Assembly (NCBI RefSeq): GCF_000003815.2
Contig: NC_049995.1
Span: forward strand, 1,268,587-1,332,586
Reading direction: 5' to 3'
From: Branchiostoma floridae
Lineage: Eukaryota > Chordata > Leptocardii > Amphioxiformes > Branchiostomatidae
Length of the DNA stretch: 64,000 bases
Shown here: positions 1 through 64,000 of the stretch, one piece after another
Layout: each line of letters opens with the position of its first letter
Position numbering within the stretch: the stretch's first letter is position 1
Position numbers and translations under genes: made by a program
The notes under the pieces: generated by a model
Seen by the model: the letters and a program-made list of their open reading frames with translations, nothing else
Database searches by the model: none
What the model was told of the DNA's origin: nothing

Positions 1-211
1 GAATGCCGTCTGTGTCAGCACTTTTCTATTCAGCAGGATGATGGAACTACCAAATGCGTGGGGGAATGCCCGGAAGGAAAGAAAGCGGCTCCAAATGGCG
101 CTACGTGCATATGTGAGGACCTTTCCATCCTAGACGACAATGACAAAATCCAATGCGTCACAGCGTGCCCAGACACCCATGAAGTGGGCGACAATGGCGT
201 GACCTGCGAAC
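1..211 (+). CDS. Gene 1 exon: furin-like Cys-rich repeats
   Basis: Read in frame 1 this encodes paired Cys-rich repeats (C..C.HFS...DDGTTKCV..CP, then CVTACP.THEVGDNGVTC). This resembles furin-like or growth-factor-receptor Cys-rich repeats. Donor is GC|GTAAGT-like at 212, leaving phase 1. The 5' end is cut by the window. The homologous exon is 41502-41741. Confidence 0.75.
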
Positions 212-3200
212 GTAAGTGGCAACTCGATTCTCCTGTAAAGCTAAGGGCACAACCCGCCGTACGTGCAATTTGTCCGTAAGTTTTTTTGGAAGGCCACATC
301 AAGTATTTCTGAAAACGTGGGGAAGGAATGGCAAGATCAGGGAGCGAGCACTTCAACACGGTAACACAAAGTTTTGCCTGCACGAAAAGTTCTAAGGGGT
401 GTCTGCGTGCTACAAAATCCGTCGGATTCGCTACGAGTTCATGCGGAGTCGGTACTTACCACTTGAATTACCAAGATTTCCCAGGTTTGGCACGTATTTG
501 CACCTACGGCGGGTTGTGCGTTCATAAAGTTCATAAAGCGAACTAGATGCAAAATTGCAAATACAAGGTAAATTTGCACACACAAGGTTGGCCATAGTGT
601 GATTGTAGCTGTGCTATTTAATTGTTTTCTTTCTAGCTAGGACAGTCATAAACAAGTGGAGGCACGACGATCGTTGTGGTCCAAGTTACACGACACCGAC
701 AGCCAACCCTGGACAGTGTGACCCAGAAAGTTCCAAGCCCTGCTGTTCCCCATCGGGATACTGTGGGGATTCCGCCGCTCACTGCACCTGCCCAGGCTGT
801 ATTGACTATCGTAAGTGTTCCTTAAAAGCCCAGTATTTCTTTCTCTCAATCTTTTTGTTCATTAATAGCTTATACACTAAAATGGTAAGATTACTTCCCC
901 ATAAATAGGCCTCCCTAGCCTTTGGTCACATTTCCAAACCGGGATGTTTTGAGAAACAAAAGAATAACAGGTATACCTGGAAATGTGCACAAACCAATTT
1001 GACATTATGTGCATTTTGATGTCTTGTATATCATTCTTTTTGCTCCCGAAAACTGCCTGGACGGGCCCCGGTTGTGGAACTGTGACCTAAGCCTTAGGTT
1101 AATCTAGCATTATGTACACATGTTCTCCATTGTAATCCCCCTTATATTTATTAATATTATAATTTTATCTTATTCCTTTAATTCTTTGCATACCAGGGCC
1201 AAAGTGGAGGGAAGACTGGAAATGTGGCCCAGGCAACGCTGCACTAGGAGCGAATCCCGCCCAGTGTGACCCAACATCAGGCACGCCCTGCTGTTCCCCC
1301 GACGGATGGTGTGGGGCTAGCAACGATCACTGCCAGTGCTCAAGCTGTTGGGACTACCGTACGTGTTACTCCCAAAGCCACGTCTCCCTCAATATCGCAT
1401 ATTATAGCAACATCGAACTAACTATATACATTGCAGAGTCCTAACGTTAGTACGCTGTGTCATGCTTTACCTACACATCCTGCCCGTCCCATTCGCCCCT
1501 CCATGGCACGTCCTTTCCTTCTATTCAAAAATGGTTTCATCTCATTTATAAGTCAAATTATTGTTACCGTAATCGACAATACGTAGACGTCACATGTCCC
1601 ACTTTACATTAGATCATTCTTACCCTATAAACCTGCCATGTAACCGATCTTGTGCCTTTGGGAGAGGCACACTACACGACTGTACTCAATTAATGCTAAC
1701 GTCACATTTGCACAAAGGGGCCCGGTCAGGTAGGTTAGGGGCTGAATTGTTGCACTTTCGGGCGGGTCCCAGTGAGACCCCCGGCGGCTGCCGGGCTATT
1801 TTGGGGCTCGGGCGGAGCCCCGGTTGATTCTAAGTCAGACTTAAAATCAACCGGGTCCCGGGCTGGAAAATACGCCGAATCAAAGCCGTCAACTAATCGT
1901 GAACACATCGGCAGGGTCCCCGGCATTACCTGCCCGGTATGATGATGCAGAGCCCGGCCGGGGCCTACATCGGTTAGACACCGCCTGGACCCCCTGGGTA
2001 ATGTGACGTAGGCCTTATTCAGGTGAAAAATGAGTACCAAGCTAGGCTAGGGCCGTCAGTCGGATAGGACGTTAAATAGTGGTCCTTTGTTTCCGGAGAG
2101 CCAACCCCCACGCACGTTAAAGAACCCACCACACCATTAAAAAAAGAGTAGGGGCATGGTTTGGTGATTCTCTACAATTCACCCGGACTCCAGGAAGAAC
2201 AGTGACATATCAGTCACTAATGGATATCTGTATCAAACCAAACCAACCAAACCAAACCATTTATAGACCCTTCACCTTGGTTTTGTGTCCATGATTTTTT
2301 ACTTTGTCCAGTGAGAATGAATAATCCGGAGGCTCTGTATGTGTTGGGAAACTTCTGAGGTAGTTGAACTCGGGCGTTTGTGCTTAAGGAACCTGGTCCG
2401 AGTTCAACTCAGAAGTTTTTGGAAAATCTTGGACACAGAACGAGACTTTTTCGCTAGAGGGACTCAAGAGGCCATCCACATCAGAGAATGACTTCTACCA
2501 ACACGGATGAACATTCAAGTTACAAATCACATTGCTAATGACAGTCCTCTCGCCTATGGTAGGTAATGTCGCCCGAGGGAAGGCAGCACTAGCAACAAGC
2601 ACCGCCTGGGACGGGGCTGCTGCCAGGGCCGTTGACGGGAACACCGATTCCAACTACGGCGGTGGTTCCTGTACACACACTAACAACGAGGCTAATCCAT
2701 CCTGGAGGGTAGATCTCGGTATGACGTATGCGATTGACAGGTACATAAGGGGCAATATAACCCCAACGTTGCTATAATACACAGTATGTACTACTACTAC
2801 TTCTACTACTACTACTACTACTTGTACACATCTATCTGCAAGCGTTCGAAACCACTGAGAACGGAACCGCAAGCCACTTCGAATCCTGCCAGAATGTGAC
2901 CACAAGAATACCTGGGATGCGGCGATATTGCCTAGAATGCACTACAAATACCCAGGAATAGACAAAGATTGGTTATTCTGACAGCATTTTGGCTCATTCC
3001 CTCTCATGTGAGAGGATATAAGGTCCATTTGGAATTCCCATCCGAATGTGGCACGAATTTTGCAAATACTTCATTCAGACTGGTTCTGCTTGATTCATGC
3101 TAATTCTGTTTTATTGCGAAGATGCTATAATTCTGTCCCTATATGAGATGCCCAGTGTTAGTATTATGCTCAGGATGGCATTCAGGCGCATATACTTGCC

Positions 3201-6200
3201 ATGCTTCGCTTCCGTACAGCAGTATTGACAGCACTGTGGCTTTACACATATCTTTAGTTTGTTTTGCAGCACTTTTTGTTTTCCCAAAATGCTGAGCTGA
3301 CTTTTCTAATTCTTGTCATAATTTCTTTGTGGCTGTGGAACTTAATGTTTAATAGAATTAGCAAAGTACATTTATATATGTTCCGATAGCCTGATTTGAA
3401 TCAATAATTTAAGCGGATTAGTCCATAATTGCTTTTCAAAGAATATTCTCAAGATACAAATACCAATATATTAAGCGATAATAGTGAATGTGGCTCTATG
3501 AAAAATTTAAAGACATGTTATTCGGTGCTTAAAGAGAAGCTCAGCCGAAGATGCAATGTGTATAAAACCTAAATGTCATTTCTCTATCTCCAATGTCTAC
3601 AGAGTTGTCATCTATAATCGTCGGGACTGTTGCGGTGATCGACTCAACAACTTCAACATTCACATCGGGGATAACCCATCGGTCTTAGAGAACCCCAAGT
3701 GTGGAGGGAACCATCAAGCCGGGAACGTCATCACCGTCTCATGCTCGGAAATGCAGGGACGATACGTTTTCATCCGCCTTCCGGGATCTTCCAGGGCACT
3801 AACCCTGTGCGAAGTTCAAGTTTATCCTTGCTTCGATTGTGTTGTCTTTAGCAATGTCGCCCTGGGGAAGAGAACGGTTCAAACGAGTGGAGAAGCGGAT
3901 GGCCCATCCAGCCGTGCTGTAGACGGCAACACCGATACCAACTGGGGTGGAGGATCCTGTACACACACGCGAACAGAGGCGAATCCAGCCTGGCGGGTGG
4001 ATCTCGGCCAAACATATCAGATTGATAAGTAAGTATTTATATATATATATATATACTTAACGTTATATGTACAGTGCGTTTATATATCAATTGAAAACCC
4101 CGTGTCTGGGGAGAGCCATTAAAGAGCACGTTAAAGAACCCACCACACGTGTGATGGTGCGTTGTGAGTGGTTCAAAGCTTACAGTCCCTTGGCCGCACC
4201 TGGGGCAATTACTGTCGTATTGAGGTCACCTGTGTGGCGCCGAATGGCAGCTCGCTTCAGACACTTGCGATTTAGCCTTTGTAAGCTCCTCGCAATTCAG
4301 CCCCTGGCTGCCAAGAAAGAGTAGTCGGCCCACCCAATAACAACAATACAGTAAATAGTACAGTAAATATTTAAAAGAATTAAACCCACTAACACAAACG
4401 AGCACACACACACAAACCTATACTACATGTTTACTACATGTACACTACATGTCCTTATCTTAAAGGACCACCTGGTCATTTTGGCCTCCTTTTGAAAATC
4501 CCCCAGTTTATTTATTTTTTTCATTTGAACCAAGCTTGAGGAATCATGCCCATAGGATATGGCTTATTTAGTCACGTGATCCTTCCCGAAGCAACTGACC
4601 GGCCACCATAGCAACGAGAAAAGTCAGCCATATTGGGGTTCCAGCCTCAGCCTACCTACCGTGGGGCCCTATGCAACTCTCCATAACACTGCACAATGAC
4701 CCTTTAAAATGTTTCATAGTGTCAGTGTTGTACTCTCTAGTGGGATGTTGGTACATCAGTTGTAAAGCACACACTAATTATGTAGCAGAAACATTGGTTT
4801 AGCGTTATTCTTTAGCAAAGCCGCGGCAACGAAGGGTTAACACAACTGTGACGACTGTGATTTCTGCCATACGTAGAAAATAGTCCAAATTTGAGGATCA
4901 ATTTTGTATCTAGACCAGGCAGCAAACGAGCCACTCCTGATAGTGACCTATAGTATTCACTCCATTCTACTACTATTTCTAGAGGCAGAAGGTGGCCAGG
5001 AAAGGCAAAAAAAGACGAACAAACAACCGTAGAAATGACAGTTCTATGATGAATTTCTATAACGGGAGGTGCCCCAACACAGTACGCTTTTTCTTGCGCT
5101 CAAACTCATGGCGCTCCATCGCTAGTTGCCTGAGAGTGGTCAAATTTTGATGACTGAATTTTTTACACATAGATTTGAACAACATACTTGAATAAGAAAT
5201 GCATTCATGTGGTTCATGAACCTTTCGCGCTGCGTGTTACAAGCGGCAAACACTGCGAGACAATTTCGTGTATGTAACCTTCCAATTTTGTGCTACGCTG
5301 GACAGTGTGCCTAACTCGGTACGCTTTTTTTACATTTTGCTCTCTTCAGAAGTAAGTGGTAAATTTAAGTACACAGAAGAAAAATTAATAGTATCATATT
5401 TTAGCTTTCTTTTGACAGTAAAATCGTGACTGTATGTACTTCTTGTCTCACATGAGGAAGGCTGTACCTAGAACAATCCAGCTGATGTTTTTACGGGCAA
5501 TGGGCTGAATGCACTGATTGTGAATGCCCGACTAAAAGTACCATTGCGAAAAAACGACACCGCCAACATCAACAAAACTCTGTCTGATTATATGAAAATA
5601 TCATCTACATCTCTCTATCAAGTCTTATTTTCATAGACAGCACGAATCATTTGTTACAGTCAAATAAATCTTTGGAGCGTTCTCTAGTCTGCCACCTTCA
5701 CGGCCACACTCCCTTGGGAGTACAATGGTGGCAATGTTTATGTCGCTTCCTCTTGGTTGCTTTTCTACTCAACAAACATTTGAAGACCCATATTCATAGT
5801 GTTTTATGGAGCTTTATTTATGTGTATCATGGCAGTTTGTGACTGCTTGAAAGAGTTCGTATAGTTAGCGACACGAGCCGCCAATACGCAGAGGCCGGTG
5901 ACTGCAGTGATTCAGCACTGTCAACATTACTGTTAGAATTCTGTTTTTAAAAAAAAACATGAAGTAAATATGTTAAAGTATACTTGGAATGCAAATTAAA
6001 GCTGTGTGCATGGACTTGGTTTATTTACCTTTGTAATCAGCATAGTCAGTGGTAACAAACACGGTGTACTTATGGATGATGAGATCAGCAAAAAATCCGT
6101 TCCGTCTTACGACGGGGACCGTCTTAGGGCGGCCCCCGTTATGATGAATTTCTATGAAAACAAGAGTGCAAAATGCTGACAAGAAAAACCTAACCCAGCC

Positions 6201-7194
6201 GTACATCCAAAGTTTGTAGTTTCGGCACAAGTTTATGAGTCAATCATCGCTTAGTGAAGGAAAAGCTCAAGATTCTAGTCCCAATATTGGTAGCGGTGAT
6301 AGTTACGGTGGATCTAAGCCCCCCCCCCCCTTTCCACTAGATGGCAATCGCGCTGTTCTCTCAATGCGACCTAAATAGGGTAAGGGTAACCTTCGCTTTC
6401 ACACTGGGTATATCATACAAAACGTAAAAGTGTGACTGAGAAGACAACAAAACACAGAAAGTGTAAAAAGTTTCCTTTCTTTTCTATACAATTCGTTGAG
6501 TGATATATCAAATTTTAGGTCGCAGAGCGCGCGCGGCGAGAACGCCGTCCTAGTGGAAAGGGGGTATAAGTTTACAGACATGTCAGATGGTGTTTATAGG
6601 GACGTCATCCGAACATGTATGTGTTAAACCATTCTTCTGTCTCCAATATCTACAGGGTGAATATCTACAATCGCCGGGACTGTTGCAGTGACCGACTCGA
6701 CCCATTCAACATCTACATCGGGAATAGCGAAACAGCCACAGAGAACCCCAAGTGTGGAGGTGACCACCGTATCGGGAACCAGGCGTCTATGTCCATCTCG
6801 TGTAACAGGATGCGGGGACGATATGTGTTCGTCCGTCTTCCCGGATCCCAACGAACATTGACCCTGTGTGAAGTCCAAGTAATTGGTGGTAAGTTTTCAC
6901 TGTATATATTCTAGATACCAGAAGTATGCACAAATTAAATAATTTTTGGGGGGACTCAAATGGCAGGTCTACAACTCACATAATCTGAGTTCGACAGTTG
7001 GTTTAAAAGCAGTGGATTTCGATCACACAGGTCACGACCTATGAATCTACCATAACGACACATGTGTATAATAAATCGATTGCATTTTCATTCTTCATTC
7101 ATAAATGAATATTTCAGATTTTTCTCAAAGAATTTTTCTTATCATGTAATGTTTAGCCTTTTTCTAAAATCATTTTTCTCTTGTCACAGGCTAG
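1..7194 (+). CDS. Gene 1: multidomain lectin-like protein (furin-like / hevein-like x2 / fucolectin x2), 5' partial
   Basis: Exons 1-211, 637-810, 1197-1358, 2545-2740, 3603-4028, 6656-6888 and 7190-7194 join in one open frame of 468 codons plus stop; every junction is GT-AG and phase-consistent. The window opens inside an exon, so the N-terminus lies upstream. Visible order: furin-like Cys-rich repeats (about residues 1-70), two hevein-like chitin-binding modules (CG...QCDP..PCCSP.G.CG.S..HC.C..C.DY), then two F-type lectin domains. Each lectin domain has the RRDCC..R motif which, in eel-type fucolectins, contributes the fucose-binding arginines and the vicinal Cys pair. Modules are bounded by phase-1 introns, typical of shuffled extracellular domains. 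A role as a secreted or surface glycan-binding (perhaps innate immune) protein is inference. The paralogue at 38-46 kb has an N-terminal membrane anchor, so this protein may be anchored too. The stop is reached three bases into the last exon (see 7190). Confidence 0.8.
637..810 (+). CDS. Gene 1 exon: hevein-like domain 1
   Basis: Acceptor TTTCTAG at 636, donor GTAAGT at 811, phase 1-1, 174 nt. Encodes one Cys-rich module with WR.D..CG, NPGQCDP, PCCSPSGYCG and HCTCPGC motifs. The spacing resembles type-1 chitin-binding (hevein) domains. Chitin binding itself is not shown. Confidence 0.75.
1197..1358 (+). CDS. Gene 1 exon: hevein-like domain 2
   Basis: Acceptor CCAG at 1196, donor GTACGT at 1359, phase 1-1, 162 nt. 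Second copy of the hevein-like module (WRED.KCG, NPAQCDP, PCCSPDGWCG, HCQCSSCWDY). It lies one intron after the first copy, consistent with exon duplication. Confidence 0.75.
1691..2017. mobile_element. GC-rich MITE-like TIR element nested in SINE A
   Basis: Begins TAATGCTAACGTCACATT and ends with the imperfect reverse complement (AATGTGACGTAGGCCTTA). It splits the SINE cleanly. It is far more GC-rich than its surroundings and holds an internal palindrome at 1819-1854 with 17-bp arms. No coding capacity was seen. Confidence 0.6.
1819..1854. repeat. Near-perfect 36-bp palindrome
   Basis: The arms CCGGTTGATTCTAAGTC and GACTTAAAATCAACCGG are reverse complements with one mismatch and almost no loop. 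It lies inside the nested TIR element. Confidence 0.75.
2350..2418. repeat. Inverted repeat (hairpin)
   Basis: AACTTCTGAG...GTTGAACTCGG and CCGAGTTCAACTCAGAAGTT are complementary with a 3-base bulge. It is intronic, in gene 1, with no assigned function. Confidence 0.6.
2545..2740 (+). CDS. Gene 1 exon: fucolectin (F-lectin) domain 1, N-terminal half
   Basis: Acceptor ACAG at 2544, donor GTACAT at 2741, phase 1 to 2. Encodes NVARGK...RAVDGNTD..YGGGSCTHT...W.VDLG, the typical first half of an eel-fucolectin/tachylectin/pentraxin-like (FTP) domain. The second half follows at 3603. Confidence 0.8.
2783..2822 (+). repeat. (CTA)n microsatellite
   Basis: Run of ACTACT/TTCTACT triplets in intron 4 of gene 1. 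Confidence 0.9.
3603..4028 (+). CDS. Gene 1 exon: C-half of F-lectin domain 1 fused to N-half of domain 2
   Basis: Acceptor CTACAG at 3602, donor GTAAGT at 4029, phase 2-2, 426 nt with no stop. The first part encodes VVIYNRRDCCGDRL, NPKCGG, MQGRYVFIRLPG and LTLCEVQV (end of domain 1). It runs straight into NVALGK...RAVDGNTD.NWGGGSCTHT (start of domain 2). The intron expected between the two domains is absent. Confidence 0.85.
4085..4345 (+). mobile_element. SINE copy (B), 3' part
   Basis: Shares GTGTCTGGGGAGAGCCAT, CACGTTAAAGAACCCACCAC, CTTGGCCGCACCTGG, GTCGTATTGAGGTCACCTG and the tail CGGCCCACCCAATAACAACA with the other copies. The 5' head is missing. An (AT)n run at 4036-4056 precedes it. 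Confidence 0.7.
4346..6320. other. Gene 1 intron 5, rest: no gene recognised
   Basis: AT-rich intronic DNA. Only short, unrecognised ORFs were seen. Short similar segments occur at about 5040 and 6140 (GATGAATTTCTAT), suggesting decayed repeats. Confidence 0.5.
6326..6564. mobile_element. MITE with CCCCCTTTCCACTAG terminal inverted repeats (copy 1)
   Basis: Starts CCCCCTTTCCACTAG (6326-6340) and ends CTAGTGGAAAGGGGG (6550-6564), a perfect 15-bp TIR. The interior has CTTTCACACTGGGTATATCA and CGTAAAAGTGTGACTGAGA, shared with a second copy at 20221-20408. 239 bp, non-coding, in intron 5 of gene 1. Confidence 0.8.
6656..6888 (+). CDS. Gene 1 exon: F-lectin domain 2, C-terminal half
   Basis: Acceptor CTACAG at 6655, donor GTAAGT at 6889, phase 2 to 1. 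Encodes VNIYNRRDCCSDRLDPFNIYIG, NPKCGGDH, MRGRYVFVRLPG and LTLCEVQV. Both putative fucose-contact arginines and the Cys pair are kept. Confidence 0.85.
7190..7194 (+). CDS. Gene 1 terminal coding exon (immediate stop)
   Basis: After acceptor CACAG (7185-7189) the phase-1 G plus GC gives Gly, then TAG at 7192-7194. The paralogue's last exon (46455) also stops within a few codons, which supports this reading. Using the next AG (7194) instead would open a further 45-odd codons to a TAG at 7334; I consider that less likely. The aligned 3' sequence is probably UTR, although one frame of it looks weakly conserved between copies. Confidence 0.5.
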
Positions 7195-7199
7195 TGATG

Positions 7200-8250
7200 A
7201 TGGAACCACCCAAACGGACCCAGCAGTCATTGAGAAGACACCGAATGAATGGCTTCAAAAACACACTGCGTCATCAAAAGACACACAAGTTTGCTCTCTA
7301 CCTGAGTTTTAGAATACAGTTAGCATTAGCGTAGAAAAGACGAAACTTTTAAACTTTGATGAAGGTTAGACATCCAGGTAATAAGATATGCCCAAAAGCA
7401 GTTACTCAAGCAACTCGATATGATTTGGAAACGGTCAGACGTTTCCACTGGCATCCAACATTTTTCGTCAGTGACACTGAAGTGCTCTGGAAGAAACTTG
7501 TCTGTTGTACCCTATCTACGAATGAAAACAATTTAAACTGTCTAATAGGAAACATGTAAGACAAATTCGCCTGACCGTTTCCAAATCATATCCAGTTGCT
7601 TGAGTAACTGCTTTTTGGCGAAACCTTCAAAGTTGTGTATAATTATTTGCATTTTTATCTATGAATCTCTTGAGGTTTTAAGGTGCCCTGTTTGTACTCT
7701 TAAGTGTTGCTAATGTAGCAATGCTTGAAACTTTGCACAACATTTTGTGAGCAAGACCAAAAGCTGAATTTACCACGTAAATTAATTATGTAACAGCAAC
7801 ATATCAGTAGCATCTTTGTAGTCTTGTGGATACAGAATCAAGGTTCGGTGTAGTTTGTATGCATGTGATAAAAACAGATATAATTATTGAGCATAACAGC
7901 TAACTGTTTTATGGTTCGCTTTCGCTTACAAAACCAATCATAGGCAACAATGGTTTTACCACTTTTATGTATAACGTTTTATTTGTGATAGAAGCGTTAC
8001 GGTGTAAGAATACGATTAAAAATCTTGTTAGTAGAAAAGGGATAGAACGTTTTTACATTCATGAACATTTGTCTAACATAATATTAGTTTAGGTATGCTG
8101 AAAGAGTTATTTACTTTCTATCTCTGTATGCATATGACTCCAACTTTCCATTCTTACCAAACTAGACATATGGTACGGGAATCATTTCTGCGGGTGGTAC
8201 TTTTTTTACACGAAGTAGTATTTCAACATTTTGGGGGTATTTCTAGACAA
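7200..8250. other. 3' flank of gene 1, no further gene seen
   Basis: Probable 3' UTR, then AT-rich intergenic DNA. No canonical AATAAA was found close to the stop; an ATTAAA occurs near 8014. Near 7396-7450 and 7570-7620 there is an imperfect inverted repeat (AAGCAGTTACTCAAGCAACT and AGTTGCTTGAGTAACTGCTT). Confidence 0.5.
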
Positions 8251-8284
8251 TATTGTAGGCAAAATTTGAGCAAGCTTGGCAAAG

Positions 8285-8640
8285 GAGGGAGGGCAGGAGG
8301 GAGGGAGGGAGGGCAGGAGGGAGGGAGGGAGGGCAGGAGGGAGGGAGGGAGGGCAGGGGGGAGGGAGGGAGGGCAGGGGGGAGGGAGGGAGGGCAGGGGG
8401 GAGGGAGGGAGGGCAGGGGGGAGGGAGGGAGGGCAGGAGGGAGGGAGGGAGGGCAGGAGGGAGGGAGGGAGGGCAGGAGGGAGGGAGGGAGGGCAGGAGG
8501 GAGGGAGGGAGGGCAGGAGGGAGGGAGGGAGGGCAGGAGAGAGGGAGGGAGGGCAGGAGGGAGGGAGGGAGGGAGGGCAGGAGAGAGGGAGGGCAGGGGG
8601 GAAGGGGGGCAGGTGGGAGGGAAGGCAGGAGGAGGGAGTA
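8285..8640 (+). repeat. G-rich 20-bp minisatellite (G-quadruplex prone)
   Basis: About 17 copies of a unit like GAGGGAGGGAGGGCAGGAGG. Every unit carries several GGG runs. The long ORFs in several frames across it are by-products of the repeat. It is bracketed by two similar segments, AATTTGAGCAAGC..GGCAAAG at about 8262 and 8648. Confidence 0.95.
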
Positions 8641-8892
8641 TTGCAGAATTTGAGCAAGCCGGGCAAAGCAAAATTGTAGACAATTAACTAAGTCTCTTAG
8701 TCACTTTTTTTGCCTAATTACTACTTATGTCTTTCCGGAAATGCATTTAGCTAGGTACCATTTAATCCGTATTTTATTTCAACTGCAAAATTCATAACTT
8801 AATAGTGCCTACCGCCTATAATTGCATGCAGTAAAAGAGTCTTCGGATAAACAACCTGCTAACTCAAAACCAACTAGAGTTCAACGAACCCA

Positions 8893-10221
8893 TCTCTTCG
8901 CCAAATAATCATGCCTTTATTTAAGACTTTAAGGTCTTATTCATGTATTACTAAATAGCAAATGAACTGTGTTCCTCACAAACACACAAACATTTCCAAA
9001 ACCAGACTGTGACCTGACAGATGACCTGGTAACATCCCTGGTCAATCAGAATTTCATGCTTGTCAAAGACTTTGTCCCCAGTGTAAGGGCGTCCTCCAGC
9101 AAACCATCTGTATAACAGCTGTGTCCATAGATATAGGTCAAAATGAGATATATAGAGCACAGTTTATTTCTGTTAATAAGTTTTGCTGCAGTACCTGAGG
9201 AAGCCGCTAGGGGGCCCACTATCATAATTTATCTTCGTTTCCCTGACCCCTACCCACCTACCAAATATCATCAGGATTTTTTCAAGGCTTCTCGAGTTAT
9301 GCATTCCACAAACAAAAGGACGCACACACTCGGTCCGCTACCGTCCTAACGGAAAATGCTACGTCAACTATTTTCGAACACAACCTTCCTTTCTGCAGCC
9401 GCTACTTAAATACTAAATATCATGAAAATCCATACACAGCTTCTTGAGTTATATGATGTTGGCATGGATTTATGAACTTTCCTCATTAATTATGCAAATT
9501 AGCTACTGATTTGCATAATTAGTATTACATTGTATGAGTCATCACTCATTCTATCTACATACCGAAAATCCTGATGATCTGTTTACACGTTCTCAAGTTA
9601 TCCTCGTCCAAAGTTCGAACGAAAATCGGTGCCTGCAGTTCCCAAAAAGCCGCTAGGGGGTCCAAACTCACAGCACTTACTCTCTGTTCCAAGGGCTATC
9701 TACCACTCAAAAATCATGACCACAGCATGTCCAGAACACGAAGTGCCAAAATTAAAAGTTTTGCTGCAGTACCATTATCGAACTTGACCTTCGTTTTCCT
9801 AACCCCAATCCACCTAACAAATATAATCAGGATCCATTCAAGGGTTCTCGAGTTATCTTGCATACAGACAAACGCACTTACATACAAATCCCGCTACAGC
9901 ACCACAGGTAAGAGCCAGGTAAACCATTTTCGCACTTGACCTTCCTCTCCAAAACCGCTACACACCTACCAAGTTTCGTGAAAATCGCCCAGCTAGATTT
10001 TGACTTATGCTGCCAAAAACAAACCGCAAAAAACATACCAAGCTCGCTGCAGTACCGCAGGAAAACGCCAGGTAAACCGTTTTCAAACTTGGCATTCCTT
10101 TCGACAACTGCTACACACCTACCAAAAATCACAAAGTTCCATCCACAATTTCTCGAGTTATATGCTGTTGACCTACATACAGACCCAAGTCAGCAATCTC
10201 ATACTCTTCTTGGCGAAGAGA
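8893..10221. mobile_element. TIR element with internal ~140-bp repeats (copy 1)
   Basis: TCTCTTCGCCAA at 8893 pairs with TTGGCGAAGAGA at 10210. The interior contains several degenerate modules of the type 'gctgcagtacc...gccaggtaaacc...cgaacttgaccttcc...acacctaccaaa...ctcgagttat'. The same left end, modules and right end recur at 56545-57752, and single modules occur at about 39290-39420 and on the - strand at about 52600-52830. Non-coding; possibly a non-autonomous DNA transposon. A 22-bp inverted repeat around ATGCAAAT sits near 9490-9520. Confidence 0.65.
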
Positions 10222-11819
10222 AATATAGCTGTATGGGAAAAGTTGCTGGATTAGATGTGTGTTGTTGTAGCTTTGGTTAAGTTGCCTGAATGTGTTTAAA
10301 GGAATGTTGATTGCTTTTATTTCTAAACCTTATCTTTATTTTGGGTAATTCCTCCCTTTTCCTCTTGATCTTGGACAGTTCAGTAAGGATAATATGAAAG
10401 AAAAAATACAACATGCTGGTCAGGCATAAAGTCAGTCTAGCCGCTTTACAATATCACACTTGGATTGCGAACAATTCAGCATTGACATTTTCACCAAAAA
10501 ACATTCCAATCTAAAGCGATACAGACTGTCCGGTCCTCTAGTTAGCAAGAAGAGCCTTCCAAATTTGTATTTCAGAAATTACCTTCATTGAATAAATGCA
10601 TGTAATGCTTATTTTTCTTCAATTTTTTTTTTTTGGATTGGACTAATAAAATAGGTTCTTCTTAACCTCCTCCGAATGGCGTCATTGAACTGATCTGCAA
10701 AAGAAACCTTTCTTTCTTCACTAGAATAAGCTCATTCCTTTAAGGTGTGTCACGTGATTCGGTAAACCTACTAGCAAGACTTGTGCAAAAGGTGGCAGAA
10801 TGAAAACAATAGACAGGATATGTCATATGCATGTGACATATTGACGTAGCTTATGTGAGTTTTGGGTGGCTGTGAGGCCACATAAAGTTAATTTTATTGA
10901 TGGCTTCCTTCGAAAAACTTACTTCTAATGTTAAAGTGAAAGAAATGACTCGGTTTATTTAGAATTGGCAGGGATCATGGATACCACAGGGTAAACCATT
11001 ATTGCAGGACAGGAACCAAAAGACATTTTCGAGACAAGAATAAGAAATGTATCAAAAGTATCTGTGCAGGCTTCCTCTATGCTATAGATTCTGAAAGTCA
11101 TAAAACAACCTCCTACGTGCCTACCATTACAGTTTCTCTCTATATATCAGCACCCGTATTTCCACTACTTAAAGTTCCACAACTTAATGAAAAAATGCGA
11201 AGAGATTTCTAAGAGAAAGGAAAACAAATCTTTGGATCTCAAAAAGATGAAATGCCATCCATTCAATTAATTTTATGTTGCTAGATTAGATATATAGCAG
11301 AACTTCAGCTACATGGACAGGAAACGAAAAGTGATTTGATTTCATCTTGTCGGTGTTAAAATCTTTAAAGTTGAGACAACGAAAATGGCAAATTGAATCA
11401 TATGATACCTCATCAAATCATCCTTATCAAATGTTAGTTCGTTGACTCTAAGCAATTCATTAACCTACAACTTTGGCAAAGTAAATCTGTTGTCCAGCAC
11501 AAATACCACTGTCAAGTTTCATTGAAATAAATAAAAGCAGTATATCTTTGATTGATGCACGTCGTCTGTCAATACACAATGTCATGTCATGTCAATTCGT
11601 TGTAATAAAATTGCAGTTGTTGTTCTGATGCATTGTGTTTTGGTGTTTTATTTTCGTTATAGTTGTACATTGAAATAGTCCCAAAGGAAATAGAAAATAG
11701 CTCCTTTTGTGATAATCCGATCTTTAATCAAAATGTAACTTTTAATCTTTTATTCAAATAACAGAAAGTAAACATTATTGAAGCAAAAATAAAAGGAAAA
11801 AAAGTACATGCCCATCAAA

Positions 11820-11822
<3 letters not shown>

Positions 11823-11868
<46 letters not shown>
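11823..11868 (+). repeat. (GT)n microsatellite
   Basis: Uninterrupted GT dinucleotides, about 23 units. Confidence 0.95.
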
Positions 11869-11871
<3 letters not shown>

Positions 11872-13100
11872 ACGTGTGTGAGAGAAGGAGAGAGAGAGAG
11901 TAGTGATTGGTGACGCTGTTGTTTCAGCCCACGCCACGGTAACGTAAAATAAAGAAAACAGGCCCGCGTTCTGAAAATGCATGTGCAAACAATTTGTGCT
12001 TGCCGGAATAAAGGTAATATTCCAAAAATGCAAAACAGTGACCTGCAAATATTACATATTTACACGACTTTTCGTGTGACGGCATGCTTGAACTTGCCCT
12101 CTACTAACCACAGGTTACCTTTTTGCTGTGGCTAAACGAACTTTAACCGTGTAGATAACGTGAATGGCTAATTATAACGTTATATTGATTTTTTATGTAT
12201 TTTCATCTAGCCTATGCAGAAGTTTAATGTGAGATAATTAGCTTATCTATATGCCGCTCCATTCTACGGAATATCACTATCTGGCTTAATTCATTCAATA
12301 TAAAAAAATATCAAGAGCTTTCTGGGCCGAATACACACAGTAACAGATGTCATCCGTTCAAAAGGAGGTTTAAAACTTGGCGTGGATGTACCGTTTTCTG
12401 ACGACGTCGTGAAACTGTTGGGGAGGGGCTCTTAAATCGAATTTCCCATTCCCTACATGGTTAAGCTTACTCTTAATAGTCTTATTATAGATTATGGTCT
12501 CATTCCTGTATTACTCCGAGTGTAGAGTCTAAAGGAATCCGGGCTAAAAAATTATCTGGCCCGCAAAGCGTGGTTTTAGGTGGACCATAAATTCCCATTA
12601 ATAAACAATAACTGATATGAAAAGGAATTTAGATGAAAGCTTGTGTATTACTGGCATGATCATGCACGAAAGTTTCGTGACCCGATCGATCCTCGGACGT
12701 TTACGTTTATTTGTACTGAGTGCTCCGGTCAGGCTCCGGGTATTGAAGACGACCTCTAGCGGATAGCGGCTAGGTGCATTTTGAAATGTGATAGAAATTG
12801 TTGTGTCGGCTAGATTTGGGTGACAATTTTTTTTTTATTGTCTAACAAACGTGTGTGCTTACAATAGAAAGCAAAACATCTCCAAATAGACTGTGTTTTA
12901 ATTGGATTTGCGGACATAGAAGTTGTGTATTGAATTCAATGGGGCGATCTAATTGTGTAACGTTAATGAGACCTTAATATAAATAAAAAAATATTCATAA
13001 AAAATCAACAATTAGGGCTAGGGCAAAATTTTGAAGACGATGTTTACCCAGGATCTAATCCGCGATTTTTCAGCGCTAGTTGCGTTATGTAACTATATCC

Positions 13101-13114
13101 GTTGCCATGGTAAC
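13101..13114. promoter_or_regulatory. X-box-like palindrome GTTGCCATGGTAAC
   Basis: Matches the RFX consensus of two half sites (GTTGCC, GGTAAC) with a 2-bp spacer. A weaker relative, GTTGCTAGGTAAC, is at 14181-14193 beside a TGACGT element. Function unproven; 2-3 kb upstream of gene 2. Confidence 0.3.
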
Positions 13115-15388
13115 GGACGAGACCATATTTTGTGGGTTAGATTTACTTGTTATTTTTATCATACCCGTTTGAGAAGGATTCACGATCAGCCAAGGTTACA
13201 AAAGTGTACTAGTAAGATGCAAACACACTCAAACATGTTTCTGGATTGCAAAAGCCGTCTATAATGTATGTTCCGGGGGCACACGCGCACGGATTGTATA
13301 TAAAAGCAGGTGGCATTGTAAGCCCACTTTCGTGGACAACACATATAAGCGTTATCTATAGAAAGAAGGTCAAAGAAGATGGTCCTATGGCCTTTAACTT
13401 GCCCCCCCCCCACCCTGCAATACTGGCTTAAACCTATGGTATATGGATCAAATTTCTAGACCCCGACTTCCCGATCTCAAAACTGTAAGATTTCAGGGAA
13501 TTCTTAGTCCGATATGATGAAAGTTCTGAAGCATAGGCGGTAATGTAACACTCATTGGAGGCGGTCTTGTACTATTCTGTGCAAAGACCCGCCCCTTAGA
13601 CTCGCCTTCCTTCGTGGGTGCTACAATTTGGTATCAATTTGACCTTTCTCTTGCTCAGCCAGGTGAAAGAAATACTTTTTGGCCCATCTGATCTCGAATC
13701 TTTATGAAGGATCCTGCGCTATCTCAATAAACCATTCCCCGTTCCTACGTAAGGCTGACTTCTAAAGTGCGCTCGCTGCACTATCAACAGCATTTCTCTT
13801 CTTTCTTCCTACTGTGAATAGCAATTTTTGCAAGTGTAGATGTATGGCTTTACAGCTATTCGTGAAATGTGGATGTCTTTGCTTTTGGGGGTTCTCCCGA
13901 TGCGATTAACATCTAAAGACCCTTACCGATTCTACCCCTTTCTTTCAGCAGCCTTCAGCAGGGTTTAGTATCGAAAATATCTATTTCGCGCATGCTATTC
14001 ATGTTTACGCGCAAACATTAGGCACAGAGCATATTACTCTAACCAGAGGTGTAAAAAAAAAGCGGACCTAATTACTCTTCCGACACGTCCAAATGACAAT
14101 TAACGGTACATTGTACTTTTACATAGATCCGATAGGTGGCGCATCTCGTGATGTCAAGTATAGACCACCTTTGGGGAGGTGTTGCTAGGTAACGGAGTGA
14201 CGTGAGACGAAAATATTTCAAGATGTTATTGAGGGGAAAGTATTCTTTCGTTTACCAAGTCACCTTAATAATCGATGGAATCATAGTATCAGAGGGACCA
14301 GAGAGGGACGAAGCCCTGAGAAACAACATCTGTTTTGAGTTCCAGTGGGGACAAAGAAAGTTCACGGCTCGGACGATTTCCCCCGGCCCGTCGTCATAGT
14401 AACGGGGCTCAGCAAAATAACCCAAACCAGATGTAACCGGCGTGCGACAGGCACGGGGCCAATCTGAGGCTCTTATGGTGTTTGTCAGTATTCGATGTAC
14501 CCTCGGAATGATTAGGTTTTACTCTTTCATATCTGTTTTTCACGTACTTATCAAAATTAATTCATACAGATATTTTAGATGGACTGTTTGCATATCTAAA
14601 TAAATAAATAAATATCTGTACTTTTATGTTTGGTTTGATAAGGGAAAACAAATCGGTTTTACTCAAAATTCCCAAGAAGAGTATCGAAAAACTCTTCTAA
14701 AGGATTTAACAGTTTGGGGTTAAGCAAGGCTTCACTCAGTGGAATGAAAAATTAAAAGAAACTGATGTTAGCGAAAGAAGTAACAATTATACCGTTAAAC
14801 AAAACAACGGTATGCTTTTAGTGTAGAGAATACGTTTGTTGCCACTTTTTCCTAGCTGTTATGTTGTGTGTGACTGTTAGTGTACCACCCCTGTTTTTAC
14901 CAGTGGACGACTCTCTGATCTAGGAGGACCCCAGAAGAGGAGACAAAAACCGCCATTTCAGTAAGGTTACTCTTATATTTACCGTCGAAATTACTACAAG
15001 ATGATTATTGGCAATCGCCAATGTTCTTTTGTTTTGCGTAAGTTGCTACTGAACTCATGTAAGTGTTGTAATTCGCGACAAAATGTAGATTGGGGTGTTA
15101 AGACTCATACATGTTGCTGTGTAGATGGGGAGGGGAGGCTATAATATTTGGGATTGGATTTCTCGGGAAAGCTGGTAGGGTAACATAGCGATCTTGTGTT
15201 ACCTTGAGCAACTGCGACATCATACGTTATAATGCAACTGAAAGAGGGAGTTGTAAATATTTCATGGTTATCTTCACTTGTACTGCAGATCAGTTGTTGG
15301 TATTCGAGCATGCGATGTTCCGTCTATAATTTGGCAAAGGCCCATCTGTTTTCAACTTGGATGGGAAACAGTTGGGGTCCTGACTAAA

Positions 15389-15915
15389 TAGCCTGGATTT
15401 TAGACTGTTTCAAGGGGTAAACACCCTGCACACTATGGTCTCGGGGGGCTATGGTATACACATTTCAATTGAGGGCACGCTGGGCCTAAATCCTAGAAGC
15501 TCTTGCCCTGTGTAGACCCTTGAAACAGTCTGGTATCCAGGCTAAACTAAAAACATGTCTGCAACCGTGTCCTGATTTTACTTAGCCTGGATGCCAGGCT
15601 GTTTTTAGGGCAACTACAGGACGACTGCAACTCTGATAAACACCCAGTTGGCCTGTACGGTAGATATGATATCGGGCTGGGGGCCTGTAGCCTGGGTACC
15701 ATCCGTTTTCTATCGGGGCTCCTTACACTCGCTAGTCTTTAGTGAAGAGTCTTTAGTCGGTAGAAATCGGATGGCACCCAGGCTATCCTGGGCCTGAAAT
15801 CTAGGCTAGCTTTTACGTTGCGTGATTGGGAAGGCATATGGAGGCTAAACTGTTAATTACCAGAGCCCGCACGGGTCGACTATTGTGCCCCTAGGCTGGG
15901 TACCATCCTATTATT
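15389..15915. mobile_element. Nest of TAGCCTGG...CCAGGCTA foldback elements
   Basis: 15389-15544 begins TAGCCTGGATTTTAGACTG and ends CAGTCTGGTATCCAGGCTA. 15688-15784 begins TAGCCTGGGTACCATCCG and ends CGGATGGCACCCAGGCTA. Half copies occur at about 15582 and 15893. All are non-coding inverted-repeat elements of one family. Confidence 0.75.
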
Positions 15916-16388
15916 GAATGAATGAATGAGTTAACTGTTAGGCTATTGTCGGTTTGTCAAAACGCATGAGAAATATAAACTTGTTAGGGCTACTCATATG
16001 TCTAAAAAAAAAGAAGAAGAAGTGGCAACGACGTCTTGGAAGTTCATTTTTGACGGGAGGGAATGATACTAACTTTAAAGATGTTAATTGATAATTAATT
16101 CTAGATAATCCCTGTAGCGGTAGGGGGCAGCTGACCAAGACAATACAAACCCGGGACCGGAAAAACCAATAACATTTTTTTGCCTAACGTACTATACAAA
16201 GAATGGCCCTGAGGTATTAAATCGGTATACTACGTCCGTCGAACTCTACATGTTAGAGTCTTGTATTTGTTTTACTGAATTATACAACTAGGAACATGCA
16301 TTTTTGTTTTTTCCCAGTGTTTCAACGGAACCCAAACCCGGTTTTTTTTACTCCCAACTCTTTCTCTCTATCTCCCTTCGTTTTGTTT

Positions 16389-16408
16389 CCCCCCCCCCCC
16401 CCCCCCTC
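16389..16408 (+). repeat. Poly-C / pyrimidine tract upstream of gene 2
   Basis: A run of C followed by CT-rich sequence to about 16450, just 5' of the gene 2 start codon. It probably lies in the 5' UTR or core promoter; no TATA box is obvious. Confidence 0.7.
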
Positions 16409-16499
16409 TCTCTACCCTCTCTCTCCTTTTCAATCCCTCCCCCTCACTCATTCTAAAGTAGAAAGAACGTGCTATTTGTTTCATACTGCATAGAGAACG

Positions 16500-16635
16500 A
16501 TGACGTGCACCCCTGGTGTATATGGCATGGCGTCTGGACGTCTGTGGTGGTTGCTATGGTTACTGACGCTCCACGCAGCTTCCAGTCAACACGTGGGCGA
16601 CAAGATGAACCTCAAGTGTGACGTCATAGAGTCAG
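16500..16635 (+). CDS. Gene 2 exon 1: signal peptide
   Basis: ATG at 16500. A second in-frame ATG at 16527 gives a better signal peptide ([20 protein letters not shown]) and may be the real start. Donor GTAAGG at 16636, phase 1. Confidence 0.8.
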
Positions 16636-19190
16636 GTAAGGTTGTTAGGGGGATATGGTATTTTGCTACGTTTTCCACTAAGCGAATCATATTTTGTAAT
16701 GTACATCGACAACTTTTGATTTAGACACATATTGGTTACCCACACACGTCTTCGTCATCAAAAGCAGTCTGGCTGTCCGCTCCGGACTGCAAACCCGTCA
16801 TGAACTGCGTTTCTGCATGGTTCAAACCCATGCCATCTGCTTACAAATGTCCGCATTTGGTACCATTGATATTGTATTATGACATCTTGAGATTTCTTTG
16901 CCAGGCATTTTACAATTTTTCCCCCGAAAACATCGTCACTTCATACACCAAAGATATGGTTTTTGTTTTCGAAAGCCACTTTTACACAATTTACAGCTAA
17001 ACAAAGTACTGAATCAAGTCATTGTGATAAATTATCTAGTCGTATGTTTTGCAAATACATCTTCGTTATAGTACAAAAATGAAGCTTTCTTTTTTTCACA
17101 CACATCAACCACACGCTCTATCTCTCTCCCTATCTCTCTCACGCACAAATACACACTTACTAACACACACACATGCATGCACGCACACACACACACACAC
17201 ACACATACATACACGCATGCACGTACAGACAGACAGACACACACACGCATTCACACAAACACGCACACACACATACACACACAAACTCACATGTATAGAT
17301 GCTTCTGACTGCTCAATTGTAAAGCATGTACAGATTACAGCTTGTACAGATTAGAGCTTCGAGCAACTGGTGTAAGAATGAGTACGTACGTAACACTGTG
17401 CTTCTTTGTTTAGTATACTTGTGCGTTTACAATGTTGGAAACAAAACATCCATATCGATAGGCTTGCATCCATCCCACAACGCCACAATGTGACTCTCGT
17501 CCTGCAGTTCCACTCTTGGGTCTCATAGAGTCCATGCGTTCTACACATGTATAGGGTATCCGCAGGTGATTCAATTTGCAGCCTCTAAACAATGGGTTCC
17601 TATACAAAAAAGAGGAGAAAGCAACTGTTAGTAACTCAACTATCTGACGTTACTGGCACACAAACATACCCTCATATGAAAGCCCGACATCTCAGCTAAC
17701 TTACCCCGTCCCCTCCGGGGGTCGACTAGGCAAGGCAAGGCAAGCTATCCGAAAAACCACATTTCGGCATGAATCTAACGGCGAGAACTTCCGGGAAACT
17801 GAAAGATTGACCCATGACCTCAAAACCGCACCACAACCCAGTGAGGAGGCCATGTGCTAGGACAAAAAAGTCCCAACTTTATACCCCCTAAAAACCACAC
17901 AAACTCAGCTTTTTGGCCCTAATCACAAAGTTGAAACCCTCCCCTGTCACACCCACCTCAAAACTGCCAGGATTTCTACCCATTTGACCAGGAAAAAAAT
18001 CATAATCGACCACCATCAATTTGCATGGCGGATTGACCTGCGGATCCCCTATAGATTTCCTCCATGCCCGTATTTGTTAGGAACGGACTGCTACAAAGTG
18101 TCCACTGGTGGTCGGGACTACCGTGGGCAGGTGCGGGTGACTGACAGTGGACTAGACTGTCAGAGGTGGAGCACACAAGAGCCACACGGACACGAAAACA
18201 CCCCTCAAATGTTCCCCAGGAAAGGATTGGACAGTAACTTCTGTCGGAATCCCTCCCCTAGCGAGTTGGATCAGTACAACAGGCCATGGTGTTACACTAC
18301 AGACCCTGGCAAACGGTGGGAGTTTTGTCCCGTCAACCCCTGCAATGGTGAGAGAATATTATGCAGCGTTTTACTAGCTAAGGATATCCCTGTACTGGTT
18401 GATTTTTTTTCCGTCATCAACAAGAAACATTGACATTTTCGGAACGTTGTTTTCAACAAATGAAGTGATTTTGTAACGGTAAGGCTAATGTTGATTAGAT
18501 CATATGGAGGATATCTGCTTGTGCATCAATTTTCGTCCGTTTCCAAATAAGTTTTCGACCATGCTATAAATCCTGTAAAGCAGTTGTAAAATGAGCAAGT
18601 ATTTGCCGTAGACACAAAAAGACATACAGTAGATATACCGGGAAAATGAATACTAATGTCATAGAACGCCAACGTCAATTACAAAGTTAACGAAGAAGAT
18701 ATCAAAGATAAGAAATTACTCTATTGTGTATTCCTGTGTTTTGTCATTTGTTAAACTTTCCTGACTATGTGCATTTCCTAGCCACTTGCGATGTGTGTGT
18801 GCGCGTGTGTGAGTGTGTGTGAGTGTAATTGTGAGTGTATCTGTGCATGTGTGTGTGTGTGTGTGTGCCTGTGTGTGCGTGTGTGCGTGCGTGTGTGTGT
18901 GAGCGTGTGTGTGCGGGTGTGCGTGCGTGTATGTGTGAGTGTGTGTGTGTGTGTGTGTGCGTGTGTGTGTGTGTGCGTAACGTGTGGAGGGATTGGCACT
19001 CGTGCTTTTTAACTGGGAACACGCCGGGAAAAGAAAACGTATGTAAGGAAAGAAAAAAATGCCGGGAAAGGAATATATGCCAGGAAGCTTGTGCTCGCTG
19101 ATGGGGCGAGTACAAGCTTCCTGGCATATATTCCTTTCCCGGTGTGAGTTTTTTTTTTTTTGTCTTTTGTGTGTGTGTGTGTGTGTGCGT

Positions 19191-19235
<45 letters not shown>

Positions 19236-21728
19236 GACATGTGTGTGTTTGTGCATGTGTGTGTTTGAGCATGTGTGAGTGTTTTTATGAGTGTGAGNNN
19301 NNNNNNNNNNNNNNNNNNNNNNNNNNNNNNNNNNNNNNNNNNNNNNNNNNNNNNNNNNNNNNNNNNNNNNNNNNNNNNNNNNNNNNNNNNNNNNNNNTTT
19401 GGGGGTGTGCGTGTGTTGTGTGTGTGCGTGTTAGGGGGCGGGGGGGGTGGGGTATCCACCGCTGACAAAGGATCTTTCAGAAATGTTGAATCGTTGTCCA
19501 GTACGTTTTTTTACTGCTGTTGTTATGGATAATTTGAAGCCATGTTGTTGATTGCAGAACTCCTGAAGCAGCAGGGCGTCTCCGCCTCAGGCCGGCTGGA
19601 GTCCCAGCTGGAGCGGCAGAACGCCACCATACAGGAGCAGCGGAGGAACCTGGAGGCACAGTGGAGGACTATCAGGTGCGCTGTTTATTGCACTATATAA
19701 GGGTGGCGGATCTGAGGTATATAATTTACGCACATGTTCATATAATGTATGCACATGCGCGCGAGATCGTGCACACCCGCACACACCCTCCCACACACAG
19801 AAAACGCGCGCGCGCGCATGCACATGCATTCTCATACATAGACTGACGCAGGAACCTGACACACACAGAAACACGACTACATAGACGGACACACAAATCA
19901 ACCCAAAAATACAGATGCTTGCACGCACATATGCACACACACACACGCGCGCGCGCGCGTGCGTGCCGATACACTGGCACACTCACGCGTAGAGACACAT
20001 CCATCCATCCATCTATCCATCCATTCATTCTGTTATTTACATGTACGCACCCCAGAGAGTTGCTGCAGGGCCGTGACAGCGGCCCAGTAGACCTGACCAT
20101 AGAGGAGTGTCAGCTGTGTACCCAGGGGGAGTGGTGTGACGTCAGCACGGCCCCGCCCACATGTATCCCCTGTTCTTCCTGTCCGAGCGGGTGAGCAGAA
20201 TATTTTGGACTTTGTTCAGGCCGATCGCGCTGCGCTCTCACTTCGTCCTAAACAATATACGTGTAACCTTTGCTTTCACACTGGGTATATCACACGAAAC
20301 GTAAAAGTGTGACTGAGATTACAACAAAACACACTGCTCTATAGAATTCCTTGAGCGATATGGTCGCAGAGAGAGCGCGGCGAGAGCGCCGTTCTAGTGA
20401 AAAGGGGGCATTAAAGTAATATTTATCTATGTACATTAGATGGCATAGGATGGCTGAGTGGTTTGTCCAACAGTCGCGAGATCGTGAGGTCACGGATGAT
20501 GGCATTTTTCGAGTTGTGATAATAGGTACTTGTCTTCAGTTGGGTAGCTAGATACTTGATAGAGAGAGATGGACTCTTCCTTACAACACAGTACAAAACA
20601 ACCCACTGCCTCTACTGTCTCCAAAATAAATTCAATAAGAATCTTATTTATTAATTTAATCTATTAAGATTAAAGGTGATGGTAGTCCCGTAGCATTTCA
20701 ATATCCTCAACCTGGCCTTTCTACGGTGTATGGAAACCGTAAAATTCACACCAAAAAAAAATTAAGAAAATGGCCATGCCATGGGAGTCAGTCCACGGTA
20801 AGGGTAATGTTTTCCCTCCGGAGGCCGACCAGCTCCTTCGGTAGCATTACTCCCTGGTATTTTTTCTCCCTATAATAGCCATCGTAGTCAGTATGGTAGA
20901 GACTATGTAGTCAGGCCGTACGGAAAGTATTTGTTATCCACTGAGTCTATATCACGGTATTGTAAAGGGGGAGCCCATTTTTCTCATTCCACCGCCTTTT
21001 ACCTCCCCATCTGAAGTCAGGTACCCGTTTTTACACCTAGGTGGAGTGAGGAAAGTCATGTAAAGTGCACGACGTCGAGGGCTTGGCGAGCATCGAACCA
21101 GCGACCTCTTGGTTCCGAGCCCAATGCTCTACCAGTTACGTTGCTCTAACGTTACCTGTGAGATTACCTTTAACATTTTTAATTTAAGGTACAAGAGCCA
21201 GGACCAGTGCTCCGGGGCCACGGACACGGTTTGTGTGGATATAGACGAGTGTGTCGCCAACAGGATGAACAACTGTGAGAAGGACCAGACCTGTGTGAAC
21301 GTACCGGGGAGCTTCTATTGCATGGGGAAGTTCATTCTGTGTGGGCCCAACCAGTTCTATAATACGGTAAGGCAGCACTTTTATATGTAAGACAGACAGT
21401 ATAGGAATCTTGCTGGACTGCGCCGAGTTGAAATTGTACTAGGATACTGCGTTTGATTTGTATTTTCCCTTGTGGCCACACTGGGGCGTTTGCTTTTAAA
21501 GCCCACACCATATCATTGGCAATCGTTGTGTACGTATGTTGTCACTAATAAATTGTGCAAAATAATGAAGTTAAATGATACAAAAATGCCTCGAAAGGAG
21601 ATAAAGGTATGATATATAATTGGCCTAACATATGTATTTATATATCTGAATAATGAGAGAGAGAGATAAAATGTAGCCAACGTAACTGAGGTACAGTGTA
21701 CTGTGTGGACCAATGGTTGAAAGTCTTG

Positions 21729-21781
<53 letters not shown>

Positions 21782-24700
21782 TCATTGACAAAAGTTGATT
21801 TCGTCAATTACTAATATATTACTCTTCGGCAAGGCAGAGAATTGACCCATTTCGAGTTCCAGCGGCCATTTTAAAAGTGCTCTCGCAAGAGTACATACTA
21901 GCGCGATTTCAAGAAAGCGAGGCCTGCGAGGAGCCTCAAGTCAGAAGGTAAAGCTCTGATATTGTGGAAATACTAAACTTTACTTAACCAACACCAAGTT
22001 ACCAACACAGATGAACTTTCATGCTAAGCTCTGATATTTGTATATTTTGTCCCTGACACGCTATGTTGTTGTTGTTGTTTGTTTGTTTCAACAGAACACG
22101 AAGAGTTGTCAGAAGTGCCGGCGGTGCATGGGGGATGGCAGCCGCACCATCGTGCCGTGTCACCTGGTCAGCGACACCCTATGCTCTCCGCCTGTTCCCA
22201 ACCTCTTCTCGGCGCTGTACCTGTCGGAGATCAGGAACAACTCCTACACCAACATCCCCGGCGGGGACAAGTTGAAACTGCGGCCCATCAGGTCATCCAA
22301 CGACTCGTACTTCAGCCGCGACCCTTCTTATCAGAACATCATCCTGGAAAAGGCGGGGTTCGCTGTGGTGGACATCAACTACGCCGTAAGAAGCTCGTGC
22401 TATATTTTCTCTCTGTAAAAACGTGTTTTTTGTTTTTTGTTTTGGTTGTTTCTTTGTATTGTTGTATGAACAAGTTTGTTCTCGCTTCCTTTTGTTCACG
22501 ATTGGCCAATGCTGCGGAAAATGGTGTTGGGCACTCTGGAAAACCATGCGATCGATGCCTATACGTTTCAGCACAGGTGGAGACTTGCAGGATGGCCCGG
22601 GGCCAAAGTTCTTACAGCAGACTTAGCCCGGGCCCCGAATTCTTCAAGAAGTTAGACAGCATTAGCGATGAACTTTAAATACTGACGAAATGAAGTGATC
22701 TACACAATCCAAAATAGTTCTCTCGGACATATATAAAGTCTTCTATTTCTTGTCATTTTCTTGTTTGTTTGCTTTTTTTAAGGTTATAATAGCAAACGGT
22801 TATAGTGCAATGTTCTTCATGGTAAGACTTTCATGCCAACGTTTTGTATGTTTATGTGTGGGCGCGCGGGTGTATTTGTGTGTGTCTAGATCTGTGTGTG
22901 TGCGGTTTAAGATATGTTGAATTTATGCAGTTTCCACAACCATACTTATTGCTGTATACGAGCATCGTACATGTACATATTACATTTTAAGCAAAATATA
23001 TAAGGCCTTTTGGGGGTAACAGGATGAGATGACTATATGTTCTCTTACTCGTTCTACCATTAGTTGAGGCACACATGTGCCAACTACATGCAGCTGAGTG
23101 TAGACTGGGACGGCGTGGCCGAGGCCGGCACCCGGCTGAAGCAGACGGTGGGCCGGTACTACCAGAGCTCTACTGTCAGCACGGCCATGGCGGTCACTCC
23201 GGGGGAGACTCTCGGTGTGGAGATCCGCAGCAACAACCGAGAATGTTTCCCGCCGGGTGACAGGGCGCCCACACAGCTGAAGGAGGTACACAGTATCCAT
23301 GTCATGTCATGTATTTTGGGTCTGCCATGATGGGAGGGGGGGGGGGGGCACTTAACTTATACAGGCGGCGTCAATGAGGTAGTAGAGCATAGTATTCATT
23401 CGCGCCCCCTGGTCCATGGCGCAGAATGGAAAGTAGTACCAAGAAAATTCATAAGGCAGGGTGAAAAAATCTACGTGAGAGACAGCCAGTTACTTGCACA
23501 ACGGATTAACACACAATTCTGTTAATTGCATGGAATCCCCAAATCCCAAACCGGAGCGGTCCAGCTAAATAACTTGGCATTATTGCAACAGCCGGATAAT
23601 TGCACGAAATTTACTGGCTAATGGGCCGTGGAATTCAGTGGCTTTAACTGTACAAACATCGCGCACTATAGGTTCAAACATGTCATGGCAGTTGTTGTAT
23701 GGTCGCTCAGCGATGGCAGTATAGTCGGAAGAGGTTTGATCACAGCGCCCCAAGCCACGGGTATGAATATAACACTCTTGCAACCTGTTTTGATTATTCA
23801 GGTTGCGGACGTGGAGAGGTCCGGCCCTTTCAGCATTCTCTGGCTCTCCCACAAGACTGGTGCCGCACTGCTGAAGGCCTCCATGCAACAGGCAACCTAC
23901 GAGGGCTCCTGGCGGGTAGACTTTGAACTGCAGTCAATATCAGATCCATACATGTTGCAACTGAAATCTTCAAATTTCATCAGGTATTTCTGAACAAATT
24001 TTAATCTTTTGTTCTTCATGCAAAAGCGGCACCTAGCTTTAGCAGTGATTATTGCTCTAAGACAGACGGCATTACCTACACAAGAACTTATAATACTGCT
24101 ATTTGTGTAAAGGTTGGTCAGGATGATGATGCTTTTCGCATACGTTGCGCTCGTCGATGAGGCGTTTAAGCAAACTTTCTTTTTTCTACTTTTTTTAAAA
24201 TCTTATCAGCCCATATAAAATAACAAGATATGTTCCTAGTACTCTTTTGATAAAAACAGTCGATTGATGGTATAAGTTGCATTTGCGCGATTACTTAAAT
24301 TTTTTCACCTTCAGAAATGTCCTTCATTTTCGCAAAAAAATGTGGCCTTTCTAGTTTCCCTTGCAACGGCAATAACAGTAAGCTTCGTCTGTGTCTTAAT
24401 GTTTGATTCGCTTTATTTTATTGATTTGATTGTTTGTTTGTTTGTTTGTTTGTTTTTCCCAGTTTTCGCCGGGAAGGAAACGTGCGGTTTTCCTTCCATC
24501 AGGCTATGTACCTGCAAGGCTTAGCGTGCTCCGGGCCGGAGGGTGTGGTCATGGTGCCCAAACTACTGCGCAGGGGCGGCGGAACAGTCAAGGTGGGTAA
24601 ATAAGTTGTAGTTGTATAAGTGGTGTTTGAATCACATACTGTAAATGCATTTAAGTTCACGGAGACTTAATTTTGCGGTAGCAGGAAAATGAACTTTTAG

Positions 24701-27700
24701 CGGTGGTTTTAATTTCGTGGTAGCACCGTGCGCTGTAGTCTCTTACTGCCATGGAAAAATGTTCACGGTGGTTTTAAATTCGTGGTGAAGCGGCCGCTGT
24801 GAAAACCGCGAACATTAAACAATTGCGAAAGTTTCTGCATTTACAGTTCGTCGTAGAGTGAAATTTGTTATCACCAAGCACAGTAGGGTTATCTTCTCTG
24901 GATACTTCTAAAGAACGCTTGCAGACAGTACAAAAAGTTAGGTGTGATGGGTCGTTCAATTTAATATAACCAGCTGCTGTCGAAGAGGTGTGTTACGACG
25001 AAGGGCAGTTATACCCGCCCGGCTATATATTTTAGATACAGATACAGAATCTATTACAAATCATTTTCTTCCTCTTTGCAAAAAATCTTTATGCTTGGAT
25101 ACATTGCTAGAAATAATCCAACTTTTCATAGGGACTGTTTCAGTTTCCAGTGCAATTTAATTATCATATGGTTACGTTCTGTGTTTGTAAAATCCATAGT
25201 TGAAGAGTTTTATTTTGAGCTTTGTTCCAACACAACGAAAATACTCCCAATGAATTTTCAGTCGATCTCACCAACATCTGTGTTCACGTTTTACTGCGCT
25301 GACATTTCGGAAGTCGGAAGTGTATTGACGTCAGGGGTGAATCAAAAATTGACGAGATCGACCAAAAATTCATGGAATTGTTTTCGTTGTCTTGAAACAA
25401 AACTCAAACTTTACAGCGTGGTATGATTGTAACGTTATACGTCTAAACCAAAGTATCTTCCTAGAAACGTCGATGAAGGTTAGACAACTGCTTTTGGCAT
25501 ATTTTCCTAGAATTGTTGTATTAGTCGTAACTGTAAAATGAGAGTAAATACAGATAACTGTTATAGTTTTCTCCCAGTTACTACATTGAATTACAACATT
25601 ACTATCTAATTATGAGATTACTCATAACCAGTATTTTTGTTCTCGTTTCTCTTGTTCTGCTAAAATAGCTGTTGCAGCACATGAACGTCGGAGTCAACAT
25701 GCAGTACATGACGCTGGTGACAGGGGCCGCTGTTCCCGTCCAGGCTGGTGACCGACTGTTTATGGAAATCGAGAGCGCACGTGACTGCACCATGTACTTC
25801 CTCGGGTCGGATTTAGGTAAGAAAGCGAAGCATTACACAGTACAAGTGACCACTATGGGTCGATGCCTCTGTACGATTGACTCAAAATCTAGGTAGAAAT
25901 GACTGTAAATTGTACTCTACTTCGCTCTTGTTATTTTCCTCGACCGGTAAGCCGCAAAACGCGTGAATGACTGACCATATAATCTGTTCATTTGTCAATA
26001 GGTCCAACATCCGGAGCACTGAATCTGCTTTTGCACCCCTACTGGCCACCGCCACCATAGATAACCACTTTGTTCTCTAAATATTTCACCGTCCTAAAAA
26101 CTTCTACCTGGAAGCTATGTGACTCCACTGAGCACCCCCCCCCCCCCCAAAAAAAAGTCTAGGGTCGGCAGGTTTTTGTGGGTAGTTATAGGGAAACAGG
26201 AAACACAACATTTTTTCCTAAGCTTAGAGCTTTCTTTTGTCTTAGAGCTGTGATCTTCCTGGAGATGGTAGGCTGATTTATATTGATTTAGGGGGTACAG
26301 TTTGTTTGCCACCTTGCTATCTCGTCCATCTCCAGGAATCGGCGGGTTGAACGTGCTTTGGCTGCCCCACCAGAAGTCTGCTGTCCTGATGGGCGAGCTG
26401 TACAACAACGGACAGCTGGAGGGGGTGGCTCAGAGACAGGTGCTGCGCTTCACCGAGAAGAACAACACCGACCCCACCGTGCTCAAACTCAACAAGAACG
26501 GCAGAGTCACGTGAGTGTTGCCTAGCGACGTTCATTAGGTTTGATTAATTCGGTCTAACTTACGGTGGACTCTCACTGCACTTGTGGCTTTGGCTAGAAC
26601 CGTCTCTCTGATAGAACCATAGCCCCGTGTTTGAGGAAAACCATATATCGAGCACGTTAAATAGTGTCCTTCCCTGTGTGAGTTGTTTAAAACCTACAGT
26701 CCTGTGGCCGCATATGGTACGGGCCGCAATTAATGTCGTATGAGGTCACCTGATTTAGCGCGAAATGTCAGACGCTCCAGACCCTTGAGATTTTGCCCCT
26801 CCTATTGTAAGTTCCTCGCAATTCAGCCCCTGGCTGCGATGAGAGAGTAGTAGGTCACCCAATAAGATTTTATTTGATACATATACCAATATTAAGGTAC
26901 ATGAATAAATCACATTAGCTCCTCCATTTAACGTCCTATCTGAGGGCGGCCCTTACCGAAGCTAGGTACTCATTTTCACCTGAAAAGTGAAATAAAGTGA
27001 AGTGAGGAAAGTCGTGTAAAGTGCCTTTCCCTAAGCGAACCCGTTACCTCTGGGGTCTAGGTCAAACTCCTAACTGATTGAGCTACTAGATAAAGAAGAA
27101 AAGCATTTCTATTGTATGTATTCCTCCCCAGGTTTTTGAAGCCAGGACGAGTGAACGTGAACTACCATCAGAACATCATCCACTCGTGTGACTACGCCAG
27201 CATCACAGCGTACTATCACGGCCTGGCTATATCGGACCCCGTCCCCTTCATGCAGCAGGTACGGACTTACAGACTCCCAACATGTCAACACTAAGCGACG
27301 ATTTTTCCACATTTTATTCACAAGTCATAAATTACAGAACATTCACAAATATTCTCCTACTCATTTGTATCACCATTTAACATACGACTAAATAGACACA
27401 ACTTTAACCCTATCCAGGCTCATTCGGCCCGCCTTCGTATTTTCAAAACGGCTAATTGTACAATCACTAAATTTGCCGAAGGCTAATAGCAAGTACATGG
27501 TAGAAACATACTAGTAAGAAAGATACGTGTGACAATGAACACTGATCAGTAAGCATCATTCCCAACACATGCACATCTAAACATGCTCTCGCGAGAGTAC
27601 AGCGTGACGAGAATGCACGTGAGCTCGCACGAAAGCGAGGACCGGGAAAGTTGATGTTTGTTTCAGATAGTCTTTACCCAGGGTGGCCTGCATGGATCAT

Positions 27701-27941
27701 GCAGATCTAACTATACTGTTTATTACGTTCCGTCGTAGTCGTATCACAACATCCTTTGTATATATTTCCACAGGTCCTTGGTAACACTAACGCGAAAGCG
27801 GAAGGCATCTACCTTAGCGGGTCGTACGACGTGGAGGAAGGTTCCCAGATCTACCTACAGATGACCTGCAAACGGGGCAGGATCAACGGGGTGGGGGAGG
27901 GGCACTTCAGCACGCTGTCTGTACTCTGGATCATGCCGTAG
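16500..27941 (+). CDS. Gene 2: secreted kringle / TNFR-EGF / triple TNF-C1q-like protein, 758 aa
   Basis: Thirteen exons (16500-16635, 18081-18347, 19558-19675, 20056-20190, 21189-21366, 22095-22385, 23064-23285, 23802-23983, 24463-24592, 25669-25816, 26336-26510, 27132-27258, 27774-27941) join in one frame: 2277 nt, all GT-AG, all phases matching. Order: signal peptide; kringle (about 47-131); coiled coil (135-174); TNFR-type repeat, calcium-binding EGF, TNFR-type repeat (about 175-318); three jelly-roll domains (about 322-490, 491-640, 641-758). Each jelly-roll has an aromatic/GXV strand, one Cys after it, a 'GD/GE.L..EI' strand, a second Cys and a closing FS.LW.. strand, as in TNF/C1q folds. 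The repeats align with each other ([21 protein letters not shown]). Function is unknown; an extracellular cytokine-like or pattern-recognition role is inference. An alternative end is at 26002-26060. Confidence 0.85.
17096..17295 (+). repeat. CA-rich microsatellite, gene 2 intron 1
   Basis: Interrupted CA/CT repeats with a short ACAG run. ORFs on both strands here are artefacts. Confidence 0.9.
18081..18347 (+). CDS. Gene 2 exon 2: kringle domain
   Basis: Acceptor GTTAG at 18080, donor GTGAGA at 18348, phase 1-1. A complete kringle with six Cys: [42 protein letters not shown] and [10 protein letters not shown]. All hallmark motifs are present, so the fold call is firm. No lysine-binding test is possible here. 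Confidence 0.95.
18792..18978 (+). repeat. GT-rich microsatellite, gene 2 intron 2
   Basis: Interrupted GT/GC dinucleotides. Confidence 0.9.
19062..19142. repeat. 37-bp-arm hairpin (foldback element)
   Basis: Arms 19062-19098 and 19106-19142 are reverse complements with one mismatch around a 7-base loop. The motif CCGGGAAAGGAATATATGCC belongs to a family with another copy at 56278-56360. It sits between two GT arrays in gene 2 intron 2. Confidence 0.85.
19168..19440 (+). repeat. GT-rich microsatellite containing an assembly gap
   Basis: GT repeats on both sides of a block of 100 N. Confidence 0.9.
19298..19397. other. Assembly gap, 100 N
   Basis: Exactly 100 N inside the GT array, so a default-size gap of unknown true length. 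Confidence 0.99.
19558..19675 (+). CDS. Gene 2 exon 3: coiled-coil linker
   Basis: Acceptor TTGCAG at 19557, donor GTGCGC at 19676. Charged helical sequence ([19 protein letters not shown]) with heptad-like hydrophobics and one N-glycosylation sequon (NAT). Probably an oligomerisation stalk, as in many C1q/TNF-like proteins. Confidence 0.8.
19738..20010 (+). repeat. CA/CG-rich low-complexity, gene 2 intron 3
   Basis: CA and CG dinucleotide runs, including two CGCGCG stretches (about 19806, 19947), and a CCAT run near 20000. Such alternating purine-pyrimidine DNA can form Z-DNA. Confidence 0.85.
20056..20190 (+). CDS. Gene 2 exon 4: start of TNFR-like Cys-rich region
   Basis: Acceptor CCCAG at 20055, donor GTGAGC at 20191, phase 2-2. 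Encodes [25 protein letters not shown]; the last part begins a TNFR-type repeat completed in exon 5. Confidence 0.8.
20221..20408. mobile_element. MITE copy 2 (CCCCCTTTCCACTAG family)
   Basis: Shares the interior CTTTCACACTGGGTATATCA and right end CTAGTGAAAAGGGGG with 6326-6564. The left terminus is eroded. In gene 2 intron 4. Confidence 0.7.
20930..21150 (-). mobile_element. tRNA-derived SINE, minus strand
   Basis: On the - strand a tRNA-like head (21150 to about 21075) shows A-box-like AACTGGTAGAGCA and B-box GGTTCGATGC. It continues into CTTTACATGACTTTCCTCACTCCACC, the SINE body. The downstream part differs from copies A and B, suggesting a second body type. Confidence 0.65.
21189..21366 (+). 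CDS. Gene 2 exon 5: TNFR repeat end plus cbEGF
   Basis: Acceptor TTTAAG at 21188, donor GTAAGG at 21367. Encodes [15 protein letters not shown] (end of TNFR-type repeat 1), then a calcium-binding [24 protein letters not shown]. It ends with NQFYNT, which leads into the next TNFR-type repeat. Confidence 0.85.
21728..21779 (+). repeat. (TA)n microsatellite
   Basis: About 26 TA units in gene 2 intron 5. Confidence 0.95.
22095..22385 (+). CDS. Gene 2 exon 6: TNFR repeat 2 and start of jelly-roll 1
   Basis: Acceptor CAACAG at 22094, donor GTAAGA at 22386, phase 0-0. First [14 protein letters not shown]...CHLVSDTLC (TNFR repeat), then the start of the first TNF/C1q-like domain ([14 protein letters not shown]), with sequons NNS and NDS. 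Confidence 0.85.
23064..23285 (+). CDS. Gene 2 exon 7: jelly-roll 1 core
   Basis: Acceptor CATTAG at 23063, donor GTACAC at 23286, phase 0-0. [18 protein letters not shown], then [19 protein letters not shown] and RECF. The two Cys match those in jelly-rolls 2 and 3. Confidence 0.85.
23480..23610. repeat. Dispersed repeat (copy 1 of 2)
   Basis: Shares AGTTA.TTGCACAACGGAT, GGTCCAGCT.AATAACTT and CGGATAATTGCACGAAA in order with 45340-45470. Non-coding; class not determined. Confidence 0.6.
23802..23983 (+). CDS. Gene 2 exon 8: end of jelly-roll 1, start of 2
   Basis: Acceptor ATTCAG at 23801, donor GTATTT at 23984, phase 0-2. [15 protein letters not shown] closes domain 1. [19 protein letters not shown] opens domain 2 and aligns with the same place in exon 11. 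Confidence 0.85.
24424..24457 (+). repeat. (TTTG)n tract in the exon 9 acceptor region
   Basis: TTTG units just upstream of the CCCAG acceptor at 24462; acts as the polypyrimidine-like tract. Confidence 0.8.
24463..24592 (+). CDS. Gene 2 exon 9: jelly-roll 2
   Basis: Acceptor CCCAG at 24462, donor GTGGGT at 24593, phase 2-0. [26 protein letters not shown]. It aligns with exon 12 ([13 protein letters not shown]). This frame is not an ORF from ATG and is easily missed. Confidence 0.85.
24638..24847. mobile_element. MITE with ACTGTAAATGCA terminal inverted repeats
   Basis: Starts ACTGTAAATGCA and ends TGCATTTACAGT. The 210-bp interior has GTTCACGG/GGTGGTTTTAA repeats. In gene 2 intron 9; non-coding. 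Confidence 0.8.
25669..25816 (+). CDS. Gene 2 exon 10: jelly-roll 2
   Basis: Acceptor AAATAG at 25668, donor GTAAGA at 25817, phase 0-1. [34 protein letters not shown]: the GD-L-EI strand and second Cys. Confidence 0.85.
26002..26060 (+). CDS. Gene 2 alternative 3'-terminal exon (candidate)
   Basis: Acceptor TCAATAG ends at 26001. Exon 10's phase-1 G plus GT opens [19 protein letters not shown], then TAG. This aligns with the start of exon 11 ([12 protein letters not shown]), so it is a second version of the closing beta strand with its own stop. It would give a 621-aa isoform with two jelly-rolls. No clear AATAAA follows. Confidence 0.5.
26336..26510 (+). CDS. Gene 2 exon 11: end of jelly-roll 2, start of 3
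   Basis: Acceptor CTCCAG at 26335, donor GTGAGT at 26511, phase 1-2. [20 protein letters not shown] closes domain 2; [20 protein letters not shown] opens domain 3. Confidence 0.85.
26607..26880 (+). mobile_element. SINE copy, plus strand (3' part)
   Basis: Shares CCCCGTGTTTGAGGA, GTCGTATGAGGTCACCTGA, CTCGCAATTCAGCCCCTGG and the tail TAGGTCACCCAATAA with copy B. In gene 2 intron 11. Confidence 0.65.
26930..27095 (-). mobile_element. SINE, minus strand, with tRNA-like head
   Basis: On the - strand: TAGCTCAATCAGTTAGG (A-box region), GGTAACGGGTTCGCT (B-box region), then GAAAGGCACTTTACACGACT, CAGGTGAAAATGAGTACC and AGGGCCGCCCTCAGATAGGAC. It faces the SINE at 26607-26880. Confidence 0.65.
27132..27258 (+). 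CDS. Gene 2 exon 12: jelly-roll 3
   Basis: Acceptor CCCAG at 27131, donor GTACGG at 27259, phase 2-0. [19 protein letters not shown], then [12 protein letters not shown]. Confidence 0.85.
27774..27941 (+). CDS. Gene 2 exon 13: end of jelly-roll 3
   Basis: Acceptor CCACAG at 27773; stop TAG at 27939-27941. [18 protein letters not shown], then [12 protein letters not shown] as the closing strand at the very C-terminus, as in TNF and C1q proteins. Confidence 0.9.
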   Translation, partial: VLGNTNAKAEGIYLSGSYDVEEGSQIYLQMTCKRGRINGVGEGHFSTLSVLWIMP

Positions 27942-27995
27942 ACTGTTACGTTGTCGTTGTTGCTATATCCAACTTTTTCAACAATTACAATCAAA

Positions 27996-28001
27996 ATTAA
28001 A
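27996..28001 (+). terminator. Possible poly(A) signal of gene 2 (ATTAAA)
   Basis: ATTAAA 55 bases after the stop codon. It is a common variant signal but a weak call by itself. Confidence 0.35.
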
Positions 28002-28599
28002 ATGAAGAACGAAGACCACTTTTATACCAAACCGTTTTGTGAAGTTTGTGTAATTTCATGTGGAATATCATTCAGTTCAGTTCATCCTCAGAGAGGTAAC
28101 ACCAGCGTCTCCGCATGTTTCTGTCCAGCATGGTTGAACGGAGCTCGAATATAAATATGAATAGAGAAAGGCACTACTAAAGAACTAATGTGTGGACAAA
28201 GAAGTCAAAAGATATATTTGAAGAATTTTTTCGAACATACATTTTTGTTACGTTAAAAGGCTACAATGTTATTTGGCTATTGTTGCCTGTCTTGTAAAGT
28301 GTACGTAGATTTTATTTAAGACATTTAAGGCTCTGTGTTTTCAAAAATATATTAACCATTTGCAACAATCTTGAATCGCAATGTAAGGTGACAAAAAAAC
28401 GAGACGCAAAAGAAAGGACATATTGCTCTTTTAAACTGAATGATGTTTTTCCCATGCTCCTTGAAAATATATCAGTTTTGTCCCTCTGTGTTTCTTGGTA
28501 AAATCTTAATAATTTTTTAAAAACTGGTTTCACACAATGTATTCCTTACATTTACATGGTGAAATTCCTTTAGCTTTTATCATTTTGGCTCAAGGCATG

Positions 28600-29985
28600 C
28601 AGGGAGACAGGCAGATAGGGAGACAGTAGACAGGAATGCAGCAGGCAGGTAGGCTGACAAACGGGGAGACCGACAGGGAGGCAAACAGATGACAGAAAGA
28701 CAGACAGGGAGGCAGACAGATAGGGAGACAGACGGGGAGGCTAACATACAGAGAGACAGACATGGAGGCAGAGAGACAGGGGGACAGACAGACAGGTAGA
28801 CAGACGGGGAGGCAAAAATACAGAGAGGCAGACAGGGAGGCAGAGAGACAGGGGGCAGACAGACAGGGAGACAGACACACAGGGAGACAGACACACAGGG
28901 AGACAGACAGGCAGACAGACGGGGGCAAACAGATAGGGAGGTAGGCAGATAGACAGGGAGGCAGACAAACATAAAGACCTACAGAGAGACAGCCAGACAG
29001 GGAGACAGACAGACAGGGAACCAGACAGGGAGGCAGACAGACAGGGAGTCAGGAAGGCGGGAAGACAGGGAGACAGACTTCGAGGTAGACAGGGAGGGAG
29101 ACAGGCAGACAGGGAGCCACACAAACAAGCAGGCAGCTGGCCAGACAGACAGACAGGGAGGCAGACAGACGGGGAGATAGACAGACATGTAGTCAGACTG
29201 ACAGGGAGCAAGACAGACAGAGAGACAGGGAGGCAAACATACAGGCAGGGTGCGGCAAGACAGGAAAGTGACAGACTGGGAGGCTGACAGACATGGAGGC
29301 AGACAGACAGGGAAACAGATACACATTGAGGCAGCAGGCAGGGAGGCAGACAGACAGGTCGACAGACAAAGGTAGACAGACAGAGAGGCAGCAGACAGGG
29401 AGGCAGACAGGCAGGAAGCTTGAAGGAGACAGACAGGGATTTACCAGACAGACAGGCAGACCGATAAACAGGATAGCAAGAAATACGGGTGACAGACTTG
29501 GAGGCAGACAGACAGGGAGGCAGACAGACAGGGAGTGAGACAGGCAGGAGCTTGAAGCAGACAGGCAGCGATTCACCAGACAGGGAGGCCAACGGACAGG
29601 AAGGCAGACCGACAGAAAGAGATACAAACAAGGAGCAGGACAGACAGGAGGCAGGCAGACAGGTAGACAGACAGATGGACAAACAGGGAGGTAGACAGGG
29701 AGGCAGAGAGGTAGACAGACGTTGAGGCAGACAGGAAGGGAGTCTAAAGCAGACAGACAATGATTTAGACAGACAGATAGACAGACAGACAGGGAGCATG
29801 ACAGACAGGGAGCCAGACAGACAGGTAGGAAGACAGACAGGCACTACAGACTGACAGAGAGATTGGGGGCAGACAGTAATGGAGGCAGACAGACAAGGAG
29901 CTAAACAGACAGGGAGGCAGACAGACAGGGAGACAGACAGAGAGACAGGGAGGCAAACAGACAGGCGGGCAGACAGACAGCAAAC
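28600..29985 (+). repeat. CAGACAGGGAGG-type minisatellite
   Basis: About 1.4 kb of degenerate units of 12-16 bp (GGCAGACAGACAGGGA). Few stops occur on the - strand, hence an apparent 433-codon ORF of S/V/C/L/P only; that ORF is an artefact. Confidence 0.95.
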
Positions 29986-29989
29986 CCAC

Positions 29990-30153
29990 AGACCATAATC
30001 AGGTGCGACCTGAGCCAAGACTACATCGAAGGAGGAACGCACACTACAGTCCCTCCAGACATCCTGCCGACTTCACTAGTACCAGACATCACCATTCAGG
30101 ATCCTATACAACAAACACTGAACTTGGTTAATGAAAGAAACTTGCACAGGTAA
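29990..30153 (+). pseudogene. LINE-type ORF fragment
   Basis: A short frame encodes DYIEGGTHTTVPPDILPTSL then VPDITI...TLNLV, ending in a stop after AGG. The pattern resembles the C-terminal part of some non-LTR retrotransposon polyproteins (VPPDI...PDI...LVELTVPFE). Weak, short match from memory of the family, with no flanking domain. Confidence 0.35.
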
Positions 30154-33100
30154 GTTACAGGGCTAGCCTTGTTACAGTTGAAGCAGGGAGCAGAGGGTTG
30201 AATTAACGGCGAGAACACTGCAAAGCTGACGTCGCTCTGTCCGGTAAGCTACAAAGACCGTGAAGTTAGACATCTTAAAAGTAGACTGGGAAAGTGCCAC
30301 TTTATGCACCCTATGCTATCTACTGTGCTAAAAACACGCCTACATGGGACTGTATACGTCAGGACTGTTCATCTACAGAAACTAGCTGTGAGTCATCAGT
30401 GTCTAAATATTATCAAAAGTAAGGTTAATTTTTTTAAACGCTTTCAATCTGTCCGATTACATTGTAATTCTTTAATACCTTACGCCCTCTTGATAAACAA
30501 AGGGCTGTCCTAGGTTTTAGTGTGTACATTCATCTTCTGAAGAATAAAGATGATTTTAACCCCCTGTCTCAGTCACTACAAAGTGCAACAATGTTCCATA
30601 TTGTGATGGACTCTCTGCGCATTCTTCACGCCCGGTATCGCTAAACCCGACACTTTAAAAAACTTGCGTAAATTAAACAAAAACTACACAATAACGACGA
30701 CAAGCTTCCCAAATTCTTCACTGCGTTTGTGTATTGTGGCCAATTTTAAGATAAACAGTACAATTTTTTAAAGACTTTTGACAAATTTGTTCGCCGGCGA
30801 CATGTTTTCCTGGTACGGCATTATGCATTAATTTGAAAAACCCTTCCTCATTGACTGTACCTAATCAGGTCATCGCTTTCGCCAGGTACCGAGCGTAAAA
30901 TTCATTTAGCCGCGACGATGCAGCTGGGACACATACGTCACGCGCGGCAACGTGACTATATATGGTAACACACAGGAAAGGCGGCGGGCTCAGTGAAAAT
31001 ATGAATACTGTTAAAAGCTAGAGCTGTATTTTTGCAATATTCAGACGCTCCAGCCTTGTGGATCAAAAATGTAACCTGGCGATGCTAACTAGAACTGCAA
31101 CCTATCGTGGTCAAGAGTCGTCGATTCGAAATGCATTACGCTAAACTATTGTATGGAACGATGGAACTGCTACCAAATATACCAACAGTATATACTACAC
31201 TACTAAAAAGGCAATGTCATAGCTAAACTTTATATCCGTTCGCATAATTAGAACGCACCTACGGGAAAGGTCACCTAGCACCCAACTACATCCCGGACAG
31301 TAGCGGTCTGCAACCATTTCTTAACTTATCCTCTTCATATTAAACCTATACTGGCCAGAATAAGTAACAATAATGTAAAAGACAAGTATTTTGAATCTCT
31401 GATGAAGTTGATTGGGGAGTTAATTGCTTCACTCTATATGGTCGTTTTTTGTTTTAGTTTTTGCCAACCAACACATTGCTATCAACAATATATTAACTGT
31501 ACGTGAAATTTAAGTTTTCAAATTCTAATTTCTGGTTGCTGACCAATGAAATTCTGTTAAATGTATACAAGGACAAATGTGTAAATGACTGTACTGTCGA
31601 AGAAAAGCCAAAGACCTAGCTTATGACATTTGCCCTTCCAATTAACGATTTTGTGGTTGAATGATCATCAAAGAAACCCTTACGTAAGATCGTCACTTTC
31701 CCACGATTGCATAGAGGAACGTTGACCGGTGGAGGTCATTTTTTTTGGCCGGTATACAAACGATCTTGCCAAAAAATAACAGAACAAAACTTCTCTATCC
31801 ATGTCTGTTATAGACACAACACATTTATTTCATCACCAGATGTTTTTAAAGTAGACGATATTCTCCAATCTTGGAGATCCATTAAAAACGTTGGGAAACA
31901 AATTTTTCAACGCTCCAAAAGCCACTTGCATATGCAGCTTCGTGCAGGTAAAATTGGAGCTGTGCAGGTTTTTCTGGTGTCTACTTGCAGCTTTTCTACA
32001 CAGGTCCATGTACTGGGTTCGGTACAGAAATCTCCTGTGATGCAGGTGTATATGTGGATTGTTATTAGCTGCATTGACTGTTACCAGCTGTAAGGTATAA
32101 GATAAAAAAAGCAATGGTTCCTGAGCAATTCTAGTATCATCCATACTCAGATCAGAGTGTTGCAGATAAAATTTGTCTGGTGCAGGTAATTTTAAATATT
32201 ACTTGCACCGATACAGGAATGCTAAAAGTACGTCGAGCCCATATCAATATCAATAACCTTAGTAAACCAACCTAAACTAAACACATACCACACTTGAACC
32301 TTATAGTGAGGCTGCGGTATCACAACTCAGGCTTGGTAAACTCATGCTCTGGGGTAATAGTATCGTCAGCAAATAATAGAGCAAAAATTTTGATTCATAC
32401 GGATGCCAATTCAGCTTTGATAAGAAATGAAAGACGACCAAGAACAGATTTTTGTTGAAAGGACCTAGAATAGATCTTGTTGTACAACACATTTTAAGAT
32501 GATATATTATTTTCATTAGTTATAAATTTGTTTCTGTTTGTTAAAACGTGTGTTAGCAAATACATATAGCGGAGTTGTTCATACTTAAACTGTTTGTTAA
32601 AGAATATAAATTATCTACATTATTAAACGTTTTAAAAAGTCATTTAATAACTCCTATATTAGTAATTTGTACCATCCATTGTCTTTTACATTTCCGTCGG
32701 ATCCGTGGTTTCTTATGTTTTATTTATTTGAACTAAAAAAAGTGAATGTATCATTTTCTTAAGTTGTGGTTATTTGGTCAACAAGTCGTAACAGTGCCTT
32801 GTACGTAATTCATTAAGTTCTTTTCATATTATCTATGAATGGTTTTAGTTGTTAAATTCTACAAACATTTGAAATGGATTGTTTCTCAACATTTTTAACA
32901 CCTTCCTTTCCTTCAGTCACTCTAGTACTGTTGTTGTTTTAATTGAACATTTATACATTGATTAGAATGCAGATAGCAATCCACTCAATCTGAAACAACT
33001 TATATTGGCGCCGCTGTCAAAACAAAATGAAAATAGCATATAATATAGGGTTGATGACCCGCTTCCTTCGGTGTATATATACGGTGCCATAATTCCTATA

Positions 33101-33284
33101 ACCCACGAATAAACGACCGAGTCCGAATATTCTTGCACCCATTGGAGCATTTTGATAGTTACAGTTGCATTGAGATGTGAATCGATCTGATAATTGAATA
33201 CATCGAGAATTTATGACAGGATTGGATAGTATTCAACCTTATAAATAGGATATACAGGATTGAATTATTCAACAGTGCCTATTC
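30154..33284. other. Intergenic, no gene recognised
   Basis: AT-rich DNA. 31350-31715 is a diverged single copy of the 288-bp repeat unit found at 34340-35585. ORFs of 128 and 103 codons at 31707-32144 overlap on opposite strands and show no domain. Confidence 0.55.
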
Positions 33285-33633
33285 TTTATGCCTAGGTTAC
33301 ACATAGCCGAATTTAGCTCCCGAACACCAGCCGACCCTTAGCCGACTCAGGTCGGCTGTTGTTCGGGAGCAGTCTGACCACGCCTATCTTTTAGCGCCGA
33401 ACATGTCCCGAACATGTCCCAACCATTTCCCGACCAGTAAATGACTTACTCTCGACTGTGTCCCGAATGCTAACTAACCTATTACCAACCATCCGACCAG
33501 CCGACTCACCCGAACGCCGGCCGACTCATCCGAACGCCAGCCGACTACAGCCGACTAGCTCCCGAATCACTCCTAAACCATAGTCGGGAGAGAGTCGGGA
33601 GCCAAATTCGGCTATGTGTAACCTAGGCATAAA
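33285..33633. mobile_element. Long-TIR foldback element
   Basis: Starts TTTATGCCTAGGTTACACAT and ends with its reverse complement. About 38 of the outer 39 bp match. The interior is built from CCGACT/CCCGAAC motifs and includes an internal palindrome (CCGACTCAGGTCGGC). 349 bp, non-coding. Confidence 0.85.
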
Positions 33634-34340
33634 CCTGTATGTCTTGATAGAGCCCTGTCAAGCAACATGAAGTTTTTTTTCGCCAAACGACGACAAATCA
33701 TAAACTTTAAGATGGTGATGAATCGCAGCCCAGAAACAACCACATATAGCTGGCCTTGGAGTATTCTGTCCACTTGTACCTCTGCTTAGAACTGTCTTAG
33801 CAGATTTCCAGGACCTTGGGTGGTAGTTCTGCAAATTCTACACACTGCTGTCTTGATTTCAGCCATTCTGGGATTAAAAAATCAGACGAAAATCCAATTC
33901 AGTCTTTCTAAAGAGATGACAAATTAGGCTCCTAATAGAGGAACTACAGTTGTTCTTTATACATACAAATATTGGTCAAGAATGTTTGAACCCCTACTGC
34001 AATAAGTATAATGTAAAATGATGTGTCATATTCGAATATATTCAATTGACATCATTGCCCTAAAATCCGGCCATGTTTACTCTCGTTGAAGAGATAGAAT
34101 ATGCTTGAGTGAACTAGTACCACGATCAAGACTCTGTTGTTGTTGACAACATGCATGTTTACGAAGATATTTCGGAAAAGCAAGCACTCTGATAAGCCTA
34201 CGTTACCATAGCATGTGTAGAGGGAGACAAGAGGAGAGGGTACCTACCTCTGAATATCTTTACGCTCCATTTTGTTAACTTTGCTGTGTTTTTCAACTCG
34301 TTCAACTCCACCTGTCAAGTTGGCAGTGCGTGTGTGGTCA
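33634..34340. other. Intergenic, nothing recognised
   Basis: No gene-like frame, repeat or RNA signature was found in this AT-rich stretch. Confidence 0.5.
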
Positions 34341-35585
34341 CCGTCTGGTGCGGCTATTTCCAGAACTGTGTCTCGAATCTTAACTGGCCAAAACAAATAA
34401 CAATAATGTAAAAGACAAACATTTTAAATTCCTGTTTGAGATAATGTGTGCGTGTGTGTGTGTGTTTTGGGGGGGGGGGGGGACTGCCTCAAAATATATG
34501 CTCGCTTTTGCCAACCAACACATTGCTATCAACATTTTTTTTTACTGTATATGAAAACATTTGTAACATATATGTTACATGTATAAAAGGACAAAAGTGC
34601 AAATGACTGTACTGTCGAAGACAAGTCAAAGACCTAGCTTATGCCATTTGTCCTTGCAATTAACGATTTTGTTGTTGACGGATCATCTAAAAAAAAACTT
34701 ACGTAAGATCGTCACTTCCCCACGATTAAACGTTTGGTGTCTGGTGTGGCTATTTTCAGAACTGCTTGTCCACTTGTATCAAATCTTAACTGGCCAAAAC
34801 AAATGACAATAATGTAATAGACAAACATTTAAAATTCCTGTTAGAGATAATGGGGGGGGGGCTGCTTCAATAAAAGGACAAAAGTGCAAATGACTGTACT
34901 GTCGAAGACAAGTCAAAGACCTAGCTTATGCCATTTGTCCTTGCAATTAACGATTTTGTTGTTGACGGATCATCTAAAAAAAAACTTACGTAAGATCGTC
35001 ACTTCCCCACGATTAAACGTTTGGTGTCTGGTGTGGCTATTTTCAGAACTGCTTGTCCACTTGTATCAAATCTTAACTGGCCAAAACAAATGACAATAAT
35101 GTAATAGACAAACATTTAAAATTCCTGTTAGAGATAATGGGGGGGGGGGCTGCTTCAATAAAAGGACAAAAGTGCAAATGACTGTACTGTCGAAGACAAG
35201 TCAAAGACCTAGCTTATGACATTTGTCCTTGCAATTAACGATTTTGTTGTTGACGGATCATCTAAAAAAAAACTTACGTAAGATCGTCACTTCCCCACGA
35301 TTAAAGGTTTGGTGTCTGGTGTGGCTATTTTCAGAACTGTTTGTCCACTTGTATCAAATCTTAACTGGCCAAAACAAATGACAATAATGTAATAGACAAA
35401 CATTTAAAATTCCTGTTAGAGATAATGGGGGGAGGGGTGCTTCAATAAAAGGACAAAAGTGCAAATGACTGTACTGTCGAAGGCAAGTTAAATACCAAGC
35501 TTATGACATTTGTCCTTGCAATTAACGATTTTGTGGTTGACGGATCATCTAAAAAACACCTTACGTAAGATCGTCACTTAATTAC
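34340..35585 (+). repeat. 288-bp tandem repeat, about four copies
   Basis: Units start at 34584, 34872, 35160 and 35447 (AAAAGGACAAAAGTGCAAATG). The first three are nearly identical. A partial older copy precedes them, and a diverged single copy lies at 31350-31715. Each unit contains a G-run and the palindromic ACTTACGTAAG. The repeated 69-75-codon ORFs are artefacts. Confidence 0.9.
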
Positions 35586-38195
35586 GATACGATACAATAA
35601 GTGTTGTATAAGATGGTTACGTAAGATTCGCCAAGTAGTTCCCACGGTACTGATACACTTAAGTGCAGCTTAATCATAGACTTGTAGAAGCGACCGGTAA
35701 TTATCCTTTACAAGTTGGTAAATGAGGTGTAAGAGTTCTGACGATGGAAAGAGGCGATGGCAAGGTAATAAGCTGCACCCATGAGAAATAAGTGGCCCGC
35801 ATGTACTGATTATGTAAGAGAAAAACGACCTTCGAAGTCCTCACATGTCCATTCCCCAACAACAAGTCTATTAAGATCAAGAACATTTATAATAGTACAA
35901 GAGAAAAATGTATGTTAATTTGAATATCTTGAAAGAAATAAAACCCTTCAATTTTGAAATTTGAGTTTCATGATAAAAAGAAATTAATAAACCAAATTTA
36001 CTTGTAGGTAGGTTTCCATGATTTAGTCCTACATCATCACTCGTTGATATACAATGCAGGTCTACTAGGAGGCTGTGATTAGTTGCATCTCGTTATTGAG
36101 CACAAAAGCCTTATTCAAAATTGACCAATAGCATCGAAAGTTGCCAAAGCATACAGGCTGGTGATGTCATATTTACCTGTGTAAAAGAAGTACGTATTGG
36201 TTAGACTCTATTGGAGCACGCCCCTTTCAGCCCTGCCTTTCTCATGTCTTTGCCGCACACACGTCAAACGTCTCACTACCACTGCGCCGTTCCCTCTGTG
36301 ACAGACGTCGTCCTAGAAGACAAGTTGGAAACAGCAGGTGAGCACCAGATATTTACAAGACGTCAAATATCTTCTTTGTTTTTATCTTTTTTCTTAGGTC
36401 CTAGGCCCTATCTTTATTTCACCTTGTGGTGCAGTAACTCCAATGTACTAAAATCTCTTTTAGCATTTTTTTTGTTGCGCAGTTACTTCTATGTACTAAA
36501 ATCTCTTTTAGTCTTTTTTATAGCTTCATTCCAATATGTTTCATTATGCGCAATAGCCCTACCCGAATAGACCTTACGGACGTTATGTACTTTTTTATAC
36601 ATACTGGCTGATCACATGGGGTTCTTTAAAATGTTATAATGTTTTTTTGTGTGCCAATTGCTAATGAAAAGAGGCTCGGAAAAGAGAATACTAGAAATTT
36701 GCAATTACACGAACTTGTATCCCCATGTTGCCCGCGGTTGTTTGCTTGCTGGACCTACTTTAGAAATTGCTTTGTCTTTTGATCATAACCTTCAGAACCA
36801 TATTGTATATCGTGCAAAGCAGCTTTTAAATTGAACACCTATGTACCGTAAAGAGAACGGCTATGTCGTAAAATGCCTATGTAAATTCAAAATGCAAGGA
36901 AGATAGGGTAAAAGAACAAAAATGTAACTAAATGAAAGTTGAAGGAACAAAAAATACGTTATACACTGTTTTCCAATCTTAGCAATATTTAGATATTGGC
37001 CTTCATTCTACGGCTTTTTAGGTAGGAAATGCCATACGGGGGGACCCGCATTCCCCAAGGTTCCATTACGACCACAGGTATGATCGTTCAAATGTAAGAA
37101 TCCGAAACATTTGCAGGATTCAACTAATAAATCTTATAGCCATAAGCCATAGGAAGGCTATTCCCTAAGACTGTACTCCAGCATCCATCGTCCTTTCTCT
37201 GTGTGGACTGCAGCTGGTGTTGTAATCTTGCAGAATGGCATTTGGTCCAATATTGAAGAGGTAGGATATTGCTACTGGATGGAGGATGGTGTCCCTATAT
37301 CTCACCACATTGAAGTTGCCTGGAATGATGACGAGTCTTGTTTTTCCTATGGCGGTTATACCGCCCTACACCATGACGCTGCCTCCAACACCAAATGCCA
37401 AAAGTTACTCTTGTCGTGTCAGCGTGCGGTTCTCTTTGCCGCATCCGCACTTTGATTTGTCCATCCGACTATCGAAAGGGCAGATATACTCTACTCTAAG
37501 CGTGCTAAAACCTTGTATGTTCCGTATATCAAGTGTGAGGTGAAAAAAAGATTGATTTAAGCAGCGACACACGCGCCAATATCAACAGTACGGTACAATG
37601 TTGAACAGAAGCAGGGAAATTTGGGCACTTTTTTTTGTGACCCACTCATGTAAGCAGGCCTTGTGCTCGTTTCATGTGTTTACCTTCATGATAATTTTGA
37701 TACCATAGGAAAGAAAATCACACAAGCTTTCTATTGATATATAATACATTGAAATTGATGCATAAGTAACGGAAATATGATATACCAAAGTTGATATTCC
37801 AAACTTTTTGTGCCGAGTGTATCTATAAATATCATTTTCCTTCTCTGTATACGATAAGTATACGATTATGTATACTGCTTTACTTTGCAATTTGTTTGCC
37901 TTCGGGCATGACATTGTAATAAAGATATCAAAATTGCAAGACATTAATCTTGCAAATAGAAGTACCATAATTTACAGAATTCATGAGAAAAAGGTATAAT
38001 AGCTTTCTTTGATTGAATAAAAATGTCATACTTCGAACAGTTATTGTTGTAACATTTAGACAATATAAATGTAGCACCATAGTGTTTGTTATGGTTAATT
38101 ACTATTATTTTTTTTAGTTTTTAACGTCAATGTCGAAAACGCGAACAAGGTGTAAAAACAACATTCATGTTAACGTTCTTTATTTCTTATTCAGT
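35586..38195. other. Upstream region of gene 3
   Basis: No recognised gene. 36305-36337 (after GTGACAG, before GTGAGC) is a possible 5' non-coding exon of gene 3. ORFs at 36211 and 37201 have no domain and are not supported. Confidence 0.4.
36305..36337 (+). other. Candidate 5' UTR exon of gene 3
   Basis: Bounded by acceptor-like GTGACAG and a strong donor AG|GTGAGC. Could equally be the end of a first exon starting near 36200. Splicing to 38196 would place it ahead of the ATG. Confidence 0.25.
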
Positions 38196-38203
38196 TCTTT
38201 AAC

Positions 38204-38336
38204 ATGAAGAAGGCAGTGGGGGTAGGAGTGCCCTTGGTGCTGGTTCTGACCGTCGCCGCGTACCTTGCTGTGACGTGGTATGGAAAGGATGAAGCAACCA
38301 AAGGCCGAATCATCAAAAAATCTGTACAACTAGACG
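38204..38336 (+). CDS. Gene 3 exon: membrane anchor
   Basis: ATG at 38204 follows acceptor TTCAG (38194). Hydrophobic residues 5-27 (VGVGVPLVLVLTVAAYLAV) after two Lys suggest a type II signal anchor. Donor GTAAGG at 38337, phase 1. Confidence 0.75.
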
Positions 38337-38798
38337 GTAAGGGTCTTGCTCATTAATACATACATTAACAACAGTTTTTGACAGAAGTCTTGGTGGTTCC
38401 ATAGACTCCAAGCAGATCTAACGGTGGAAAAATATAGCATTATAAAGCTGACGAGTATTTAAGACGGTCAATGACAGCCATTGATTGTCATTTGGCTGAT
38501 TAGACTCCTTGTTGTCCTTTTTTCGGCTAAACACCTTGGCCAGCTTTTTAGTACTATCTTATGTCACCGTAGGATTAGTAGCATCACTGCATTTAAACCG
38601 CTTGCCAATATTCGGTGTCGGCCAAGATGTTGGCTGCTTGTGTTAACTAAAAGGTGCTAGGTAGCTAAATAATAAGCAGTGCCAAGGAAAGCCTCTAGCT
38701 AAAGGGGAACCAAATCTGATCATTTACAGCTTTTATCACACCCTATACACACACTAATTAAGTATAAAACTAATCCACAAAGCCATATCTTGTACACA

Positions 38799-38804
38799 AA
38801 CACA

Positions 38805-38850
<46 letters not shown>
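38799..38850 (+). repeat. (CA)n microsatellite
   Basis: About 25 CA units in gene 3 intron 1. Confidence 0.95.
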
Positions 38851-38852
<2 letters not shown>

Positions 38853-39027
38853 TGCTAGTGAAATTATAACCTCCATGAAAATTTAGGAATAATAAATGGC
38901 AAAACTAAGGGTCATCAATAGGGCTGTCTTTATGAAGGTTAAGGGTGAAAAATCTTACCGTCAGTTTTTGCAGATGTATGGCAAGAACATCAATGATAAC
39001 GTTTAAAATCCCTTTTTTTTGCTCCAG

Positions 39028-39144
39028 AATTGCCTGATGACATCAGTGAAGCCATGAAAGCAGCGGCGGCTGAACATGCTCCGACTTACGTCCCTGACAA
39101 ACGCTTCCTGGGGGCAATTGCGAAGATGGCTGGAGACCTTTTGT
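39028..39144 (+). CDS. Gene 3 exon: helical stalk
   Basis: Acceptor CTCCAG, donor GTAAGC, phase 1-1, 117 nt. Encodes ELPDDISEAMKAAAAEHAP...FLGAIAKMAGDLL; no known domain. Confidence 0.7.
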
Positions 39145-39569
39145 GTAAGCTACTATAATTGCCTTTTTCTATATGCCCTTTGGTACTTAGTTCCGTGTGC
39201 TTACAACATTTTATTTTCAACAAAGTATTCGATCCCTACCCTGCTTTTCTGTGACCAATTGCCGTCTATCCCCCAGTAATAATGACATAAAGCCGAGAGT
39301 AAGTGGTATGGTTTTGGGCACCCTAGCGGCTTGTTTTGGAACTGCAGGGCAAGTTTATCGTGAGACTTTGAAAGGGAATAACTCAAGAAGGGGTTGACGG
39401 ATTGTCATGATTTTTGGTATGTAGATAGCTTAAGTGATGCCTCATATTGTTACATAATAACTATGCAAATTGGAATCTAAATTATATAATCCATTCGAAA
39501 ACTGACAAACACAATTACTATAGCAGTTGTAAAAGATAGAATCATTTGGTAAAGGTATAGGGTCGTGGA

Positions 39570-40080
39570 ACTCTAGTTTGGCCATATTTCAGTCTCAAAT
39601 GGATAGAAAGCAATGCAGATTTAGACCATTTGATCTTAAAACTTGCCTAGGATTAGTGTTATGGCAAGGGCTAGGATTAGGGCTAAGTAAGGGTAGGGGT
39701 TTGTTGTAGAAAACATGTTTCCAAGGAGATGTAGTTTGGGCCATATCTTGGTCTGAAATGGATAGAAAACATTCAAATTTTGACCATTTTTTAATACAAC
39801 TTATTGTTAGTGTTAGTGTTAGGGTTAGGTTCTAAGTTTGGGTAAGGTTTAGGGCTAGAGTTAGGGTATGGGGTTCGTGGTAGAAAATCTGTTTTGTTGG
39901 TCATTCCGGTCTGAAACATCCAGATTTTTACCATTTTTAATGACTGCTTAGGGTTAGTGTTATGGGAAAGGCTAGGGTTATGGTAAGAATATGAGTTCAT
40001 GGTAAAAAATTTGTTTTCGAGGAAGTGTATTTTTTTACCATATTTCGTATGAGTAAGGGCTAGGTTTAGGGTTAGAGGCC
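39570..40080 (+). repeat. Degenerate ~180-bp tandem repeat rich in GTTAGGG
   Basis: About three copies, each with GGTCTGAAA(TGGATAG), TTTTGACCATTTTT, GTTAGTGTTA.GG and GGTAGAAAA. The telomere-like GTTAGGG words are part of the unit. In gene 3 intron 2. Confidence 0.65.
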
Positions 40081-40151
40081 GATTTATTGGCAGTCAAATT
40101 TCTATTGAATGCGGTTTTCTTACATCTTCCGCCATTATCTTTCTTGTTTAG

Positions 40152-40328
40152 CAAAAGTGAAGCCGGTCAACCCCCAGCAACTAAAACAAGCAATTAATCA
40201 ACTGGGTTCTGCGAGGAACATGGGCCCAGACATCATGTCCGACGCTGTTAAAAACGAGCAAGAGGTGACCGGAGAGGTTGAAAAAGAGGTGGCAGAAAAA
40301 ACAATAGAAAACTTATTTGGAGGATCAG
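40152..40328 (+). CDS. Gene 3 exon: helical stalk
   Basis: Acceptor GTTTAG, donor GTAAGT, phase 1-1, 177 nt. Charged and helical (EQEVTGEVEKEVAEKTIENL); probably a stalk between membrane and Cys-rich modules. Confidence 0.75.
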
Positions 40329-40530
40329 GTAAGTAATGCCATCAATTCTCAACACTTTGTGTAACATAAGTCTAAGCTGATTGTCTGCCAAAAAATGTCT
40401 CCATGACTTTGAATAAAAGACTTCATTTACTTAGTTACAAGAAATTACCCTCAGCCTACAAATATATAAAATCTATATTTGACCAATAATTCAATCTAAC
40501 GTTATGGCTTCAAAACGTTTTCTGCTACAG

Positions 40531-40569
40531 CTAATATAGGTAGCCAGAACGGGAATCCAAAGGTTTTAG
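40531..40569 (+). CDS. Gene 3 small exon
   Basis: 39 nt between CTACAG and GTAAAG, phase 1-1, encoding about 13 residues (NIGSQNGNPKVLG). Supported by phase only. Confidence 0.5.
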
Positions 40570-41501
40570 GTAAAGGTGCCACAATCGCCTCCCGTAGCTG
40601 TGGAACAGTACCATCTCACAGGGAAGTGTTAAGGAGGTCGGCTATTGGTGTACTGTGTTCGTAAGCGAACTCCTTTTAGTTCAGACAAGTTCAACGGTGA
40701 TGACGATGTTGTGATGTTAGTAAGAGCCTTGTTGATTTTGTTATGCCGTTATCTGTCTACTCCACTCGAACTGTCAACTCCTTCCTTTGGCTCCCCGTCA
40801 GCACATTCAACTCCTGCAGCTGGTTCTTGGATTTTCCTTCTTAAGGTTCTTAAGTCTGGTGTTGTAGAACTGTTTTTGGCAGGCTTGATCTCCCTCAGAA
40901 TCTTGTTACGATGTTTGCGCCAGTCTTTCCAGTTCTTTTGATTGAAAGCCGACTGTCTTCACTTCATTGAGGACTTGATACTGGGTGAGATCCAAGGTTT
41001 GTCACGTACAGACTTAAGAGGGAAATGTGTTGCTATTGTCTGTTGTAATGTAGAAGGCAGTAGTGTCCCGTTTTCCTGACACATCATCCCACTGGTGCTG
41101 AGTCACCCACTGACCAAAAGATCGGGTACTGGAGAGTCCTTCATCGGTCGGGTTTGTCGTTTTATGGTCTTGTTCTGGAGTGCTCGGTGCTTTCGTGTTA
41201 ACAACACAATGTTGTGATCACACTGACAACATCAGATAGTGGGCATTCCTCAACCTGCAGGAAAGACTAGCTGTAGCAGAAGACAGACGGTACTGGAGAT
41301 AACTGTCAATCTTCATGTTTACCTTGTCCCCGCAACGACCGGGAGGTCTAGGGACTAGGTGGGTAGGTAGGCTGTGATCAACACGACCAAGAGGCGACGT
41401 TGCAGAGGAAGGGTTATAATAATCAGTGAGATTAGTTATGATCAGATCTTATTCTGCAGACGAACAGCGGTGGTTTAACGAAATTTTATCATACAATACA
41501 G

Positions 41502-41741
41502 GATGTACCCTAGGATCACAGCTCGACACCGAATGCCTCGAGTGTAAGCACTACTCCGTTGCTAAGGATGATGGAACTACTCAATGCGTGCCAACATGTC
41601 CTCTCAACCTAAAACCGTAACCAAATGAAATGAAGTGCTGGGCATGTAAATACTACGCCGTCCGCATGGAAGATGAGACACTTAAATGCGTTACAGCGTG
41701 CCCCGCCAACCACGCAGTCGGTGACGACGATATATGCAAAC
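41502..41741 (+). CDS. Gene 3 exon: furin-like repeats with premature stop
   Basis: Acceptor ATACAG, donor GTAAGT, phase 1-1. Encodes CLECKHYSVAKDDGTTQCV..CP, then TAA at 41618-41620. The same frame then resumes as CWACKYYAVRMED..LKCVTACP. Homologous to 1-211, where the position is open, so the stop is a lesion in a conserved domain. Confidence 0.8.
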
Positions 41742-41863
41742 GTAAGTCCAAATTGAATACTGCTTTAAACTAGATGCAAATACATGGTCTGCTTGTTAAC
41801 TCTTATGCACGTTTCACATAGTCTGATTGTAGCCATGCTATTTCACAACTGTTTTCTTTATAG

Positions 41864-42331
41864 CTTTTTGGAGGGATGACAGGACATGTGGTTCAGGACA
41901 TGTCGCAGCAGGAAAGAATCCGGGACATTTAAAAAAAAACTTGTTGTTTTTGTAACCATCAACATGTATCATAATTATTCCTTGACAATTGTGGCAATCA
42001 TGTCGTGTATTGTGGTTATACATAATAGCCTGTATATGCACATGAGAGAAATGCTTATACGAAGATTCGTTTTCCATGTGCAATACCTATTGTGCCTAAG
42101 AAATGTACTCTTACTTATACGACACTAGTACTTCAAATTACTCCCTGTACAGTAGCTTGGATACTATGTTTTTGACAAATGTACTATTTGTTTTTTTTTA
42201 CGAATAAAGCCTTGAAAAAAAAAAGAATCCCGGACAGTGTGACCCCAGCAGTGCTGAGCCCTGTTGTTCCCCACAGGGATTGTGTAGAGCTAGCGCCAAC
42301 CACTGCACCTGCTCAGGCTGTACTGACTACC
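41864..42331 (+). pseudogene. Gene 3 hevein-like exon split by retroposed insert
   Basis: WRDDRTCGSGHVAAGKNPG is cut off by an insert, and NPGQCDPSSAEPCCSPQGLC and HCTCSGCTDYR follow it. Without insert and duplication the exon is 159 nt, a multiple of three, like its paralogues (174 and 162 nt). Confidence 0.85.
41928..42221 (+). mobile_element. Retroposed insert with poly(A) tail in a coding exon
   Basis: 294 nt ending in GAATAAAGCC then A(10). Flanked by 15-bp repeats AAAGAATCCGGGACA (41913-41927) and AAAGAATCCCGGACA (42222-42236), one mismatch. AATAAA, poly(A) and target-site duplication are the marks of LINE-mediated retroposition. The source (5'-truncated LINE end or an mRNA 3' end) is not identified. 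Confidence 0.85.
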
Positions 42332-42644
42332 GTACGTATAACTCCAAAATAAAGAAAATGATGCATTCCAAACTTTGCATTTGTACTTGTATTGTAAAGG
42401 GTAGTAAAGGTTTAATATACCAATTATCAGCTAAATGTGCTAATATATCATTAAACCGCATGGCATAGCATATCTGCCGCATTTACCCACATTTACCAGG
42501 TGGATGCAAATTTGCATGTGTCAAGATTTATGTACAGTACGGGGTATTCATAAAATCTGTGAGTTTACCGACAAAACCGCGTGGAATATTTCTTTCTTGC
42601 GTGATTACAACTTCATTGTTCCGATTATGCTTCCTCTTTCACAG

Positions 42645-43088
42645 GATGGCTGGACATGGATACGGTAAGGGTTGTTGGGCAATCAGGACATCCGTATGAG
42701 CACGGAGGAGTGATATATGATCCACAAAAAACCTTGGATGGGGACGTAGGAACCTGGTGGAACCCTCAAGTCCCCAATCGATGGTATAACAACTGGTACA
42801 TCGCTTACGACCTCGGAGCGCCCTTCACACTGATCAAAGTCACCATGAATAACTTTGGAGACTTCAACCATGACGTTAAAAAATTCCGATTGCAAAAGTC
42901 AGAGAAGAAGATGCCATGGAGCTGGTCGGTTGTCACGTACGTTACTAACGTGAGAGCCAGCACGAATGCTCGACAGGAATTCGGCGGTTTCAGAGCAACA
43001 GCGCAGTATTGGCTATTCATAGTCAAGGAGACTCAGTCTGGCTGGCAGCCGTGGTTAAAAGAAGTGCAATTCCATGGATTCACAACTG
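42645..43088 (+). CDS. Gene 3 exon: F5/8 type C (discoidin-like) domain
   Basis: Acceptor TCACAG, donor GTAACT, phase 1-1, 444 nt, fully open. Features: KTLDGDVGTWWNP, WYIAYDLGAPFTLIKVTM, FRLQKS, YWLFIVKET and WLKEVQFHG, typical of galactose-binding-like F5/8C domains. Not present in the visible part of gene 1. Confidence 0.8.
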
Positions 43089-43714
43089 GTAACTGGTATA
43101 TTATATTTCTCTATATTTATAAACAGTTAATATCTGCTAAAGGGCGTCTGGTCCTCAAGCTTTCTATGTACTTTAATATCTCTTAATTAGTTGACCTCTA
43201 ACGATTTGTTACCTGCTTTCAACGCCTTATACTAAACGGCCTAAATTTCTGTATCCTAGGGATTTTTTTTGTATCTTCTTACATGTGTGATAGTCACTTA
43301 ACTGTTTTGTAAAGCTCATCCCGTCTACTGTTAGCGAAAGCAAAATCATATAAGACACAGTGCATTAGAAGCCAGTCCTTATGGAGGTACTTGTATTTAG
43401 AAAATGATTATTGCCGAAAAAAACGAAAATCCAGATAAGGTAAATAAGACAAAAGTCAGATTTTTATCCTCCAAAAATATGATCTATCAGAAAATAACAT
43501 TTACTTTTAGGTGCTTTAGAAGGAATAACACCCCCCAATCTCCCCCTTCTGCCATATCATTACTCATTACCATTAGGGCAAAATGCCTAACTATAAATTT
43601 AACGATTTTTACCATAAACAAGTCCTGTACAAACCACAACCACACATTTTAAATGAAAACATCCTCACCCTTTGGTGATACTTCCCAACCCTTAACCCCA
43701 ACCTGCCAATTCAT

Positions 43715-44085
43715 GCGTGAGATCGCGTGGAGCAGCGGCAGTGTATTTGTCTCAGGACCGAGAGGTCTGGAGTTCGAATCCGGCTGCGTGTCACAGATTT
43801 TGTGCCCTTGGGAAAGGCACTATACACGGCTTTCCCCGCTCTACTCAGGTCAAAATGAGTACTCGGCTACGGCTAGGGCCGTCTTTCAGATAGAACGTAA
43901 AATGGAGGTCCCGTGTCTGGGGAGAGCCATGCCCCAGGCACGTTACAAAACCTACCATACGTGCGATGGTGCGTTGTGAGTCCGCATACAGTCCCTTGGC
44001 CGCACCTGGAGCAGTTGCTGTCGTATTGAGGTCACTTGAGTGGCGCTCGAGACTCTTGCGATTTAGCCCCGACCGCCCCCCCCCT
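43715..44085 (+). mobile_element. tRNA-headed SINE, nearly full length
   Basis: The head has an A-box-like GCGTGGAGCAGCGG (about 43725-43738) and B-box AGTTCGAATCC (43771-43781). The body continues TGGGAAAGGCACTATACACG, AGAACGTAAAATGGAGGTCC, CACGTTACAAAACC and GTCGTATTGAGGTCACTTGAG. It replaces the region where gene 3's missing F-lectin exon would lie. Confidence 0.85.
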
Positions 44086-44249
44086 CTCCCGACGTTTCAT
44101 GTTGTCATAGATGCAAAGGAAAATTCAAGATGCATGTCACAATATTACAGCAGTGATAGTGGCACTGAATCTACCAACGTTTACACATATATTATGTGGC
44201 TTTCATCTGTATGTACAATGTGCTATTGCTCCGTCTCCAATCTCCACAG

Positions 44250-44491
44250 CGTGGTCATCTTTAACAACGATGACCAAATCAACCCCTTCAACATCCACAT
44301 CGGGGATTCCGAGGACGTAAGCGCGAACCCCAAGTGCGGTGGTGACCATCCTTATGTCAGGAGTTCGAATCCACGTGAGGAATCAATATCCATGAACGTT
44401 CCTTGTGCTGGAATGCGAGGACATTATGTGGGCATCCGTGCACCCGGATCTTCCCGAGTTCTCTCCTTGTGCGAGGTCCGAGTGTTTTCTG
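44250..44491 (+). pseudogene. Gene 3: orphan C-half of an F-lectin domain
   Basis: Acceptor CCACAG, donor GTAGGC, phase 2 to 1. VVIFNNDDQINPFNIHIGDS, NPKCGGDH, MRGHYVGIRAPGSSR and LSLCEVRV. The N-half exon is absent from 43089-44249, where a SINE lies instead. The RRDCC..R motif is missing. Splicing from the F5/8C exon would be out of frame. Confidence 0.8.
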
Positions 44492-45339
44492 GTAGGCCTA
44501 TGTGATAAGTGCGGTAGGACGTGTAAATCCAGAATCGGACTTATCAGCCACCAAAGAACACATGCGGTCAACCTGATGTGACGTCATCGTCGGCACCGAC
44601 GGACAGCCTTAAGCAAAGTAAGCAACTGTATTAAGTTTACATGATGATGGCTTAATTAATATATGACCGAAGCGCGCAGGTGCTGGCCACGATGATGCCC
44701 TTGATTTGTCATACAATTGACGAAATGCAAATCTCGTTGTGCGTTTGTCACAGAAATTTTAAGTTATTGCACAAGAAAGCCAGGCATGGGAGTCTGCCAA
44801 ATTGTATCCCGCTTTTTATTTGTGGTATGTATGTGGAACAGCCATAAAATCGAAATCCTTCAGTTATCTTCATCACGTTCTGTAACCCCTTAAAAAAATG
44901 AAAATAGAAATTACGGTTGAAATTGCGTTGGCCATCCTAAAAAAAATTAAGTAGATACGAGCATAACCTTTTTATTTCCATATAGTACGGACTGACTAGT
45001 TTTACAGACCAAAGCTAATAACGAAGCATCGGTGTTAATATGGCTTAGTAGGGTTCTGCCAGCACCACAAAAGACGCATTTGAATTCTTTATCTCTGAAT
45101 TTGTGAGTTTAAGAGGCTCATTATCACAGTGGCACAAGTGAATGGTTTTAATGTTGCTGGAGATATAGAGGGAAACATCTAGTTGTTCAGAATGCATGGA
45201 TCATTTTCTACAGCGCGATTAGTGTGAGGTTTTTATTTCGTATTCTTCGTATTTGCACAATGTAATAGAACAGGTAATTATGTTTAACTGTGAGCTGTAT
45301 TATGGCAAAGATATATTATATAGTACCAGTAAATTCCAG

Positions 45340-45470
45340 TTAATTGCACAACGGATAATCACACACTTAATTGTTAAATGCACAAAATTACAGAATCCCT
45401 TGGAGGTGTGGTCCAGCTTAATAACTTTGTTTTGTTGCACTATTCGGATAATTGCACGAAAAGCACTGTC
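45340..45470. repeat. Dispersed repeat (copy 2 of 2)
   Basis: Partner of 23480-23610 (see there). Confidence 0.6.
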
Positions 45471-45514
45471 AAATGATTTATTTGCAGCCAGTAGGTACCC
45501 AAAGTGCAAGTTAT

Positions 45515-45714
45515 GAGGCTCATTAACGTGGTCGAGGCGCCTCCTTGAGCACGGGACCCCCATTTTACGTTCCTCCCTGAAGACGATTTCTTGAAATGCT
45601 TCGTGAGGCTACAGCATCCGGTCGTCCTCGGGTGGCCTCCCATCCAAGATCTGACCGGACTACGCGTTGCTTAACTTCCGTATCGAATGATCGGGTGTAT
45701 TCGACGGTCGTAGA
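45515..45714 (-). mobile_element. 5S rRNA-headed SINE
   Basis: On the - strand, 45714 to 45606 reads like a shortened 5S rRNA: TCTACGACC, CACCCGATC, CGGAAGTTAAGCA, CTTGGATGGGAGGCC and GGATGCTGTAGCCT. It is followed by GGAACGTAAAATGGGGGTCC, the same body as the tRNA-headed SINE at 43715. The 5S part is about 109 nt against 120 for a gene, so it is not a functional rRNA. Confidence 0.75.
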
Positions 45715-46037
45715 TCGGTGCTTTTTATGCAAATGGGTCATTTCATGTTACTTTCTAAATCATGATTGTTCGTATTTACTTGTTGTAAATACTCTCCAGC
45801 AACAATAAAACAAATTACCAGAGCCACTGCGCAGAGCAGATGCAGGGTCTTCAAAATGACAATAAGTCACTAATGTGAAATTTCTGTTTTCCGTGGTTCT
45901 GGTAAACTCCTAATGCATCCTCTAAAGTCTAGTACTTGCAGTTTATAAAACTTGGTTGCCAATGTTTTATGGAAATACAAAATTGTGTTCATATGTTAAT
46001 CAAATTTATCCGAGTGGCCATCGCAATTTTTCAGCTT

Positions 46038-46131
46038 TAATTTTTGGATTATACAGAAACATGATAACAAAATTTGAATTGTTAATTTTTGGATTATACA
46101 GAAACATGATAACAAAATTTGAATTGTTAAT
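46038..46131 (+). repeat. 45-bp tandem duplication
   Basis: Two identical copies of a unit starting TTAATTTTTGGATTATACAG. Confidence 0.9.
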
Positions 46132-46454
46132 AGTTCCATATAACTATCATACATACAAATATTATTGTTGCATATCAAATTTACCAGACATTAACGTGAT
46201 CCTAATAAGCTTGGGAAAAAAGTAAACAGCTATTTGTGTAATCATGAATGCATTAGGTTTTTAAAATGTCAGTAAAACTTATTTATATGATAAATCAAGT
46301 TCATTTTCTATATCATTAAGCATTTTTTGATTATGTCAGATTGTTTCTCAAACGTCACAAAACACAAGAAAGATGTACTATTACCATGTATAGTTTAGCG
46401 AAGGGGCATTATTTCAGTCGATCACCCTTTTAAGATTATTTTTCTTCTGTACAG

Positions 46455-46465
46455 ATGAAATCTGA
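46455..46465 (+). CDS. Gene 3 terminal coding exon
   Basis: After GTACAG, phase-1 G gives Asp-Glu-Ile then TGA. In frame with the F5/8C exon, so skipping the orphan F-lectin exon would give a coherent end. Sequence after it aligns with that after 7194. AATAAA follows at 46602. Confidence 0.5.
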
Positions 46466-46601
46466 TGGGATGACCCTAACGGACACTGCAGTCGTGGAGA
46501 ATGCAGTGAATGAATGACTGCAGAAAACTCAGCGTCATCAAGAAACAATTACGAAAATTTGCTTTCAACTTTCAGCAAAGTTTTTGGCAAGCCGTTACAC
46601 G

Positions 46602-46607
46602 AATAAA
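46602..46607 (+). terminator. Poly(A) signal AATAAA of gene 3
   Basis: AATAAA about 137 bases after the terminal stop, in an AT-rich 3' flank. Confidence 0.45.
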
Positions 46608-46619
46608 ATACAAAATAAC

Positions 46620-48700
46620 TTCATATTTCACGTTTTGTGTTATATACATGTCTCTCTAAGCAAAGCCGAGAGAGACAGGTATAGAATACAAAACATTAAA
46701 AGTTAATTCCGAAAATAGTTTCATCAGGTTGGTAGAATATAAGAGAATTCTTGTACGCAACCAGGTTAAACTTAATTGCTTAAGTTATGGTTTAAAAAGA
46801 GTCAACCCAGTGATGAACTGGGACCAGGGAGGGTACAAACTTGGCCACGTTTAGGATAGTGTTCTCGCCACAAAGGCGCCTACTTCGGCTACATATAGCA
46901 GGGAGAAGCAGAACTCCAGTCAGGAGCTCTGAGGAAGGTGTCTGATAGACACCGAAACGTAAGCACTTAGTAAGTTTAATCTTGTTGTGTACAAGAACTT
47001 TCCCATATCAATTAAAAGTTTTAAGTTTTGATTATTGAAAACAATCGTTACAAATGTGAAGCTTTACAGTGTTCCTATTGGCTCATTAGAGTGTTGCCAG
47101 TGAAACAAATCCTAAATGCATATTGTGCTACAGTTCAACCGCAGTATATAAAACATATGCTAGCCCTTATTGTTATGGTGATTAAGATATTTTACCCTTT
47201 ATCTTTATCTTTACTTTGTACTTTAAGTTCATTCATTCACTTTAGAATCCCAATGAATACAGGATAGTTGACATGTAGACTTTGGTATAAATGGAAAAAA
47301 TACCATAAAAGGGTCACAAATTCGCAGGTGGTTAAATTTCATATGCAGCTTTAGAAAATCGTACCTAACGAAAATACAACAATATAAGTAGTGAGAAAAG
47401 AACAGCCGTACTGATATTACAAAACCAATCTATATACCATAGGGTACGATTTTACCGTTTAAAGGCATGTCAGGTTAGCGGTGGTAGAATTAAGAATATG
47501 TTTCATTTATACGTAAAATAGATTTTCTTTAGGTATTGAAATGTAGTAATAATCTTATAAAGTAGAAATCTAGTAGGGATCGCCCAGATTAACAAATACA
47601 ACTTTTATCAATATTTGCCTTTTCCTAACATAATGTTTGCTTAGATATGCTGAAAGCATTCATTTTTTCATCTCTTGCTTATAGCTTAGAGCTAACCTTT
47701 TCCTGAATACCCAAACCTTTTGCTGAACAGGGACGTCGGGCAAAATGTAATATTTCCTTACGGATTTTCCTACCCAATGTTTTTCCGATTTGAGAAAAAG
47801 AAAAAAAAGAAACTTTTCAAATTGATGGCCACACCTCGTGTTGACGTCTAGTAGCTGTACGTGCCAGTTTTGAACGGTACGTTTATTATTGAATTATTAT
47901 TTTTCTTTCAACTTTGGACTTTGCTACCAGGGACCCCCTAAATTTTGAAAGGTAAGGTTTTCCTGTCCGATTTCTCCTAAACTCGACTTTTTGGAAACAA
48001 AACAACATTCTTTTACCGACCGACCCAATTTTTTCTTTAAAAATCCGAGAAACAACAAAAAAATGGTGTGGCCTACTGGGACCATAAATAATTCTTTAAC
48101 TAAAAAATCCTTGTCAACTCTCTACAGAGCTACCCCACACCTACAGTTGTGTCTATCAGGGGGACTAGGTCGCTTTATCAAGAACCTGTCGATCCAAAAC
48201 AAAATGTAGCTGTATGGTAGAATTGCTAGACTAAGTGTGTATTAGAAATTGCAGTAGATTTGGTTCAGTTACTGATGCTATATGTAATGGTAAATGCTTA
48301 ACCTTATAACACCTAACGTTTGTTTTACTTCTTTAGGCAACTTATCCTTTTCTTCCGATCCTTGACAGATTACTGAGGGTAAGAATACCAACTGCTTAGG
48401 TTCGTACAAAAAATTTATGTACATGTATGTTTATTGTTTGTGGTCCTATTTTTCTTTATGCATGTGTTATGTAGGCAAGGCACATGTGCATGTCTATTGG
48501 TTCTTGGTTCTTGGTTTTGTTTTATTGAAAGAAAAAAATGCTAAATGTTATTACCATTTTTCAAAACTTGCAATATACTACATATCAGGTAAACATATTA
48601 TTTAAAATTATGCATATTTGTCTGTTCTTAGTATTGCAGAAAATTTACCTGCTATACAGCAAAAAGAGAACAAAAAAGTAACGTCAACTGCTATTTTTGC
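46620..48700. other. Intergenic, no gene recognised
   Basis: AT-rich DNA with short ORFs only and no recognised repeat or RNA. Confidence 0.5.
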
Positions 48701-48719
48701 ACTTGCACAAATTGTATAG

Positions 48720-51460
48720 CCTTATAGTTACTGTATCTCAGGTGAAATTACTTATTAAGAGAAGCGTACACACCTGCATGAAGAGAATTGTGAACTGATG
48801 ATATGAGCCAATGATATACACTTAAGTCTGAATAACTATGTCTCAAGTTATATGATTATACACTGAAGTCTGAATAACTATATCTCAGGTGAAATTACTT
48901 ATTAACAGAAGTGTAGACACCTGCATGAAGAGAATTGTGAACTGAAGATATGAGCTAATGATATAATTGTAGTAATGTACACTGAAGTCTGAATAACTGT
49001 CTCAAGTTATATGATTATACACTATAGTCTGAATAACTATGTGTCAAGTTATATTATTTTACACTGAAGTTTGATAAACTATGTCCCACAATTCATATTA
49101 AAAGTGTACACACCTGTGTAAAGAGAATTGTGAACTGATGATATGAGGCAATGATAGAATCATACACTGAAGTCTGAATAACTATGTCTCAAGTTATATG
49201 ATTATACACTATAGTCTGAATAACTATGTCTCAAGTTATATGATTATACACTATAGTCTGAATAACTATATCTCAAGTTATATGATTATACACTATAGTC
49301 TGAATAACTATGTGTCAAGTTATATCATTTTACACTAAAGTTTGAGTAACTATGTCCCACCATTGATATTACAATTGTACACACCTGTGTAAAGATAATT
49401 GTGAACTGATGATATGAGCCAATGATATACACTATAGTCTGAATAACTATGTCTCAAGTTATATGATTATACACTATAGTCTGAATAACTATGTCTCAAG
49501 TTATATGATTATACACAATAGTCTGAATAACTATGTGTCAAGTTATATCATTTTACACTTAAGTTTGAGTAACTATGTCCCACCATTGATATTACAATTG
49601 TACACACCTGTGTAAAGATAATTGTGAACTGATGATATGAGGCAATGATATAATTATACACTGAAGTCTGGATAACTATGTCTCAAGTTATATGATTATA
49701 CACTATAGTCTGAATTATGTGTCAAGTTATATGATTGTACACTAAACTTTGAATTACTATATCCCACATGATAATTACATATTATCAGAAGTGTACACAT
49801 CAGTGTGGAGAGAAATGTGAATTGGTGATATGAGCTAATGATATAATTCTACACTGAAGTCTGAATAACTATGTCTCAAGTTATATAATTCTACACTTAA
49901 GTTTGAATAACCATGTCTCAAGTTATATAATTCTACACTTAAGTTTGAATAACCATGTGTCAAGTTATATGATTCTACACTTAAGTTTGAATAACCATGT
50001 GTCAAGTTATATGATTCTACACTTAAGTTTGAATAACCATGTCTCAAGTTATATACAATATGATTCTACACTTAAGTTTCAATAACCATGTGTCAAGTTA
50101 TATGATTCTACACTTAAGTTTGAATAACCATGTGTCAAGTTATATGATTCTACACTTAAGTTTGAATAACCATGTTTCAAGTTATATACAATATGATTCT
50201 ACACTTAAGTTTGAATAACCATGTGTCAAGTTATATAATTCTACACTTAAGTTTGAATAACCATGTGTCAAGTTATATGATTCTACACTTAAGTTTGAAT
50301 AACCATGTGTCAAGTTATATACAATATGATTCTACACTTAAGTTTCAATAACCATGTGTCAAGTTATATGATTCTACACTTAAGTTTGAATAACCATGTT
50401 TCAAGTTATATAATTCTACACTTAAGTTTGAATAACCATGTTTCAAGTTATATATGATTATACACTTAAGTTTCAATAACCATGTGTCAAGTTATATGAT
50501 TATACACTTAAGTTTCAATAACCATGTATCAAGTTATATATGATTCTACACTTAAGTTTGAATAACCATGTGTCAAGTTATATATGATTCTACACTTAAG
50601 TTTGAATAACCATGTTTCAAGTTATATATGATTATACACTTAAGTTTCAATAACCATGTGTCAAGTTATATGATTATACACTTAAGTTTCAATAACCATG
50701 TGTCAAGTTATATATAATTCTACACTTAAGTTTCAATAACCATGTGTCAAGTTATATGATTATACACTTAAGTTTCAATAACCATGTGTCAAGTTATATA
50801 TTATTCTACACTTAAGTTTGAATAACCATGTGTCAAGTTATATACAATATGATTCTACACTTAAGTTTGAATAACCATGTGTCAAGTTATATATGATTCT
50901 ACACTTAAGTTTCAATAACCATGTGTCAAGTTATATGATTCTACACTTAAGTTTGAATAACCATGTATCAAGTTATATATGATTCTACACTTAAGTTTGA
51001 ATAACCATGTTTCAAGTTATATGATTCTACACTTAAGTTTCAATAACCATGTGTCAAGTTATATACAGTATGATTCTACACTTAAGTTTGAATAACTATG
51101 TGTCAATTTATATGATTATACACTTAAGTTTCAATAACCATGTGTCAAGTTATATGATTATACACTTAAGTTTCAATAACCATGTGTCAAGTTATATGAT
51201 TATACACTAAAGTCTGAATAACTATGTCTCAAGTTATATGATTAAACACTGAAGTCTGAATAATATATCTCAGGTGATATTACTTTACAGATGTGTACAT
51301 ACCTGACGTGTGGAGAGAAATGTGAACTGATGATATGAGCCAATGATATGATATTACACTGAGGTCTGGATAATTATGTGCCAAGTTATAACGGATACAC
51401 TATAGTCTGAATAACTCCAAGTGATATTACTTATTAACAGAAGTGTACACATCTGTGTGA
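48720..51460 (+). repeat. 42-bp minisatellite (2.7 kb)
   Basis: The unit is roughly ACTTAAGTTTGAATAACCATGTGTCAAGTTATATGATTCTAC. The outer parts are diverged ('CTGAAGTCTGAATAACTATG'), interspersed with longer segments containing GTACACACCTG and TGATATGAG. The core 49850-51200 is homogenised. No spacers, so not a CRISPR. Confidence 0.95.
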
Positions 51461-51840
51461 AGAGAATCAAGTATATATAATCTTGTATTCTTGTTCAGTT
51501 CTCAAGACTCGGTAAAGTAATACACCTAGGGGCTTTTAGTGTATACATATAGGCGAAAACTAAGTAATAAAGTCACTTGTACATAACGTTACATGTATAT
51601 AATAAAGTCACTTGGCTGTGTGATTCTCTCTGTGCGTGCTGGATTATATTTCTATCTGATAAAGACAAGGGAGAAGTAGAGGGTACCAATGATCCAATAG
51701 TAGAGTAACATTTAGGAAAGGTTTTGTGAACAAAGAAAAACAACTGTTAAAGACCAAACAGGTGTACCCTGGACAAAGCACTAAGGAAGTACTCCCTACT
51801 GTGACCATCCCAGCAGCTAGAGGGGTGAATTGACCCCTAT

Positions 51841-52505
51841 AAATACATAAACTAATAAAAATCCCAGACTGTCTACACACTGGAAACAAAGGCAGGGACA
51901 GATACACATAAAATACTGGTCAAAAATTCAAATATTTTTCTCTACTGGTTTTCAAGGAAACACCATCAAACCCTGCAGAATGATCCAGAAAGCTGTAACA
52001 AAGTTACGTAATCGATGTCCTAATAACAGCAACTTTCAAATTTTGAGAAATCAACCTTGTGTTCAAATTGAAACTTTCAACTCTGCTCNNNNNNNNNNNN
52101 NNNNNNNNNNNNNNNNNNNNNNNNNNNNNNNNNNNNNNNNNNNNNNNNNNNNNNNNNNNNNNNNNNNNNNNNNNNNNNNNNNNNNNNNNNNNNNNNNNNN
52201 NNNNNNNAGCTCAAATGCCTTTATGTCTAGAAATATGGGTAATAATGTGGTGTACCACTAGGAGCTATGTAGACTGTACATGTAACTGTCAGTTATGTCT
52301 CACAGTACCAGAGTAAGACAAGCCAGCATTTTCATTACTTTATGTTCTGGGTTAGGTAAAACTTTATGCATAATCATTCTTCAATAAATACATAAACTAA
52401 TAAAAATCCCAGACTGTCTACACGCTGTAAACAAAGGCAGGGACAGATTAGCATAAAATACTGGTCAAAAGATTTTTCTCTACTGGTTTTCAAGGAAACT
52501 CTAGT
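51841..52505 (+). repeat. Direct duplication flanking the second gap
   Basis: 51841-51960 and 52385-52505 are nearly the same 120 bp (AAATACATAAACTAATAAAA ... TACTGGTTTTCAAGGAAAC), 544 bp apart, with an N-gap between them. Confidence 0.85.
52089..52207. other. Assembly gap, 119 N
   Basis: Run of N between the two members of the duplication. Not a round default size. Confidence 0.99.
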
Positions 52506-52589
52506 AGTTTACGTTAGCCGAAATCATTGGGTGGTTTTATAGTACGGGGTTGGTCTTTAAGAAACATCCATTAAATATTGTCTTGCTTT

Positions 52590-52830
52590 AGTACCTTCGC
52601 CAGAATGGCAAGGTTATGTTTTAGGCGTGTAGGTCTGTCTGTTAACAGCATAGCTCGAGAAGCCTTGAATGGATCCTGATGATATTTGGTAGGTGGGTAG
52701 GGGTCGTGAAAACGAAGGTCAAGCTTGATAACGGGCCCCTTAAGTGGCTTGCTAAGGTACTGCAGCGGAACTTCTATTTTTGATGTCTCGTGTTCTGGAC
52801 ATGCTGTGGCGATTTTTGTGTGGTAGATAG
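52590..52830 (-). mobile_element. Module of the TCTCTTCGCCAA element family, minus strand
   Basis: On the - strand it carries the 'gctgcagtacc... gaccttcg... acctaccaaatatcatcagg... ctcgag' module of 8893-10221, bounded on one side by ACCTTCGCCAGAATGGCAAGG. Confidence 0.6.
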
Positions 52831-52839
52831 CCCTTGGGG

Positions 52840-54320
52840 GAGAGAGTAAGTGCTGGAGGTCAAAAAGGTAAAACGCGCAAAGTGGCAGGGAGAGGGGAAA
52901 ATGTGAAAAGTAGTTTAAGTAGAGAGACTCTGAGAGGCAAAGAGTATGAGATTCTCGCATTACAAAAATTGTATCTCTACTCCACCTCTGTAGTGTTGCT
53001 CGGACACCTGTTAGATTCTCAAGTCTCAGATTCTTGCCAGAGATCTTTGATATCAATTTATGATATAACGTCAGAAACTGGTCGGTGCTGTCCACAACAA
53101 GACAAATGATTTTGGCCCCCCTAGTAAGTCATTTGCATGACATTTACAAATTTAAAGCTCTTAAAATCTCATGGAGGTATGAGGTCGCCGAACTCTAATT
53201 TTATAATTTTATGGAAGCAAGCTTCTACTCAACGCGATCTATTTCTATAAATGTCCAAATTATATTTATTGCGTGAAAGTCCTATCCCTAGCTATATTTA
53301 TATGTCATGTAATACGCCACGTTGATTCGTATGTCATGGGCTCCTAAGGGCACCCGTCCTATATGTATTATATAGGGGTAGGCCTGAAATTACACTAAGA
53401 CGAACCCTCTTGAATGACGGAAGGGAAATGGTCTGAACAGCATGGAAAGCATGGCAGTAGCAGAACAAGACCGCACCAATGTTGCGGGTGGATCTAAGGC
53501 AAAGTTAATTCTATTCTATGCATGGATGGCATGCTCGGGGAACCCCAAAATTATTGCAGGCGTGCGAAGAAAGTTTGGCAAAGAAATGTTGCTGTTTGTT
53601 CTATCACATTTCTTAATAAATAAATCCTATTAACTTTGGGGTTGCTGTTGTTGCTTTCGTTGTGACATGATGAAGAACAGTAGGTTTTTCTTTTTATTCT
53701 TTCACATCTTCATAATGAATAAATATTTATCAACTTTGGAGTTGCTATCGAATATTCGAAACGGACAAAAATTGACTCTTGAGCGGTTTTCGACGGCTCA
53801 TATTATCGAAATGATGTCTATTGTCACCAAAAATGAAGACCCTGGAATCTCAAGGGCATTTCGAACAACTGAAATTACTTTTCGAACTTTGAAAGGGAAA
53901 ACGTACCAAGGCGTTTTTACTCTTTTGTCTCACGTTTGTGAATATAAGCTTTTGTGCAGAGTTCTTTGTCAAAGGACCCGGAAAACACTTGCAAATCAAT
54001 GCATCTATAACAGTTGTAGCCATACAGAAGGAAAGATACAATGACCATGAGTGAATGATCCAAATACAACTTTGCCCTCTTTTCAACCTTACCATGTCAA
54101 AAACAGCATAATTATGATGAATAAGGAAAACATACATGGTCAATTTTCTTTGGTAAGGTTTGAACGTCTTTACAAATCAAAAGTAGGATTGCTTCATAGC
54201 GTTCTGTTTGCAATATGTACATCTTTTGGACCCAGTTACGGCAGCTAAGCACGTGTTGGAGGCCGGATTCGTCGCAATTTTGTGTACAATAATAAGATAT
54301 CCCTAATGGGATACGTTTCT
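52840..54320. other. Intergenic, no gene recognised
   Basis: ORFs of up to 125 codons (53667-54044) show no domain, and overlapping ORFs exist on the other strand. Two similar GTTGCTGTTGTTGC/AATAAAT segments near 53610-53650 and 53715-53745 suggest a decayed repeat. Confidence 0.5.
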
Positions 54321-56112
54321 AGACACACTTGATTAGTTGTACATAAATTGACAGTGTTCAGCACCAAGGACAGACTTAGTTGTACATATATTGACAGTGT
54401 TCAGCACCAAGGACAGACTTAGTTGTACATATATTGATGGTTTTCAACACCAACGACAGATTTAGTTGTACATATATTGATGGTTTTCAGCACCAACGAC
54501 AGACTTAGTTGTACATATATTAATGGTGTTCAGCACCAACGACAGACTTAGTTGCTAATATATTGATGGTGTTCAGCACCAAGGACAGACTTAGTTGCTA
54601 ATATATTGATGGTGTTCAGCACCAACGACAGATTTAGTTGCTAATATATTGATGGTTTTCAGCACCAAGGACAGACTTAGTTGCTAATATATTGATGGTT
54701 TTCAGCACCAAGGACAGACTTAGTTGCTAATATATTGATGGTTTTCAGCGCCAAGGACAGACTTAGTTGCTAATATATTGATTGTTTTCAGCACCAAGGA
54801 AAGACTTAGTTGCTAATTTATTGATGGTGTTCAGCACCAAGGACAGACTTAGTTGCTAATATATTGATGGTTTTCAGCACCAAGGACAGACTTAGTTGCT
54901 AATATATTGATGGTTTTCAGCACCAAGGACAGACTTAGTTGTACATATATTGATGGTGTTCAGCACCAAGGACAGATTTAGTTGCTAATATATTGATGGT
55001 GTTCAGCACCAAGGACAGACTTAGTTGTTCATGTATTGATGGTGTTCAGCACCAAGGACAGGCTTAGTTGTTCATGTATTGATGGTTTTCAGCACCAAGG
55101 ACAGACTTAGTTGTACATATATTGATGGTTTTCAGCACCAAGGACAGACTTAGGTGCTAATATATTGATGGTTTTCAGCACCAACGACAGACTTAGGTGC
55201 TAATAAATTGATGGTGTTCAGCACCAAGGACAGACTTAGTTGCTCATGTATTGATGGTTTTCAGCACCAACGACGGACTTAGTTGTACATATATTGATGG
55301 CTTTCAGCACCAAGGACAGACTTAGTTGCTAATATATTGATGGTTTTCAGCACCAAGGACAGGATTAGTTGTACATATATTAATGGTTTTCAGCACCAAG
55401 GACAGACTTAGTTGTTCATGTATTGATGGTGTTCAGCACCCAAGACAGGCTTAGTTGCTAATATATTGATGGTGTTCAGCACCAAGGACAGACTTAGTTG
55501 CTAATATATTGATGGTGTTCAGCACCAAGGACAGACTTAGTTGCTAATATATTGATGGTTTTCAGCACCAAGGACAGACTTAGTCGTACATATATTGATG
55601 TTTTTCAACACCGAGGACAGACTTAGTTGCTAATACATTGATGGTTTTCAGCACCAAGGACAGACTTAGTTGTACATATATTGATGTTTTTCATCACCGA
55701 GGACAGACTTAGTTGCTAATATATTGATGGTTTTCAGCACCAAGGACAGACTTAGTTGTTCATGTATTGATGGTGTTCAGCACCAAGGACAGACTTAGTT
55801 GTTCATGTATTGATGGTGTTCAGCACCAAGGACAGACTTAGTTGTTCATGTATTGATGGTGTTCAGCACCAAGGACAGACTTAGTTGTACGTATATTGAT
55901 GGTTTTCAGCACCAACGACAGACTTAGGTGCTAATATATTGATGGTGTTCAGCACCAAGGACAGACTTAGTTGCTCATGTATTGATGGTTTTCAGCACCA
56001 AGGACAGACTTAGTTGTACATATATTGATGGCTTTCAACACCAAGGACAGGATTAGTTGTACATATATTGATGGCTTTCAACACCAAGGACAGGATTAGT
56101 TGCTAATGTCTT
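54321..56112 (+). repeat. 43-bp minisatellite, about 41 copies
   Basis: The unit is GACAGACTTAGTTGCTAATATATTGATGGTTTTCAGCACCAAG. Variant positions (GCTAATATA / GTACATATA / GTTCATGTA; GTGTTCAG / GTTTTCAG) recur in blocks. No spacers. Confidence 0.95.
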
Positions 56113-56277
56113 TATAGTGTACAGCAACAAGCAAATCCGTAAAATTTACTTGCTGTGGCCTTATACAGCCTCCAAGATCAGTGACAGTCGCGATCTGACT
56201 AGCCTCCTTTACCGGCGTCTCTAGGGCCTTGGCGAAAGTTTTTTTTGGGGGGGAGGGGAGGGGTTGATTCGCGATTT

Positions 56278-56360
56278 TTACCCGGGAATACGACGGGAAA
56301 GGAAAATATGCCGGGAAAGGAAAAATGCCGGGAAAGGAATATATACCGGGGGCTTGTACT
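56278..56360 (+). repeat. CCGGGAAAGGAA motif repeat
   Basis: Three or four degenerate copies of (A)TGCCGGGAAAGGAAAA(T), then ACCGGGGGCTTGTACT. Related to the hairpin at 19062-19142. Confidence 0.7.
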
Positions 56361-56544
56361 GGCCCTAGCTCCAAGATTACATGTGTCTTCCGGTTGTGGT
56401 GCATCTTTTGTAAAACAATACAGGGGTTGTGGGAAAATGAAGGAAGCTGTGATCATGATGTTGCCTGTAATTCGCTTCTATCATCAAGTCGTAGAGGCAG
56501 TCGACAACATTTTTAAAATTTCAACTAGAGTTCGACAAACACAT

Positions 56545-57752
56545 TCTCTTCGCCAAATAATCATGCCTTTATCAAGACTTTAACGTTTTATTCATGTATT
56601 ACTAAATAGTACCTACCCCAATAGCAAATGACTGCATGAACGTGTGTTCCTCACAAACCCACAAATGCTACCAAAAACATAACCGTCTCAGCGAACTGAT
56701 GACAATGAAATCATGTACAATGTTGTGATATTTTCCAGTGCAACTTTCATAGTGTTTTGTTAAAATCAGTAGTCTCACCAGACTCCGGCCTGGTCGAATA
56801 GTACACAGATGACCTAGTATGATCCCTGGTCAATCAGAATTTCATGCTTCCAAGACAACGTCAGGGATTCTCTGCTTACACTGGCTCTCTTGACCTAATT
56901 CTTCTCTATTTTTAGACATTTATGGACCGATTCAAGTCCTTTCAGGTAACTCCGTCACAAGTATATTGCAACCATTATAGTTTCCCTAAGTAATCATATT
57001 AAATACATAGTGATTTATATATTTAGCATCTCATTATGTTGATAATCACCCAAAGTACCTACATACCAAAAACAAAGAATATCCATCAATCCCCTCAGGA
57101 GTTATCCATCTAAAAAGTTACGAACTAAACGACCCACTGCAGTTCCAAACAAGCTGCTAGAGGGCCCAAAATTACATCATTTACTCCTAGTCCCAACAGC
57201 TATCCACCACTTAAAATTCATGAACCTGGCACTTCTGGAAAATTTAGGCGCAAACTTTGACGCTCACTTGCAGTACCAAAACAAGTTGCCAGGAAGCCCA
57301 TTATCGAACTTGACCTTCCTTTCTGTGTCCCCTACCTATCGACGAAATATCATTAGCATCCATCAAGAACATCTCGAGTTATCTTGCATACAGACAAACG
57401 CACTTACATACAAAGCCAGCTACAGCACCATAGGTAAAAGCTAGCTAAACCATTCTCGCACATGACAATCATTTTCACAACCGCTACACACCTGCCAAAT
57501 ATCGTGGAAATCGCCCAGCTGCATTTTGACTTATGCTTCCGGAAACAAACCCCGAAAAAATACAAAGCTCGCTGCTGTACCGTAGGAAAACGCCAGGTAA
57601 ACCGTTTTCGAAATAGGCATGCCTTTTGACAACCGCTACACACCTGCAAAAAAATAAAAAAGTTCCATCCACACTTTCTCGACTTATATGTTGTTGACCT
57701 ACATACAGACCCAAGTCGGCAAAATCATACTCTATCGCCATTGGCGAAGAGA
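56545..57752. mobile_element. TIR element with internal ~140-bp repeats (copy 2)
   Basis: TCTCTTCGCCAA at 56545 and TTGGCGAAGAGA at 57741. Collinear with 8893-10221, including the left flank AACTAGAGTTC.AC.AAC.CA. Non-coding. It abuts the GC-rich putative promoter of EBAG9. Confidence 0.65.
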
Positions 57753-57759
57753 ATGAGAA

Positions 57760-58100
57760 CAAGCCCAATGCCGACAGAGCGGCCGGTGAAGGAGGCTGGG
57801 ATCTGGTACCCAGGCGCAGTGGAAGATGGGAGGGTTTAAAACCCGGAAGTGACCCGCAAATCCTTCCCATGGTTCCCAGCGCGCGTGGGGAGGGCAGAAA
57901 GCTGGGTGCAACATACTGCCGTTCATACTGCAACGTCGGGCGGTCTGCACGGATCATTTTGGTGGAAAACCTCGGGAGTTTTGTCGAGCAAGGATCCCTG
58001 TAGTGACCATTCCGTCTGTAAGTAGAGCAGGGCGAGGTAAGAGCGCGCACACGGTCTGTACTGGCGGGAGGGGCGGTGGCGGGTGGTCGGGCTTCATAAT
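57760..58100 (+). promoter_or_regulatory. GC-rich candidate promoter / 5' non-coding exon of EBAG9
   Basis: A GC-rich island in AT-rich surroundings with an ETS-type site CCGGAAGTGAC at 57843-57853. Two strong donors follow (GTAAGT at 58018, GTAAGA at 58037). EBAG9 coding exon 1 is preceded by an acceptor-like GTGCAG at 60144-60149, which would allow a non-coding first exon here. Inference only. Confidence 0.4.
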
Positions 58101-58860
58101 CATAGTTTCTGCACAACGTAAACATCTCTCCGTCATACCATTCATGTGCATGGGTATGTCGTATAAATGAAAATCTCGGCTTTCACTGTGAACACTGTAA
58201 CAACACTGTAACATAATGTTACTGTTTTCAGCACTGTTAAACCTTGCTAGTTACAGTGGAAAACTCCATAATTTACTCAGTTCAAGCCTCCTTGCCCAGG
58301 GATGTATAACTATTTATTGTGGGATCTGATCAAGGAGGTTAGAATAAAAATATAGATGTGATTAATCGAAGCATAAAATTAAAGTCACTTGTTTCGGTTA
58401 TCTATCTACACACATATTGTGGGTTAATCTAGCTATCTTATAAGCAATCACACAGAGATCAGAATGCATAACGATATTCCCAAGTTAAAGTTCCCATAAA
58501 ATTTAACAAAACCCGTTTGTACGTCATTATGCAATGGTCAAGACAAGGACTGTTTGCTTTTACAGGCCTTTGACATATTAGTTATTACGTAGAATTCCTG
58601 TCGCTGACTCGTGTTCTGATATCCGTGAGAGGGACTATATTATTTACGCTGCCTAGCAATATTTACACTTGGTATGAATTTGACTAAAATGTTGTGTTGT
58701 TCAGAACATCTTGAAATTTGCCAGTGCGGTCACGGACCTGCATTGTTCTTGAACATTTTGCAGATTTTTCAGTTTTCCAGGATGACATGAAAAAAATGAC
58801 GATACAGTTTTTTAACGTTAGATTGTTGGTAGCTATTCAGCTATACTGAGTTACGTATAT

Positions 58861-58970
58861 ATAGAATACAACATGGTGTATTCCGCATCACCTGAGGCAC
58901 AAGCTGGACTGCGGAAAGGATCGCCAGAAGGGACCGAGACTGACGCGGAATACACCGCGTTGTATTCTAT
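58861..58970. mobile_element. 110-bp foldback/MITE element
   Basis: ATAGAATACAACATGGTGTA...CCGC at the left and GCGG...TTGTATTCTAT at the right form 26-bp arms with two mismatches. Confidence 0.75.
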
Positions 58971-59589
58971 TTATGTCATACTCACCCGAGAAACCAAATG
59001 TTTCAATATGAAATGCACCAGAAGTTGAGAAAATTGTAATTGTAGCGTCCTTATCCGGTATTCGATTTTTTCAACTCGGCCCAACTTTGTTCAATGTACT
59101 TTTATTTTCACGGTGTTCACGGTGATGACTGTAACGTGCACTTATCATTACTGATAACAAATAATTTAAAAGACTTTTTTATGTGCAACTGTTGCCACCG
59201 TGAACATTTAGTTCCGAGAACAAGTTAAAGTTTCTCAGAACGTGAAAGTTTGGTACCGAGAAGATAAAGTGAATTACAGTAGTTCGATTCACTCAAAGGA
59301 AGCCTGTGTGATACACCTTCAAAGCATGTATGATACAGAAAGTTATCACACGGTCCGGAACACCTGTATGGAACGTTTGTGTGGCCCAGGTATGACATAA
59401 ACAACCATACGCAGGCATCTAAAGATGAAGCTATTTATCGTCCTGCCAACTACGTAGATTGTAGTTTTGTGAGCTGTTTATTATGAAATCGCACGGCAGC
59501 AGGAGGAATATGTGGATCTCTGCAGAAGGCTTTTGGCATCTTGCATAACTTTAAGTTTACAAGTTCTCCGGATGATTGCGGGACGTTCC

Positions 59590-59730
59590 GAACTTGCGAC
59601 AGTCGTATTGAGGTCACCTGAGTTAGCGTTGAATGACAGCCACTTCAGACTCTTGAGATTTAGCCCTGCCTATTGTAACCCTCTCAAAATTAAAAGAGAA
59701 GAGAAAGTAGTCGGCCCACCCAATAATAAT
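59590..59730 (+). mobile_element. SINE 3' end
   Basis: GTCGTATTGAGGTCACCTGA, CACTTCAGACTCTTGAGATT and GTAGTCGGCCCACCCAATAA match the tails of copies at 4085 and 26607. An (AAT)n run follows, then TGATCTTTATTGCATGTTCA, which may be the 3' end of a CR1-like LINE on the - strand (to about 60000, uncertain). Confidence 0.6.
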
Positions 59731-60162
59731 AATAATGATCTTTATTGCATGTTCATGCCCGTAGGCTAAATGCACAAATGACCACAAGTAGTCTAATGGG
59801 TGAAAAGGAATAAAAACAACTAAGCTTAATATACAGTAGTTTCAACTAGACTAATGGAAAATGATCTTAAATATCGTGTCTCCATATAGGACACAGCATA
59901 ATACAATACTATCGTTAATCGCTACATCTAATATTTTCTTCTCTCTTTTTGAAACTCGTGCGTTTATCCTTTAGAGGAGTATGGTTATGCCTGCCGGATT
60001 CTATATGTAAGGGATGGTCACTAATACGAAATTTACACAAAGCTCTACGATGTTACACGTAACAAGTAATTTTTTCAGAAAAAATCTGAGAGCCAAGAGA
60101 GTAAATTGTTGTCGCCTAACCATGATTATTTCCATAATATGATGTGCAGAAATTTGAGAAGA

Positions 60163-60336
60163 ATGAGAATCATCCAGCTGAAGTTGTGGCGCCTGTGCAG
60201 CTGTTTCACTGTCATCTTCAACTTCTTCAAACGGCTGCTGTGGAGGTCACATGGTCGACGGAACAGTGACACCCCTCTCCCCTCTCACAGCAGTGGTACG
60301 GTCCCAGTACAGGCCCCAACAGCTTCAGGGAATGAG
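60163..60336 (+). CDS. EBAG9: EBAG9 coding exon 1
   Basis: ATG to donor GAG|GTAAAA at 60337, 58 codons, phase 0. Carries the N-terminal amphipathic/membrane segment and Cys12/Cys14. Confidence 0.9.
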
Positions 60337-63300
60337 GTAAAACACGCTGTGATTTAGTTTTTTCCCGATACCTATCTGCCATAAACACTGGAAATATGAG
60401 TGTTTGTGCTACGGCATTGTTTAAACCACAGCAAATTCTTCTGTTCCACTCATACATAGAATTGCTCTTGTCCTACATTATTTGCAAAATTGAATGAATA
60501 TGATATAGATATATGGTACAAGTCTAACTTATCACTCACTCACATGTCCTTATATGGCACAAGTCTAACTTATCACACTCTCATGTCCTTATATGGCACA
60601 AGTCTAACGTATCACACTCACATGTCCTTATATGGCACAAGTCTAACTTATCACTCACTCACATGTCCTTATATGGCACAAGTCTAACTTATCACTCACT
60701 CACATGTCCTTATATGGCACAAGTCTAACTTATCACACTCACATGTCCTTATATGGCAGCCAGAGCTCACCTCTTGGACAGACTGGGGTGATGGACCCAC
60801 CAGTGTGGAAGTGGTGCCCAGCAGTACACAGCATGATGAGGACCAACCTGAACCTGACTACTTCCAGGACATGGCACCACAGATTAAACGACCAACCAAG
60901 GTGAGCGTTACTTCCAGGACATGGCACCACAGATTAAACGACCAACCAAGGTGAGCGTTACTTCCAGGACATGGCACCACAGATTAAACGACCAACCAAG
61001 GTGAGCGTTACTTCCAGGACATGGCACCACAGATTAAACGACCAACCAAGGTGAGCGTTACTTCCAAGACATGACACCAGAGATTAAACGACCAACCAAG
61101 GTGAGCGTTACTTGCAGAACATGACACTGCAGATTAAACGAGCAACCAAGGTGAGCGTTACATCCAGGACATGGCACCACAGATTAAACGACCAACCAAG
61201 GTGAGCGTTACTTCCAAGACATGACACCAGAGATTAAACGACCAACCAAGGTGAGCGTTACTTGCAGAACATGACACTGCAGATTAAACGAGCAACCAAG
61301 GTGAGCGTTACATCCAGGACATGGCACCACAGATTAAACGACCAACCAAGGTGAGCGTTACTTCCAAGACATGACACCAGAGATTAAACGACCAACCAAG
61401 GTGAGCGTTACTTCCAGATTAAACGACCAACCAAGGTGAGCGTTACTTGCAGGACATGACACCGCAGATTAAACGACCAACCAAGGTTAGCGTTACATCC
61501 AGGACATGGCACCACAGATTAAACGACCAACCAAGGTGAGCGTTACTTCCAGATTAAACGACCAACCAAGGTGAGCGTTACTTCCAGGATATGACACTGC
61601 AGACCAAATGGCTAACAAAGGTGGTTGTTACTTCCAGCACACAGCACTGCAGATTATTTTTATAGGAACCCAAGATACTGAATCTGGATGTAACCTATAG
61701 AGTTTTTGTGCTGATTCAGACATGAAAAAATTGTTTTTTACAGAATTGTTGTCTGTGGTTTATATGGCAAAACATGTGTAATATGTATTGTAGCTTTTTG
61801 CTTAAAATGATGTAGTGAAGTAATAGCGCAACGAGGAAGAATTAGGGTCACTAATTGTTCCTTCAGTTCTGTATCATACATGATATCTATGAATCTCTCT
61901 GCAGATTGTAGTAAAGAAAAAACTTCATTCAGAGCCAATGGAGGACCTAGGGAGTCTGTCCAGCCGTCTGTCTGCAAGCACTGACGCAGGACTGTTACCT
62001 GTGGTGAGTAAACAAACAAACAAACAAACAAACCTGAATGGATGGGAGAAACAAATTTACAAATTCTTTTCAAGTCTATTCTCTGTCTGCCATGGCACTT
62101 AAATCAAAATTGTTGAATGTCAATACAATATAGTACTATTGGGCGTCTCAGACAGAATATTTATTGCTTGAAAATTGAGGCATGTTGGAATGGAGCCAAT
62201 CGTGTGGCAGACTATCACTTCTGTTACGTTTTTAATAGCAATGTTGGAAGCACAACATCAAGTTCTAGCATAAATATCCACGTGGTTGTTGAGTTATAAG
62301 GCCTCCCTACCTACATGTAGCACGGCTCGAGGGTGTGTCAAAGAAATGTCCGCTCCATATACAGAAGTTTGCACTTTCAAGAGAAATGTTCACTTACAAA
62401 GGAAGAAACGCCCACTTTCCAAGAGAAATGTACGCTTGAAAGTCGAGAAATGTCCACTTTTCTAGAGAGATGTACTCATTGGTCAGGGGGTGCTAGTATC
62501 ACCTGTGGCAGTATGTCTTACATGGAGAACAAAGTGATTGATAAAACCAGTCTGATTTATGCAGACATAATTCCAGCAGGTCACAGATACTCCTGATGAA
62601 TGGGTCTAGAGAGATGTCCAATGAAACATCCCCCAGTATAACACACTCCTGTGTATCTATACTGTACATACCTGTGGGTCCTGCACTACAGATCTCTCAA
62701 ACAGATACATGTATGGCAGACACACAAGATGTTCCAGTGGCATGCATGGCCGAATGACAAGCAACCTGGAGAATAACAAAAATGGTGACAATCTGGGCAC
62801 AGAGAGAAAAAAGCAACTTCATGCTCAGTGTATGTGATAAACTTGTGATCTATAACATTTGAATTTTTATGTTTATTGTTTATAATGTATGCCTGTTAAA
62901 CTGTTGTAAAGCATACATGTAGCACACAGATGTATTGTGAAGCTATGTAAACTATACAGAATGTCAACTTCACCTCCCACCCTACAAGACATTCCAATAG
63001 AAGCTAGCTAGGCATGGGAAAAAATGTTGTGTTTCCTGTTTCCTGACATACCCTAACATAGTGCCAACCCTAGACTTTTTTTGGGTAGGCAATGGAGTCA
63101 CATAGCTTCTAGTTACAATTTTTCATCAGCCTGCTTCCTATTGAAATAAAAACACCCCTTGTCCTATCTAATAAATAATGAATGATAAATGTATTATTAT
63201 GCACAACATTAAAGTTTGACATTGAAAGACAAGTGTCCTCACGCATTTCAGTTTACTTTGTTCAACTATGTCACACTAGAGTTTTGGCCAGCCTCAAAAA

Positions 63301-63673
63301 TATTACAAGGGAAAAAAAGAAGATAATCCATACCTACTGACACTGATTTTTTAAGGAGTGAAACAGGAAACACAACAGTTTTTCCTTGGCCCTAGTCATT
63401 TTCATTTTTCAGTGAGGAAATTGGTATGGTGATTGATTGTGATTGATTTCCCAGAGTTCGGAGCTGGAGACGTGGACGGATGACGGGAACGCGTGGGAAG
63501 AGGACGGGGACTCCATGCTGGCGTGGGAGGCGGAGGCAGCGATACGCGAGCAGCGACAGGCCGAACGCGAGAGGAGACACGCCGATCAGCAGCGCAGGAA
63601 ACAAGAGATGGAGGCACAGAGGGTCGCTAGGCAACAACAACAACATAGACTGGCAGTCAAACTTTCATCATAG
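60163..63673 (+). CDS. EBAG9: EBAG9 (RCAS1) orthologue, 210 aa
   Basis: Four exons (60163-60336, 60760-60900, 61905-62003, 63455-63673), all phase 0, give 210 aa; human EBAG9 is 213 aa. The N-terminus MRIIQLKLWRLCSCF...FKRLLWRS matches the membrane-proximal N-terminus of EBAG9, keeping the Cys pair at 12 and 14 known to be palmitoylated; the Cys near 27 is Trp. Then TSWTDWGDGPTSV, EPDYFQDMAPQI, VVKKK, SSRLSASTD, SSELETWTDDGNAWEED and a charged C-terminal coiled coil (QAERERRHADQQRRKQEME) ending AVKLSS. EBAG9 is a Golgi/secretory-pathway protein reported to restrain regulated exocytosis. The start was chosen by alignment; an in-frame ATG exists 57 bases upstream. No AATAAA was found before the window ends. 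Confidence 0.95.
60508..60759 (+). repeat. 39-41-bp minisatellite abutting the EBAG9 exon 2 acceptor
   Basis: About six units of GTCTAACTTATCACTCACTC + ACATGTCCTTATATGGCACAA. The last unit ends ATATGGCAG, which is the exon 2 splice acceptor. Confidence 0.9.
60760..60900 (+). CDS. EBAG9: EBAG9 coding exon 2
   Basis: Acceptor TATGGCAG at 60759, donor AAG|GTGAGC at 60901, 47 codons, phase 0. TSWTDWGDGPTSVEVV and EPDYFQDMAPQIKRPTK. Its last 40 nt plus donor are the unit of the following minisatellite. Confidence 0.9.
60861..61660 (+). repeat. 50-bp minisatellite made from the EBAG9 exon 2 / intron 2 junction
   Basis: The unit is the last 40 nt of exon 2 plus 10 nt of intron (AACCAAG|GTGAGCGTTA then CTTCCAG...). 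Donor copies occur at 60901, 60951, 61001, 61051, 61101, 61151, 61201, 61251, 61301, 61351, 61401, 61436, 61486 (GTTAGC), 61536 and 61571, with a decayed one at 61621. A three-unit (150-bp) block at 61061-61210 is repeated at 61211-61360. Some units are cut to 35 bp. Confidence 0.95.
61905..62003 (+). CDS. EBAG9: EBAG9 coding exon 3
   Basis: Acceptor CTCTGCAG at 61904, donor GTG|GTGAGT at 62004, 33 codons. IVVKKKLHSEP, then LSSRLSASTDAGLLPV. Confidence 0.9.
62004..63454 (+). other. EBAG9 intron 3
   Basis: Intronic DNA with a (CAAA)n run at 62010-62031. At 62338-62475 there are degenerate copies of AGAAATGTCCACTTT. No other gene was seen. Confidence 0.6.
63455..63673 (+). CDS. EBAG9: EBAG9 coding exon 4
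   Basis: Acceptor TTCCCAG at 63454; stop TAG at 63671-63673. Encodes the acidic W-rich segment and the C-terminal coiled coil, as in vertebrate EBAG9. Confidence 0.92.
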   Translation, partial: SSELETWTDDGNAWEEDGDSMLAWEAEAAIREQRQAERERRHADQQRRKQEMEAQRVARQQQQHRLAVKLSS

Positions 63674-64000
63674 CAATATGCCAACTTTGTGTCTATGTTA
63701 TGTAGAAACTCATTCCTGTATTATATGTAGTGTCTTATGTCATCACAAAGTTTGAATGTCAATGTTGCAATATTACTCCATTGTCCTAGGTAGAAATTGG
63801 TTCTAGTATAGATAGAAGCTGATGTCGGTATGCATGAGGAAGAAGTCCTTTTACACAGTAAATGATCGATAACAGATCTGGATAATCAGAGTTCTACAGA
63901 AGACTTTTTACTTGTATATACTTGTAACAATATCACAGGACACAAAATCACATCATTATGACCAAAGAACAAAACAAAACAACAGCAGAATTATGTAGGT

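Follow-up and report, generated by a model that had tools for sequence, protein, structure and literature searches.

A kringle-bearing lancelet gene with TNF-receptor-type repeats and three C-terminal domains predicted to form a single-chain TNF/C1q-type trimer

Gene structure and lancelet orthologs

Within the 64,000-nucleotide stretch of Branchiostoma floridae DNA analysed here (the window), positions 16500-27941 of the plus strand hold a gene of 13 exons with GT-AG borders, whose open frame encodes 758 residues and ends in a stop codon (Table 1). The encoded protein consists, in this order, of a kringle, a helix, a TNF-receptor-type (TNFR) repeat, an EGF module, a second TNFR repeat and three C-terminal domains, denoted below as D1, D2 and D3. 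The original prediction, made from the letters of the window alone, had already closed 13 exons into 758 codons with matched phases, and the models of two other lancelets agree with it. As compared here, both of these are gene models: P0002 of B. lanceolatum (706 of 758 aligned residues identical to the B. floridae protein) and P0003 of B. belcheri (696 of 758). At this level of identity (92-93%) the domain order is unchanged, so that the architecture recurs in other lancelets, where the original prediction had suggested looking for it. Conservation among the lancelet orthologs is highest, at 94-99% identity, in D1-D3, the first TNFR repeat and the EGF module, and lowest in the 46 N-terminal residues (72-74%) and in the kringle (78-84%). 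A 39-nt in-frame extra exon at 22783-22821 was considered and rejected; the 13-exon model was preferred because the corresponding residues are absent from the orthologs of B. lanceolatum and B. belcheri.

Exon 6 contains the last part of the second TNFR repeat together with the first part of D1. Since one exon spans this junction, and since two paralogs (L009 and L010, see below) carry the same region uninterrupted, the receptor-like and the ligand-like parts are, as judged from the sequence, one chain and not two joined genes.

Table 1. Exons of the B. floridae gene and the protein modules assigned to them
Feature	Position in window	Strand	Evidence
Exon 1: probable signal peptide, then a brief N-terminal segment closing with LKCDVIESG, phase-1 donor	16500..16635	+	position, hydrophobic run, AF2 helix
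Exon 2: complete kringle (residues 46-134) in one exon, phase 1 at either border	18081..18347	+	Pfam PF00051 2.9e-22; PDB plasminogen/HGF kringles
Exon 3: short helix by prediction (residues 135-173), possibly a coiled coil	19558..19675	+	AF2 helix 147-181 of P0002; alignment
Exon 4: helix end and start of first TNFR-type repeat (from ~20108)	20056..20190	+	Pfam TNFR_c6; alignment
Exon 5: remainder of first TNFR repeat, cbEGF-type module ~21238-21324, second TNFR repeat beginning at ~21340	21189..21366	+	Pfam TNFR_c6, sub-threshold EGF_CA
Exon 6: last part of second TNFR repeat (to ~22184), first part of jelly-roll D1	22095..22385	+	Pfam, alignment, structure prediction
Exon 7: jelly-roll D1, Cys380 and Cys436 (one conserved pair)	23064..23285	+	alignment, structure prediction
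Exon 8: last part of D1 (to ~23849), first part of jelly-roll D2	23802..23983	+	alignment, structure prediction
Exon 9: jelly-roll D2, Cys532	24463..24592	+	alignment, structure prediction
Exon 10: jelly-roll D2, Cys593	25669..25816	+	alignment, structure prediction
Exon 11: last part of D2 (to ~26367), first part of jelly-roll D3	26336..26510	+	alignment, structure prediction
Exon 12: jelly-roll D3, Cys680	27132..27258	+	alignment, structure prediction
Exon 13: end of jelly-roll D3, Cys735, stop codon	27774..27941	+	alignment, structure prediction

N-terminal modules

A signal peptide in exon 1 is probable, judging from its position, a hydrophobic run and a helix predicted by AF2 at residues 10-30 of P0002; the hydropathy maximum of the N-terminus (1.03, as against 1.06 elsewhere) does not single it out. 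The hydropathy scan revealed no transmembrane segment, the maximum outside the N-terminus of the B. floridae protein being 1.06; members of the TNF receptor superfamily other than soluble decoys carry such a segment.

The kringle, which scores 79.2 bits against a Pfam cut-off of 34.3 (PF00051), also matches plasminogen and HGF kringles in the PDB and aligns to those of plasminogen, and the TNFR repeats reach 37.4 bits (TNFR_c6, 3.5e-9, cut-off 29.4) in two stretches; the query used for these Pfam scores, as well as for that of the EGF module, included the 13 extra residues of the rejected exon. Both module assignments of the original prediction are thereby borne out. Its third, a calcium-binding EGF, holds as to the type of the module but not as to Pfam strength, since EGF_CA attains 20.7 bits, under the cut-off of 27. 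When the TNFR-EGF-TNFR segment was searched by sequence against solved structures, EGF proteins were the only matches. The exon-3 helix aligns with the Gln-rich helix region of a fish relative. In the AF2 model of P0002, residues 24-147, including the kringle, have pLDDT values below 50, and the TNFR-EGF-TNFR segment has values of 53-77 in the lancelet model and 50-81 in a fish model; because of this low confidence, the models do not fix the position of the kringle and of TNFR-EGF-TNFR relative to the C-terminal head.

As the mark of lysine-binding kringles we take an acidic pair, D-x-D, before PWCY. At this site the lancelet kringle has a loop of 10-12 residues, as compared to 5-6 in plasminogen kringles, and the alignment is gapped there. 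Because the loop is longer than that of plasminogen and, in addition, varies among the three lancelets, lysine binding by this kringle is doubtful.

Three C-terminal domains as a predicted single-chain trimer

The 450 C-terminal residues, which comprise the three domains, matched no Pfam family, and sequence and profile searches of this region against solved structures returned nothing credible. The C1q domain is absent from the Pfam families listed for the B. floridae protein and the relatives scanned, and the TNF domain (PF00229) has no match in the B. floridae protein; the best values for PF00229 among relatives are an E of 0.0037 in one of five trimmed members and, in a full-length sturgeon protein, 12.2 bits against a cut-off of 23. 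Thus, of the profile searches suggested with the original prediction, those for kringle and TNFR were positive, whereas that for C1q/TNF gave no match at the curated cut-off.

Evidence for kinship among the three domains comes from elsewhere. The region contains six cysteines, two per domain, and these six columns are invariant across 50 aligned rows, a selection from the family proteins found. Profile comparison supports D1, D2 and D3 as internal repeats (D1-D2, E 6.3e-7, probability 92%; D1-D3, 7.7e-6, 84%; D2-D3, 0.0012, 20%). Plain alignment gives uneven support: shuffled sequences reached the observed score 12, 62 and 0 times out of 500 for D1-D2, D1-D3 and D2-D3, respectively, in the lancelet protein, and 2, 0 and 7 times out of 500 in the canary protein.

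The AF2 models of P0002 and of one fish relative, computed without templates from alignments that had different query species and many rows in common, so that the models are not fully independent, both place three TNF/C1q-type jelly-rolls around a common axis. In the fold search, the head resembles the engineered single-chain trimers 4zch, 5hkj, 5hzf and 4dou at a sequence identity of 10-12%, and D2 as modelled is nearest to CD40L, EDA, APRIL and BAFF; the resulting lists were filled by matches of D2 and of the whole head and are uninformative on the kringle and TNFR folds. Hence, prediction supports the view that the three C-terminal domains are TNF/C1q-type jelly-rolls forming a single-chain pseudo-trimer. 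The three jelly-rolls had been proposed in the original prediction, and both the fold search and the trimer-type packing in the two models agree with that proposal. The assembly of the three domains into a single-chain trimer had not been foreseen there.

Relatives in fishes and birds

A search with the C-terminus of the B. floridae protein retrieved at least four entries, three of them from lancelets and one from a fish (nell3 of Betta splendens); this fish protein in turn retrieved at least 338 proteins at E values up to 0.01; among the 120 of these 338 matches that were listed, the named ones belong to ray-finned fishes and birds and are often labelled nell3. All 50 aligned rows match TNFR_c6, and 48 of the 50 match EGF_CA (E up to 1). 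A profile search with the region from the TNFR repeats to the end yielded, besides the three lancelet entries, 13 proteins with domains of EGF type that matched 6-17% of the query, and did not retrieve the Betta protein, which was itself in the profile.

The B. floridae protein shows the combination that delimits the nell3 family, namely a TNFR-EGF-TNFR segment with three homologous C-terminal domains behind it, each containing a Cys pair. The vertebrate proteins (nell3, NELL family member 3, si:ch211-37e10.2) have the TNFR, EGF, TNFR and three C-terminal domains in like order at ~29-33% identity, as well as a helix region ahead of the TNFR repeats, and the one fish protein that was folded is predicted to form a single-chain trimer, as in the lancelet. 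Unlike the B. floridae protein, the vertebrate rows scanned have no kringle; their N-terminus carries short motifs resembling CxGxxC, and their Gln-rich helix region is longer. The sequence comparison therefore assigns the receptor-plus-jelly-roll body to an uncharacterised family common to lancelets, fishes and birds, and what sets the lancelet gene apart among the 50 rows examined is the kringle alone, found in two rows, both lancelet; the third lancelet row, the B. lanceolatum model P0001, is without it. This bears on the suggestion that the whole combination was unfamiliar from described proteins, which needs dividing: the TNFR-plus-jelly-roll body is shared with fishes and birds, and the kringle is, among these rows, special to the lancelet gene.

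In all four vertebrate species compared, the best-scoring partner of each lancelet jelly-roll is the jelly-roll with the same number, so the triple head is most likely older than the split between lancelets and vertebrates. We do not posit a one-to-one relation to vertebrate nell3, because in BLAST comparisons with the canary protein the paralog L010 outscores P0002 (343 and 298 bits, respectively).

As for the name, NELL1 and NELL2 contain EGF modules and are defined by von Willebrand C and laminin-G/thrombospondin N domains. Neither of the latter appears in the Pfam listings of the B. floridae protein or of P0004, and the likeness of nell3 to NELL1/NELL2 is confined to the database label and the EGF modules. 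Since Pfam shows none of the NELL1/2 domains, the nell3 label looks misleading.

Paralogs and the origin of the kringle

Further family members, with 26-53% identity, are encoded in the same genome at C146:193143, C18:10397934, C18:2662885, C11:9520480-9523850 and C18:10404020-10409117. In the paralog L009 (580 aa), the TNFR, EGF, TNFR and D1-D3 region lies in one uninterrupted frame, with TNFR_c6 at 28.9 bits against the cut-off of 29.4; L010 (658 aa) has the same modules in one uninterrupted frame, with TNFR_c6 above the cut-off. No kringle was detected by tblastn at E<0.01 in 14 loci, including ~10 kb upstream of four of the paralogs. L010 has an exon with a phase-1 donor (the splice being inferred) whose closing motif, LQCDV, resembles that of exon 1 (LKCDVIESG), and the next recognised coding stretch, the helix, follows in frame after ~0.98 kb, in which three-frame translation reveals no kringle. 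The phase 1-1 kringle exon of the B. floridae gene thus occupies the site of the kringle-free phase-1 intron of L010, and the genome contains at least 150 other kringle matches. Most likely, then, the lancelet lineage acquired the kringle when a phase 1-1 exon was inserted into a phase-1 intron that was already present; loss from the other members is the alternative, and exon shuffling is the simplest account given the matching intron and the abundance of kringles in the genome. An unrooted tree of 18 rows with long branches (L023 left out, L013 partial) joins the kringle gene to the paralogs on C146 and C11 and puts those on C18 among the vertebrate rows; it is not relied on here.

Possible function and alternative readings

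Taken together, these sequence and structure-prediction data lead us to regard the gene product, with considerable confidence, as an extracellular recognition protein, probably secreted, from a family not yet characterised, with a predicted C-terminal single-chain TNF/C1q-type trimer and a kringle most likely gained in lancelets. After secretion, the helix ahead of the TNFR repeats might promote oligomerisation, TNFR-EGF-TNFR could serve as a stalk or a second binding arm, and partners would bind in the three inter-domain grooves, as they do in the TNF and C1q heads; the kringle would add a further binding site, probably not a lysine site of the plasminogen type. Because D1, D2 and D3 differ, the three grooves of the modelled head are non-equivalent, as in the A-B-C head of C1q and unlike the TNF homotrimer, so that the C1q head with its three unlike chains appears the better functional analogy. 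The protein is most likely an extracellular binding head with three unequal grooves, and a C1q-like or matricellular binding role is somewhat more likely than not.

Known systems provide partial parallels. The engineered trimers APRIL-BAFF-BAFF (4zch), C1q head (5hkj, 5hzf) and adiponectin (4dou) carry three jelly-rolls per chain in an arrangement that is, by prediction, alike; there, normally separate chains were linked in the laboratory, whereas the lancelet linkage is natural. Several C1q-type domains per chain are also found, as in the lancelet protein, in CTRP4 with two (PMC9952994) and in the bivalve proteins HcC1qDC5, HcC1qDC6 and CfC1qDC-2 with three (PMC5519582, PMC10672478), for which the available parts of these papers describe no TNFR repeats, kringle or single-chain trimer structure. 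Earlier work cited in the available text of the respective papers counted 50 C1q-domain genes (PMC5519582) and 24 TNF ligand genes (PMC7674686) in B. floridae.

The lancelet head resembles the TNF ligand superfamily in its predicted jelly-roll fold and trimer-type packing, and could be a TNF-type cytokine that clusters TNF receptors and signals like a soluble TNF ligand. We consider this rather unlikely; apart from the kinds of module present, nothing in these data speaks for it. The protein differs from TNF ligands in scoring under the Pfam cut-off, in having three unequal domains per chain with TNFR repeats upstream, and in showing no membrane anchor by hydropathy.

Another reading accepts the jelly-rolls but takes the intramolecular trimer as an artefact of prediction, with domains of different chains pairing instead. 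AF2 may be biased toward the known packing by the TNF/C1q trimers in its training set, and in CTRP4 the first C1q domain is mainly monomeric and the second mediates oligomerisation, according to the available text of PMC9952994. Yet the same arrangement emerged in two template-free models with different query species, albeit from overlapping alignments, and the chain has exactly three domains, which makes this reading distinctly unlikely.

The co-occurrence of receptor-type and ligand-type modules in one chain could also suggest a self-inhibited ligand, a possibility raised in the original prediction, whose own TNFR-type repeats cap the grooves of the head until released; beyond these modules, nothing in the data supports it. 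In ligand-binding TNF receptors the CRDs form arrays; here, single CRDs flank an EGF module, the TNFR-EGF-TNFR segment is modelled at low confidence, and no furin-type site was found in the B. floridae protein, so that self-inhibition appears improbable.

Finally, a faulty join with the kringle exon of a different gene, as might be argued from the plentiful kringle exons of the genome and from the kringle-free older B. lanceolatum model P0001 (Hypp8165), is scarcely credible, since phases 1-1 fit both flanks, P0002 and P0003 place the kringle identically at 78-84% identity, and P0001 looks misbuilt at its start, where it reads the helix exon in a different frame.

Implications

A search of open-access papers for nell3, including the clone name, LOC109479568 and spelled-out variants, found no paper on the gene, and neither did the open-access literature searched yield a natural single-chain TNF/C1q pseudo-trimer with TNFR repeats. 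Among the papers listed on amphioxus kringle/TNF receptor and TNF/C1q proteins, and on tandem, three-domain or single-chain TNF/C1q proteins, titles and the openings of abstracts contain nothing on this gene, nor is it mentioned in the available part of a paper on domain shuffling (PMC11788884). Correction of the nell3 label would direct researchers to the right fold.

The heads of TNF and C1q are normally trimers of separate chains, which engineers have linked into one; in lancelets, fishes and birds, such linkage appears to have evolved naturally. Tentatively, the TNF/C1q head of lancelets and vertebrates may be a hetero-pseudo-trimer that occurs naturally within a single chain, joined to receptor-type repeats of its own. 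Its three grooves could each accommodate a different partner, or they could receive the protein's own TNFR arm; in lancelets, the kringle may tie the head to a protease or to the extracellular matrix. The lancelet gene looks a clean example of the insertion of a kringle exon into a phase-1 intron, and a single-chain head would allow evolution to tune each of the three grooves independently.

Copies and relatives of the gene in the B. floridae genome

Partial copies of the gene are found both on its own chromosome and on small contigs (see the table); their exon matches show protein identity of 61-93%, and, judging from the sequences, they would represent either recent partial duplications or alternative haplotypes. 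The two paralogs at loci L009 and L010 are organized differently: whereas the gene in the window is divided into many exons, in each of these family members the part comprising the TNFR, EGF and three jelly-roll domains is free of introns and forms one long open frame. These paralogs may be derived from retrocopies. As for the kringle, the whole genome contains at least 150 matches over the cut-off, as listed without internal stops; among the matches listed, the best-scoring one other than the gene's own is 57% identical to the kringle of the gene, and one shorter match is 62% identical.

Features in the window and related loci
Feature	Location	Strand	Details
Open frame, galactose-binding type	window 3511-4029	+	PF22633 5.4e-20; PF00754 1.6e-11 (F5/8 type C)
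Open frame, F5/8 type C / galactose-binding type	window 42605-43183	+	PF00754 24.3 bits, under its cut-off
Hairpin	window 19049-19155		arms 50 nt, 86% complementary; 7-nt spacer; intron following kringle exon
In-frame stretch, 39 nt	window 22783-22821		intron 6
Low-complexity stretch	window about 28570-30070		open frames on both strands
Partial copies	C17:1222146, C17:1146469, C17:394310		same chromosome as the gene
Partial copies	C208:56019-59129, C175:9298		small contigs
L009, long open frame	1474-3213
L010, long open frame	1231-3204

Gene model, introns and neighborhood

The older B. lanceolatum model of the ortholog, P0001 (Hypp8165), starts in the helix exon, which it reads in a different frame, and the model therefore lacks the signal and the kringle; this start is probably an annotation error in the public database entry. 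The 39-nt stretch has AG and GT borders, and B. floridae may use it as a small alternative exon; its residues are missing from the proteins of two other lancelets, B. lanceolatum and B. belcheri. The hairpin, which lies near an N gap (window 19298-19397), looks like a small mobile element.

Since both flanking frames match F5/8 type C or galactose-binding domains, the gene may, on sequence grounds, have lectin-like genes on either side. The long low-complexity stretch is located directly 3' of the gene, and its open frames look like a simple-repeat artefact, not a gene.

Possible similar heads in viruses

A phage protein named C1q domain-containing (BFVD A0A6J5LW36) and several giant-virus proteins in BFVD show aligned lengths close to that of the whole three-domain head, hinting that single-chain triple C1q-like heads occur in viruses as well.
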